Shown: piece by piece, positions 1 through 45,058 of the stretch
Position numbering within the stretch: position 1 is the first letter of the stretch
Layout: each line of letters opens with the position of its first letter
NCBI RefSeq assembly: GCF_000188195.1
Contig: NZ_GL831047.1
Coordinates: 39,205-84,262, forward strand
Origin: Succinatimonas hippei YIT 12066
GTDB lineage: Bacteria; Pseudomonadota; Gammaproteobacteria; Enterobacterales; Succinivibrionaceae
Reading direction: 5' to 3'
DNA length: 45,058 bases
The notes under the pieces: model-generated
What the model was told of the DNA's origin: nothing
The model's database searches: none
What the model saw: only the letters and a program-made list of their open reading frames with translations
Made by a program: the position numbers and the translations under genes

Positions 1-305
1 ACAAAATCCTGGACTAAAACCGGGAGTAAAGCATCATATTTTCACACGCAAGACCGATTAAAGGCAGTAAAGTTTTATATCAAATTGAGAAGCGGCTTTA
101 TATCTGTGAATTTAAGGTAATAGGCAAGGCTGACAGCGTCAAAGAGAAGCTTGAGGAAGCCAAAGCACAAATTCGGGAAAAGAGATACGGATTAAGACTT
201 AGCGATAAGGAAGTCATTACGTTTGCAATTATCATCAATGAAAACAAGGATGAGACGCACGAAGCTGTGCGTGAAGTGGCGGCAATTGCAGAGATTGGAA
301 ATTGA
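1..305 (+). pseudogene. C-terminal remnant of an AAA-ATPase-like/PD-(D/E)XK protein
   Basis: The frame ending at the TGA at 303-305 reads RLYICEFKVIGKADSV and on to the end, closely matching the C-terminus of the intact gene at 14150-15820 (CEFKV core, AxxQIREK, LxxKEVIT, REVAAI). Alignment can be followed back only to about base 60. The same frame has a TAA at 27-29, and the 1-60 region does not match the paralogue in any frame, so the nuclease-domain Asp is not recognisable. I read it as a decayed copy cut by the window edge. A divergent intact C-terminus is possible if the real frame changes further upstream. The stop is followed by the terminator of the convergent TRAP operon. Confidence 0.6.
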
Positions 306-306
306 C

Positions 307-329
307 AAAAAACCGGGCAATTGCCCGGT
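307..329 (-). terminator. Intrinsic terminator of the first TRAP operon
   Basis: A perfect palindrome CCGGGCAATTGCCCGG (313-328) is followed on the minus strand by six T (307-312). It lies just past the dctQ stop codon at 348 and between convergent genes, so it most likely ends the minus-strand operon 348-5111. Confidence 0.8.
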
Positions 330-347
330 CCCTAAGTTTTTAGAAAT

Positions 348-953
348 TTATTGGTTTTCTTGTTGTTTTAATGCTTCTTTTGCCTTTTCAATTGCAATTG
401 CATCCTCATCCTCGGCTTTTGCCTTTGCTTTCATTTCGTCAAGTTTCACAGTGATCTTTCCTCCGGTGATAACGTCGGCAATGGCATAGTAAAAATCACG
501 AATTGCATAGATAACCATGAAAAAGGTTGCAACAGGAATGCACAGATAGAACCATGACATTTTAACGACGTGCGGTAATGTGAAAGTTACCTTGATGTTG
601 GAACGTATACATAATTTAATACCGAAATATAAAATAATTATGTACGTAACCAGCATGATTGCGGTGGCAATCAGTCTGCAAATGCGTCCTGAAGCTGTTC
701 CGTGCAGTTTATCCGTGATAATATCGACAAGGAAATGCTCTCCCGTGCGCACCAGCTCAGCGGCGGCAAGGAAGATCATCCAGACAAGGAAGAATTGAAT
801 TACTTCATCAATCCATGTCGGGTTCCATGTAATAAAAGATGCACGTGTTGAAATATTCAATAAAAACAGTACAAATACTACCATAAGGCAGAAGCCGGCA
901 AGGCCGCGGGTTATTTTTCCTGCAATATCTTCAAATTTGAAATAAGCGTTCAC
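348..953 (-). CDS. TRAP transporter small permease (DctQ family)
   Basis: This is the four-helix small membrane subunit of a tripartite ATP-independent periplasmic transporter, which couples sodium-driven uptake to the receptor. Four hydrophobic segments lie at about residues 15-37, 47-65, 92-112 and 133-155, with the family-typical WIDEVIQFFLVWMIFLAAAE stretch between helices 1 and 2. The start is a GTG with AGGAGG at 961-966, seven bases upstream. Oddities: it is the last gene of the operon, after dctM (the usual order is P-Q-M), and it is long at 201 residues because of a charged Lys/Glu/Ala-rich cytoplasmic tail of about 40 residues. Family call is firm; the substrate is not known. Confidence 0.88.
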   Translation of the reverse strand: MNAYFKFEDIAGKITRGLAGFCLMVVFVLFLLNISTRASFITWNPTWIDEVIQFFLVWMIFLAAAELVRTGEHFLVDIITDKLHGTASGRICRLIATAIMLVTYIIILYFGIKLCIRSNIKVTFTLPHVVKMSWFYLCIPVATFFMVIYAIRDFYYAIADVITGGKITVKLDEMKAKAKAEDEDAIAIEKAKEALKQQENQ

Positions 954-967
954 TTGCGATCCTCCTT

Positions 968-2266
968 TTATGCGTTATAACCAAGAGCACGAGGCAGGAA
1001 GGTGGTAAGCGGCTCAAAGAAAGCAACCATCAAAGTTACTATTACCATAATGATTACGAAAGGTACTGCAGCTCTTCCTATTTTCATCATTTTCTCACCC
1101 GTGATACTTGACATCACATATAGATTAAGTCCGACAGGAGGGGTTAAGACGCCGCAGGCAAGAGCAATGCACATGACAATTGCAAGCTGAACAGTAGGAT
1201 AGTCGTAAGCTTGAGCTAAAGGATAGAAAATAGGAACGGTAATGAGCAAAATAGCGGTTCCTTCCATAAAGCATCCCATAAGTAGAAGCAATAGGATTAT
1301 CATGATAAGTATCGGGGCTATAGATGAGAAGGTAGATACCATCTGTTCAACGACCATGTGCGGAATACGGGTTTTAAGCAATACGTGCTGGAAGAAAGCT
1401 GCTGTTGCAATAACGAACATGATTTGTCCGGTTGATTTGGCTGTAGCCCAGAAAATACCGGGTAAATCTGCAAGTTTTAACTGACGGTATTTAAACATGC
1501 CAAGGAGCATGGAGTAAAAAGCGGCAACAGCTGCTGCTTCGGTTGCGGTAAATAGGCCTATAAAAATACCGCCTAAAACGATAACCGGAATCAGCAATGC
1601 CCAAATAGCTTTAATGCCAAGTTGAACTCTTTCTTTCATCGGAACTGCTGGTACTTTACCGAAGTTTGAATGACGGGATTCATAGCTTGCATAGATAATA
1701 AAGAACAGACCGGTAAGAATGCCCGGGATGGCTCCGCCTAAAAATAAAGCATTAACTGAGGTACCAGGTACTAATGAAGCAAATAAAATTAAGGTAATAC
1801 TGGGCGGAATTATCGGACCTAAACCTCCGCCTGCGGCAATAGCGGCACATGAAAACGGTTGATGATATCCGGTGTTGCGCATTTCGGCAATTGCAATCAT
1901 ACCGACGCCGGCAGCAACGGCAGCAGCCGAACCGGACATTGCTGACATGATCATGCAGGATGCGATAGCTGCGTTTGCCAAACCTCCCCAGCGATGACCT
2001 AAACAGGCACGGGCAAAAGCGAACAGATCTTTAGATACGCCGCCGCGGTTCATAAAATTGCCCATCAAAAGGAAGAAAGGAATTGCCATTAATGTAATTC
2101 CCTTTACCTGATCATACATACTTGACGGCAGACGGATCATGTTGTTAAGCGTGGCATCTCCCATACCGATATAAGTGGCTATAGAGATAAAGGCCATACT
2201 GCCTGCAGTGGTAACGCCGATAAATAACGTAACCAGAACGCCCACGAACATGGCAAACATTATCAT
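968..2266 (-). CDS. TRAP transporter large permease (DctM family)
   Basis: This is the large membrane subunit that moves the substrate. At 432 residues with about a dozen hydrophobic helices it has the normal DctM size. Family signatures are visible: GSAAAVAAGVG, GPIIPPSITLILFA near residue 150, FTATEAAAVAAFY near 240, and CGVLTPPVGLNLYV near 370. The ATG at 2264-2266 has AGAGGA a few bases upstream. It sits between dctP and dctQ, 14 bases ahead of dctQ, and is separated from dctP by a 62-base gap holding a hairpin. It works with the receptor 2329-3318 and small permease 348-953 in the inner membrane. Confidence 0.93.
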   Translation of the reverse strand: MIMFAMFVGVLVTLFIGVTTAGSMAFISIATYIGMGDATLNNMIRLPSSMYDQVKGITLMAIPFFLLMGNFMNRGGVSKDLFAFARACLGHRWGGLANAAIASCMIMSAMSGSAAAVAAGVGMIAIAEMRNTGYHQPFSCAAIAAGGGLGPIIPPSITLILFASLVPGTSVNALFLGGAIPGILTGLFFIIYASYESRHSNFGKVPAVPMKERVQLGIKAIWALLIPVIVLGGIFIGLFTATEAAAVAAFYSMLLGMFKYRQLKLADLPGIFWATAKSTGQIMFVIATAAFFQHVLLKTRIPHMVVEQMVSTFSSIAPILIMIILLLLLMGCFMEGTAILLITVPIFYPLAQAYDYPTVQLAIVMCIALACGVLTPPVGLNLYVMSSITGEKMMKIGRAAVPFVIIMVIVTLMVAFFEPLTTFLPRALGYNA

Positions 2267-2291
2267 AAGAAGATCCTCTTATAAAGAATAA

Positions 2292-2315
2292 AGTGCGACG
2301 CATTAGTGTCGCACT
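2292..2315 (-). terminator. Intra-operon hairpin between dctP and dctM
   Basis: AGTGCGAC (2292-2299) and GTCGCACT (2308-2315) form a perfect 8-bp stem with an 8-nt loop, directly after the receptor gene. No clean U-tract follows on the minus strand. It probably stabilises the receptor mRNA or partly terminates, so that receptor is made in excess over permeases. Confidence 0.6.
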
Positions 2316-2328
2316 CATATTTAAAGAA

Positions 2329-3318
2329 CTACTTTATAGCTTTAATGAGATTATCAAGTTCTTCTTGACCGCAAAGTTCGGCGATCTTTTCATAGGCAGG
2401 TCCCATTTTGTCAATAAAGCTTTGTTTATCAACATCATTAACGCTCATGCCGTTTTCTTTGAGTTTGGCAATAATTTCAGCTTCCTGCCCCGGGATCATG
2501 GTACGGGTTAGATTCTGTGCGTCAATAGCGGCTTTTTTAACCACTTCTTGAAGTTCAGGGGTCATTTCATCATAGACGTCTTTATTGATGATTAATGCCT
2601 GCATGTCAAAGAAGTGGCCGGTTAATGCCAACTGGTTCTGGCATTCATAGTAGGAGTCGGCAAGAATTGTGGCTACCGGATTTTCCTCTGCGTCAACCAC
2701 ACCCTGTTTTAATGATTGATACAGCTCTGAGTAGGCGATGGTTTGGGTATTGGCACCTAAAGCGTCAAAGGTTGCAAGAAGTCCTGCTGATCCGGGGACG
2801 CGGATTTTTACGCCTTTAAGATCATCTGCTTTGGTAACGACGATATCCTGGGTGGTTACATGGCGGAAGCCGTAATCAAACATGGAAAGTGGGAGAACAT
2901 TCATGTTCTCGGCCATGTCGTCATAGAGCCAAGGCATAATATAGTCGTCAATTACTTTGTGTGCCTGGTCGTAATCTTTAAAAAGGAAAGGAGCGCTTAA
3001 TGCGTTCATCTTGGGCAAATAAGTGGCAAGGTTTGATTGAGAAGCAATAACCATATCAACATCGCCGCCGGTGACGCACTGATCGATAAGAGCAGGTTGA
3101 TCTCCAAGCTCAGAGGCCGGATACACTTCAACCTTAACTTTACCGCCGGTAGCTTCTTCTACTTCTTTTTTAAACAGCATGGCTGCATCATTATGAGCAT
3201 GGCTTGCAGCTGCCGAGTGTGCCAATGCGATTTCCATTTCCGGAAAATCAGCTGCGGTTGCTGAAAATGCTACGAAAGAAGCAACGGCAGTGGCTAATAT
3301 TGCAGGCTTAAATTTCAT
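2329..3318 (-). CDS. TRAP substrate-binding protein (DctP family)
   Basis: This is a periplasmic solute receptor of 329 residues. The start chosen is the ATG at 3316-3318 (AAGGAG upstream), because it begins a classic signal peptide (MKFKPAILATAVASFVAFSATA, cleavage near residue 22/23); the frame is open further upstream but that part overlaps the aldolase gene. DctP signatures: the carboxylate-clamping Arg in LKGVKIRVPGSA (Arg173) and QGVVDAEENP near 215. The Arg implies an organic acid ligand. Downstream of the DapA-like and HpcH-like lyases, so the ligand is probably a sugar acid that those enzymes cleave. The exact substrate cannot be read from sequence. Confidence 0.92.
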   Translation of the reverse strand: MKFKPAILATAVASFVAFSATAADFPEMEIALAHSAAASHAHNDAAMLFKKEVEEATGGKVKVEVYPASELGDQPALIDQCVTGGDVDMVIASQSNLATYLPKMNALSAPFLFKDYDQAHKVIDDYIMPWLYDDMAENMNVLPLSMFDYGFRHVTTQDIVVTKADDLKGVKIRVPGSAGLLATFDALGANTQTIAYSELYQSLKQGVVDAEENPVATILADSYYECQNQLALTGHFFDMQALIINKDVYDEMTPELQEVVKKAAIDAQNLTRTMIPGQEAEIIAKLKENGMSVNDVDKQSFIDKMGPAYEKIAELCGQEELDNLIKAIK

Positions 3319-3349
3319 ATTAATACTCCTTAGTAAAAATGCATATTCA

Positions 3350-4129
3350 TTATGCATTATTTTGTTTAAAAATCTTTGACATAACAGCAACTTGCTCTTG
3401 AGCGCGTGCAATTATCGCTGCGGTATCGGTTCCGGCTGAAAGGAATTGGAACCCGAGGTCATACCAGAACTTTACATCCTCAGGGGTGTAAGCTGCTGCA
3501 ACACCGATAGGCTTACCGGCGGCTTTGCATTTTTCTATTGCTGTCTTCATAAGGGCAACGACCTTAGGATGCTTGGTCTCATTAAGTAAACCTATAGATC
3601 CTGATAAATCACACGGACCTACTATAAAACCGTCACACCCTTCAACTTTTAACATATTGTCCAAATCGTTGATGGCATCAATATGTTCAAGCTGTGCAAA
3701 ACGGCACATAGCGTCATTGGCGCTTTTTATATAGTCAAATAAGTCAATGCGTCCGTATCCGCAGGCACGTTTGGGCCCGAATCCGCGTTTGCCGTACGGA
3801 GGATAAAGGCAGGCATCCATTGCTTTTTTCAATTCAGCAGCAGAATTTACGTTGGGGAATATAATTCCGTCAGGTCCCATTTCCAAAACGCGTTTGGCTA
3901 AAAAAGGTTCATTTTGCGGCACTCTGACAATAGATGCAGCACCTCCTGCTTTACAGGCGATAATCTGATTTAAAACGGTTTCATAATCCTGAGCCTGATG
4001 TTCTGTATCGACCCAAATGAAATCAAAACCGCAGGCGGCAACCATCTCGGAAATGCACGGTTCGGCAAGATCAACTTCAAAACCGATAAGTTTTTCGCCT
4101 TTTAACAATCTTTCTTTAAACGGATTCAT
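3350..4129 (-). CDS. HpcH/HpaI-family class II aldolase (2-keto-3-deoxy sugar-acid type)
   Basis: This is a cytoplasmic metal-dependent aldolase of 259 residues that should split a 2-keto-3-deoxy acid into pyruvate and an aldehyde. Catalytic positions match the family with a constant offset of five from E. coli RhmA: His44 (VDTEH), Arg69 (IVRVP), metal ligands Glu148 (QLEHI) and Asp174 (VGPCDLS). YPPYGKRGFGP at 109-119 is the typical substrate-loop region. The ATG at 4127-4129 has AAGGA upstream. It lies between the DapA-like lyase and the TRAP genes. Candidates are 2-keto-3-deoxyrhamnonate, -glucarate or -fuconate aldolase; sequence alone does not choose. Confidence 0.88.
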   Translation of the reverse strand: MNPFKERLLKGEKLIGFEVDLAEPCISEMVAACGFDFIWVDTEHQAQDYETVLNQIIACKAGGAASIVRVPQNEPFLAKRVLEMGPDGIIFPNVNSAAELKKAMDACLYPPYGKRGFGPKRACGYGRIDLFDYIKSANDAMCRFAQLEHIDAINDLDNMLKVEGCDGFIVGPCDLSGSIGLLNETKHPKVVALMKTAIEKCKAAGKPIGVAAAYTPEDVKFWYDLGFQFLSAGTDTAAIIARAQEQVAVMSKIFKQNNA

Positions 4130-4184
4130 ATTTAATCCTTATGTTTACAATGCTTAAAAATTGCCGGTCTTTAGGCAAGTGAAA

Positions 4185-5111
4185 CTATATGCCTAAAGTA
4201 CGGATGTAATCGTCAGTTAAATCTTTAAGAGCTTTGACTTCGGTTTTGAACGTCTCCGTTAATCCCGAGTCATCTTTAGTACGCGTTACCGTAGTGATAG
4301 GTAAGTTTTCAAATACTTTTAGATAGTATTTGGCATTGACCGGATAATACTGGCGTTCAATAAGCGAAGTAATGGTTAAAAGATTTTGCACTTTTTCGCT
4401 TTGTTTATCATCGATATGATCGCAAAGATAGGCATAAAGGCTCATCTGGAAAGAAGCCATAACGCCGCAGAATCCGTGGCATCCGGCTTTTAATGAATCA
4501 AGCAGTGTAGATGTGTTGGCGTTATAAATCTTAAGATTACTGCCTTTAACTATTTGAGCGCGTTTTTTCAAAAGATCTAAATCGCAGCAGGTATCCTTTA
4601 AAAAGTAAAAACGACCGGTAGAGGCAATCCATTTCAGGTTATCTTCGTCAATAAGACGCTTATAAGGATAAGGACACTCATAGAGGCCCAGAGGTAAATC
4701 TTCAGGCAAAGCGTTCATGACGGTTTCACAGTTTTTACGCCAGATTTCATTGCTTTCGTTTTCTTTGGCAAAACGATTTGTAATAAAGATAAGAGCCGAC
4801 GGATTTAATGCTGCTATAGCCTGAAGCTCGTCAATTTGGTCTTCAATAGAGTCGGAGATATGTCCCGAAACGATAACCGGAACTTTATCTCCGGCAGTTT
4901 CAATAACGGTTTTGGCGATATTGATGCGCTCTTCTTTAGAAAGGAAAAACATTTCGCTTGATTGGCAGTCAGAGAAAAGACCGGAGCAGCCGTTATCAAT
5001 GTACCAGTTAGTAAGGGCTTTAAGTCCCTCATAGTCTACTTTATTGTCGGCGGTAAACGGGGTCAGCATGACCGGCCAAGCGCCGCCCGGAAAACTAATG
5101 TTATTTGACAT
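4185..5111 (-). CDS. DapA/NanA-superfamily lyase
   Basis: This is a class I (Schiff-base) TIM-barrel lyase of 308 residues. The catalytic pair is in place: Tyr144 (LYECPYPY) and Lys172 (FLKDTCC), 28 residues apart as in DapA (Tyr133/Lys161). The usual GTTGE motif is replaced by DCQSSE (48-53), so it is not a standard dihydrodipicolinate synthase. The first gene of an operon with an HpcH-type aldolase and a TRAP transporter is likely catabolic, for example a 2-keto-3-deoxy-acid aldolase or dehydratase. Two aldolase types in one operon suggests one acts as a dehydratase/decarboxylase or that two related substrates are used. A GGAG lies about 5 bases before the ATG. Confidence 0.82.
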   Translation of the reverse strand: MSNNISFPGGAWPVMLTPFTADNKVDYEGLKALTNWYIDNGCSGLFSDCQSSEMFFLSKEERINIAKTVIETAGDKVPVIVSGHISDSIEDQIDELQAIAALNPSALIFITNRFAKENESNEIWRKNCETVMNALPEDLPLGLYECPYPYKRLIDEDNLKWIASTGRFYFLKDTCCDLDLLKKRAQIVKGSNLKIYNANTSTLLDSLKAGCHGFCGVMASFQMSLYAYLCDHIDDKQSEKVQNLLTITSLIERQYYPVNAKYYLKVFENLPITTVTRTKDDSGLTETFKTEVKALKDLTDDYIRTLGI

Positions 5112-5127
5112 AAAAACTCCGCAAAAG

Positions 5128-5154
5128 ATATTGTTCTTTATAAAAGAACAATAT
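5128..5154. promoter_or_regulatory. Perfect 27-bp palindrome upstream of the lyase-TRAP operon
   Basis: ATATTGTTCTTT (5128-5139), ATA, AAAGAACAATAT (5143-5154): 12 bp of perfect inverted repeat around a 3-bp centre. It ends 16 bases before the start codon of the DapA-like gene. It could be a dimer operator (IclR-type proteins favour palindromes; AraC-type usually favour direct repeats) or, if transcribed, a stable 5'UTR hairpin next to the ribosome-binding site. Confidence 0.6.
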
Positions 5155-5343
5155 TAAGCTATAAAGAATCTATGCTTAATTTAGTTGAAAATAAAAAGGG
5201 CAGGTATAAAAAAATGAATTTAAATTTGGAATAAATTCACATTGATTAAATTAAATAATTAAGATGTGAGTTAGTTCAATTTTTAAGTTTTTTGAGGAGT
5301 TTTATTTAATTTAATTAGTTTATGTGTTAGTTATTTTGCCTAT

Positions 5344-5378
5344 AAAGTCATTGTTGTTTAATGACTTTTTGGGTTTTT
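5344..5378 (+). terminator. Orphan plus-strand terminator-like hairpin
   Basis: AAAGTCATT (5344-5352) and AATGACTTT (5360-5368) form a 9-bp stem with a 7-nt loop, followed on the plus strand by TTGGGTTTTT. Both neighbouring genes run on the minus strand, so no coding transcript is known to need it. In the minus orientation there is no U-tract. Confidence 0.4.
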
Positions 5379-5435
5379 ATAACTATGATTTAAGAAAAAT
5401 CTCAAGTTTATAGCAATTAATTAAGTGAAATTTAA

Positions 5436-6329
5436 TCATGAGCTGTCTTTTTGGCTAAGGCAAGATTTTCGAAAATCACGCGGCGAGATTTTTTTATATC
5501 GCTTAAAGAGCTTAGTAAAATAAGCCGGATCTTTAAAACCGCAGGCATAAGCAATCTGATTAATGCTTTCTGTAGGTGTTTGCAGTTTTACGGCAGCGCA
5601 GTCAACGCGAAAAGCATTTAAATAGTCCATTGGGCGCTTGCCTGTTAACTCTTTAAAAAATTTACAGAAATATTTAGGATTTAAATTTACTGTTGCCGAC
5701 ATATCGTCAAGAGTAATATCTTTATCGTAGTTATCAAAAATGTAGCGAAACAACACGTTGGTTTTATTTAAATACTTTAGATATCGTGAAGCAATCTGTT
5801 CTTCTTTGGCCGTAAATTCTTTTAAATAGAAAATATTACCAAGAATGGTTAAAAGCAGTCCTTGTGCCAGAAGCGTGTTTTCGTCGGCTCTGGTTTTTAC
5901 GATATCAAAAAAGGCATCAATAAAATATGAAAATTTAGAGTTTTCTTCTTTATAAAAAAGTTCTTTAGGCTGAATTTGATGAGTAATAAGACGTTTTAAA
6001 TCAATGGTATTAGGTTTGGTGGTGTCGAAGATTTTTGACAGGTTGAAAACAACGCATTCGTAGATATCGCTTGCGGAATCAGGATGTCCGCCGTGTACTA
6101 CTCCATCCGATATAAAGAGAAAATCTCCTTCTTTAAGATGATAGTGGCGTTCGTTAAGCGTTATGGAAAGCCCGCCTTTTACAATACGTATAAGCTCATG
6201 ATCGATATGATAGTGAAAAGGCATGATAAAACGCGGATGCCGTTTATTGATGAAATGATAATCAAAAGGGAAAGTTAGAGAGCCGCGTTCGAAGTTCTCG
6301 TCATAAGCTCCGGCAGGCAGGGACAGCAT
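5436..6329 (-). CDS. AraC-family transcriptional regulator
   Basis: The protein has 297 residues. The N-terminal cupin (about 30-100) has HYHIDHELIRIVKG and the second cupin box GDFLFISDGVVHGGH, suited to binding a sugar or sugar acid. The C-terminal double HTH (about 195-290) shows ITLDDMSATVNLNPKYFCKFFKE and the second helix pair INQIAYACGFKDPAYFTKLFKR..SPRDFRK. It lies in the same orientation as the lyase-TRAP operon and divergent from fucI, so it may control either or both. Only weak ribosome-binding sequence is visible before the ATG. Confidence 0.93.
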   Translation of the reverse strand: MLSLPAGAYDENFERGSLTFPFDYHFINKRHPRFIMPFHYHIDHELIRIVKGGLSITLNERHYHLKEGDFLFISDGVVHGGHPDSASDIYECVVFNLSKIFDTTKPNTIDLKRLITHQIQPKELFYKEENSKFSYFIDAFFDIVKTRADENTLLAQGLLLTILGNIFYLKEFTAKEEQIASRYLKYLNKTNVLFRYIFDNYDKDITLDDMSATVNLNPKYFCKFFKELTGKRPMDYLNAFRVDCAAVKLQTPTESINQIAYACGFKDPAYFTKLFKRYKKISPRDFRKSCLSQKDSS

Positions 6330-6513
6330 ATCTGCTCCTCAAATGTGAATATTCAACAAAACTATGATAAAGAGAAATATATAAATATTATTTGAAGTAC
6401 AGCATAGAATTTAAAATTATATCTATTGTTAATAATAGCGGCTTGAATATGAATTATCTTGTTGAAATTTATTAGTAATTTGTTATTTAATGAAAAAATT
6501 ATTGTTTTTTCAT

Positions 6514-6562
6514 ACAGAACAGTGATTGGTAATAATGAAAATTATTTTTGTAAAACAGAACA
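6514..6562. promoter_or_regulatory. Direct repeats of ACAGAACA, possible regulator sites for fucI
   Basis: ACAGAACA occurs at 6514-6521 and 6555-6562, 41 bp apart (about four helical turns), upstream of the candidate fucI promoter. AraC-family proteins often bind such same-face direct repeats. The AGAACA core is also each arm of the palindrome at 5128-5154, so one regulator may link both operons. Eight-base repeats in A/T-rich DNA can arise by chance. Confidence 0.35.
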
Positions 6563-6611
6563 TTAAGCCGTTGTTTAATAAAACTATGAAGACTTGGTTA
6601 AAAATAAGAGC

Positions 6612-6641
6612 TTGGTCACGCTTTTAGCTAAATTTTATAAA
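6612..6641 (+). promoter_or_regulatory. Candidate sigma-70 promoter of the fuc-TTT operon
   Basis: A TTGGTC (-35) and TATAAA (-10) are separated by 18 bases, about 100 bases before the fucI start codon. The match is reasonable but the region is A/T-rich, so this is tentative. Confidence 0.35.
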
Positions 6642-6748
6642 AAGTGAATATTTTTCAAGTTTTCGTTCTTTTTTACCTAACACCTTTAAGCATCTTGATA
6701 CAAAATTGAGATAAATCTTAAAAGTTAAATGAAGGAGTCGAACTTTAT

Positions 6749-8539
6749 ATGGCTACTAATCGTTATGTAGGAGAGTATCCCGTAATCGGTATCCGTCCTG
6801 TTATCGACGCTCGCCGCGGACCTTTGCAGGTAAGACAGTCCCTTGAAGAGCAAACTATGGGTATGGCTCATGCTGCCGCAAAGCTTATTTCAGAAAATCT
6901 ACGTTATTCAAACGGTGAGCCGGTTAAAGTAATTATTGCCGATACTACAATAGGCCGCGGAGCCGAAGCTGCAAAATGCGCTGATAAATTCAAACATGCA
7001 GGCGTTGATATTACTCTTACTGTTACTCCTTGCTGGTGCTATGGTGCCGAGACCATGGATATGGATCCGATGACGATTAAGGGTGTATGGGGTTTTAACG
7101 GAACCGAACGCCCGGGCGCCGTATATTTGGCTTGCGTGCTGGCAGGATACGCTCAAAAGGGATTACCTGCATTCGGCATTTACGGTCATGACGTTCAGGA
7201 AGCTGACGACACTTCAATCCCCTGTGATGTTCAGGAGAAGATCTTGCGTTTTGCTCGTGCGGCTGTCGCTGCAGCAACTATGCGCGGTAAATCTTATCTT
7301 CAGATCGGTGCTACCTGCATGGGTATTGCCGGCTCTATGGTTAATATTGATTTCTTTGAAGAATATCTCGGCATGCGTGTTGAATCGGTTGATGAGGTTG
7401 AACTTCTTCGCCGCATGAATGAGCATATTTATAACGAGGATGAATATCAGCGTGCTTTAGCTTGGGCTAAAGAAAAGTGCAAGATTGGTTTTGATAAGAA
7501 TCCTGAATTTGTACGCAAATCCGAAAAGGAAATGGAAGAGGCCTTTGAGTTTGTGGTCAAGTCCATGGTCATTATTAAAGACTTGTATCAGGGAAATCCG
7601 AATCTGCCTGAAGGAAGAGAAGAAGAGGCCGTCGGTTTTAACGCTATTGCAGGCGGTTTCCAGGGGCAAAGACAGTGGACCGATCATTTCCCCAATACTG
7701 ATTTTGCAGAAGCTTTGCTCAATTCTTCCTTTGACTGGGAAGGCGCGCGTGAGCCGTTTGTTACCGCAACTGAAAATGACAGTTTAAACGGTGCAACAAT
7801 GCTCTTTAATAAGCTCTTAACCAATACCGCACAGATTTTTGCCGATGTTCGTACTTATTGGAGTGCCGAAGCTGTAAAGCGTGTAACCGGATATGAACTT
7901 GAAGGAAAAGCTAAAGAGGCCGGCGGCTTTATTCATTTAATTAATTCAGGAGCCGCTTGTCTTGATGCCTGTGGTAAAGCTGCGGATAAAGACGGAAATC
8001 CGTGCATCAAGCCGTTCTGGGAAATGACCGAAAAGGATGTCGATGAATGCCTTAAAGCTACCACTTGGTGTGCAGCTGATAACGGTTATTTCAGAGGCGG
8101 CGGTTTCTCATCCCGTTTTGTAACCGAAGCGGCAATGCCTGTTACTATGGCTCGTCTTAATATCGTCAAGGGAGTAGGTCCTGTTTTACAGCTGGTTGAA
8201 GGCTGGACTGTAAGACTTCCGGATGAAGTTACCGATACTTTGTGGAAGCGTACCGATTATACTTGGCCGTGCACTTGGTTTACTCCGCGTGTTGGCGAAG
8301 GTCCGTTTAAGAGCGCTTATGACGTAATGAATAACTGGGGTGCCAACCATGGAGCTATCAGCTACGGACATATAGGTGCGGATTTAATCACTTTGTGTTC
8401 GATTCTGCGTATACCGGTATGTATGCACAATGTTCCTGAGGATAAAATTTTCCGTCCGGCATGCTGGAATGCTTACGGCATGGATAAAGAAGGTCAGGAT
8501 TATCGTGCTTGCAAAGCATACGGTCCTATGTATAAATAA
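6749..8539 (+). CDS. fucI: L-fucose isomerase (also D-arabinose isomerase activity likely)
   Basis: This cytoplasmic Mn-dependent enzyme converts L-fucose to L-fuculose. The 596-residue product is close to E. coli FucI (591) throughout. Active-site residues are present: Glu342 (ATENDSLNG), Asp366 (FADVRTYW) and His534 (WGANHG), corresponding to Glu337, Asp361 and His528. The end [20 protein letters not shown] is also typical. The ATG follows GAAGGAG at 6731-6737. It heads an operon with fucU, iclR, a BNR protein and TTT transporter genes, with a terminator-like hairpin immediately after it. No fuculokinase or fuculose-phosphate aldolase follows, so the physiological sugar may not be fucose. 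Confidence 0.96.
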
Positions 8540-8558
8540 TTTTTCTTTCCATAAATTC

Positions 8559-8584
8559 GATCCGGGAGCAATCCCGGATCTTTT
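8559..8584 (+). terminator. Terminator-like hairpin between fucI and fucU
   Basis: GATCCGGGA (8559-8567), loop GCAA, TCCCGGATC (8572-8580), then TTTT. The stem is strong and the U-tract short, so partial termination is likely and would make fucI more abundant than the downstream genes. Confidence 0.7.
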
Positions 8585-8602
8585 GAAAACTTAGGAATTA
8601 AA

Positions 8603-9037
8603 ATGTTAAAAGGCATTTCATCGCTTATAAGTCCGGATCTGCTTTTTGCCATGGCAAAGATGGGACATGGCGACAGATTGGTTCTTGCCGATGCTAATTT
8701 CCCGGCTCACAGCGTGGGAAAAGATGCGTTTGTCATTCGTCAGGACGGTATTTTAATTCCTGAGCTTTTAAGTGAAGTTCTAAAGTTATTTCCGCTTGAT
8801 CATTTAACTTCTCCCTGTCATGTCATGCAGGTGTCAAAAGGTGATGTAGAAAGAGGTGTTCAAGTTCCGATTTGGAATGTATATCGGGAGATTATTGCAG
8901 CAAGCGGAGTCAATACGGATTTGGTCGAATATGAGCGTCAGGAATTTTATGCTGAAAGCCGTAAAGCTTTTGCGATAGTTCTTACCGGAGAAACTGCAGT
9001 ATATGGTAATTTAATGCTGACTAAAGGTGTTATATAA
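8603..9037 (+). CDS. fucU: L-fucose mutarotase (FucU/RbsD family)
   Basis: This cytoplasmic enzyme of 144 residues interconverts sugar anomers so that the isomerase gets the right form. It shows the RbsD/FucU features: LKGI..LISPDLLFAMAKMGHGDRLVLADANFPA with the conserved His22 (GHGD), and the C-terminal ERQEFYAESRKAFAIVLTGETAVYGNLMLTKG. AGGAA lies about 5 bases before the ATG. It directly follows fucI, and the next gene's ribosome-binding site overlaps its stop codon, indicating translational coupling with iclR. Confidence 0.94.
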   Translation: MLKGISSLISPDLLFAMAKMGHGDRLVLADANFPAHSVGKDAFVIRQDGILIPELLSEVLKLFPLDHLTSPCHVMQVSKGDVERGVQVPIWNVYREIIAASGVNTDLVEYERQEFYAESRKAFAIVLTGETAVYGNLMLTKGVI

Positions 9038-9047
9038 GGAGTTGGAA

Positions 9048-9788
9048 ATGCTGCAGAAATCCTTAGTTAAAGCATTGCAAATTATTGACTGCCTTTGTGG
9101 GGATAAAGAAGATTTCGGTATTTCTGAAATCAGTAAAGAGCTTAATCTTAATAAAAGCAATGTTTATGACATTATGACGACGTTTGAGCATTTCGGTTAT
9201 GTAAAGAAAGATCCGAAATCAAGACGTTACAGTTTATCAATTCGTTTTTTAGAAATAGCTCATAAAGTCAGTGCCCAATTTACTTGTCAGGCCAAAGCGC
9301 GGGATGTTATCAATAAAATTTCTGATGAAATCGGCGAGGTTGTTTATTTCGGTATTCCTAACGGAGATAAGGTGATGTATCTGGAAGGAGCATTCCCTCA
9401 TCAGAGCGTATCGGCAAAGCCGGTTATCGGTATGACAGCTCCTTTGACTTGTACGGGAATAGGCAAGGCTTTGTTGGCAAACTACAGTGAAGAGGATGCA
9501 GCTAAGGTTTTGTCTAAACCTCTTATTGCTTATACCGATAACACTATAACCGATCCGGTTTTACTTAAAGAAGAGTTAAGGAGAATTAAGCAGCGCGGCT
9601 ACAGCATTGACAATATGGAGCATGAATTCGGCATTAAATGCGTTGCCGTTCCGGTATTTAATCTTAGCAATCATTTGGAAGGAGCTTTAAGTATTACCGG
9701 TCCGTCTTTACGTTTTCCCGATGAGGTAGTTTTGAAGTATGCGCAGATTTTAAAAAATGCGGCTAATGTTATCGGAGGCAGAGTTTGA
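9048..9788 (+). CDS. IclR-family transcriptional regulator
   Basis: The protein has 246 residues. An N-terminal winged HTH (about 1-65: LVKALQIIDCLC..ISEISKELNLNKSNVYDIMTTFEHFGYV) is followed by an IclR effector domain (about 75-243: GDKVMYLEGAF, GMTAPLTCTGIGKALLA, RGYSIDNMEHEFGIKCVAVPV). The ATG at 9048 is chosen over an earlier GTG at 9027, because AAGGAG at 9036-9041 is spaced correctly for it and the GTG lies inside fucU. It sits within the operon it probably controls, giving feedback on fuc-TTT expression. Its ligand is presumably a small acid or sugar-derived metabolite. Confidence 0.93.
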   Translation: MLQKSLVKALQIIDCLCGDKEDFGISEISKELNLNKSNVYDIMTTFEHFGYVKKDPKSRRYSLSIRFLEIAHKVSAQFTCQAKARDVINKISDEIGEVVYFGIPNGDKVMYLEGAFPHQSVSAKPVIGMTAPLTCTGIGKALLANYSEEDAAKVLSKPLIAYTDNTITDPVLLKEELRRIKQRGYSIDNMEHEFGIKCVAVPVFNLSNHLEGALSITGPSLRFPDEVVLKYAQILKNAANVIGGRV

Positions 9789-10786
9789 TGTTAAAGCGTG
9801 ATTTTCATGTAATGGCCGCTAAGGAAAGTAAGATTGCTTTTAACATGTGCCATGCTTCTAATTTAATAAAATTAGATGACGGTACGATTATTACCGTATT
9901 TTTTGCCGGATCTCATGAAGGCAACAGCGACACTTCCATATACATGTGCAGAGCCAAAGCAGGGGAGTCTTCCGAGCCTGTAAAAATAGCCGGATCAGAT
10001 GAGGCGCATTGGAATCCGGTACTCTTTGCAGTAAGTGATGAAGAGTTGGTTCTTTTTTATAAAGTAGGCAATATTATTGCGACATGGAGAACCATGATTG
10101 TGCGCTCTTACGATAGAGGTCTGACTTGGTCTGAGCCTGAGGAATTGGTACCGGGTGATATCGGCGGCAGGGGGCCAGTGCGCAATAAACCGGTTAGGAT
10201 CAGCTCCGGTGCGATTTTATGTCCCGGATCTTTGGAAAACGGTCCGTGGCGGGCGTTTTTGGATATAAGTTATGATAATCTGCGTACTTTGGAAAAGAGC
10301 GCGGAAATATCCTATCAGGAAGAAGGAAACTTTTCACCTTTAAATAAAGGTATAGAAGTAAGTGAGCAGTCATTTTCGGGAAAGGGCGTAATTCAGCCTA
10401 CGATATGGGAAGATGATAAAGGCGTACATGTGCTTTTGCGTTCGACTTACGGCAAGGTTATAAGGGCAGACAGTATCGATGGCGGCAGAACTTTTTTGAA
10501 ACCGTATCCTGTCAATATGGATAACAATAACAGCGGACTTGATGCCGTATATGTAAACGGCAAGCTTTATTTAGTCTGCAATCCCGTAGGCGGCAATTGG
10601 GCTGACCGTACGCCGCTGACGCTGTTTTCATCAGAAGACGGCATTAATTTTAAAGAAGAAGCAGTATTAGCCGACGGTCCCGGTGAGTTCTCATATCCGT
10701 GCATCCGCGCTTACGACAATGCTCTTTATATTTCTTATACCTATTCGCGCAAAAATATTGCGCTTGACAAGTTCACTATAGACTAA
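9788..10786 (+). CDS. Cytoplasmic BNR/sialidase-like beta-propeller protein
   Basis: The protein has 332 residues and three Asp-box motifs: SYDRGLTW, SIDGGRTF and the weaker SSEDGINF. It also has the BNR_2-family stretches RGPVRNKPVRISSGAILCPGS and NNNSGLDAVYVNGKLYLVCNP, expected in a six-bladed propeller. There is no signal peptide, so it should act in the cytoplasm on an imported substrate. The ATG at 9788 overlaps the iclR stop by one base (TGATG) with GGAGG at 9774-9778; a TTG at 9785 is the alternative. A sialidase role is not shown: no clear N-terminal RIP-type Arg motif is visible. Context suggests processing of whatever the TTT system imports. Actual reaction unknown. Confidence 0.8.
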   Translation: MLKRDFHVMAAKESKIAFNMCHASNLIKLDDGTIITVFFAGSHEGNSDTSIYMCRAKAGESSEPVKIAGSDEAHWNPVLFAVSDEELVLFYKVGNIIATWRTMIVRSYDRGLTWSEPEELVPGDIGGRGPVRNKPVRISSGAILCPGSLENGPWRAFLDISYDNLRTLEKSAEISYQEEGNFSPLNKGIEVSEQSFSGKGVIQPTIWEDDKGVHVLLRSTYGKVIRADSIDGGRTFLKPYPVNMDNNNSGLDAVYVNGKLYLVCNPVGGNWADRTPLTLFSSEDGINFKEEAVLADGPGEFSYPCIRAYDNALYISYTYSRKNIALDKFTID

Positions 10787-10799
10787 GGAGACATAAACC

Positions 10800-11765
10800 A
10801 TGAAAAAACTTCAGCTTTTGTCCGCAGCCGTAGCAATCGGTCTTAGCGTTTTTGCCGCAGGCGCTGCCAATGCAGCATATCCTGAAGATAAAGACATTAC
10901 CGTGATTATTCCGAAAAATCCGGGCGGCGGCACCGATATCACCGCACGCGGACTTATTACCATGATGCAGCAGGATTTGGGTAATGCCAATTTCGTACCG
11001 CAGAACAAGCCGGACGGCAACGGCATCGTCGGTATGGTTGATGTTGCCAACGCCAAGCCGGACGGCTATACCTTGGGTATGGTCACCGTAGAGTTGGACA
11101 TTTTCCCGCATCAGGGCAAGACCAAGCTGACTTATGACCAGTTTGATTCCGTCATCGCTCCGATTGCCGCTCCTGCAGCTTTAATTGTTCCTGCTGATGC
11201 TCCTTATAATTCACTTGATGAGTTCGTGGCATACGTCAAAGAGCATCCGGGCGAAATCATGATGGGCAATTCCGGTGTCGGAGCCATTTGGCATATAGCA
11301 ACCTTAGCTTTTGAAAAAGAGTTCGGCGTTAAGGTTAAGCACATTCCTTATCCGAAGGGAACGGCAGACATTGCCGCAGCCATGGCCGGCAAGCACATCA
11401 ACGGCACCTTGGCCGACCCGTCGTCATTTAAGAGCCAGATTGAAGCCGGCAACTTGAAGATTTTAGCCGTAATGGCAGCTGAGCGCACTAAGATGTTCCC
11501 GGATGTTCCGACTTTTAAGGAATTAGGTCATGACATGACTATCCGTGCCTGGGCAACTTTAGTTGCTCCTAAGGGGACTCCGGAGGAAGCTTTGAAGATT
11601 TTGCGTGATTCAGCCAAGCGTGTTTCTTCAACTCCGGAATATGCCGAGTACTTCTTAAAGCAGGGCATTGACCCGACCTCAATTGTCGGAGTAGACGCCG
11701 ATAAGATGATGGAAGAAGACTTTGCCATGTACGGCGAGTTCATGAAGCAAATCATGGCTAAATAA
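10800..11765 (+). CDS. tctC: TTT transporter periplasmic receptor (TctC/Bug family)
   Basis: This is the solute receptor of a tripartite tricarboxylate-type transporter, 321 residues. The signal peptide is clear (MKKLQLLSAAVAIGLSVFAAGAANA, cleavage near 25). The mature part starts with YPEDKDITVIIPKNPGGGTDITAR, the Bug ligand loop, and contains GNSGVGAIWHIATLAFEKE and HIPYPKGTADIAAAMAGKHI typical of the family. AAGGAG at 10785-10790. First gene of tctC-tctB-tctA, 13 bases after the BNR gene. Bug receptors bind carboxylates or amides; the ligand here is unknown. By eye this and the next two genes use more G/C-rich codons than the rest of the operon. Confidence 0.94.
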   Translation: MKKLQLLSAAVAIGLSVFAAGAANAAYPEDKDITVIIPKNPGGGTDITARGLITMMQQDLGNANFVPQNKPDGNGIVGMVDVANAKPDGYTLGMVTVELDIFPHQGKTKLTYDQFDSVIAPIAAPAALIVPADAPYNSLDEFVAYVKEHPGEIMMGNSGVGAIWHIATLAFEKEFGVKVKHIPYPKGTADIAAAMAGKHINGTLADPSSFKSQIEAGNLKILAVMAAERTKMFPDVPTFKELGHDMTIRAWATLVAPKGTPEEALKILRDSAKRVSSTPEYAEYFLKQGIDPTSIVGVDADKMMEEDFAMYGEFMKQIMAK

Positions 11766-11797
11766 AGCAGTAAAGACGTCCGCGCGAGGTATTTTAT

Positions 11798-12268
11798 ATG
11801 ACGACAATGCAGGTTTGTAATTATATCGTTGCGATATTGACATTTATTATCGGAGGCGCCATAGCGTGGACGTCATACGGCTACGGCATTGAGATGACCG
11901 TGTTCGGGCCGGGGCCCGGATTTTGGCCGTTTATCTTGGCGGTGGGGCTTATTTTGGTAGCCTTGTTGATTGTTTTTGATACGGTTAAGCATAGAGAGAA
12001 TTACGGCAAAGAAAAAATCGTATTAGCAGCAGCTGAAAATATCGGTGTCTATAAAATGATGCTGCTGACCTTGGGTTACATAATTCTTATCTATCTTGTA
12101 GGTTTTTATGCGGCTACATTCTTATTCATGTGCGCGGCGATGAAGCTTTTGGGAGCGAAACGACTGGCCACCATGCTTACGGCTTCACTGGCGTTTTTAG
12201 CAATAATTTATGTAGTGTTCGGCATGCTGCTGCATATTGCCATGCCGGTTTCCGTTTTTATGGAGTAG
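11798..12268 (+). CDS. tctB: TTT transporter small membrane subunit (TctB family)
   Basis: The 156-residue membrane protein has about four hydrophobic helices (roughly 5-27, 38-60, 83-105, 115-150). The FGPGPGFWPFILAVGLILVALLI stretch near 32-54 is characteristic of TctB. It pairs with TctA in the inner membrane. GAGG precedes the ATG. It sits 32 bases after tctC and 4 bases before the chosen start of tctA. Confidence 0.9.
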   Translation: MTTMQVCNYIVAILTFIIGGAIAWTSYGYGIEMTVFGPGPGFWPFILAVGLILVALLIVFDTVKHRENYGKEKIVLAAAENIGVYKMMLLTLGYIILIYLVGFYAATFLFMCAAMKLLGAKRLATMLTASLAFLAIIYVVFGMLLHIAMPVSVFME

Positions 12269-12272
12269 GGCT

Positions 12273-13763
12273 ATGGATGCGGTATTAGAGGCAATTGCCA
12301 TTTTAGCAACCTTTGAGAATGTAGGTTTGCTGCTTGCGGGAACGGCGGTAGGCATTTTTATCGGTGCTATGCCGGGACTTAGCGTCAACATGGGACTTGC
12401 TTTGCTGTTCCCGATAACTTTCAGTGTCGGCGGTATGAGCGGTATCGTGATGCTGCTCGGCATTTACTGCGGTGCAATTTACGGAGGCTCAATTACGGCT
12501 ATATTGCTGCGTACGCCGGGAACTCCGGCATCGGCGGCTACTACGCTTGACGGCTATCCGATGGCGATGATTAACGGGCAGCCGGGGCGGGCGTTATCCA
12601 TTTCGACTATGGCTTCGACTTTCGGCGGCGTATTTTCTACCGTTTGTTTGGTTTTATTCGCTCCGATGCTGGCCAAGGTAGCATTGCAGTTCAGCAAGCC
12701 TGAGTATTTTGCTCTTGCTGTATTCGGCATCAGCATGATAACGTCGGTGTCATCAGGCTCAATTTTAAAGGGGCTGGTAAGCTGCTTAATCGGCTTGTTC
12801 ATTGCTACTATCGGTCTTGACGCCATGTCGGGTCTTGAGAGATTCACTCTGGGTACTTTGTATCTGTCAGGCGGTGTATCTTTCATGCCGATATTGATAG
12901 GATTGTTCGCGTTGACTCAGGTGTTCGTCAATGTCGAGGATGCATATAAAAACGAGCAGAAAAAGCAGAACATCAAGATTGACAACGTATTACCCACTTG
13001 GGCTGATTTTAAATTAACATTGTCGACTTTGCTGCGCTCTTCCTGTATCGGCACTTTTATCGGCTGCGTACCGGGAACGGGCGGTGATATTTCTTCCTGG
13101 ATATCCTATGACCAGGCCAAACGCTGGGCTAAAGATAAGTCACAGTTCGGCAAAGGCGATCCGCGCGGAATTGCCGCTTCAGAATCAGGAAACAACTCGA
13201 TTGTCGGCGGAGCTTTTATTCCGGTATTGACCCTGGGTATTCCGGGAGACGGTGCCACTGCAATTATCTTGGGAGCCCTGATGGTACACGGCATGCAGCC
13301 CGGACCTTTGCTCTTTGTTGACCATGCTCCTGATGTATATGCAATATTTATCGGCATGATGGCGGCTAATATCGTGATGGGCATTATGGGATTTTCTTTA
13401 ATCCGCCTGTTCGTCAAGGTAGTTAATATTCCGCGCATCATCCTGCTGCCGATTATTACCATTATGGCGATAATCGGTACCTATTCTTACAATAACTCCA
13501 TGAACGACGTACTTATTATGTTTGCCGCAGGTATTGTCGGATATTTCATGTATAAGATAGGTATGGGCGTTCCGGGGGTAATTATCGGCATTATTTTAGG
13601 CTCGCTTGCCGAGCAGAACTTTACGGGTTCATTGATGATGAGCGACGGCAGTTTGTCCATTTTCGCCACCAATCCGATTTGTGCCGTCTTCCTCGTGCTG
13701 TCGGTGATATCTTTGCTCTCTCCTTTGTATAAAGGAATGCTTGGCAAGATGTTTAAAAATTAG
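12273..13763 (+). CDS. tctA: TTT transporter large membrane subunit (TctA family)
   Basis: This is the large translocation subunit, 496 residues from the ATG at 12273, which has GGAG at 12262-12265. A longer frame starts at 12237 but it overlaps the end of tctB. Signatures: GAMPGLSVNMGLALLFPITF at the N-terminus, GAIYGGSITAILLRTPGTPA near 70, GCVPGTGGDISSWISYDQAK near 260-280, and the second conserved GNNSIVGGAFIPVLTLGIPG with GMQPGPLLF near 300-350. Last gene of the operon, followed by a strong terminator. Confidence 0.95.
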   Translation: MDAVLEAIAILATFENVGLLLAGTAVGIFIGAMPGLSVNMGLALLFPITFSVGGMSGIVMLLGIYCGAIYGGSITAILLRTPGTPASAATTLDGYPMAMINGQPGRALSISTMASTFGGVFSTVCLVLFAPMLAKVALQFSKPEYFALAVFGISMITSVSSGSILKGLVSCLIGLFIATIGLDAMSGLERFTLGTLYLSGGVSFMPILIGLFALTQVFVNVEDAYKNEQKKQNIKIDNVLPTWADFKLTLSTLLRSSCIGTFIGCVPGTGGDISSWISYDQAKRWAKDKSQFGKGDPRGIAASESGNNSIVGGAFIPVLTLGIPGDGATAIILGALMVHGMQPGPLLFVDHAPDVYAIFIGMMAANIVMGIMGFSLIRLFVKVVNIPRIILLPIITIMAIIGTYSYNNSMNDVLIMFAAGIVGYFMYKIGMGVPGVIIGIILGSLAEQNFTGSLMMSDGSLSIFATNPICAVFLVLSVISLLSPLYKGMLGKMFKN

Positions 13764-13792
13764 CAGATATTAAAAATTAAATTTCAGCTTTT

Positions 13793-13830
13793 AATCCTCA
13801 GTTTGTCATCTCCCGCTGAGGATTTTTTTT
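13793..13830 (+). terminator. Terminator of the fuc-TTT operon
   Basis: AATCCTCAG (13793-13801) pairs with CTGAGGATT (13816-13824) over a 14-nt loop and is followed by a T run to 13830. It lies 30 bases past the tctA stop. Confidence 0.88.
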
Positions 13831-13854
13831 ATCAAAAAAGTTCAGCAGCTAAAA

Positions 13855-14109
13855 CTCTGTTCTTCAGAACGGAGATATAAGGCATATGCTATACTGCTGT
13901 CAGATAAAGTCTCACAAATTCAGACAAAAACCAAGTCTGTATTTACAAAGACATTAAATCAACATAAACAAGGGCAGGACTTGCCCGGATTGCCTGTCAA
14001 GCGAACCTCATAAGAGGTCGGCAGCAAGAGCCCGCCGAAGCTAATAACATTAGCACTATTGTTGTTTAGCAGTAGGAATCCCCAGTCTTTAGACCGAGGA
14101 GGAAGTCAA
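13855..14109 (+). mobile_element. Hairpin chain ending in an IS605-type right end / omega-RNA-like motif, no tnpB
   Basis: The gap between tctA and the next gene holds no ORF but a run of stems: CTCTGTTC/GAACGGAG (13855-13874, one wobble), CAGAC/GTCTG (13921-13939), GGGCA/TGCCC (13972-13986), ACCTC/GAGGT (14005-14018), TCGGC/GCCGA (14018-14038) and GCTAAT/ATTAGC (14040-14054). It ends in GGAATCCCC-AGTCTTTAGAC-CGAGGAGGAAGTCAA (14075-14109). That end matches the general form of IS200/IS605 right ends, where tnpB omega-RNAs terminate. The first hairpin could be the left end, giving a non-autonomous element of about 255 bp. Neither tnpA nor tnpB coding sequence is recognisable. Recognition is from memory of the motif, not a search. 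Confidence 0.5.
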
Positions 14110-14149
14110 ACTTGATAAATAAACAAGTTACTATTTTTTAAGTGGTATT

Positions 14150-15820
14150 ATGATCGATTATTCCAAACTGCCATTAAGCATTACAGCATTTAGCGAATTT
14201 TGTGAAAGAAACAAAATCTATATTGATAAAACGGATTTAGTCGCTAAATTGGCTCAATTTGATGCTCCGATTTTTCTATCCCGTCCGCGCAGATTTGGTA
14301 AATCGACATTAGTAAGCACTTTTCATGAGCTTTTCTCAAACGGTCTTGATAAATTTCAAGGTCTTAAAATTGTCACTGAAAACTTATGGAAAGATACGAC
14401 TTATAAAGTCATACATTTAGATTTTTCAATAATAAAAGAGAGAGGGGAAAGGTCTTTTGACCAATCCTTGCTCACGCAGTTAAAAATAGCATGCAAAGAT
14501 TTACCGGAAAATACTGATTTAGCAGATAGCTCCAATACCTATTTGCAGTTTTTTCTAACACAACAAAGCGATACTAAATTTGTTTTGTTGATTGATGAAT
14601 ATGACGCCCCTTTAACTGCAGTGATGGGAGATAAAGAGGAGTTTGAATCAAGAAGAAGAGTATTATCAAACTTCTTCTCCACGATAAAAGCCTATTCAGG
14701 CAAATTTCGCTTTATTTTTATCACTGGAGTGACACGTTATTCAAATACTTCAATATTCTCCGCCTTCAATAATATTGAAGACATAAGTTTTAATCCTGAT
14801 TACGGCGCTATTGTCGGTTACACTCAAGCTGAGCTTGAGAATTATTTTAAAGACTACATTGAATACGCAGCTAAAGCGTTAAACAAAAAAGAAAAGACTG
14901 ATAAATATACCTATGAGCTTATTTTAGAAGAGCTCAAAAATAATTATGACGGCTATTCATTTGATGAAGAGTGTGAATGGCATGTTTATAACCCGTGGTC
15001 AATATTAAACTTTTTTAAAAACGCACAGCGCGGTTTTAAGCCCTATTGGCTTGAGACGGGTGGGGCGAAGCCGTCGCTTTTGGTAAATTATCTAAATACT
15101 TTTATTGATAAAAAAGTAAAGAAGACCGAGCTTGTCGATTATTTAAATCTTGAGTTTATAAAAAGAACCAACATCGCGGCATTATCTCCCACGATAACAA
15201 GTATTGAGGATGAGAACTTTCCTTTCTTTGCCATTTTGTACCAGGCAGGGTATTTTACGATTAAAGATACTGATGCTCCCGACCTCATGGTCGGCATACC
15301 AAATCTTGAGGTAAAGGAAGCTTTTGCCGATATCGTGCTTGAGAAACTAACGAATAAGGACGGCACGGCTTTAAGGGAGAGCTATAAGCAGGCGATAAAG
15401 GGTGCACTTAACACCAAAGACTTTAAAGCGCTAAAAGATGAATTCAACAAAATCTTAAATGAATTTTCCTATGAAAGCGTAATAAGTTTTAAAGAATACG
15501 CCTTTCGTGATGTTTATAAAGTGATGCTGCAACTACTTGGCTACAACACCTATACTGAGTATCAGACGGCACTTGGAAGAAGCGATTTATGCTTTGAAGA
15601 TGACAGAAGACTTTATATCTGTGAATTTAAGGTTATAGGCAGGGCTGACAATGTTCAAGAGAAGCTTGCTGATGCCAAAGAACAAATCAGGGAAAAGAAG
15701 TATGGTTTAAGAATCACCGATAAGGAAGTTATTACGCTTGCCGTTATCATTGTTAATGAAAACGCAAGCGACAAGCATAAACCTATGCGTGAAGTTGCTG
15801 CAATTGAAGAGGTCATTTAG
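14150..15820 (+). CDS. AAA-ATPase-like protein with C-terminal PD-(D/E)XK nuclease domain
   Basis: The protein has 556 residues. The N-terminal P-loop ATPase (AAA-ATPase_like, PF09820 type) has Walker A RRFGKST (Lys51), Walker B FVLLIDEYDAPL near 147-158 and the arginine-rich FITGVTRYSNTSIFSAFNN sensor region. The C-terminal PDDEXK_9-type nuclease fold has Asp479 (GRSD), Glu492 and Lys494 (CEFK). Such genes are multi-copy in many gut and oral bacteria; their role is unproven (defence or mobile-element related has been suggested). The window itself has a second, broken copy at 1-305. The 5' leader is the IS605-like hairpin region, and the ribosome-binding site is weak. Confidence 0.85.
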   Translation: MIDYSKLPLSITAFSEFCERNKIYIDKTDLVAKLAQFDAPIFLSRPRRFGKSTLVSTFHELFSNGLDKFQGLKIVTENLWKDTTYKVIHLDFSIIKERGERSFDQSLLTQLKIACKDLPENTDLADSSNTYLQFFLTQQSDTKFVLLIDEYDAPLTAVMGDKEEFESRRRVLSNFFSTIKAYSGKFRFIFITGVTRYSNTSIFSAFNNIEDISFNPDYGAIVGYTQAELENYFKDYIEYAAKALNKKEKTDKYTYELILEELKNNYDGYSFDEECEWHVYNPWSILNFFKNAQRGFKPYWLETGGAKPSLLVNYLNTFIDKKVKKTELVDYLNLEFIKRTNIAALSPTITSIEDENFPFFAILYQAGYFTIKDTDAPDLMVGIPNLEVKEAFADIVLEKLTNKDGTALRESYKQAIKGALNTKDFKALKDEFNKILNEFSYESVISFKEYAFRDVYKVMLQLLGYNTYTEYQTALGRSDLCFEDDRRLYICEFKVIGRADNVQEKLADAKEQIREKKYGLRITDKEVITLAVIIVNENASDKHKPMREVAAIEEVI

Positions 15821-15896
15821 ACGGATCATAATCAAAATATGTGAACAAAATGAGTGTTATAGTGCTCTTGTTGATGGCAGTTTTGTGAAAAACAAC

Positions 15897-15928
15897 AAAA
15901 AATTGTGCGTCCGAGCTGGACGCACAAT
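15897..15928 (-). terminator. Terminator of the otn-TRAP-BKACE operon
   Basis: ATTGTGCGTCC (15902-15912) and GGACGCACAAT (15918-15928) form an 11-bp perfect stem with a 5-nt loop. On the minus strand it is followed by a T run (15897-15902). It lies 26 bases past the BKACE stop codon. Convergent with the AAA-ATPase-like gene, which may share it. Confidence 0.85.
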
Positions 15929-15953
15929 GACAAGGTGAATTTTTTAAATATTT

Positions 15954-16763
15954 TTAAGCGCCAATCTTAAAGAAGGCACGAGCCTCAGCAGGGGTCATAA
16001 CTTCTTTATCCATAGCACGGATTAAATCAGCAGCCTTTTTGACGATAGGAGCGTTGGTGGAGACTTGAGTGTTAGGATCAAGGTAGTCACTATCTTCAAA
16101 TCCGACACGTACTGTCTTAGCTCCCATACCTAAAGCGGCAGCAAAAATTCCCATGTCTTTACGCCCTGAGTGGGTAATACCCCAAACGGCCCCTTCAGGT
16201 ATCATGTCTATCATCATGGCAAGTGCTTTAGGAGTTGCCGGTGCTTCACCTTTATGTCCTAAAACGACACTAAAGAGTACCGGTTTGACGAAGTCATATT
16301 TTTGCATCAGTTCAAACATGGTATTTGTGTGACCGATTTCAAAAGTTTCGACTTCGGGAATTTTTTTATATTTAAGAAGCTGCTGCACACAGTATTCAAC
16401 ATCTTCAGGACGATTTACATATACGCCTTTGCCCAAGTTTGTTGATCCGACATTAAGTGAACAGGCTTCAACTAAAGGAAGAGGCACAGGAGCGCAACGC
16501 TCCTCAATTGTCAGATCGGAAATTCCGCCGGTTGACACTTCAATAATAATATCGGAGTCTTTGCGAATAAGTTTCAAAGTCTCTTCAAGTAATGAGGTGT
16601 CAGGAGTTAAAGATCCGTCTTTAGCGCGTACATGTAAGTGCACCATGGCTGCGCCGTTTTTATAGCATTCAAGGACGTCAGCAGCAATAGCTTCCGGAAT
16701 GATATCTTTGCATGTCGCGGCAACCGGTGCGACGTTAATCATTACTTTATTTTCAAAATTCAT
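15954..16763 (-). CDS. Beta-keto acid cleavage enzyme (BKACE, DUF849)
   Basis: This is a TIM-barrel Zn enzyme of 269 residues. The family transfers acetyl-CoA onto a beta-keto acid to give acetoacetate and a new acyl-CoA. Zn ligands HLH (His42, His44 in MVHLHVRAKDGS) are present, as are the conserved VSTGG near 76 and VRVGFED near 220. It is the last gene after the second TRAP system, behind a terminator-like hairpin that could separate its expression. A BKACE in an acid-sugar operon suggests that a beta-keto acid arises from the imported substrate. The specific substrate cannot be inferred. Confidence 0.87.
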   Translation of the reverse strand: MNFENKVMINVAPVAATCKDIIPEAIAADVLECYKNGAAMVHLHVRAKDGSLTPDTSLLEETLKLIRKDSDIIIEVSTGGISDLTIEERCAPVPLPLVEACSLNVGSTNLGKGVYVNRPEDVEYCVQQLLKYKKIPEVETFEIGHTNTMFELMQKYDFVKPVLFSVVLGHKGEAPATPKALAMMIDMIPEGAVWGITHSGRKDMGIFAAALGMGAKTVRVGFEDSDYLDPNTQVSTNAPIVKKAADLIRAMDKEVMTPAEARAFFKIGA

Positions 16764-16775
16764 AACTACACCTTG

Positions 16776-16798
16776 AAAAAAGCGCCCCGCAGGGCGCT
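16776..16798 (-). terminator. Terminator-like hairpin between dctM and the BKACE gene
   Basis: AGCGCCC (16781-16787) and GGGCGCT (16792-16798) with loop CGCA, followed on the minus strand by TTTTTT (16776-16781). It has all parts of an intrinsic terminator, so the BKACE gene is expressed by read-through or from its own promoter, which I cannot see in the short gap. Confidence 0.75.
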
Positions 16799-16811
16799 AT
16801 GTAATCGTTTT

Positions 16812-18077
16812 TTATAATAAGCACAAAGATAACCAAGGAACAAAGGTTACGATGAGCAATGCAACGATGGAGACCAAGAGAAGCGGAGTTACACCGCGCA
16901 TGATCTTCTCAAACTTGACTTTAGCAATATCGGCTGCAACGTAGAGGTTCGGACCGACCGGAGGAGTTACCTGACCGATGGAGAGGTTCAATACCAAAAC
17001 TACGCCTAAGTGGATCATATCAATGCCTAAAGCTTTAGCAATCGGCATAACGATAGGTACCAAGATGAACAGAGCTGAAGTGTTGTCCATTACGCAGCCT
17101 GCGCACAAGAAGACGATGTTGATGATGAGCAACATGACAATCTTGTCGGAGGTTAAGGAAATGGCAAACTCGGTTAAGCGGGCGGCAATACCCTGCTCGG
17201 TCAAGACCCAGGAGAAAATACCTGCGTTCATGATGATAAGGAGAATGATGCCGGTGGTTTTGCCGGTAATGAACAGAGCCTGAGCAAAGGCTTTAAAGTT
17301 AAGCTCTTTGTATACGAATGTACCTACCAAGTAGCTGTAAATTACGGCAACGGCTGCAGATTCGGTCGGGGTTAAGATACCGGAGTAAATACCGCCTAAT
17401 ACGATGACCGGACTGATAATTCCCCATAGTGCATCAATAAAGCACTTCATGATTTCCTGACCGCTGGCCATCTTGCCTTTACCGCCCCAATTGTTTTTCT
17501 TGGAGATCCAGTAAGTATAGATGCAGAGAATGCCGCCGAAGATGCAGCCCGGAACAATACCGGCAAAGAACAGGTCACCGATACTTTCACCGGTGATCAT
17601 ACCGTAAATAATGAAGGTGATTGACGGCGGGATGATGGTACCTAAAGATCCGGAAATTGCGGATAAGCCTGATGAGAATCCTGAATCATATCCTTCTTTA
17701 ACCATTGCCGGAATTAAGATGGAACCGATAGCGGCTACGGTAGCAGTGCCTGATCCGGAAATAGCGGCAAAGAACATAGCAGCGATAACGGCTACAATAC
17801 CCATACCGCCGTGCATTCCGCCGAAGAAGCAGTTTGCAAGGTTAATAAGGCGCTTTGAGATACCGCCTTTATCCATTAAGGCTCCGGCTAAAATGAACAG
17901 AGGAATAGTCAAAAGTGTGAATTTTTGAACGGTTGCCTGCATCATTGCCGGAACAACACCCAAAGGATCTCCGGTATACAGCAGGGTGAAAATACTGGCA
18001 AGGCCTAAAGCAATGGCAATAGGGATATTGATGAAAATCATCAAAGCCAAGCTGCCAAATAAAATCAGTTCTGTCAT
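16812..18077 (-). CDS. TRAP transporter large permease (DctM family)
   Basis: The 421-residue inner-membrane permease has the usual DctM pattern: FTLLTIPLFILAGALMDKGGIS near 52-73, AISGSGTATVAAIGSILIPAM, GSLGTIIPPSITFIIYGM near 145, TPTESAAVAVIYSY near 237 and GQVTPPVGPNLYVAADIA near 370. Its ATG (18075-18077) directly abuts the dctQ stop, so the two are translationally coupled. It serves the receptor 18561-19592. Confidence 0.94.
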   Translation of the reverse strand: MTELILFGSLALMIFINIPIAIALGLASIFTLLYTGDPLGVVPAMMQATVQKFTLLTIPLFILAGALMDKGGISKRLINLANCFFGGMHGGMGIVAVIAAMFFAAISGSGTATVAAIGSILIPAMVKEGYDSGFSSGLSAISGSLGTIIPPSITFIIYGMITGESIGDLFFAGIVPGCIFGGILCIYTYWISKKNNWGGKGKMASGQEIMKCFIDALWGIISPVIVLGGIYSGILTPTESAAVAVIYSYLVGTFVYKELNFKAFAQALFITGKTTGIILLIIMNAGIFSWVLTEQGIAARLTEFAISLTSDKIVMLLIINIVFLCAGCVMDNTSALFILVPIVMPIAKALGIDMIHLGVVLVLNLSIGQVTPPVGPNLYVAADIAKVKFEKIMRGVTPLLLVSIVALLIVTFVPWLSLCLL

Positions 18078-18557
18078 TTACATGAGCTCCTGTTGAGTTG
18101 TGTTGTCTTTATTAATATAGGTGTATACCCAGAGACGATATATAGAAAGTACTGCAGATAAAGGAATGGCAATACCGATCATCCAAATCGGCATTTCAAG
18201 CACGCCGGTAAGCATGTTGTAGTGAGCTTGGCGCCATACCATTTCAGCACCGTAATAGAGCCAAATTAAATAGTTAACGGTGATAAGAATCGCTCTTACG
18301 TAAGTATGTGTGGTCTTAATCGGTCCGGTTAACTTATCGGTCAAGTAAGAAAAGCCCATGTGGGAATTGGTCTTAAATGCAGCAGCAGCGGCAAGACAGC
18401 AGACCCAAACGAACATTGTTGTAACCAGCTCTTGAGTGAAAGAGAGGTTAATAAAGCTTACCTTACGTGAGAACACATTGATGAAGGTAATGATTGCCAT
18501 TATCACCAATGCGAAAGCGCATAAGATTTCTTCAAAATTGTCCCAAAACTTTTTCAT
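18078..18557 (-). CDS. TRAP transporter small permease (DctQ family)
   Basis: The 159-residue protein has four membrane segments (about 8-28, 45-63, 87-107, 122-145) and the helix 1-2 signature FTQELVTTMFVWVCCLAAAAAFK. It lies between dctP and dctM in the usual P-Q-M order, three bases downstream of the receptor stop codon. Unlike the first DctQ in this window, it has no long charged tail. Confidence 0.9.
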   Translation of the reverse strand: MKKFWDNFEEILCAFALVIMAIITFINVFSRKVSFINLSFTQELVTTMFVWVCCLAAAAAFKTNSHMGFSYLTDKLTGPIKTTHTYVRAILITVNYLIWLYYGAEMVWRQAHYNMLTGVLEMPIWMIGIAIPLSAVLSIYRLWVYTYINKDNTTQQELM

Positions 18558-18560
18558 GTG

Positions 18561-19592
18561 TTAGTCCTCAAGATAACCTTTGGTAAAAAGTTCAATAACG
18601 TCTTTACCGATAGACGGTTCGAACTCGGCGTAAATACCTTGGCATTTTTCCTTAAAGGCATTCTTTTCTTCTTCGGTCAGTTCAGTGAAAATTACACCTT
18701 TTTTCTTTAGATCTGCGATGATTTGACCTTCGGATTCAGCCAAGTAGTCATTGGCCCACTGCAAAGCTTTGTCGGCAGATTCGCGTACAATACGCTCTTC
18801 TTCGTCAGTTAAGCTTTCAAGAGTGGCAGAGCTCATGATCCAAATAGTGGTATCGCGAACGCCATCCCACAAAGTTACGTATTTTTGAACTTCATCAAAT
18901 TTTGATGAGGCATACACGGCAATCGGGTTTTCCTGTCCGTCGATAGCACCTTGCTGCAAAGATGTATAAACTTCAGAGAAATCCATTGCAGTAGGGTTGG
19001 CGCCGAAATAAGTACGGTATAGTGAAATGAACACATTAGCACCGGGAACGCGGATGTTCATGCCGATGAGATCATCAGGAGTCTTGATCTCTTTCTTGGA
19101 GTTGGAGATCTGACGAGATCCAGCGTTATGAATACCAAGGTTTTCGGTTTCAATGGCATTACACCACTTGTTGACTTCATCCTTAACCTTCTGGCTGTGG
19201 CAGAATTTTAAGAGGTTGTCCTCAGTTGGGAACAAGAACGGTAGCCAGAATGCATAGAAGCGCGGATCGTAATTGGCAATGTTTGCCGGAGCACAGGCGT
19301 GGATGTCAATGTTTCCGGTTTGAGTCAACTCAATGGCTTTAGTCAAATCACCGCCTGATAAACCGCAATTGGTGAAGATTTCAACACGCATTTTACCGTT
19401 AGAAGCTTCTTCTACATATTTTTTAAATTGCTGAGCAGCTAAGTCGGAAACCGAGTTAGGAGCCTGGGTATGTGAGAAGTTGATTACGGTTTGACGTTCA
19501 GTTTTGTCGCAACCCGATAATGAAAGAGCTAAAGTTGCCGCGGCAACGCCGGTCAGAACAGCTCCTGTAATTCTTGTAAATAATGATTTCAT
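18561..19592 (-). CDS. TRAP substrate-binding lipoprotein (DctP family)
   Basis: The 343-residue receptor has a lipoprotein signal: the hydrophobic stretch ends in LALSLSGC with the lipid-attached Cys28, so it should be membrane-anchored rather than free in the periplasm. DctP features: INFSHTQAPNS at the mature N-terminus, Arg181 in LIGMNIRVPGAN for the substrate carboxylate, and LQQGAIDGQENP near 205-216. GGAG lies before the ATG. It follows the racemase gene and precedes dctQ-dctM. The neighbouring otn genes point to a C4 sugar acid (threonate/erythronate-like) ligand, by inference. Confidence 0.92.
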   Translation of the reverse strand: MKSLFTRITGAVLTGVAAATLALSLSGCDKTERQTVINFSHTQAPNSVSDLAAQQFKKYVEEASNGKMRVEIFTNCGLSGGDLTKAIELTQTGNIDIHACAPANIANYDPRFYAFWLPFLFPTEDNLLKFCHSQKVKDEVNKWCNAIETENLGIHNAGSRQISNSKKEIKTPDDLIGMNIRVPGANVFISLYRTYFGANPTAMDFSEVYTSLQQGAIDGQENPIAVYASSKFDEVQKYVTLWDGVRDTTIWIMSSATLESLTDEEERIVRESADKALQWANDYLAESEGQIIADLKKKGVIFTELTEEEKNAFKEKCQGIYAEFEPSIGKDVIELFTKGYLED

Positions 19593-19610
19593 GTATTAAA
19601 GCTCCTTTAT

Positions 19611-20282
19611 TTACATGAGTCCTTTGGCTTCCATAGCACGGCGTAAAGCGATGGCACCAAAGCGCGGACTTGAAAGTACCGGCTTACCGATAATATCGGC
19701 TATGTACTGCTCACAATAGGCCATAGATCCTTGAGCAAACAAAATCACATCAACTTTGTCAGCGATTTCTTTTGCGTATTTAGTCATGAGTTCTCTGAAC
19801 TGGTCAGGATTCAAACCGAAGCCGCCTTCAACCAAAGCGTCAACCATTTCAACATGCTTTCCCATCTCGCGGGCAACGCGCAAAACAGTATTCTTGGTAG
19901 GGTTTAAAGTGGAAGAAAGGGTAGCCATAACGCCGATACGCTGGCCTTGACGGACAGCTTCACGACACATTTCTTCATCGATTCTGACGATAGGAACACC
20001 GGTGTAGCGTGCCAAATCCTGACAAGCGTCAGCAACTTCACCTACTGAAGAGCAGATGTTAAGAATGCCGTCAACGTTCTCTTCTACTGATTCCATGAAC
20101 ATCTTGACAAGACGTGCGGCTGGTTCTTTAGTAACATAGCCTATTTTGGCAACTTCGGCGATAATAGTCGGATCCTTATGGGAAACGATTTCAGTATCAG
20201 CCGGAAGCTGAGATTTTACTTCGCGCTCTACAAGCTCAATTAGTTCCGGAGTAACTCCGGTGTAGACTAAAGATACTTTCAT
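19611..20282 (-). CDS. Asp/Glu/hydantoin racemase-superfamily protein
   Basis: The 223-residue cytoplasmic protein has the alternating alpha/beta fold of Asp/Glu racemases. The first catalytic Cys is present (Cys77 in LNICSSVGEVADA), but the second-lobe position reads FAQGSMAYC instead of a clear Cys loop, as in the AQ(A/G)SM subgroup. A one-cysteine enzyme would be an isomerase, decarboxylase or stereospecific racemase using another residue (Ser186 or Cys190). It lies between otnI and the TRAP genes. It may epimerise or tautomerise the imported acid; the function is not established. Confidence 0.82.
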   Translation of the reverse strand: MKVSLVYTGVTPELIELVEREVKSQLPADTEIVSHKDPTIIAEVAKIGYVTKEPAARLVKMFMESVEENVDGILNICSSVGEVADACQDLARYTGVPIVRIDEEMCREAVRQGQRIGVMATLSSTLNPTKNTVLRVAREMGKHVEMVDALVEGGFGLNPDQFRELMTKYAKEIADKVDVILFAQGSMAYCEQYIADIIGKPVLSSPRFGAIALRRAMEAKGLM

Positions 20283-20291
20283 ATATGCTCC

Positions 20292-21077
20292 TTAAGCAGG
20301 TTTTTTAAGATAAGGTGATAAGAAGGTAAGACCTTCTTCGGTAATGCCTTGAGGGTTGTACTCGCAGCCGACAAAGCCTTCGTAATTCAGATCGTTTAAA
20401 AGTTTCAGGCAGTAAGCTCCGTCAAGCTCGCCGTGATCAAACTCATGACGATCGGGAACTGAGGCAATCTGCACATGTCCGACTTTGGCGATATTGTCCT
20501 TTAAGAATTTGGTTATGCCTCCGTCAACCATTTGGGCATGGTAAAAATCAAACTGTACTTTGACATTGTCAAGGTTTACTTTGTTGACAAAAGCCAAAGT
20601 TTCATATTGGCTTTTGTATAAATAGTCAGGTTTAACTTCCGGACATAAAGCCTCAAGAGTAACCGTTATTCCGTGAGGCTTTGCCTGTGCTGCAGCGTAT
20701 TCAACGCTTTTGGCAAGCGCATCGTATGCCGCTTCTTTAGTAAAATCTTTAACAACGGCTGACATGACATGTACGGTTTTGCATCCGGCGAATACCGCAT
20801 AGTCAAGAGCTAAGTCAATGTCTTCTTTGGCGTCATTAAATCCGCCGGGAATTGCGGCGCGTCCCCATTGACCGTTAGCTGTATCGCCGCCTTTGGTATT
20901 GAAAAGAGCAAGTTTAAGACCGTTGTCATCGAGCAGTTTTTTAAGATCTGCTTTGGCAAGTTCATAAGGCCATAACATTTCAACAGCGCTAAAACCGGAC
21001 TTAGCTGCTTTTTCAAAGCGCTGTGAGAATTCGACCTCTTTGAACATCATGGTTAGATTTGATGCAACTTTAAACAT
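20292..21077 (-). CDS. otnI: 2-oxo-tetronate isomerase (hydroxypyruvate isomerase family)
   Basis: This is a TIM-barrel isomerase of 261 residues that should interconvert 2-oxo- and 3-oxo-tetronate. Active-site residues of the Hyi family are present: Glu142 (LEALCPE), Asp177 and His180 (QFDFYHAQ), Gln203 (HVQIASVPDRHE) and Glu239 (FVGCEYNP). It is named OtnI rather than Hyi because it lies in tandem with otnC and otnK, the established four-carbon acid-sugar gene set. Seven bases separate it from otnC. Confidence 0.88.
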   Translation of the reverse strand: MFKVASNLTMMFKEVEFSQRFEKAAKSGFSAVEMLWPYELAKADLKKLLDDNGLKLALFNTKGGDTANGQWGRAAIPGGFNDAKEDIDLALDYAVFAGCKTVHVMSAVVKDFTKEAAYDALAKSVEYAAAQAKPHGITVTLEALCPEVKPDYLYKSQYETLAFVNKVNLDNVKVQFDFYHAQMVDGGITKFLKDNIAKVGHVQIASVPDRHEFDHGELDGAYCLKLLNDLNYEGFVGCEYNPQGITEEGLTFLSPYLKKPA

Positions 21078-21084
21078 GATTCAC

Positions 21085-21714
21085 CTATAACAGCTCTTTG
21101 ATATCGGCATCAGTGAGATAACGGATATTGCTGCCTTTTGTCAGAAAATAAAGCTTGCAGCTTTCTTCAAGTTCTTGGGCATTGTTTAAAGCGTCGTTCA
21201 TATCTTTGCCGCCGACAACCATACCGTGGTTGGCAAGCAGGAAAGCCTTGTTTCCGGCACCGACTTTGCTGATGTCATCAGCAATTAATGCAGAACCGGG
21301 TTTTCTGTACGGAGTTACGATAACTTTACCAAGCCGCATTACAAGATAAGGGGTCATCGGCTTAATCGCATTCATCGGATCAAGTCCGTCAAGGCAGGCA
21401 TAAGCGGTACTGTAGCTTGAGTGCAGATGAATAATGGCTTTGACGCTCGGATTTACTTTGTATAACGCGATATGGAACGGAACTTCTTTTGTCGGTTTTT
21501 TCCCTGAAAGCAAAGTGCCGTTTGCATCAACTTTTGATAATTCGTCAATATTAAGATGACCGAGTGAGCATCCTGTAGGGGTAACGATAAAGTTGCCGTC
21601 AGGCAATGCTACGGACATATTACCGGCAGCGCCGTTGGTAAGACCTCTTTCAAACAAGATCTTGCCGGCACGGGCCAGATCTTCTCTTAATTCTTGTTCG
21701 GTTTTTTCACTCAT
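21085..21714 (-). CDS. otnC: 3-oxo-tetronate 4-phosphate decarboxylase (class II aldolase family)
   Basis: The 209-residue Zn enzyme of the FucA/AraD fold should turn 3-oxo-tetronate 4-phosphate into dihydroxyacetone phosphate and CO2. Catalytic Glu77 (TKEVPFH) and Zn ligands His96, His98 (AIIHLHSS) and His163 (ANHG) correspond to FucA Glu73, His92, His94 and His155. By fold alone it could be a fuculose-phosphate aldolase, which matters because fucI/fucU are in this window. The otnK neighbour two bases away makes OtnC the better call. Confidence 0.87.
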   Translation of the reverse strand: MSEKTEQELREDLARAGKILFERGLTNGAAGNMSVALPDGNFIVTPTGCSLGHLNIDELSKVDANGTLLSGKKPTKEVPFHIALYKVNPSVKAIIHLHSSYSTAYACLDGLDPMNAIKPMTPYLVMRLGKVIVTPYRKPGSALIADDISKVGAGNKAFLLANHGMVVGGKDMNDALNNAQELEESCKLYFLTKGSNIRYLTDADIKELL

Positions 21715-21716
21715 GA

Positions 21717-22982
21717 TTAAAATTTTCCTTGCGCTTGGTTAAAGAAATCGATTTCGCCGAAGTTGCCTGATTTAAGAGCAAGAGAAATATCCTCATTGAC
21801 AGCTTTTACCCAAGGTACGCCGGGAGCGATGGTAGGACCTATATAAAATCCTTTTACCTTAAGAGCTTTGGTGACTTGGCCTGAAGTTTCTCCTCCTGCG
21901 ATGATGAATTTTTTAAATCCGGCTTCTTTAAGTTTTGCACTTAACTTATAGAAGAAGTTTTCAATGGCAAGACTTGAGGCTTTGGCTCCGTATTCTTTTT
22001 GAATTTTGGCTAAAGCTTCGGGATTGGCGGTAGCATAAATAAGGGGAGCTTTTTCTTTGCTGTTTTCTACAGCCCACTTGCAGACTTCATTTGCATACTC
22101 ATCAGTCTTTTCATCGGAAATAACGCATTTTTCGATATTGACAACAAATGACGGAGCACTTTCTTTATATTTTGCAACCTGAGCGTTGGTCATTGCAGAG
22201 CAGGATCCGGAGAGAACTATGGTCTTTTCATAGTTGGGTCTGCCTTTGTTTTGAGCTTCTTTTACGTCTTGAGATGAAGTCAAAAGTGCTTTTGCAAGCC
22301 CCATGCCAAGACCTGAGCCGCCGGTTACTAAAATCATATCTTTAAAAGCTTCGCCTTGAGTGTAAAGGTCAGCATCGTCAATGGCGTCAATTACAGCTCC
22401 GTTATAGCCTTCGTCCTTTAATTTTGCTATGGCATCAAGTATGGCTTTTGATCCTGTTTTTACGGTTTTATCGTTGACAAGTCCGCATTTTATGGAGCTT
22501 TGCATTTCTACAAGACGCATGACGTTGCTGTCGTGCATCGGGTTAACCGGATGGCTTTTCATCGGTGATTCATGCAGAGGAAGCCCCTTGACGAAAAGAT
22601 AACCGTTAAACAGCTCGCGTCCGTTAACCGGTAGAGCCGGAGAGAAAATGGTGAAATCGGTATTAAGTTCTTTCATTAAAGCTTCGGTAACGGGACCGAT
22701 GTTGCCTTCTTCGGTACTGTCAAAAGTTGAGCAATATTTAAAGAAGAAATTTTTGCAGCCTTGGCTTTTTAAATATCTTGCGGCAGCAACGGAGTCTTTT
22801 ATTGCCTCTTCCTTAGGGCAGGAACGGCTTTTAAGACTTATTACTACTGCATCGGCATCAGGAGTAGGATCGGAAGCTTCCGGTACCCCGATAAGCTGAA
22901 TGGTGGACATTCCTTCTTTAACTAAGAAGCTAGCAATATCGGTGCCGCCGGTAAAGTCATCTGCAATTACGCCTAAAATCAT
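21717..22982 (-). CDS. otnK: 3-oxo-tetronate 4-kinase (four-carbon acid-sugar kinase, DUF1537)
   Basis: The 421-residue kinase has the N-terminal signature LGVIADDFTGGTDIA, KYCSTFDSTEEGNIGPVTEALM near 84-105, SPALPVNGRELFNGYLF near 120, and the C-terminal nucleotide-binding stretch AGGETSGQVTKALK..GPTIAPGVPW. The ATG at 22980-22982 is chosen, with AAAGG just upstream; a GTG 39 bases earlier would add a non-conserved extension. First gene of the minus operon otnK-otnC-otnI-racemase-dctPQM, divergent from the DeoR gene. It phosphorylates the oxo-acid before OtnC decarboxylates it. Confidence 0.92.
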   Translation of the reverse strand: MILGVIADDFTGGTDIASFLVKEGMSTIQLIGVPEASDPTPDADAVVISLKSRSCPKEEAIKDSVAAARYLKSQGCKNFFFKYCSTFDSTEEGNIGPVTEALMKELNTDFTIFSPALPVNGRELFNGYLFVKGLPLHESPMKSHPVNPMHDSNVMRLVEMQSSIKCGLVNDKTVKTGSKAILDAIAKLKDEGYNGAVIDAIDDADLYTQGEAFKDMILVTGGSGLGMGLAKALLTSSQDVKEAQNKGRPNYEKTIVLSGSCSAMTNAQVAKYKESAPSFVVNIEKCVISDEKTDEYANEVCKWAVENSKEKAPLIYATANPEALAKIQKEYGAKASSLAIENFFYKLSAKLKEAGFKKFIIAGGETSGQVTKALKVKGFYIGPTIAPGVPWVKAVNEDISLALKSGNFGEIDFFNQAQGKF

Positions 22983-23191
22983 AAAGCTACCTTTGTTTAA
23001 TTTTGTTAAAAAAACAATCACACAACATACTATTTTGAATTTTAATGTTACATTTTGTTAAATTGTGTGAGTAACAACGCATTTTGTGAAATTTTTTAAC
23101 AAAATGTTAAAAATATTAGGGAAATAACAAGGCTTCTTATATAATTTATAACAATAGTGTGAATTTTTGTGAACCAAGAGTAAAACTTGTT
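22983..23191. promoter_or_regulatory. Divergent otnK/deoR promoter region with repeated TTTTGTTA-type sites
   Basis: Related sites recur: CATTTTGTTAAATT (23051-23064), CATTTTGTGAAATT (23080-23093, 29 bp later on the same strand) and the perfect palindrome TTTAACA-AAA-TGTTAAA (23095-23111). DeoR-family repressors commonly bind repeated short motifs between divergent genes, so these are the best operator candidates. A TATAAT at 23140-23145 fits a -10 box for the deoR-type gene. No good -35 is seen. Confidence 0.6.
23140..23145 (+). promoter_or_regulatory. Candidate -10 box for the DeoR-type regulator
   Basis: A consensus TATAAT lies 46 bases before the ATG at 23192 and just downstream of the repeat cluster, so a bound repressor could autoregulate. 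The -35 position is poor. Confidence 0.4.
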
Positions 23192-23950
23192 ATGATCCCG
23201 ATTGAACGACGCCAAGCGATTTTAAAAAGCCTGCAGCAGGAAGGAATAGCCAGAATTAATACTCTAGCCGAAATCCTTAATGTGTCGCATATGACGGTAC
23301 GGCGCGATTTACAGAAACTTGAGGAAGAAGGTCTTGTCGTACAGGTTTCAGGAGGCGTCCAGGCCGCCAAGCGTCTGCACATAGAACCTTCTCATCAGGT
23401 TAAAGAAAATCTGATGAGCGAAGAGAAAAAAAGGATTGGTAAAAAAGCTTCTGCAATCATTCCTAAAAATTCATGTATTTATCTTGATGCCGGCACTACC
23501 AGCCTTGCTTTGGCCAGATTTATAGCCGACAGAAACGATTTGACCGTAGTAAGCAATGATTTGGCGGTAATGGATTATTTGGCGCTTAACTCAAAAAGTA
23601 CTCTTATCATGACAGGCGGCATAGTTCGTACCGAAAATTTGTCCACGGTAGGGCATTTGACGTCTAAAATGATTTTAAATTTATCCTTTGATATTGCTTT
23701 TATGTCGGCTTCATCTTGGGATTTACGCGGTATTACAACGCCAGATCCGGATAAGGTTCCGGTTAAGGAGGCTGCTGTACAGTCGGCAAATAAGGCCGTA
23801 CTTATCTGTGACTCGTCAAAATATGCACAGTATGCAACATATCTTGCTGTACCGCTGGATAAAATTGATATGTTGATAAGTGACGTTAATTTATCGGAGC
23901 TTGCCCAAAGAAGCTTAATTAAACAGGGGATTGAGCTAAGTTTAGTGTAA
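23192..23950 (+). CDS. DeoR-family transcriptional regulator
   Basis: The protein has 252 residues. The N-terminal HTH (about 1-57: MIPIERRQAILKSLQQEG..TLAEILNVSHMTVRRDLQKLEEEGLV) carries the classic DeoR MTVRRDL recognition helix. It is followed by a DeoRC sugar-phosphate sensor domain with YLDAGTTSLALA and TGGIVR near 133. The ATG at 23192 is preferred because DeoR proteins commonly start MIP.ERR; an upstream GTG at 23159 would add 11 residues. Divergent from otnK and most likely its repressor, with a phosphorylated C4 intermediate as the plausible inducer. A terminator follows. Confidence 0.93.
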   Translation: MIPIERRQAILKSLQQEGIARINTLAEILNVSHMTVRRDLQKLEEEGLVVQVSGGVQAAKRLHIEPSHQVKENLMSEEKKRIGKKASAIIPKNSCIYLDAGTTSLALARFIADRNDLTVVSNDLAVMDYLALNSKSTLIMTGGIVRTENLSTVGHLTSKMILNLSFDIAFMSASSWDLRGITTPDPDKVPVKEAAVQSANKAVLICDSSKYAQYATYLAVPLDKIDMLISDVNLSELAQRSLIKQGIELSLV

Positions 23951-23979
23951 TGGTTACTGTTAATAGATTTAAATGAATC

Positions 23980-24012
23980 ACCGCGCAATTTAAATGCGCG
24001 GTAATATTTTTT
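23980..24012 (+). terminator. Terminator of the DeoR-type gene
   Basis: ACCGCGCA (23980-23987) and TGCGCGGT (23995-24002) form an 8-bp perfect stem, followed by AATATTTTTT. It lies between convergent genes, 30 bases past the stop codon; the minus side lacks a T run. Confidence 0.8.
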
Positions 24013-25186
24013 ACTCAATGATATTGAATTTATCAATATAGTCAGTGTTAAGGGTAATGCCTAATCCTTCAATATCGTCACTAAGCTCAAGATAGCCGTT
24101 TTTAGGCAGCGGATCGCCTTTGAAAATATAGTAGAAAAGCTCATTTCCCACTTCGACGTTGTATACGGGGAAGAATTCCGAAATAGGGGAAGCTGTAGTA
24201 GCCATGCAGACATGGTAATTGTGCATCATACCCGAATGCGGAATAACCGGTACTTGGAAAGCCTCAGCTAAATGATTAATCTTTTGTGCGATAGTAATGC
24301 CGCCGACCCGATTGGTGTCATATTGAATGACATCAATGGCTTTTCTTTCTAATAAATCTTTAAAGCCGAAGAGGGTGAATTCATGTTCGCCTCCGGCTAT
24401 CGGAATAAGGTTCATCGCTTTAAGCTCGGCATAACCGTCAATGTCATCGGGGATCACCGGCTCTTCAATCCAGCGCAGGTTATATTCGGCAAGAATAGGC
24501 AGCATGCGTTTTGCATACTCAAGCGTCCAGCCCATATAGCACTCAACCATAAGGTCAATGTCAGGACCTGTAAGCTCTCGCAGGGCCTTTATCTGCTCAA
24601 TGTTTTTGCGCATGCCGTAGGGGCCGTCTTTAGGTCCGTAGCCGATGCGCATCTTCATTGCGGTAAATCCTTGCTCAATATAGGTTTTTGCTTCAGCTAA
24701 AAAGGCGTCCAAATCATCGTTGGCATAAAGTTTTGAAGCATAGCACCACAGTTTTTCTTTGGTTCTGCCGCCTAATAATTTGAATACCGGTTTATGCTCT
24801 TTCTTGCCTTTTATATCCCAAAGAGCAATATCGATTGCGGAAATGGCGGCCATGCCGATACCTTTGCGTCCCCAAGCGATGGTGGAGCGATACATTTTCT
24901 GCCACAGGTATTCATTATCGTAAGGATCTTCACCTATGATTTGCGGAGTAAGGTAAGTATCAATGATTTCTTTGGCAATGCGCGGGGCAAGAGCGCAGTT
25001 GCCGATACCGACAATACCGTCTGAGGTTTCCACTTCAACCACCAGCCAGCCGTGGAATCTGAAAGTGGCCATGGTTTCGGCTTTGGCATAAAGAATATCC
25101 ATGGCGCTTCCTGAAAAGTGCGGACGCGGTTTATCGACTTCGCCTTTCCATTCATAAACTTTGGCACGGACTGCTGTGATTTTCAT
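24011..25186 (-). CDS. Enolase-superfamily sugar-acid dehydratase, RhmD-like
   Basis: The 391-residue protein resembles E. coli L-rhamnonate dehydratase: GPxDGxxGxRK at 184-194, [32 protein letters not shown] and PISEF. Expected metal ligands are Glu215 (LMVECYMGW), Glu241 (WIEEP) and Glu267 (GGEHE), with catalytic His317. The first ligand is Glu where RhmD has Asp. The reaction should be dehydration of an aldonic acid to its 2-keto-3-deoxy form, which the HpcH-type aldolase at 3350-4129 could then cleave. It stands alone between two terminators. L-rhamnonate, L-fuconate or L-lyxonate are possible substrates. Confidence 0.85.
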
Positions 25187-25291
25187 AGAAACTCCTTAAT
25201 ATCTTGTCGTTTTTTAGAAGTCTATGAAAAATAAAAGATAAAAAGTGCGAAATGCTTCAAACGTTGGGATGTTGAGGTGGATTACACAGAA

Positions 25292-25332
25292 TAAAAAAAA
25301 GAGAAAGCTAAGGCACACACAACCTTAGCTTT
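25292..25332 (-). terminator. Terminator of ptsH
   Basis: AAAGCTAAGG (25304-25313) and CCTTAGCTTT (25323-25332) form a 10-bp stem with a 9-nt loop. On the minus strand it is followed by CTC and a run of eight T (25293-25300). It lies just after the ptsH stop codon. Confidence 0.88.
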
Positions 25333-25337
25333 TGATA

Positions 25338-25598
25338 TCAGAGGTATTCGTTAAAACATTTCTGCATGCCTTGAGCAGCTTCTGCTTCGTCTTCTCCTTC
25401 ACACGAGACGACTACTTCTGCACCGTAGCGGATCCCAAGACCCATCAGTGCGAAAATTCCTTGTTTTAACGCGATTTTTTTGCCGTTTGATTCAATAAAA
25501 ATAGTTGATTTATAACCGTGAGCCGCTTTGATGATGGCTCCTGCAGGACGGGCGTGAACTCCGTCGCGATCTTTAATTGTGTACGTAAATTGTTGCAT
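25338..25598 (-). CDS. ptsH: Phosphocarrier protein HPr
   Basis: The 86-residue HPr takes phosphate from enzyme I and passes it to PTS sugar permeases or regulatory targets. The phosphorylated His15 is in DGVHARPAG. The second conserved region reads GKKIALKQGIFALMGLGIRYG: the regulatory Ser46 region has Gln46-Gly47 instead of Ser46, so HPr-kinase control is not expected. The gene stands alone; no ptsI or crr is in the window. The protein may serve mainly regulatory (PTS-Ntr-like) or partial PTS functions. Confidence 0.92.
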   Translation of the reverse strand: MQQFTYTIKDRDGVHARPAGAIIKAAHGYKSTIFIESNGKKIALKQGIFALMGLGIRYGAEVVVSCEGEDEAEAAQGMQKCFNEYL

Positions 25599-25621
25599 GA
25601 TGTTTTGGAAAACTATGAGTT

Positions 25622-25658
25622 TATAAAAACAAAAACTAACATTGCCTTAACGGCAATG
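25622..25658 (-). terminator. Terminator between ihfA and ptsH
   Basis: CATTGCC (25640-25646) and GGCAATG (25652-25658) with a 5-nt loop, followed on the minus strand by TTAGTTTTTGTTTTT (25625-25639). It would end ihfA transcripts shortly before ptsH. Confidence 0.65.
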
Positions 25659-25704
25659 CTGTTGATATTTTAATAAAAAATGCTTAAAGATGTCGATAAT
25701 GCAG

Positions 25705-25731
25705 CAAGACAGGGTGAAAAACCCTGTCTTG
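25705..25731 (-). terminator. Stable hairpin directly after ihfA
   Basis: CAAGACAGGG (25705-25714) and CCCTGTCTTG (25722-25731) form a perfect 10-bp stem, 7 bases past the ihfA stop. No U-tract follows on the minus strand, so it may protect the mRNA 3' end; termination is perhaps completed at 25622-25658. Confidence 0.55.
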
Positions 25732-25738
25732 TCTCAAT

Positions 25739-26023
25739 TTAAGATTGAGAAATGCGGTCACGCAATTTTTGTCCGGCTTTAAAAGTAGTAACTCTGCGTG
25801 GAGCAATAGTTACTTCTTGTCCGGTTTTAGGATTACGGCCCGGACGGGCAGTTTTCATTTTAAGTTCAAAGTTACCAAAACCCGTAAGCTTAACAAACTC
25901 CCCGCGTTCTAAAGATTTTGCAATGCTTTCAAAGAAGTCATCAACAAAACTCTGTGCCCTAAATTTAGGGAAATTGTATTTAGTTACGAGCCGTTCGGTA
26001 ATTTCAGCTCTGGTTAAAGCCAT
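25739..26023 (-). CDS. ihfA: Integration host factor alpha subunit
   Basis: The 94-residue DNA-bending protein of the HU/IHF fold pairs with IhfB. The start MALTRAEITERL, the body VKLTGFGNFELKMKTARPGRNPKTG and RRVTTFKAGQKLRDRI match IhfA rather than HU. Pro65, the intercalating residue at the DNA kink, is present in the RNP motif. E. coli IhfA is 99 residues. AAGGTGA lies upstream of the ATG. It is usually next to pheT, but that gene is not here. Confidence 0.9.
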   Translation of the reverse strand: MALTRAEITERLVTKYNFPKFRAQSFVDDFFESIAKSLERGEFVKLTGFGNFELKMKTARPGRNPKTGQEVTIAPRRVTTFKAGQKLRDRISQS

Positions 26024-26428
26024 AGTCTAGTTTCACCTTGTAACAACAAATAAATTTATAAAAGGTTTCTATGATAGATGCGTTATATTGATAAAAACTC
26101 TACAGCTTTGTCCGTAGGTGTGCATAAGCACCAAAATGCGGATAAGAGTCATCCGCTTCACGAATTTCAGATTATCTGTTTGACAATCTTTTTTGCCGTC
26201 TTGATAAGAGTTTTAACAATCGTTAATAATAATTGTTATCGCAATCAAGAAACTGTTTATATGAGATTAATTTTACCGAAATTTTAACGATTTAATAAAA
26301 TAAAATCGATTTTGTTTTAAAAATGCGAGTCAAAGCTGAATTTTTGCGCCGTTAGTGATTCCGGTAACGGTTTGAACGGTATTTTGCTCTAACTTGAGGC
26401 AAAATAAAATTTAGGTGATAAATATAAA
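26024..26428. other. Divergent intergenic region between ihfA and the S24-like gene
   Basis: This 405-base stretch has no convincing gene; a possible 69-codon frame at 26078-26287 lacks family features. It contains a 6-bp hairpin GCGGAT/ATCCGC (26138-26156) and a Fur-box-like sequence (26222-26240). AGGTGATAAAT precedes the S24-like start codon. Confidence 0.5.
26222..26240. promoter_or_regulatory. Fur-box-like sequence
   Basis: GTTAATAATAATTGTTATC matches the classical 19-bp Fur consensus GATAATGATAATCATTATC at 15 of 19 positions. No iron-uptake gene lies beside it; it sits roughly 190 bases before the S24-like gene and 200 bases before ihfA. The A/T-rich context raises the chance-match rate. 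Confidence 0.3.
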
Positions 26429-26845
26429 ATGATAGAAAATAATAATTTTTATAAATTTATCGAAAGGTTTAAGAACAAGGAATTTCCGAGCTTTAATCTT
26501 AACTCTTATCTTGAAGTAAATAATCCTTATTCTTTTTGTTTTAGAGTATCTGACGACAGTATGTTGCAATTTAGCCTTCAAAAAGGAGATATCGTTGTTT
26601 GCCGGCATGATTTGGAGCCTAAAAAAGGTGATTTAATCGTAATTTATATGAACGGCGGTATGAAAATCTGGAAAAAAGAGGATGATATTCAGCCGATTTT
26701 AATAGAGTATTGCATTAAGGTGACCAATCCTCGATCAAGCGATCCGCAAGGGTATTTTGTAGGCGTTGTCTGCTCAATGTTCCGCTCAATTACGAAATTG
26801 CAGGAAAAAATAAAGAAAAGAAGAGAGAGTTCATCGCAGAAGTGA
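26429..26845 (+). CDS. Small LexA/UmuD-fold (S24) protein
   Basis: The 138-residue protein resembles the S24 peptidase/LexA C-terminal domain: FRVSDDSMLQFSLQKGDIVVC holds the catalytic-type Ser44, then GDLIVIYMNGGMKIW holds the candidate Lys79, 35 residues later (37 in UmuD and LexA). There is no DNA-binding HTH and no long cleavable N-terminal arm, so it is not a standard LexA. It ends in a basic tail (KLQEKIKKRRESSSQK). It could be a phage-repressor-derived remnant or a UmuD-like protein without its UmuC partner, which is not in the window. Function unknown. Confidence 0.7.
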   Translation: MIENNNFYKFIERFKNKEFPSFNLNSYLEVNNPYSFCFRVSDDSMLQFSLQKGDIVVCRHDLEPKKGDLIVIYMNGGMKIWKKEDDIQPILIEYCIKVTNPRSSDPQGYFVGVVCSMFRSITKLQEKIKKRRESSSQK

Positions 26846-26987
26846 TTGATTACTCTTGAAGACATTTTAAAAATGACTTCGGCTTTAACACTAATACCAA
26901 GGGACGCATGCAGCAAGAGATTCCACCAACGGGATTGCTTTCATCTCCGTCGAATACGGCTGGAAGTTCATTAACTCCCGTTATAGT
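26846..26987. other. Gene-free gap with a long-range inverted repeat
   Basis: No gene is supported. AACGGGA (26928-26934) and TCCCGTT (26976-26982) could pair around a 41-nt loop. Short coding-like stretches occur on both strands (minus frame beginning VNELPAVFDGDESNP), but no start or family is recognised. Given the IS200-type remnant nearby, this may be decayed mobile-element DNA. Confidence 0.35.
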
Positions 26988-27640
26988 TTAAAAAAGCTTT
27001 TTAAAATCCATTGTTAAAAAGTCTTCAGCGCTGATTCCTCCATCTCCCACAATGAAAGCTGCTTTAGGTTTGAACATTTCTTTAAATTTTTCAAGTCCTG
27101 CTGTTTTCTTCTGTGCGTTACTTTTTACTTCGATAGCAATGACAGAACCGTTTTTTCTTAAAATAAAATCAACTTCGTTATCACGTTCACGCCAGTAGAA
27201 AACTTCAAAACGGTTTACAAAAGCTTGACTTACTAAATAAGCTCCGATGCCTGACTCAAAGATGCGTCCCCATATAGCTCTATTTAATAATGAGTTTTCA
27301 AAGTCAAGCTGGTTGTATACCATTTTAAGCGCGTTATTGTATACCTGCAGTTTGGGGATGCAGGCACGTCGTCTTGCTCTATCTATGCTGAATTTTTGAA
27401 TCGCGCATAAAAGTCCGCACTCATTTAAAAGGTTTATATAGCCTGCTAAAGTTACACTATTACCGGCATTCTGAAGAGAACCAAGCATTTTATTTAAAGA
27501 AAGCAATTCTCCTGAATATGCAGATCCGAGTTCAAAAGTTTGACGAAGCAAAGCAGGTTTGCCTATGGGAGTATCCATCAAAGTATCTTTGTTGATGGTT
27601 GATTCAATAATAGCTGATTGTATGTACTGAAAGCTTATTG
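26988..27640 (-). pseudogene. 5'-truncated AAA_14/DUF4143 ATPase remnant
   Basis: The C-terminal half of a DUF4143 ATP-binding protein is intact to its stop: KPALLRQTFELGSAYSGELL, MLGSLQNAGNSVTLAGYINLLNECGLL, and the nuclease-like end YWRERDNEVDFILRKNG..IAIEVKSNAQKK. The frame continues upstream of the first start-like codon (27581) through QYIQSAIIESTINKDTL to about 27640, where similarity stops and the tnpA remnant begins on the other strand. The whole N-terminal P-loop domain is missing, so the gene is broken; about 217 residues remain. The mobile element probably caused the truncation. Confidence 0.72.
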
Positions 27641-27655
27641 TCTTTGACGGTGAAG

Positions 27656-27811
27656 ATGACCATGCTCATCCGTAAGCGTAAGTATCCTACCGTTAGAGCA
27701 AAGCTGCGGGGCGAGGCGTTATGGTCTTCATCTTATTTTGCTTCATCTTGCGGAGGTGCTCCGATATCTATTATCCGGCAATATATTGAGCAGCAGAAAA
27801 CGCCGGATTAA
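27656..27811 (+). pseudogene. C-terminal remnant of an IS200/IS605-type tnpA (Y1 transposase)
   Basis: A 51-codon frame ends LRGEALWSSSYFASSCGGAP then ISIIRQYIEQQKTPD, the typical C-terminus of IS200-family Y1 transposases (ALWS.SYF..S.GGAP...I..YIE.Q). The catalytic HUH motif and Tyr region are absent, so it cannot transpose. The following bases (about 27820-27862) contain CCGCCCTGAAGGATGGG, a decayed form of the right-end hairpin. It abuts the truncated DUF4143 gene on the opposite strand. Confidence 0.7.
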
Positions 27812-28049
27812 AAACTGAGATTCTCCCAGCGATGCTCTCCGCCCTGAAGGATGGGTTTTAGCCGCTGATCTTTTTTTGATAAAATTTACTGATTTAATCA
27901 AAACGCCCGTGTTTTGTTTTCATCTTGGCAAATTCGCTTTGCAGGCAATGTATAATGCGCATGAAAATGAATTAAGTATGATTCTTTAATATGAAAGTGA
28001 TTGAATCTGCTGATTTTAATTTGCGTTGGTTTGGCTTTAGGGAATATTT
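27812..28049. other. Gap with decayed IS200 end and probable usg promoter
   Basis: The left part holds the right-end-like sequence of the tnpA remnant. The right part has a consensus TATAAT at 27951-27956 with TTGGCA at 27925-27930, but the spacing of 20 bases is longer than ideal. No ORF is supported. Confidence 0.45.
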
Positions 28050-29072
28050 ATGGCACTTGATTTAGCTATTTACGGTTATGACACTGATATCGGTAAATTA
28101 GTGATTGAAACTTTAGAAGAGTTGAAGATAGATATCGGCAAGCTTTATCCTCTGTCTCCGCTTGAAGGTGAATTTGATGCCGTTGCTTTAAACGGACGCA
28201 ATTATATGATTGAGCCGGTTTCATCTTTTGATTTTTCTAAAGCACAAGTTGCTATGTTCTTATGCCCGCCTGATGAGAGTAAAAGACTTTGCGGTATAGC
28301 AACTGAGGCAGGATGCATCGTTATCGATAACAGCAGGCGTTTTTCAGGTGATGAAAAGGTTCCTTTGGTTCTGCCGGAACTTAATCCTTATGCGGTAAAA
28401 GATGCTCTTGAACGTAAAGTCGTTATTCCTCCGGCATCTGTCAGCGCTGAGCTTGCTTTAAGCTTGTCGGTTCTGCACGATGAGTTCGGAGTGGCAAGAG
28501 CTCAGGTAACAGCGCTGGAATCCGTGTCGGAACACGGACGTGCGGGCACTGAAACCCTCGCACGCGAAACTACTTTACTGTTAAACGGCATGGCACTTGA
28601 GGATAATGATTTCCCGGCACAGCTTGCGTTTAATATACATACCAGAATCGGCGATTTAAGCGAAAGCGGTTATTCAACTCATGAGGAGGTAGTCCTTCAT
28701 GAAGTAAAAAGACTTTTAGGCGATTTTGAACGCGGTTTTGATTTTACTTCAATTCAAGTTCCGGTTTTTTACGGACATACTGCCGTAATACATGTTGAGC
28801 TTGAAGAAGATGTTCCGGTAGGCGCAGTTGAAGATGCTTTTAATGCTTGCAAGTGGATTAAAGTTGCTGACAAGGATGAGCTTTTAACTCCGGTAACCCA
28901 TGGCATTAATGAGACTAAGCTGTTAATTACAAGATTGCATGCCGATCCTTCTTCCCGCCGTGCTTTTGATTTTATCGTACTCATGGATAATGCCCGCCGC
29001 GGTGAAGCTTATTCCTGTGTGCAGATAGCCAATCTTTTAGGTAAAGAGCTCAATCTTATTGGAAATGATTAG
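28050..29072 (+). CDS. usg: USG-1-like protein, non-catalytic aspartate-semialdehyde dehydrogenase homologue
   Basis: The 340-residue protein has the Asd fold and matches E. coli Usg over its length: CIVIDNSRRFSGDEKVPLVLPELNPY, LLNGMALEDNDFPAQLAFNI and VQVPVFYGH-like VPVFYGHTAVIHVE. The catalytic Cys loop of true ASADH (PNC) is replaced by PPASVSAEL, and the N-terminal nucleotide motif is degenerate (YGYDTDIGK). It should therefore not be an active dehydrogenase. In E. coli usg sits next to truA and its role is unknown. Here it overlaps the next gene by 8 bases and is probably co-transcribed with it. Confidence 0.82.
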   Translation: MALDLAIYGYDTDIGKLVIETLEELKIDIGKLYPLSPLEGEFDAVALNGRNYMIEPVSSFDFSKAQVAMFLCPPDESKRLCGIATEAGCIVIDNSRRFSGDEKVPLVLPELNPYAVKDALERKVVIPPASVSAELALSLSVLHDEFGVARAQVTALESVSEHGRAGTETLARETTLLLNGMALEDNDFPAQLAFNIHTRIGDLSESGYSTHEEVVLHEVKRLLGDFERGFDFTSIQVPVFYGHTAVIHVELEEDVPVGAVEDAFNACKWIKVADKDELLTPVTHGINETKLLITRLHADPSSRRAFDFIVLMDNARRGEAYSCVQIANLLGKELNLIGND

Positions 29073-29730
29073 TTCTTTGGAATGCATCGGGCTTGACGAA
29101 TCTCGTCTGGTGAAGCTTTTTGCTACGGATTTTTTAGCCGACAGCGATGCTGCTGCGGCTTTAAACTTACTTGTGAATAAAGCTTTAAATGACGGTTTTT
29201 CGTTTGATATTGCTTCTGCTTATCGTTCTTTTTCGCGGCAGTGCGCAATTTTTGATGCCAAGTGGAACGGTTTAAGACCGGTGCTTGACGAAAGAGAACA
29301 GCCTATTGATATCAGCAATTTAAGTGCGGCGGAAAAAGTCGCGGTAATTTGCCGCTTTTCAGCAATTCCGTGTTTTTCGCGCCATCATTTCGGTACTGAT
29401 TTTGATATTTATTCAAAATCTCTGCTGCCTGTAGGTGAGAAATTAAAGCTTACGGCTTATGAATACGAGAAAGATTCTTATTTTTATCCTTTAGGATTAT
29501 GGCTTACTGAAAATTTAAATTCTTTTGGCTTTATAAGACCGTATTCAGGTAAAAACATGGGGTATGAGCCGTGGCATATTTCATACGAAGAAAAGGCTCA
29601 AAAATATTTGAATGCTTTTTCTTTTGATGCGGCAGTGGCTGTTCTGCTGAAGACTTCGTATCCTTGGGCTAAACCTTGTGTTGATTTTGCAAAAAATAAT
29701 TATAAGAAAATGCTTGGGATTATATGTTGA
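29065..29730 (+). CDS. M15-family D-Ala-D-Ala carboxypeptidase-like protein (VanY/LdcB type)
   Basis: The protein has 221 residues. Zn-peptidase motifs of M15B are present: SAYRSFSRQ near 51-59, SRHHFGTDFD (ligands His107 and Asp114; the small residue usually before Asp is altered), and EPWHISY (Glu168, His171). No signal peptide or membrane anchor is visible, odd for an enzyme acting on peptidoglycan, so it may work on cytoplasmic muropeptides or on another D,D/L,D-peptide. The ATG at 29065 overlaps the usg stop codon; a TTG at 29059 is possible. The ribosome-binding site is weak and coupling to usg likely. Confidence 0.8.
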   Translation: MISSLECIGLDESRLVKLFATDFLADSDAAAALNLLVNKALNDGFSFDIASAYRSFSRQCAIFDAKWNGLRPVLDEREQPIDISNLSAAEKVAVICRFSAIPCFSRHHFGTDFDIYSKSLLPVGEKLKLTAYEYEKDSYFYPLGLWLTENLNSFGFIRPYSGKNMGYEPWHISYEEKAQKYLNAFSFDAAVAVLLKTSYPWAKPCVDFAKNNYKKMLGIIC

Positions 29731-29892
29731 TTGAACAATCAACAGATTAAATCGGCTTTAACCGGATATATTTTTACCGTTTAAAACTAATATTGGGAAG
29801 TAAGACAAAAGTAATTTTTACAGCTAAGGGTAAACTAAGATAAAGCTCTTAAAGTAATAATCAAAGATAAACTTTAATAAAAGGAGTTTAAT

Positions 29893-30387
29893 ATGAACTT
29901 TAAGACAATTCCCGTTGCTGCTGCTTTGTTAGGCGCTGTTTCTTTATCTTCTTTTGCAATAGCTGCTACTGATAATGTTGATACGGCAGCCGTACGCGGT
30001 TTTGATACCGTAGCTTCACGTCCTGCAGCAGATATTCCTCCTTGCCCTTATTATGATGATTTCGGCCCGCGTCACCACCGTATGTTAAGATCTCCTATCA
30101 TGGCAGAGCGTTACGGTCAGCAGGTTGATGAGATTGACAATATTGAGTCGCAGCTTTTTGTTGAAAGAAAGGTATTAAGAGCTTTAGAACGCGCGGATAA
30201 TGCCAATGTTCAGGAAATTCGTAAACAGGCACAGACCGTAGCTGATTTAGAATCTCAAAAACATGAAAAAGAACGCTTACTTATGCAACAATTTGTTAAG
30301 GACGGCGGTTACGATACTTGCCCTTATTATGATGGTGAATATCATCGCGGATATGGTCCGCGTCATCATCGCTTCAGACATTGGTAG
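29893..30387 (+). CDS. Small secreted Cys/His-rich helical protein, putative metal binding
   Basis: The protein has 164 residues with a signal peptide (cleavage near residue 25, after FAIA). Two near-identical motifs flank a helical core: CPYYDDFGPRHHR at 51-63 and CPYYDGEYHRGYGPRHHR at 143-160. The core (about 70-138) is rich in Glu, Arg, Lys, Gln and Leu and should form a helical hairpin. Spacing and size recall ZraP/Spy/CnrX-like periplasmic metal- or stress-sensing proteins, but sequence similarity is not clear. The paired Cys and His clusters could bind metal or form one disulfide. AAAGGAG precedes the ATG. It is followed 8 bases later by trxB, which may be a functional link to thiol state. 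Confidence 0.75.
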   Translation: MNFKTIPVAAALLGAVSLSSFAIAATDNVDTAAVRGFDTVASRPAADIPPCPYYDDFGPRHHRMLRSPIMAERYGQQVDEIDNIESQLFVERKVLRALERADNANVQEIRKQAQTVADLESQKHEKERLLMQQFVKDGGYDTCPYYDGEYHRGYGPRHHRFRHW

Positions 30388-30395
30388 AGTGGCAT

Positions 30396-31343
30396 ATGGA
30401 ACAAAGTGAAATTTTAAACGTTGTAATTATCGGATCAGGCCCTGCCGGATATACGGCAGGAATTTATGCAGCACGTGCCGGCCTTAAGCCGGTGCTTATA
30501 GCCGGCTCTGAAGTCGGGGGTCAACTTATATCAACACCGGAGATCGGAAATTGGCCCGGAGAAAAGGATAATCCTTCAGGTTTTGATCTGATGCAAAAGC
30601 TTCAGGATCATGCCAAATCTCTCGGTACTGAAATTATTTTCGATACGGTTATTAAAGCAGCTTTAAAAGATAAGGTTAAGACTTTAACTTTAAGCTCGGG
30701 TAAAGAACTAAAGGCACTTACGGTAATTGTTGCAACCGGAGCCAAAGCACGTTTTTTAGATATCGAATCTGAGCAAAAATATAAAGGACACGGCGTTTCA
30801 GCCTGTGCTACCTGCGACGGTTTTTTCTTTAGGAAAAAAGATGTTGCGGTAATCGGCGGAGGATCTGCCGCTTTTGTAGAAGCTATCTTTTTGGCTTCTT
30901 TGTGCAATAAAGTTTATTTAGTGCATCGCCGCCGGGGCTTTAGATCTGAAAATGTGCTTATAGATAAATTTAAAGCTTTGGTAGAGGCAGGAAAGGCAGA
31001 GTTTGTACTTGATGCCGTGGTCGATGAAATTAAAGGCGACGGGAATGCCGTTAATGCGTTGGCCGTTAAATTTAAAGACGGAAGCAAACGTGATTTGCCG
31101 GTACAGGGAGTCTTCGTTGCTATAGGTCATGCGCCTGCGACTGAAATTTTCAAAGATGAGTTGGAGCTTGATAAAGACGGTTATATCGTTTTACATAAGG
31201 AAAACGGAGCTGCTGCAACTTCGTGTCCCGGTGTCTTTGCCGCAGGAGATTGTGCAGACAAGGTGTACCGACAGGCAATAACTTCGGCAGGAAGCGGCTG
31301 TCAGGCAGCTCTTGATGCCGAAAAATATTTATTAGATGCCTGA
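30396..31343 (+). CDS. trxB: Thioredoxin reductase
   Basis: This cytoplasmic FAD/NADPH flavoprotein of 315 residues reduces thioredoxin. The N-terminal FAD motif is VIIGSGPAGYTAGIYAARAG; the redox centre is Cys137-Ala-Thr-Cys140 (SACATCDG); the NADPH motif is VAVIGGGSAAFVEAIFLA, followed by HRRRGFRSE; the C-terminal GVFAAGDCADKVYRQA closes the FAD site. E. coli TrxB is 321 residues. The ATG at 30396 is chosen over a TTG at 30381 that overlaps the previous gene. The stop codon directly abuts the stop codon of the convergent dapE, with no gap. Confidence 0.94.
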   Translation: MEQSEILNVVIIGSGPAGYTAGIYAARAGLKPVLIAGSEVGGQLISTPEIGNWPGEKDNPSGFDLMQKLQDHAKSLGTEIIFDTVIKAALKDKVKTLTLSSGKELKALTVIVATGAKARFLDIESEQKYKGHGVSACATCDGFFFRKKDVAVIGGGSAAFVEAIFLASLCNKVYLVHRRRGFRSENVLIDKFKALVEAGKAEFVLDAVVDEIKGDGNAVNALAVKFKDGSKRDLPVQGVFVAIGHAPATEIFKDELELDKDGYIVLHKENGAAATSCPGVFAAGDCADKVYRQAITSAGSGCQAALDAEKYLLDA

Positions 31344-32498
31344 TTAGTTTAAAAGGCGCTCTAAGGTTTTGATAAAAATAAGGCTTAGGGCGTCAAGTGA
31401 TGAAACCGCTACTCTTTCATTAATCTGGTGAATGGTAGCGCTTTTAGGTCCGAACTCTACTACCTTGGCGCCAAGAGGTGCAATAAACCTGCCGTCCGAT
31501 GTTCCTCCTGATGTTGATAGATTAGGCTTAACACCGGTTACTTCTAAAATAGAATCAGCCAGCGCTTTAGACAATTGTGAGTTTCCGGAAATAAAAGGTA
31601 AGCCGTTGAGCTTAAAACGTACTTGGCAGTTAAGTTTGAGCTTCTCTATTTGCTTTTCAACAAATTCTTTTATTGAATCAAAGCTTTCTTCATTGTTAAA
31701 ACGCCAGTTGCACATAAAGTAGCAGGATTCGGGAACTACGTTTTCTGCACCGGTTCCGCTTTTAATATTAGTCAGCTCAAAAGAGGTTGCCGGAAAAAAT
31801 TCATTGCCGGAATCAAGCGAGGTGTTTAGTGCATTAATAAGCTTGGCAGCGTCATGAATCGGATTGTGAACGCGTTCAGGGTAGGCGACATGTCCTTGTT
31901 TGCCTATGACGGTGATATGCGCGGTAAGTGAGCCGCGGCGTCCGACTTTAATTGTGTCTCCGAAAATCTTTTCAGAAGAAGGTTCACCAACGATGCAAAA
32001 ATCGGGAATGAGATTTTCTTTTTTTAGTTCATTTGCTACGAAAGGAACTCCGCCTGAAGCATCTCCTTCCTCGTTTGAGGTTACAAGCAGACCAATCGTA
32101 CCTTGGTGATTGGGGTACTTTTGCACGTATTCACAAAGTGCTTCCGTCATTGCCGCATCGGAGCCTTTCATATCGGCGCTGCCGCGGCCTTGCAGCATAA
32201 GTCCTTCTTTTTCATCGTCAATGAAAGTAGGAGAAAAAGGATCGCTTGTCCATAAAGATAAATCGCCGGGCGGTACTACATCGGTGTGTCCGAGAAACAG
32301 AACAAAAGGTTTTCCCTGTCCGTGAGTTGCTAAAAGATTTACGGTTTGACTGTTATCTTCTTTATATGATTTAACAGTAAATCCTGCCGATAAAAAGCGT
32401 TTTACAAGAATTTTCTGGCAGTCGGCATCGTCAGGGGTAACGGATTTGCAGGCAATTAATTTTTCAGCAAGTGAAATAACGGGACTTGAATGTGACAT
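31344..32498 (-). CDS. dapE: Succinyl-diaminopimelate desuccinylase
   Basis: The 384-residue di-zinc M20 enzyme of lysine and diaminopimelate synthesis hydrolyses N-succinyl-L,L-DAP. Metal and catalytic motifs: LFLGHTDVVPPGD (His71), GRGSADMKGSDAA (Asp near 108), TSNEEGDASGG (catalytic Glu), and HQINERV near the C-terminus. Length is close to the E. coli protein (375). The gene is convergent with trxB with zero intergenic bases, so transcripts overlap. It is downstream of the unrecognised gene 32559-33203, with a hairpin between. Confidence 0.95.
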   Translation of the reverse strand: MSHSSPVISLAEKLIACKSVTPDDADCQKILVKRFLSAGFTVKSYKEDNSQTVNLLATHGQGKPFVLFLGHTDVVPPGDLSLWTSDPFSPTFIDDEKEGLMLQGRGSADMKGSDAAMTEALCEYVQKYPNHQGTIGLLVTSNEEGDASGGVPFVANELKKENLIPDFCIVGEPSSEKIFGDTIKVGRRGSLTAHITVIGKQGHVAYPERVHNPIHDAAKLINALNTSLDSGNEFFPATSFELTNIKSGTGAENVVPESCYFMCNWRFNNEESFDSIKEFVEKQIEKLKLNCQVRFKLNGLPFISGNSQLSKALADSILEVTGVKPNLSTSGGTSDGRFIAPLGAKVVEFGPKSATIHQINERVAVSSLDALSLIFIKTLERLLN

Positions 32499-32528
32499 GA
32501 ATAAAGCTTTGCGATAATTAATAAGGTT

Positions 32529-32553
32529 AGACGCAAGGAATAACCTTGCGTCT
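32529..32553 (-). terminator. Hairpin between the hypothetical gene and dapE
   Basis: AGACGCAAGG (32529-32538) and CCTTGCGTCT (32544-32553) form a 10-bp stem with a 5-nt loop just past the stop codon of the upstream gene. No strong U-tract follows on the minus strand, so termination may be partial. Confidence 0.5.
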
Positions 32554-32558
32554 TAGGG

Positions 32559-33203
32559 TTAATCATCTTCTGACGGATATTGTAAGAAGAGTTTGCGCTC
32601 AAGACGCAGGAACTGATAGGCCTTTGTGTCTTTTGCATTCATCGGATCGTATTTGCCGTAACGGATTTGGCGCAGCAGATCACGATCTTCATCAGAGATG
32701 GCGTCGCTTGCTTTAATGTATTGGCGGATAAAGTCACCGGCTAAGAGCTTATCCCACGGGTAAACGGTGGAAATGGAGCGAAGAATCAGCATGGAAAGCG
32801 TGTCGACGCTGATAACGCATTTTTCAGATAATTTATCAAGGAAATGCTCAAAGTTATGATAATCGTCAGCATAAGCGTAAAACGGTAGTGAAGAACTTAC
32901 TGCACCGTCTAAATATTCAATGGTACAGGTGCCATCACCGTTGACGCGGATAAATGCCGGGGTCAATTCGGCTTTGGCACAGTGATCTTTAATTTGCTGC
33001 CTGACGCTGTCATCCTCGCATAAAAGCAAGGGCTTTTGGTTCATGAGTGCTAAAACTTCAAGCACGTCATCAATGCCGCAAGTCTCAACTTCTTCTTTAG
33101 TAACGAAAACACATAATTGGGCATTGAGCGGATTTTCAGGCGGACGCATTATTTTATGAGCATCCGGCGGGCAATCAGGATGCATTCTTTCAATCTGGGA
33201 CAT
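32559..33203 (-). CDS. Hypothetical acidic protein, family not recognised
   Basis: The predicted product has 214 residues from the ATG at 33201-33203, which has AAGGAG at 33211-33216; a TTG two codons earlier overlaps that spacing and is not preferred. No signal peptide or membrane segment is visible, so it should be cytoplasmic. Visible traits: a Cys-containing N-terminus (MHPDCPPDAHK), an alpha/beta-looking first half (LCVFVTKEEVE, KPLLLCEDDS), then a helix-rich second half ending FLRLERKLFLQYPSEDD. Acidic residues dominate. It precedes dapE, perhaps as a two-gene unit. I do not assign a function. Confidence 0.7.
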   Translation of the reverse strand: MSQIERMHPDCPPDAHKIMRPPENPLNAQLCVFVTKEEVETCGIDDVLEVLALMNQKPLLLCEDDSVRQQIKDHCAKAELTPAFIRVNGDGTCTIEYLDGAVSSSLPFYAYADDYHNFEHFLDKLSEKCVISVDTLSMLILRSISTVYPWDKLLAGDFIRQYIKASDAISDEDRDLLRQIRYGKYDPMNAKDTKAYQFLRLERKLFLQYPSEDD

Positions 33204-33702
33204 GTTCAACTCCTTTTGGTTAAGCCGTATTGTAGCAAAAGTTTGTACTTGATGCAGATAAGAGAAAAGGTAGAGTTTTTATATGTTTATTCGGGCGTGG
33301 TATGTTTGCTTGTGGATGCCGTATTTAAAACGAGAGTTGTTTCGCACTTTTACGTACTAATCTGCATTTTTTAAATGTTGCTAAGTCTTTGCTAATTTAT
33401 TAAATTTAAACCATAGAAATATATATTAAATTTAAGTCTTTTGACAAAAATTATGTTCTTTGAAAACTTAGACTGATTTTAGTTTAGAACTTGATATTTG
33501 TAATTATTCGCTGGCGCTATCTTTTGGCATAGATACATTTTTTTATTTTCTGCGGTATTTGTTTTTACGGTGTTTTCTTTGTCTAAGAAACTATTATTGA
33601 TTAGAAATACATTCTTTACTTAAATCAAATAAGTTTTTGATGATTTTTGCTAAATGCTTAAATTCAGAATTTTTGCTGCAAAAGATGTTAAGAGACAATT
33701 GT
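33204..33702. other. Intergenic region upstream of the RND efflux genes
   Basis: About 500 A/T-rich bases hold no supported gene and no regulator. Elements seen: ATGCAGAT (near 33251) and its inverted copy ATCTGCAT (near 33360), a repeated ATTAAATTTAA (near 33400 and 33424), and a TTGACA at 33441-33446 without a good -10 at 17 bases. The efflux promoter should be here. Confidence 0.45.
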
Positions 33703-34848
33703 ATGCCGAAGAATGTACAAAAACTGATCTATATCTTTTTAACGGGGTTTTGTTGTCTGTTTGTTAATGCATGTGACACAGATAGAGCGGCAACAGCAAT
33801 TCAGAATACTGCTGTTTATAGTGTTAAAGCTCAAACCGTACAAATACGGGATGTTATTCAGTCTTTTAGTTTAAACGGGCGTGTTTATGCCTACGCCAGA
33901 GCAGATGTCAGACCTCAGGTAAGCGGAGTTGTTAAAGAACGTTTATTTGTCGAAGGTTCTTTGGTTAAAAAAGGAGAGCCGCTTTATCAAATTGATGATG
34001 CTTTATATAAAGCGGAATATGACTATGCTAAAGCAGCTTTAAACAAGGCCTCCGATCAAAGAAAACAAGCCTACAGAAATTTACGGCGCTATGAAAAACT
34101 TGTAGCACAGCATGCGGTAAGTCGTCAGGATTATGAAGACAGGTTGTTAGACTACGCTTTGTCAGTTGATGATGAAAAATTGGCGCAGGCTGAGCTTGAT
34201 GAGACTGCTGTTACTCTTGAATATACTAAAGTCAGAGCTCCGATATCAGGAAGGATTGGAAAAAGCAATATTACGGCCGGAGCTTTAGTTACTGAAAATC
34301 AAAGTGAGGTTTTAGCATCAATTATTGATTTATCTAAAGTTTATGTGGATGTGCAGCAGTCAGCGTCACAGTGGAGAACTTTTAGACAGCAAATTCTAAA
34401 CGGAGATTTAGTCAGTAATCACAAGCAAAATGAGGAAGTTATTTTATTTTTTGATGACGGCAGTCAATACCCTATTAAAGGTAAATTATCTTTAACTGAA
34501 GTGCAGGTTGATGAAGCATCTGGTAACGTTACTTTAAGAGCGGTTTTTGATAATCCCGAGCAAATATTATTGCCGGGAATGGCGGTTAGAGCACATTTTG
34601 CCGGGCCTATAAAAAAAGATGCGGTGGTAGTGCCTGCAGCTTCAGTAACGCAGGATTCAGCCGGGCGTTCTTACGTTTTTGTTATTGATGAGGAAAATAA
34701 AGTAAAGCGTCAGGAAATATTCACTCAAGGTTTGTGTGATTTCGGGTGGATTATTTTAAGCGGAGTTAAGCCAGGAGATAAAATCGCCGTTAACGGCACG
34801 CAAAAATTGAAAACGGGCATGATCGTCTCAATTGAAGGGGACGCATAA
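33703..34848 (+). CDS. RND efflux periplasmic adaptor (AcrA/MexA family), lipoprotein
   Basis: This 381-residue membrane-fusion protein joins the inner-membrane pump to an outer-membrane channel. The ATG at 33703 is chosen because it starts a lipoprotein signal (MPKNVQKLIYIFLTGFCCLF, lipobox VNAC, Cys24); the frame extends 22 codons upstream without signal features. Family parts: PQVSGVVKERLFVEGSLVKKGEPLYQID (lipoyl half), a coiled-coil hairpin near 105-170 (KAALNKASDQRKQAYRN), then TKVRAPISGRIGKS and GMAVRAHF. It is followed after one base by the pump gene. No TolC-type gene or local repressor is in the window. Confidence 0.9.
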   Translation: MPKNVQKLIYIFLTGFCCLFVNACDTDRAATAIQNTAVYSVKAQTVQIRDVIQSFSLNGRVYAYARADVRPQVSGVVKERLFVEGSLVKKGEPLYQIDDALYKAEYDYAKAALNKASDQRKQAYRNLRRYEKLVAQHAVSRQDYEDRLLDYALSVDDEKLAQAELDETAVTLEYTKVRAPISGRIGKSNITAGALVTENQSEVLASIIDLSKVYVDVQQSASQWRTFRQQILNGDLVSNHKQNEEVILFFDDGSQYPIKGKLSLTEVQVDEASGNVTLRAVFDNPEQILLPGMAVRAHFAGPIKKDAVVVPAASVTQDSAGRSYVFVIDEENKVKRQEIFTQGLCDFGWIILSGVKPGDKIAVNGTQKLKTGMIVSIEGDA

Positions 34849-34849
34849 G

Positions 34850-37800
34850 ATGTTAAGTAAGTTTTTTATCGATCGTCCGGTTTTATCTTGGGTTATAGCG
34901 CTTTTAACCGTAATTTTAGGTTTAATAGTTCTGCCTTCTTTAAAGCTGTCGCGTTTTCCTGACATTGCCCCGCCTACCATCAGTATTTCTTTGTCATATC
35001 CGGGAGCCTCTGCCGAAACATTGGAAAATTCGGTGGCGCAGGTAGTAGAGCAGCAGATGACAGGCCTTGATAATTTGCTTTATTTTAATACGACGGTAAA
35101 TTCTGAAGGTAATGTTAATGTACGCTTTTCTTTTGATCAGTCGGTAAATCCGGATGTGGCGCAGATGCAGGTTCAAAATCGCTTTGATATGGCGATGTCC
35201 AAGCTTCCTGATGAAGTTCAGCAAAACGGCGTACGCATTCGCAAGGTGTCAGAAGACGTATTGCAGAATATTGCCTTTTACACTAAGGACGGATCTTTAA
35301 CTCAGGAGGATATCGGTGATTTTATCGTTTCGGTTTTGCAGGATCCGATTTCTCGTTTAAACGGTGTGGGCGATGTTAATGTTCGCGGATCGCAGTACGC
35401 AATGCGTATTTGGCTTGATCAGGATAAATTGCATTTTTATTCATTAACGCCGCAGGATGTGGTCAATGCGATTGAAGCGCAAAACAAGCAGATTTCAGTA
35501 GGTCAGGTGGGAGCAATGCCGGCAGTTCCCGGGCAGCAGCTGAACGTAGTTGTAAAATCTCGCCATATGCTTGAGACTCCAGAAGAATTTGAGAACATCT
35601 TGCTAAAAAGTGATGAAATCGGCGGTACCGTTTATATAAAAGATGTCGCAAAAGTCGAGAAGGGGCGGGCAAGTTATACCGTTTTTGCCAACTACAATCA
35701 TTTGCCTATGGCTTCTTTGGAGATTAATCTTACCGAGGGCTCCAATGCAGTTGAGACCGCTAATCGTATAGCGGCAGAGCTTGAAAGATTGCGTCCGCTT
35801 TTTCCTGAATCGCTTGAGTACGTAATTCCTTATGATACCGTGCCCTTTGTTAAAGCTTCTTTGTATGAAGTAGGAAAAACTTTAGTTGAAGCTCTTATTT
35901 TGGTGTCGCTGGTTATTCTGCTTTTTTTACGTGACATCCGCTCAACGCTGGTGGTAACTATTACCATTCCGATTGTGTTGTGTGCAACTGTTGTAGTTTT
36001 ATATTTTTTCGGTTATTCGATAAACACTCTTACCATGTTTGCGATGGTTCTTGCTATAGGTCTTTTGGTGGATGATGCAATCGTGGTGGTGGAAAACGTC
36101 AACCGGCTTATTTATAAGTTTGCGCTTACTCCGTATGAGGCAGCCGTTCGCTCGATGCAGGAAATTTCATCGGCTCTTTTCGGGGTCGGTTTGGTGATAG
36201 CGGCGGTTTTTGTACCTATGAGCTTTTTCGGCGGAGCTGCCGGCAATATTTATCGTCAATTCTCGGTTACTATCGTAAGCGCGATGTTAATGTCGATTGT
36301 TACTGCTTTGGTAGTTACTCCGTCACTTTGCGCTTCAATTTTAAAAGTAAGGCATCGTAATCCGCATAAACGAGCAAAAAAAGGCGTTTTATCTTTATTT
36401 GATACGGCTTTTTCACGCCTTACTTCAGCTTACACAAAAAGCGTTAACTTAGTTCTTCACTATAAAAAGACCGTAATGCTGCTGCTTGCCTTTTTATCTG
36501 TTGCCTGCGTCGGTTTGTTTAGTATTATTCCGTCTTCGTTTTTACCGATAGACGATCAAGGCATTATGTCGGTCAAAATTACTTTGCCTACCGGATCTAC
36601 TAATGAAATGACCGAAAAAGTAGGTTATATGGTAGAGGATTATTTTTTAACCAAAGAGAGTAAATATGTAGAAGGTATTATGTTGACCCTAGGTCACGGC
36701 AGCGGAGGAGCTTTCGGACAGTCGACGGCAACGGCCAACGTAAAATTGGTGCCATGGGAACAGCGTGAGGAAGATGAAGGCAGTGCTCAGGCCATTTTGG
36801 CAAGAGCTAAAGCTTATTTTGATACTATTCCGGACGCTAAAATTACGGTATCTTTGCCAAGTTCGATTCGCGGTATGGGCGGATCATCTGGTTTTCAGGT
36901 CAATGTGCAGAATTTAATGGGTAATTCCCATGAGCAGTTTATGCAGGATATTGATGACATAATCGATATTGCCAATGCCGATCCGATGCTCTATAACGTC
37001 AGAACCAACGTTCTTGATGATTCAAAACAGCTTGAGGTCGTATTAGACGACAGGCTGATTAAGCTTTATCATCTTGATTCTGATAATGTTAATTCGAATC
37101 TATCCATTGCCTGGGGTGGCAAATACGTCAATGATTTTATTGACAGAGGACGCATCAAAAAAGTTTATGTGCAGTCAATGCCGCAATTTCGATCAATGCC
37201 TGAAGATTTGTCGCGTCTTTATTTTAAAAACGATGAAGGCAAGATGGTGGGATTTGATTCCATCGGATCTTATAAATGGACTTTCGGTCCGCAGCAGTTA
37301 AATCGATTTAACGGAACGTCTTCAATTTTTATCGAAGGAGATTCAGCATCAGGCGTGAGCTCGGGACAGGCGATGGATGCAATTGCCAAGGTTATAAGCT
37401 CTCATCCCGGACAGTATAGCTACGCCTGGAGCGGAGCCTCATATCAGGAGCAGCTTACCGGTTCTCATACACAATTCTTGTTTGCCATTTCTGCTCTTAT
37501 CGTCTTTCTTTGTCTTGCTGCGCTTTATGAAAGCTGGTCGATTCCTTTTGCGGTGATTATGATAATTCCGGTAGGTGCGTTTGGTGCTTTGGGTCTTGTA
37601 TGGTTGCGCGGCATTGAGAATGATATTTATCTTCAGGTCGGATTATTAACTACAGGCGGACTTGCAGCAAAAAATGCAATTTTGATTGTGGAATACGCAC
37701 ATCAATTCCGTATGCGCGGACAAACTTTGTTAAAGTCTGCAAAACAAGCTGCGGCACTGCGCTTCCGTCCGATTATTATGACTTCTGCAGCTTTCTTATT

Positions 37801-37990
37801 AGGTGTGATGCCACTTTTGGCGGCAGATGGAGCCGGTGCATCAAGTCAGCAGTCAATCGGAACCGGAGTAATAGGCGGAACTTTGTCTGCTACCGTTTTA
37901 GGTGTTTTGATGGTGCCGGTTTTCTTTGTTTGCGTAAGTCTTTTATTTGATGAGAAATTAAGAAAAAGAGCTTTTAAGTGGAAGAGGTAA
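34850..37990 (+). CDS. RND multidrug efflux pump, HAE-1 type (AcrB/MexB family)
   Basis: The 1046-residue inner-membrane proton/drug antiporter is near the AcrB length (1049). N-terminal LSKFFIDRPVLSWVIALLTV is typical. Proton-relay residues are in place: Asp408 and Asp409 (GLLVDDAIVVVENV) and Lys941 (GGLAAKNAILIVEY), matching AcrB Asp407, Asp408 and Lys940. There are twelve predicted membrane helices in the usual two halves with large periplasmic loops. AAGGGG at 34835-34840 precedes the ATG; the first 16 bases of a longer frame overlap the adaptor gene. Specificity is unknown (biocides, bile salts or drugs). Confidence 0.95.
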   Translation: MLSKFFIDRPVLSWVIALLTVILGLIVLPSLKLSRFPDIAPPTISISLSYPGASAETLENSVAQVVEQQMTGLDNLLYFNTTVNSEGNVNVRFSFDQSVNPDVAQMQVQNRFDMAMSKLPDEVQQNGVRIRKVSEDVLQNIAFYTKDGSLTQEDIGDFIVSVLQDPISRLNGVGDVNVRGSQYAMRIWLDQDKLHFYSLTPQDVVNAIEAQNKQISVGQVGAMPAVPGQQLNVVVKSRHMLETPEEFENILLKSDEIGGTVYIKDVAKVEKGRASYTVFANYNHLPMASLEINLTEGSNAVETANRIAAELERLRPLFPESLEYVIPYDTVPFVKASLYEVGKTLVEALILVSLVILLFLRDIRSTLVVTITIPIVLCATVVVLYFFGYSINTLTMFAMVLAIGLLVDDAIVVVENVNRLIYKFALTPYEAAVRSMQEISSALFGVGLVIAAVFVPMSFFGGAAGNIYRQFSVTIVSAMLMSIVTALVVTPSLCASILKVRHRNPHKRAKKGVLSLFDTAFSRLTSAYTKSVNLVLHYKKTVMLLLAFLSVACVGLFSIIPSSFLPIDDQGIMSVKITLPTGSTNEMTEKVGYMVEDYFLTKESKYVEGIMLTLGHGSGGAFGQSTATANVKLVPWEQREEDEGSAQAILARAKAYFDTIPDAKITVSLPSSIRGMGGSSGFQVNVQNLMGNSHEQFMQDIDDIIDIANADPMLYNVRTNVLDDSKQLEVVLDDRLIKLYHLDSDNVNSNLSIAWGGKYVNDFIDRGRIKKVYVQSMPQFRSMPEDLSRLYFKNDEGKMVGFDSIGSYKWTFGPQQLNRFNGTSSIFIEGDSASGVSSGQAMDAIAKVISSHPGQYSYAWSGASYQEQLTGSHTQFLFAISALIVFLCLAALYESWSIPFAVIMIIPVGAFGALGLVWLRGIENDIYLQVGLLTTGGLAAKNAILIVEYAHQFRMRGQTLLKSAKQAAALRFRPIIMTSAAFLLGVMPLLAADGAGASSQQSIGTGVIGGTLSATVLGVLMVPVFFVCVSLLFDEKLRKRAFKWKR

Positions 37991-38350
37991 GGTTAAATTA
38001 TTTGGAAAGCTGATTTTTTGGTCATTTCAAAAGCATCAAAGCCGACAAAAGATAAGATGCAGCTTTCCAAATGACTTTTTCACTATATTATCGTTAATTT
38101 AGATTGATCTTAAAAATAGGATTATGGATAGGTTTTTGTTTAAAAAACTATATGTTCATATTGGAAAGAAATTTTGACTGTGTACGTAATTTTTTTGTCT
38201 CTTACTGAAATAAATCTGCTGATATAGAGCTTAATTGAGGTTTTTTTGTGCTTTATGCTTGAATGATAGCGCTATTTCCATGTTTTTGGGTAAAATAGCA
38301 GGCTACAGGTTTTTATTTTAGTATACAGATTTTATTTTGAGGTTTATTAA
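37991..38350. other. Intergenic region between the RND pump and proQ
   Basis: This 360-base stretch contains the long-loop inverted repeat at 38000-38072 and then A/T-rich DNA with the proQ promoter somewhere before 38350. No ORF is supported. TGAGG lies just before the GTG start of proQ. Confidence 0.5.
38000..38078 (+). terminator. Long-loop inverted repeat after the RND pump gene
   Basis: ATTTGGAAAGCTG (38000-38012) and CAGCTTTCCAAAT (38060-38072) form a perfect 13-bp stem around a 47-nt loop, followed by GACTTTTT. Position and T tract fit a terminator for the efflux operon, but the loop is unusually long, so it could instead be a small RNA or the edge of a repeat element. Confidence 0.5.
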
Positions 38351-39130
38351 GTGGAAAATCAGGAAAAGAGAATTGAAACTGAAGTTGTAGCTGAAGCACA
38401 GACAGCAAAAGCAGATTCTGCTTTGCCGGAGACGGATAAAGATCCGCAGGCTATGCGCCGCGAAAGCATTCAAAAAGCAATAACTGTTCTATGCGAGAAG
38501 TTCCCTAAGGCTTTTTCTTTAAAACAAGAAGAAATTAAGCCTCTTAAAATCGGTATCATTAATGATTTAAAGGAAAAAATTAGTGAACTTGACGGGATTT
38601 CTTTATCTAAGATCCGAGCTGCCGTACGCAAGTATACATATTCGATACAGTATCTTGATGTGGTGAAGGAAGGAGCTAAACGCGTTGATCTTGACGGCAA
38701 TGAAGTTTCTGAAGTTACCAAAGAACACGAAGATTATTCTCAGGAGCAAAAGAAACTCGTTTTAGAAAAGCTAAAAGAGCAAAGCAAGCTTAAATTAAAG
38801 ATAAATAAGCCTAAATTTGCCAAAAATGACAAGAAACCCGGATTTAAAGGCGGATTTAAGCCCAAGAACAAGAAAGTGGTAAGCGAAGTAAGAGTTAAAC
38901 GTCGCTTTACTTTTACAAAACCGGCTTCTAACGTAAAACCGGTTAATGCACCGGTTCAGGCTAAAGTTGAAGATTTGGTAAAAGGTACTTCCGTTCTCGT
39001 TTCAAGCAATAATCGTTTCGTAAAAGGATCGGTAAGCGAAGAGCCGAAGCTGAATACAGTTACTATTACTCTTGATACCGGTTTAACGGTTTGCGTCCCG
39101 GTAGCACGTGTGATGCTTAGAAAGGAATAA
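38351..39130 (+). CDS. proQ: RNA chaperone ProQ
   Basis: The 259-residue FinO/ProQ-family RNA-binding protein acts on structured 3' ends and sRNAs. The FinO domain (about 35-135) shows FPKAFSLKQEEIKPLKIGIINDL and IRAAVRKYTYSIQYLDVVKEGAKRVDLDG. A basic linker (KPKFAKNDKKPGFKGGFKPK) follows, then the C-terminal Tudor-like domain (about 208-257). The start is a GTG with TGAGG upstream. It is followed 14 bases later by prc, as in E. coli. An acidic N-terminal extension of about 35 residues precedes the FinO domain. Confidence 0.93.
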   Translation: MENQEKRIETEVVAEAQTAKADSALPETDKDPQAMRRESIQKAITVLCEKFPKAFSLKQEEIKPLKIGIINDLKEKISELDGISLSKIRAAVRKYTYSIQYLDVVKEGAKRVDLDGNEVSEVTKEHEDYSQEQKKLVLEKLKEQSKLKLKINKPKFAKNDKKPGFKGGFKPKNKKVVSEVRVKRRFTFTKPASNVKPVNAPVQAKVEDLVKGTSVLVSSNNRFVKGSVSEEPKLNTVTITLDTGLTVCVPVARVMLRKE

Positions 39131-39144
39131 AAGGATTTGCGAAA

Positions 39145-41247
39145 GTGCGGAAATTAATTTGTGTCGCGGTTGCCGCGGTTTTATCGTCACAGATATTTGT
39201 CTGTGAAGCAAAGCTTAACGTCCCGACAATAGATGATTTGCCAGTACTTTCATTGCAGAACGCTCAAAAAACGGCTTGTTCACGTACGGCCAATTATTTT
39301 TTGCGTGCGCACTATAAGCCTGTTGAGCTAAATAAAGATTTTGCTGATGACATTATTGATCAATATCTTTCTTTTCTTGATTACAACAAAAGCCTGTACA
39401 CGAAAGATGAAATCAGCAAAATTTATCAGAACAGCGATAAGATCCTTGATGCCGTAAGCAAGTGTGATCTCTCTTATCCTTTATCTTTATATAACGATAA
39501 TCTCAAACGCCGTTTTTTAAAGTATTCTTTTTTTGTTGATTACGTTAAAAATCCCGTAGATGTATCAGAAAAAGGACAAGTAGAGATTGATCGCCGCAAG
39601 AGTCCTTATTTTTCTTCTCAAGATGAAATTCGTAAGCAGTGGGTGGCTGAGGTTAAAAACGAATACATCAATCAGGTTTTAAATGATAAAACCGATGAAA
39701 AAGCACGGGAGAGGATAAAACGCCGTTATGAGGCGGCTCTGGGCCGTTTAGCTCAAACTACGTCAGAAGATGCTTTTTCGACTTTTGAAAATGCTTTTGC
39801 CACGGCAATTGATCCGCATACCAGTTATTTAAGCCCCGAAGACAGTGAAAGCTTTAATGATGACATAAATCTTTCTTTAGAGGGAATAGGTGCTGTTTTG
39901 TCATCAGAAGATGAATTTACCGTTATTAATTCTTTAATTCCGGGCTCTCCTGCCGAGCTGTCCAAAAAATTAAAGCCTAAAGATAAAATTGTGGGGGTAA
40001 GACAAGAAGACGGCAGCTATGAAGATATTATCGGATGGCGGCTTACAGATGTCGTAAAGAAAGTTAAAGGCAAGAAAGGCACTAAAGTTACTTTGGAAAT
40101 TGAACGCGGTGAAGGTGCAGGAGCCAAGACTTTTTCTGTTGAGCTTGTTCGCGATAAAATCAAGCTTCAAGAGCGCGCAGCAAAAGGTGAGGTTAAGACT
40201 GTTGACGGTAATAAAGTAGGTGTTATTTCTATCAAGAGTTTTTATACCGATTTAAATAAAGATCTTAAAAAAGAAATAGCTAAATTAAAACGTGCTAAAG
40301 TAAGAGCCATGGTAATTGATCTGCGCTCAAACGGCGGCGGTCTTTTACCCGAAGCTACTTTATCGACAGGTCTTTTTATAAAGGACGGACCTGTCGTGCA
40401 GATTCGAGATGCTGTTGGTAATGTTTTGCCGCAGTATGATGAAGATGCCGGCATCGATTTTGACGGACCTTTGGTGGTTTTGATAAACCGACTTTCCGCA
40501 TCAAGCTCTGAAATCATGGCAGCGGCGCTGCGTGATTACGGTAGGGCAATCATCGTCGGTGATACCTCATTCGGTAAGGGAACCGTTCAGCAAAATCGAC
40601 CTCTTACCAGAGTTTATGATTTTTCCAACGCGGATTTAGGATCGATTCATTACACGATTGCCAAGTTTTATCGTGTATCAGGTCTTTCTACTCAGTTAAA
40701 GGGAGTAAGTCCTGACATCGCTTTTCCTCCTTTAGTCGATGACAGCGAATTCGGCGAGCGCTCGGAGCCTAATGCTTTGGCATGGGATAAAATAGCTCCG
40801 TCTGACTATAAAGGCTTTTTGAATGTTGATGCTTATGTAAACGATTTAACGCGTATGCATGAAGAGCGCATTAAGGATGACGTTGCTTTTAAGATTATGA
40901 AAGAGGATATGGCTCGTTATCTTAAGCTTAAGGCCGAAAAATCTTTGTCCGTAAATTTGGAAGATCGTAAAAAATTGCAGCAGGAAGATGAAGCTTATCG
41001 TCTTAACGCAGTTAACGCCAGACTTAAAAGTATAGGCAAAAAGCCTATCAAAGATATTAAGGATTTACCTGAAGATTTTGAATTTCCCGATGCACTTTTA
41101 GATGAGGCGGCTGCAATTGCTAACGATTTTGCATCTTTAATTGAGCAAAAGCGTTATCTTGCCCGAACCACTCCGATATTTACCCGTTTCTCAGTCTCAT
41201 CCGTTGCTGAAGATCATAAAGCTTCTTCAGGTATTGACAGACAGTAA
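39145..41247 (+). CDS. prc: Tail-specific periplasmic protease
   Basis: The 700-residue S41 C-terminal processing protease is exported to the periplasm (signal peptide MRKLICVAVAAVLSSQIFVCEA). The PDZ domain is at about 238-335 (LSLEGIGAVLSSEDEFTVINSLIPGSPA); the catalytic dyad is Ser453 (LSASSSEIMAAAL) and Lys478 (FGKGTVQQ), 25 residues apart as in E. coli Ser430 and Lys455. The N-terminal helical part (32-230) contains the FLDYNKSLY and DPHTSYL elements. Starts with GTG. It trims proteins such as PBP3 and lipoprotein-regulated hydrolases in relatives. Likely co-transcribed with proQ. Confidence 0.95.
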   Translation: MRKLICVAVAAVLSSQIFVCEAKLNVPTIDDLPVLSLQNAQKTACSRTANYFLRAHYKPVELNKDFADDIIDQYLSFLDYNKSLYTKDEISKIYQNSDKILDAVSKCDLSYPLSLYNDNLKRRFLKYSFFVDYVKNPVDVSEKGQVEIDRRKSPYFSSQDEIRKQWVAEVKNEYINQVLNDKTDEKARERIKRRYEAALGRLAQTTSEDAFSTFENAFATAIDPHTSYLSPEDSESFNDDINLSLEGIGAVLSSEDEFTVINSLIPGSPAELSKKLKPKDKIVGVRQEDGSYEDIIGWRLTDVVKKVKGKKGTKVTLEIERGEGAGAKTFSVELVRDKIKLQERAAKGEVKTVDGNKVGVISIKSFYTDLNKDLKKEIAKLKRAKVRAMVIDLRSNGGGLLPEATLSTGLFIKDGPVVQIRDAVGNVLPQYDEDAGIDFDGPLVVLINRLSASSSEIMAAALRDYGRAIIVGDTSFGKGTVQQNRPLTRVYDFSNADLGSIHYTIAKFYRVSGLSTQLKGVSPDIAFPPLVDDSEFGERSEPNALAWDKIAPSDYKGFLNVDAYVNDLTRMHEERIKDDVAFKIMKEDMARYLKLKAEKSLSVNLEDRKKLQQEDEAYRLNAVNARLKSIGKKPIKDIKDLPEDFEFPDALLDEAAAIANDFASLIEQKRYLARTTPIFTRFSVSSVAEDHKASSGIDRQ

Positions 41248-41256
41248 TACGTTAAA

Positions 41257-41282
41257 AATTGGCAGAGATTATTCTGCCAATT
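41257..41282 (+). terminator. Hairpin between prc and pepN
   Basis: AATTGGCAG (41257-41265) and CTGCCAATT (41274-41282) form a 9-bp stem with an 8-nt loop. Only TTGTTTC follows, so it is a weak terminator or partial block; pepN begins 21 bases later. Confidence 0.55.
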
Positions 41283-41302
41283 GTTTCTATAAAGGAAAAT
41301 CT

Positions 41303-43918
41303 ATGAAAAACAATAACTATAAAGCGGTAAAGCGTCTTGATTACCGTGCTCCTGATTTTACCGCTACCGATATTGAACTTGAATTTAATCTTTCTGATGA
41401 TTACACCATAGTTAAATCCACGGCTCATTACATAAGATTAACTGAAGATAAAAAAGCCCCTTTGTGTCTTGACGGCGAGGATTTAGAGCTGCACTCAGTA
41501 TTCGTTGACGGTCTTGTCTGTAAATATACCGAAGAAAAAGGACAACTTATTATTGAAGATGTTCCTGATGAGTTTGATGTCTCAATTGAAAATGTTATTG
41601 CTCCGGCGCTTAATACTACCTTGATGGGACTTTATAAGTCATGCGGATGTTTTTGTACGCAATGCGAGCCTCAGGGATTTCGTCGTATCACTTATTTTTT
41701 GGACAGACCCGATGTGCTTGCTAAATATAAGGTTACAATCATCGGTCCTGAATCGGGATGCGGCGTATTGTTGTCAAACGGTAATTTGGTGGAAAGCGGG
41801 GAAAAACAGGGACGCCGTTATTGTACTTGGGTGGATCCTTTTCCTAAACCTTCATATCTGTTTGCTTTGGTCGCCGGTAGTTTTGATTTGGTATCTGATA
41901 CTTTTAAAACTAAAAGCGGTAGAGAGGTTTCATTACAGCTTTATGTTGATAGAGGCGCTTATGAGCGCGGTCTGTGGGCGATGGAATGCATAAAGCAGTC
42001 CATGAAGTGGGATGAAGACAGATTTAATCTTGAATATGATCTGGATAACTTTAAGGTCGTAGCCGTTGATTTCTTCAATCAGGGTGCGATGGAAAACAAA
42101 TCCCTTAATATTTTTAATTCCATTTATGTGCTAGTGGATCCTAAGAGTGCTACAGATACAAATTTCTTTAATGTACAAAGTGTTATCGGACACGAATATT
42201 TTCATAACTACACCGGAGATAGAGTAACTTTGCGCGATTGGTTCCAGTTGTCGCTAAAAGAAAGTTTGACCGTATTTCGTGATCAGGAATTTTCGTCCGA
42301 TGTCGCCTCCCGTGCATTGACTCGTTTGCATGCCGTGGATGTGATCCGCAGTGCTCAATTTGCTGAAGATGCAAGTCCAATGGCCCATCCGGTACGCCCT
42401 GAAGAAGTTATGGAGATGAACAATTTTTATACTGTAACTATTTATGATAAGGGCGCTGAGGTTATCCGTATGCTTCACACCATAATCGGTGAGGATAACT
42501 TTAAAAAAGGTTTGGCTCTGTATTTGGATCGTTATGACGGCAAGGCTGTTACTGTTGATGATTTTCTAAGTGCTATGTCCGAGGCTTCTGCTGTAGATTT
42601 AACGCAGTTTACCCGCTGGTACAGCCAAGCAGGAACCCCTGTTGTCACTGCTAAATGGGCGTATGACGCCAATGAAAAGAAGCTTACTTTAGATTTAGAG
42701 CAAAAAACCCCTCCTACATTAAGTCAAAAAGAAAAAGATCCGGTAGTAATTCCGATTAGAACTTCGTTCTTAACTGGAGACGGTAAAGAGGTAACTCCTC
42801 CTGAACTTTCGGCAAACGGCATCATAATGTTTACGAAGGATAAGGAAAGTTTTACTTTTACTTGTGATGAAGAAGTTCTTCCTGTTCTTTTTAAGGATTT
42901 TTCTGCTCCGGTAAAGCTTGATGCGCATTACAGTGATGATGATTATAAGTTGATGCTGGAATATTGCGAGGATCCGTTCATTCGTAAAAACAGCTCAGAG
43001 TTTTTAATCAATAATTACGTTAAGGATCATTTGGAGTCAGCGGATAATCTTCCGGTTCCGGCATCGATTATTGAAGCTTTCAGTCATGTCTTATCTGATA
43101 AAAACGGTGATCCGCTTTTGACTTGTCAGGTTTTAAATATTCCTCCGCTAAGTGTCTTAACCGAGCTGTGCCATAAGATTGATTTTGATGCGCTGCATAC
43201 TATAAGAAGCTTTATTGAAAAAGAGATTGCAAAAGCTTTATTTGCTGATTTTTCCAATTTATATGCAAAGACTAAAGCAACCGGCAGTTATGTGTATAAC
43301 ATCAAAGAGATGTCAAAGAGATCACTTAATCATTTAGCGCTTAAGATGATGATTGTTAAGCTTAAGGATGATAAAGACGAAGATAAAGCAGCCGATCTTG
43401 TAAGAGATCATTACAAGAAGTCAGATAATATGACAGCGAAGTTATGTGCTTTAACCTTAGCGGTACATTATGATCTTTTGTGTAAAGAGGAGCTTTTAAA
43501 AGAATTTGAAGACAAATGGTCTGGAGATCCTTTGGTCTTTGATAATTTCTTTAGAGTTCAGGCAACTGCTCCGTCAGAAGATACGGTTAAAATAGTTCGC
43601 AAACTCATGAAACATCCTTGTTTTGATAAGACTAATCCAAATCGTGTACGTGCATTGGTAGGGGCAATGGCTTTATCAAATCCTGTTGCTTTAAATGCTA
43701 AAGACGGCAGCGGATATGCACTTCTATCCGAGGTGGTTCGTGATTTAGATAAGGTAAATCCTCAGGTAGCGGCACGTATTTTGACGCCGCTGCTTAGCTT
43801 TAAGCGTTTTGATGAGGCAAGAGCCGAGCTTGCGCGTAACGAGCTTTTGCGGATTAAGAGCGAAAAAGATTTGTCAAACGGTGTGTTTGAAAAGATTGAA
43901 GCGGCTCTTAACAGTTAA
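41303..43918 (+). CDS. pepN: Aminopeptidase N (M1 family)
   Basis: This is the main cytoplasmic broad-specificity Zn aminopeptidase, 871 residues against 870 in E. coli. Conserved positions fall on the same numbers: GAMEN at 261-265, HEYFH (His297, Glu298, His301) and Glu320. The ATG at 41303 has AAAGGA at 41291-41296; an open frame runs further upstream through the end of prc but lacks conservation. Followed by a strong terminator and then pyrD, as in E. coli. Confidence 0.97.
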   Translation: MKNNNYKAVKRLDYRAPDFTATDIELEFNLSDDYTIVKSTAHYIRLTEDKKAPLCLDGEDLELHSVFVDGLVCKYTEEKGQLIIEDVPDEFDVSIENVIAPALNTTLMGLYKSCGCFCTQCEPQGFRRITYFLDRPDVLAKYKVTIIGPESGCGVLLSNGNLVESGEKQGRRYCTWVDPFPKPSYLFALVAGSFDLVSDTFKTKSGREVSLQLYVDRGAYERGLWAMECIKQSMKWDEDRFNLEYDLDNFKVVAVDFFNQGAMENKSLNIFNSIYVLVDPKSATDTNFFNVQSVIGHEYFHNYTGDRVTLRDWFQLSLKESLTVFRDQEFSSDVASRALTRLHAVDVIRSAQFAEDASPMAHPVRPEEVMEMNNFYTVTIYDKGAEVIRMLHTIIGEDNFKKGLALYLDRYDGKAVTVDDFLSAMSEASAVDLTQFTRWYSQAGTPVVTAKWAYDANEKKLTLDLEQKTPPTLSQKEKDPVVIPIRTSFLTGDGKEVTPPELSANGIIMFTKDKESFTFTCDEEVLPVLFKDFSAPVKLDAHYSDDDYKLMLEYCEDPFIRKNSSEFLINNYVKDHLESADNLPVPASIIEAFSHVLSDKNGDPLLTCQVLNIPPLSVLTELCHKIDFDALHTIRSFIEKEIAKALFADFSNLYAKTKATGSYVYNIKEMSKRSLNHLALKMMIVKLKDDKDEDKAADLVRDHYKKSDNMTAKLCALTLAVHYDLLCKEELLKEFEDKWSGDPLVFDNFFRVQATAPSEDTVKIVRKLMKHPCFDKTNPNRVRALVGAMALSNPVALNAKDGSGYALLSEVVRDLDKVNPQVAARILTPLLSFKRFDEARAELARNELLRIKSEKDLSNGVFEKIEAALNS

Positions 43919-43930
43919 CATTTCTTCAAT

Positions 43931-43958
43931 ATCCCCGCTAAGGCGGGGATAATTTTTA
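43931..43958 (+). terminator. Terminator of pepN
   Basis: ATCCCCGC (43931-43938), loop TAAG, GCGGGGAT (43943-43950), then AATTTTTA. A compact, G/C-rich stem 12 bases past the pepN stop. Confidence 0.88.
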
Positions 43959-43963
43959 GTGTG

Positions 43964-43969
43964 TATAAT
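43964..43969 (+). promoter_or_regulatory. Candidate -10 box for pyrD
   Basis: A consensus TATAAT lies 55 bases before the pyrD ATG. Its -35 position would fall inside the pepN terminator stem and is not a good match, so this is tentative. Confidence 0.35.
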
Positions 43970-44024
43970 GTATGTTAATGATGAAAATTTATTCATGTCA
44001 TTTTGTTTTTGAGGTATAAACCGA

Positions 44025-45050
44025 ATGTCTTTATACTCTTTGTATCCTAGTTTAATTCGTCCTTTAATTTTTTGCCTTGATGCGGAAACTGCTCATTCCC
44101 TTACGATAAAAGCAGGTAAGTTTTTGTCCAATGAACCGTTAAAAGCTTTGTTTTCGCAAAAAGTTGAAGATAGACCGGTTGAATTTATGGGCCTTGAGTT
44201 TAAAAATCCGTTAGGTCTTGCAGCCGGTATGGATAAGAACGGGGATGCGATTGATTATTTAGGCTCATTGGGGTTTGGCCATTTAGAGCTCGGTACCGTT
44301 ACTCCGCGCCCGCAGCCCGGAAATGAAAAACCACGTATGTTCAGAGTTCTTGAGGCCAAGGGCATCATTAACCGTATGGGTTTTAATAATAAAGGCGTGG
44401 ATTATTTGGTTGCAAATCTTATAAAGCGTACCTATAAGGGAGTAGTTGGCGTAAGTATAGGAAAGAATGAGACTACTCCGTTGGAAAGAGCATCTGACGA
44501 TTATCTTTTGTGCATGGATAAGGTTTACAACTATTGTGATTATATTGCAGTAAACATATCTTGTCCTAACACTCCGGGACTGACGGCTCTCCAGGATGCC
44601 GAGCCTTTAAAACTGCTTTTAACCGATCTTAAAACCAAGCAGGATGATATGTTTAAAAAGACGGGGCGCTATGTACCGCTTGTCGTAAAGATAGCTCCCG
44701 ATCTGAAAGATGATAATTTATCAGCTGTATGCAAAGTGTGTACCGATCTTGAAATTGACGGCATGAACTGTACGAATACGACGGTAAGTCGTGATGTTAT
44801 TCATGGAATGACTCATGCAAGAGAGTGGGGCGGCTTATCCGGTGAGCCTTTAAGAGAAATGAGTACAAAAGTTCTTGTGAAAGTCTCTGAACTGACAAAC
44901 GGTAAGATGCCTTTAATCGGCTGCGGCGGTGTAAGTGATGTTATTTCAGCGCGGGAAAAAGTTAAGGCAGGAGCAACTTTAATTCAATTGTATTCAGGCT
45001 TTGTATATGAGGGGCCGGCGGTAATTAAAGAGATTGTGGAAAATCTGTAG
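44025..45050 (+). CDS. pyrD: Dihydroorotate dehydrogenase, class 2 (quinone-dependent)
   Basis: The 341-residue membrane-associated flavoenzyme of pyrimidine synthesis oxidises dihydroorotate with quinone. The class 2 N-terminal helix pair for membrane attachment is present (LYPSLIRPLIFCLDAETAHSL). FMN and substrate motifs: NPLGLAAGMDKNG, LGTVTPRPQPGN, INRMGFNN and the catalytic Ser179 in VNISCPNTPGL (Ser175 in E. coli), plus GCGGVSD and IQLYSGFVYEGP at the C-terminus. It ends 8 bases before the window end. Quinone dependence fits an organism with respiratory quinones even if it is mainly anaerobic. Confidence 0.97.
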   Translation: MSLYSLYPSLIRPLIFCLDAETAHSLTIKAGKFLSNEPLKALFSQKVEDRPVEFMGLEFKNPLGLAAGMDKNGDAIDYLGSLGFGHLELGTVTPRPQPGNEKPRMFRVLEAKGIINRMGFNNKGVDYLVANLIKRTYKGVVGVSIGKNETTPLERASDDYLLCMDKVYNYCDYIAVNISCPNTPGLTALQDAEPLKLLLTDLKTKQDDMFKKTGRYVPLVVKIAPDLKDDNLSAVCKVCTDLEIDGMNCTNTTVSRDVIHGMTHAREWGGLSGEPLREMSTKVLVKVSELTNGKMPLIGCGGVSDVISAREKVKAGATLIQLYSGFVYEGPAVIKEIVENL

Positions 45051-45058
45051 ATTTTTAT

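Follow-up and report, generated by a model that had tools for sequence, protein, structure and literature searches.

IS605 elements are believed to stay in place because TnpB cuts the site that an element has just vacated. For both IscB and TnpB systems, omega-RNA genes located away from the nuclease gene have been discussed. Among elements that lack a transposase, the palindrome-associated transposable elements (PATEs) of Haloquadratum are IS605 derivatives, as the available part of their description has it (PMC3119063). A Halanaerobium element, in the accessible part of its report, retains 28 nt of the left end, the final 58 nt of tnpB and the entire right end but lacks tnpA (PMC7290912). 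RNA families for IS605 elements also exist in Rfam, according to the portion of the article at hand (PMC11701678).

Here we compare with these systems a locus of Succinatimonas hippei YIT 12066, located in a stretch of 45,058 nt (the window). The element at 13833-14109, called the window copy, is very likely a non-autonomous IS200/IS605-family element of the PATE kind, descended from an IS605-type ancestor, moved in trans and with its guide scaffold kept. It probably depends on the proteins of related elements elsewhere.

Boundaries and Anatomy of the Element

The window copy sits between a gene that we take, from its sequence and not from a family search, to be tctA (12237-13763) and an AAA-ATPase_like/PDDEXK_9 gene (14150-15820; Pfam), whose start codon lies 40 bp from the element end. 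The tctA product has similar proteins, at 77-83% identity, in Anaerobiospirillum, Succinivibrio and a further member of the Succinivibrionaceae. A hairpin with a perfect 9-nt inverted repeat (13793-13801/13816-13824) follows tctA, and the element is inserted in or after its T tract; the terminator scan, with a loop limit of 8 that this loop exceeds, did not call it. The features of the locus, in window coordinates, are as follows.

13793-13828, forward strand: terminator-like hairpin and T tract 3' of tctA, outside the element (from the sequence)
13828-13832, forward strand: TTTAT on the left flank, the insertion target and the TAM expected for TnpB (from the left-end comparison)
13833-14109, forward strand: complete IS200/IS605-family element without tnpA and tnpB, 277 bp, its ends common to copies with differing flanks
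13855-13874, forward strand: left-end subterminal hairpin CTCTGTTC-TTCA-GAACGGAG (from the fold; similar sequence in other left ends)
13887-13895, forward strand: putative extended -10-like TGCTATACT of window-type copies (alignment A2)
13921-13939, forward strand: 5' hairpin CAGAC/GTCTG preceding the omega-RNA core (read from alignment A2)
13970-14109, forward strand: predicted omega-RNA/reRNA scaffold core with stem 1, pseudoknot, helix 3, helix 4, stem 2, stem 3 and stem 4
13971-14069, forward strand: vestigial TnpB C-terminal tail of 32 codons and a TAG stop, without a start (from translation; resembles the TnpB tail on contig C28)
13978-13980, forward strand: GAC of the stem-1 loop, the 5' strand of the pseudoknot helix (structure pair counts)
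14076-14109, forward strand: right end proper, with GAAT, terminal hairpin, UUUA loop (14088-14091) and TCAA at the boundary
14105-14107, forward strand: GUC shortly before the element stops, the 3' strand of the pseudoknot helix (structure pair counts)
14110-14125, forward strand: expected 16-nt guide in flanking host DNA outside the element (by analogy with the ISDra2 reRNA, as in the part of PMC8612924 available)

A sequence-only reading of this DNA had placed the start at 13855 and seen an orphan right end. The left end shared with other copies begins behind TTTAT at 13833, which moves the start to that position with an uncertainty of one base (the C after TTTAT), and since a left end is present, this is a whole element with both ends. 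Each end carries a subterminal hairpin (13855-13874 and 14079-14100), and GAAT and TCAA in the right end presumably play the roles known from IS608. The chain of hairpins described by that reading in 13855-14109 is indeed present: the segment folded at -70.5 kcal/mol against a shuffle mean of -54.1 (sd 4.3; z -3.82), and 0/200 shuffles did as well. In the five sequences of alignment A2, pairing of the CAGAC/GTCTG hairpin was kept with changed letters in L020 and L028 and had decayed in L023.

Copies, Target Site and Flanks in the S. hippei Genome

Searching the S. hippei genome (2.31 Mb, 141 contigs) with positions 13830-14150 by blastn gave 30 matching places, a count in which the left and right parts of one copy may appear separately. 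Fifteen of the 29 non-self matches end within 14107-14110, in agreement with the IS200/IS605-like right end that had been proposed at about 14109; two overrun it (to 14117 and 14123), eight cover the left part only and four stop earlier. The right end is sharp, with GTCAA immediately before 14110, and the DNA past the boundary differs among the 19 right ends compared. On the other side, TTTAT stands at 12 of the 13 tabulated S. hippei left ends and TTTGAT at the remaining one; TTTAT was also found at the left ends of L020, L023 and L038, TTTAAT at the second left end of L021, and TTTAT or NTTAT in relatives. The right flanks of the compared copies do not start with TTTAT, which indicates no target duplication.

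Five copies (the window copy, L021, L023, L028 and L020) have a common interior and occupy different loci, and we refer to them as window-type. Compared without gaps (gapped flank identities are inflated), the flanks of the first four are unrelated, with 4-8 matches in 20 positions on the left and 6-9 in 25 on the right. Their elements are 74-90% identical to one another, and the identity of L021, L023 and L028 to the window copy is 81-90%, so the lineage of the window copy may be old. L028, which is protein-less, has lost part of the omega-RNA scaffold. The fifth copy, L020 (C79:56043-58200), was 77% identical in the genome search and has a different IS605 element (tnpA-tnpB) nested inside it. 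L021 was also considered as a nested insertion, a reading that we rejected because the sequence presumed to be its host is not resumed in the right flank. Many other copies in this genome are eroded. When the regions downstream of tctA orthologues were inspected by eye in the four closest relatives, the DNA was not alike, so that an empty site was not recognized, and no such element was seen within 420 bases.

The window holds a second trace of the family at 27650-27878 on the reverse strand, consisting of a left end after TTTAT and a divergent tnpA fragment; no right end was found for it, nor any further trace in the window. Four S. hippei right ends (L035, L044, L045 and L157) share only about 47 nt with the window copy, and their occurrence suggests that spreading may not depend on the RNA. 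No left ends were established for these short right ends. At L157, L035 and L044 (contigs C71, C2 and C34), a different repeat of about 100 nt is fused to these last ~47 nt, perhaps another element type sharing the end. No phage match was found, and one 19-mer searched for exactly had none in viral contigs. Four plasmid records matched weakly, one of them under an annotated TnpB: on an Azotobacter plasmid, a quarter of the query aligns at 75.3% (E 2e-3), in the 5' half of the core, and the aligned segment falls inside the 3' end of the annotated TnpB gene.

AAA-ATPase_like/PDDEXK_9 genes or fragments were observed near ends of the element family at several loci (window 14150-15820 and 63-296; C53:1118-2785; C6:16078, seen by eye; C34:12196-12231, a weak match at E 0.041). 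This proximity is possibly more than chance.

Partner Proteins TnpA and TnpB

As the sequence-only reading had stated for its neighborhood, the window copy has no adjacent tnpB, and the whole window is without a tnpB-family match. Elsewhere in the S. hippei genome, TnpB (PF07282) was found over the cut-off and without stops in two places, one at the end of contig C28 and one nested in C79; one further match over the cut-off contains two stops and two lie below it. Some 60 bp past the right end of L023 there is a tnpB fragment that contains two stops (C109:6393-6584), and a query with the full family TnpB added short N-terminal or middle pieces on C8, C124 and C30. The C28 piece (guided_TnpB, E 6.6e-39) is the C-terminal part of a TnpB without stops, has the same right end as the window copy and is interrupted by a run of N and the contig end. 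The tnpA places other than that on C79 are partial or contain stops, and the fragmented 141-contig assembly yielded neither cognate gene, tnpA or tnpB, in intact form. The intact TnpA-TnpB pair on C79 was rejected as the partner, as it belongs to the different IS605 nested in L020, whose right end is ...GTAGTTCAC.

A tnpB with a matching right end, which the sequence-only reading had proposed to look for, is thus represented in S. hippei by the C28 piece and, more fully, by a single-contig relative from another genus (G037). All 14 matches found there with our covariance model R1 (described below) were fetched, and 14/14 follow an open tnpB frame, of 429-434 codons in 13 cases and 306 in one, with the copy at the tnpB 3' end. 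In another relative (G003), 11 of the 25 matches were examined. One G037 locus (L186) is a full element of about 1.88 kb that runs from TTTAT through a left-end hairpin, tnpA in reverse and tnpB in forward orientation to the right end. Its TnpA is a Y1 transposase (Y1_Tnp E 5.4e-41; NF033573 E 3.3e-41) and its TnpB matches guided_TnpB (E 1.6e-82) and is similar to solved TnpB structures (8h1j, E 5.2e-33, which we take to be ISDra2 TnpB). The ends of L186 match those of the window copy, with the Y1 transposase encoded inside. A second type in G037 (L194 and others), about 1.46 kb long, contains tnpB only. A TPP riboswitch was seen at 2536-2634 of the L186 locus, about 145 bp to the right of this tnpA/tnpB-bearing copy.

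The Omega-RNA Scaffold

The scaffold core, which is the last 140 nt of the element, ends at the right boundary. In copies that carry tnpB, it shares sequence with the 3' end of that gene. Judged by its sequence and covariation, it is predicted to be a TnpB omega-RNA scaffold with the ISDra2 layout, pseudoknot included. Model R1 was built from 22 cores, and the window copy, itself one of these source sequences, scored 163.9 bits. At E <= 1e-6, R1 matches were present in 26 of the 56 family genomes and 8 of the 14 genera, among the matches listed. Alignment A1 comprises 22 of 23 cores, L033 being left out; the matches L091 and L097 were not carried into it, and right ends that are partial or at contig ends (L029-L032, L034, L035, L037, L038, L043-L045) stayed unaligned. 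Alignment A3 takes one match from each of 47 chosen sources, a part of the matches listed.

Covariation supported the structure, strongly in A3 and less clearly in A1. With 32 pairs including the pseudoknot, 91.0% of the cells of A3 were paired; 220 cells showed changes on both sides, where shuffles gave 55.2 (sd 6.5), and 25 pairs had changes on both sides against 16.3, shuffle tests being inflated by the relatedness of the sequences. The covariation score of A3 was 0.473, compared with 0.183 in shuffles and 0.041-0.091 for slid structures. Because A3 was fitted to the R1 structure, it leans to the 24 pairs of R1, from which the pseudoknot and helix 3 are absent. The pseudoknot helix was paired in 92.6% of cells, mostly unvaried or changed on one side, and three of the four helix 3 pairs had changes on both sides, while the third stem-2 pair as assigned (columns 150/222) was unpaired in 39 of 47 sequences. 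In A1, eight pairs were changed on both sides, a value reached by 10/500 shuffles, and covariation was 0.182 against 0.131, reached by 0/500. An early consensus fold and a first version of helix 3 (columns 26-30 with 57-61) were replaced by a CCUG/CAGG-type pairing, which copies in other genera had suggested. The window copy forms 38 of the 41 pairs of the first structure, with three broken; in the revised helix 3, its RNA has a C-A mismatch, and in the predicted fold it forms a local hairpin.

No Rfam family matched the window copy at its gathering score, and the Rfam IS605 RNA families gave no match in 13750-14200 at E up to 1. The null result lowers the case for membership in those families, not the structural claim.

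Protein-Less Copies Across Genera

Complete elements without tnpA and tnpB were found in S. hippei (the window copy, L023, L028 and L021, the latter with a gap of N) and in relatives (L084-L087 in G002, L079 and L200 in G003, L091 in G054), so that TnpB-less elements are present in four genera. Their interiors differ among the four sets, and at least four separate deletions are therefore likely. The two copies of G003 are almost identical, align over their whole 324 bp (score 309) and lie at different, unrelated sites, from which we conclude that protein-less units move. TnpA probably acts in trans on them, given the protein-less copies at different sites.

The leftover TnpB tail is broken by stops or a shifted frame in four of the nine protein-less copies counted. 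Using the first structure, before the revision of helix 3, these four retain 41/41 (L079), 40/41 (L085), 38/41 (L020) and 35/40 (L087) pairs. The other five have no tail stop, so relaxed coding is not seen in all, and they retain, of 41 pairs in the same structure, 38 (window copy), 41 (L021), 34 (L023), 39 (L084) and 38 (L086). Copies that bear tnpB or its remnants have 34-39 pairs, and there is thus no clear difference between them and the protein-less copies. In L079 and L080, by our reading, the change through which stem 2 becomes complete (CCUA/UAGG) falls together with the tail stop.

Putative Promoters

The promoter scan found no sigma-70 pair in the window copy. Its best PWM site lies elsewhere than TGCTATACT, the extended -10-like sequence common to window-type copies (L023 has CATACT instead), and was equaled by 112 of 300 shuffles. 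The number of shuffles, again of 300, that scored at least as high as the copy was 5 for L021 (with N removed), 6 for L084, 14 for L091, 35 for L086, 43 for L087, 47 for L085, 82 for L028, 217 for L079 and 265 for L023. In L084-L087 and L091, a -10 ends 9-12 nt upstream of the core, which makes a promoter-RNA fusion plausible in G002 and G054. A similar sequence was seen by eye upstream of a tnpB start in L088. For a fusion of this kind in the window copy, the promoter case is weak.

Proposed Mechanism and Alternatives

We propose that an IS605-type element with divergent tnpA and tnpB lost both genes by an internal deletion that would have left the two ends and the guide-RNA scaffold, and that this derivative entered the T tract downstream of tctA, on the 3' side of TTTAT. 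A Y1 transposase (TnpA) supplied in trans would move the element, or would have moved it, by single-strand peel-and-paste. By analogy with ISDra2, as set out in the available part of PMC8612924, TnpA in trans would excise it as a single-strand circle and insert it 3' of TTTAT. If the element is transcribed, the RNA would run past 14109 and carry about 16 nt (14110-14125) as a guide. It would load into TnpB made elsewhere, which may also process its 5' end (PMC10278001, in the part available). After excision, TnpB would cut the empty site, composed of TTTAT and the guide sequence, and repair from the sister copy would restore the element.

The identity of the element would be the same if it were a dead remnant, an IS605 derivative in which the RNA structure is merely inherited and no longer made or used; the disagreement is on whether the element works. 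The erosion of many other copies in the genome, an assembly without intact cognate tnpA or tnpB, the weak promoter of the window copy and the loss of part of the RNA in L028 would all be expected of such a remnant. Against this, the window copy has both ends complete, an interior common to four other loci at different sites and 38 of 41 RNA pairs, and some protein-less relatives retain their RNA pairs despite having lost the tail reading frame. We consider inactivity a substantial possibility, though not the favored one. The sequence-only reading had left three options, namely a non-autonomous element mobilized in trans, a decayed element and a domesticated guide RNA. Mobilization in trans is now the best supported, since unrelated sites harbor protein-less units that have their interior in common; decay fits the window copy less well, yet as a dead remnant it retains the appreciable probability just given.

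Domestication would mean that the host has retained the omega-RNA and that the guide from 14110 onward addresses a chromosomal target, for example in regulation of the AAA-ATPase-like gene. The element does end close before the start codon of that gene, and some other ATPase-like loci are also near element ends. However, TTTAT followed by the guide, allowing up to three mismatches, matches no other site in the S. hippei genome, which speaks against a host regulatory target. The variable flanks of the 19 right ends compared, the window without a tnpB-family match and the four relatives in which the element was not seen behind tctA point the same way, and we regard this option as very improbable. 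It is harder still to see the locus as an ordinary 3' UTR or leader structure (a terminator, riboswitch or sRNA) that merely resembles an IS end. A structured RNA between two genes would suit such a view, but the sharp multi-copy boundaries, the target site at the left end, the tnpB partner and the lack of an Rfam match at gathering score leave it next to no credibility.

Building on a non-autonomous element moved in trans, we tentatively entertain a further reading, on balance doubtful, in which these elements are mobile guide-RNA genes of several origins within one family, with both proteins shed and the omega-RNA complete, and hence two-fold parasites of IS605. TnpA supplied in trans would serve their movement and TnpB, likewise in trans, the defense of their insertion sites; in some lineages a promoter, perhaps the one of tnpB, would have come to lie directly upstream of the omega-RNA. 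Should the guide RNA still work in elements without protein genes, the protection given by TnpB could be borrowed in trans. The guide RNA itself would then be the selected mobile unit, a plausible step toward the situation in CRISPR, where guide RNA and nuclease are separate. The family offers a natural comparison for this idea among tnpB-bearing copies, protein-less copies that bear the RNA and the ~47-nt right ends.

Comparison with Known Systems

HgcC (RF00062), an RNA known from archaea, matches the same cores below its gathering score of 50, which was reached in 0/56 genomes. The matches are located as follows.

Window 14017-14122, forward strand: sub-threshold HgcC match, 20.9 bits
L186 2263-2401: sub-threshold HgcC match, 30 bits
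L079 1162-1315: sub-threshold HgcC match, 28.7 bits

At E up to 0.01, HgcC matches occur in 17 of the 56 family genomes, and the omega-RNA model has overlapping matches at 52 of the 70 listed places. HgcC may therefore be the omega-RNA of archaea, and we do not claim membership of our cores in HgcC. Of the five HgcC RNAs confirmed in Thermococcus, three are read from inside transposase genes and two are not, according to the part of the study available (PMC4247193). Speaking against the equation of HgcC with omega-RNA, 18 of the 70 places have no partner among the model matches listed, and an HgcC control also gave a signal in Corynebacterium glutamicum, where the TnpB control did not.

The closest parallel for the RNA is ISDra2. 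Its RNA likewise stops at the right-end boundary and its T-rich target doubles as the TAM (PMC8612924, available part), and its omega-RNA shares with our scaffold stem 1 and a pseudoknot, stems 2, 3 and 4, and a UUUA loop in stem 4 (PMC10097598, available part). The window copy differs from ISDra2 in that tnpB is missing in cis, stems 1 and 2 are separated by an additional helix domain, and the target is TTTAT instead of TTGAT. The nearest match in anatomy is the 271-nt, ends-only IS605 element of Halanaerobium, which is built in nearly the same way; in the accessible part of its report, one copy is described and it is not read as the carrier of a guide RNA (PMC7290912). PATEs resemble the window copy in lacking a transposase and in having subterminal palindromes and IS605-type ends. 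Some of them arose by core deletion, and HqIRS71 keeps an extended terminal segment that includes part of the C-terminal coding region. Unlike here, guide RNA, covariation and a partner TnpB are not part of the analysis in the available portion of that 2011 work, which preceded omega-RNA (PMC3119063). Among the titles and abstract openings searched, mostly outside subscription journals, no omega-RNA-bearing protein-less element was described. Transposase-free IS605 derivatives have thus already been published, and the carriage of a guide RNA is an interesting variant of them.
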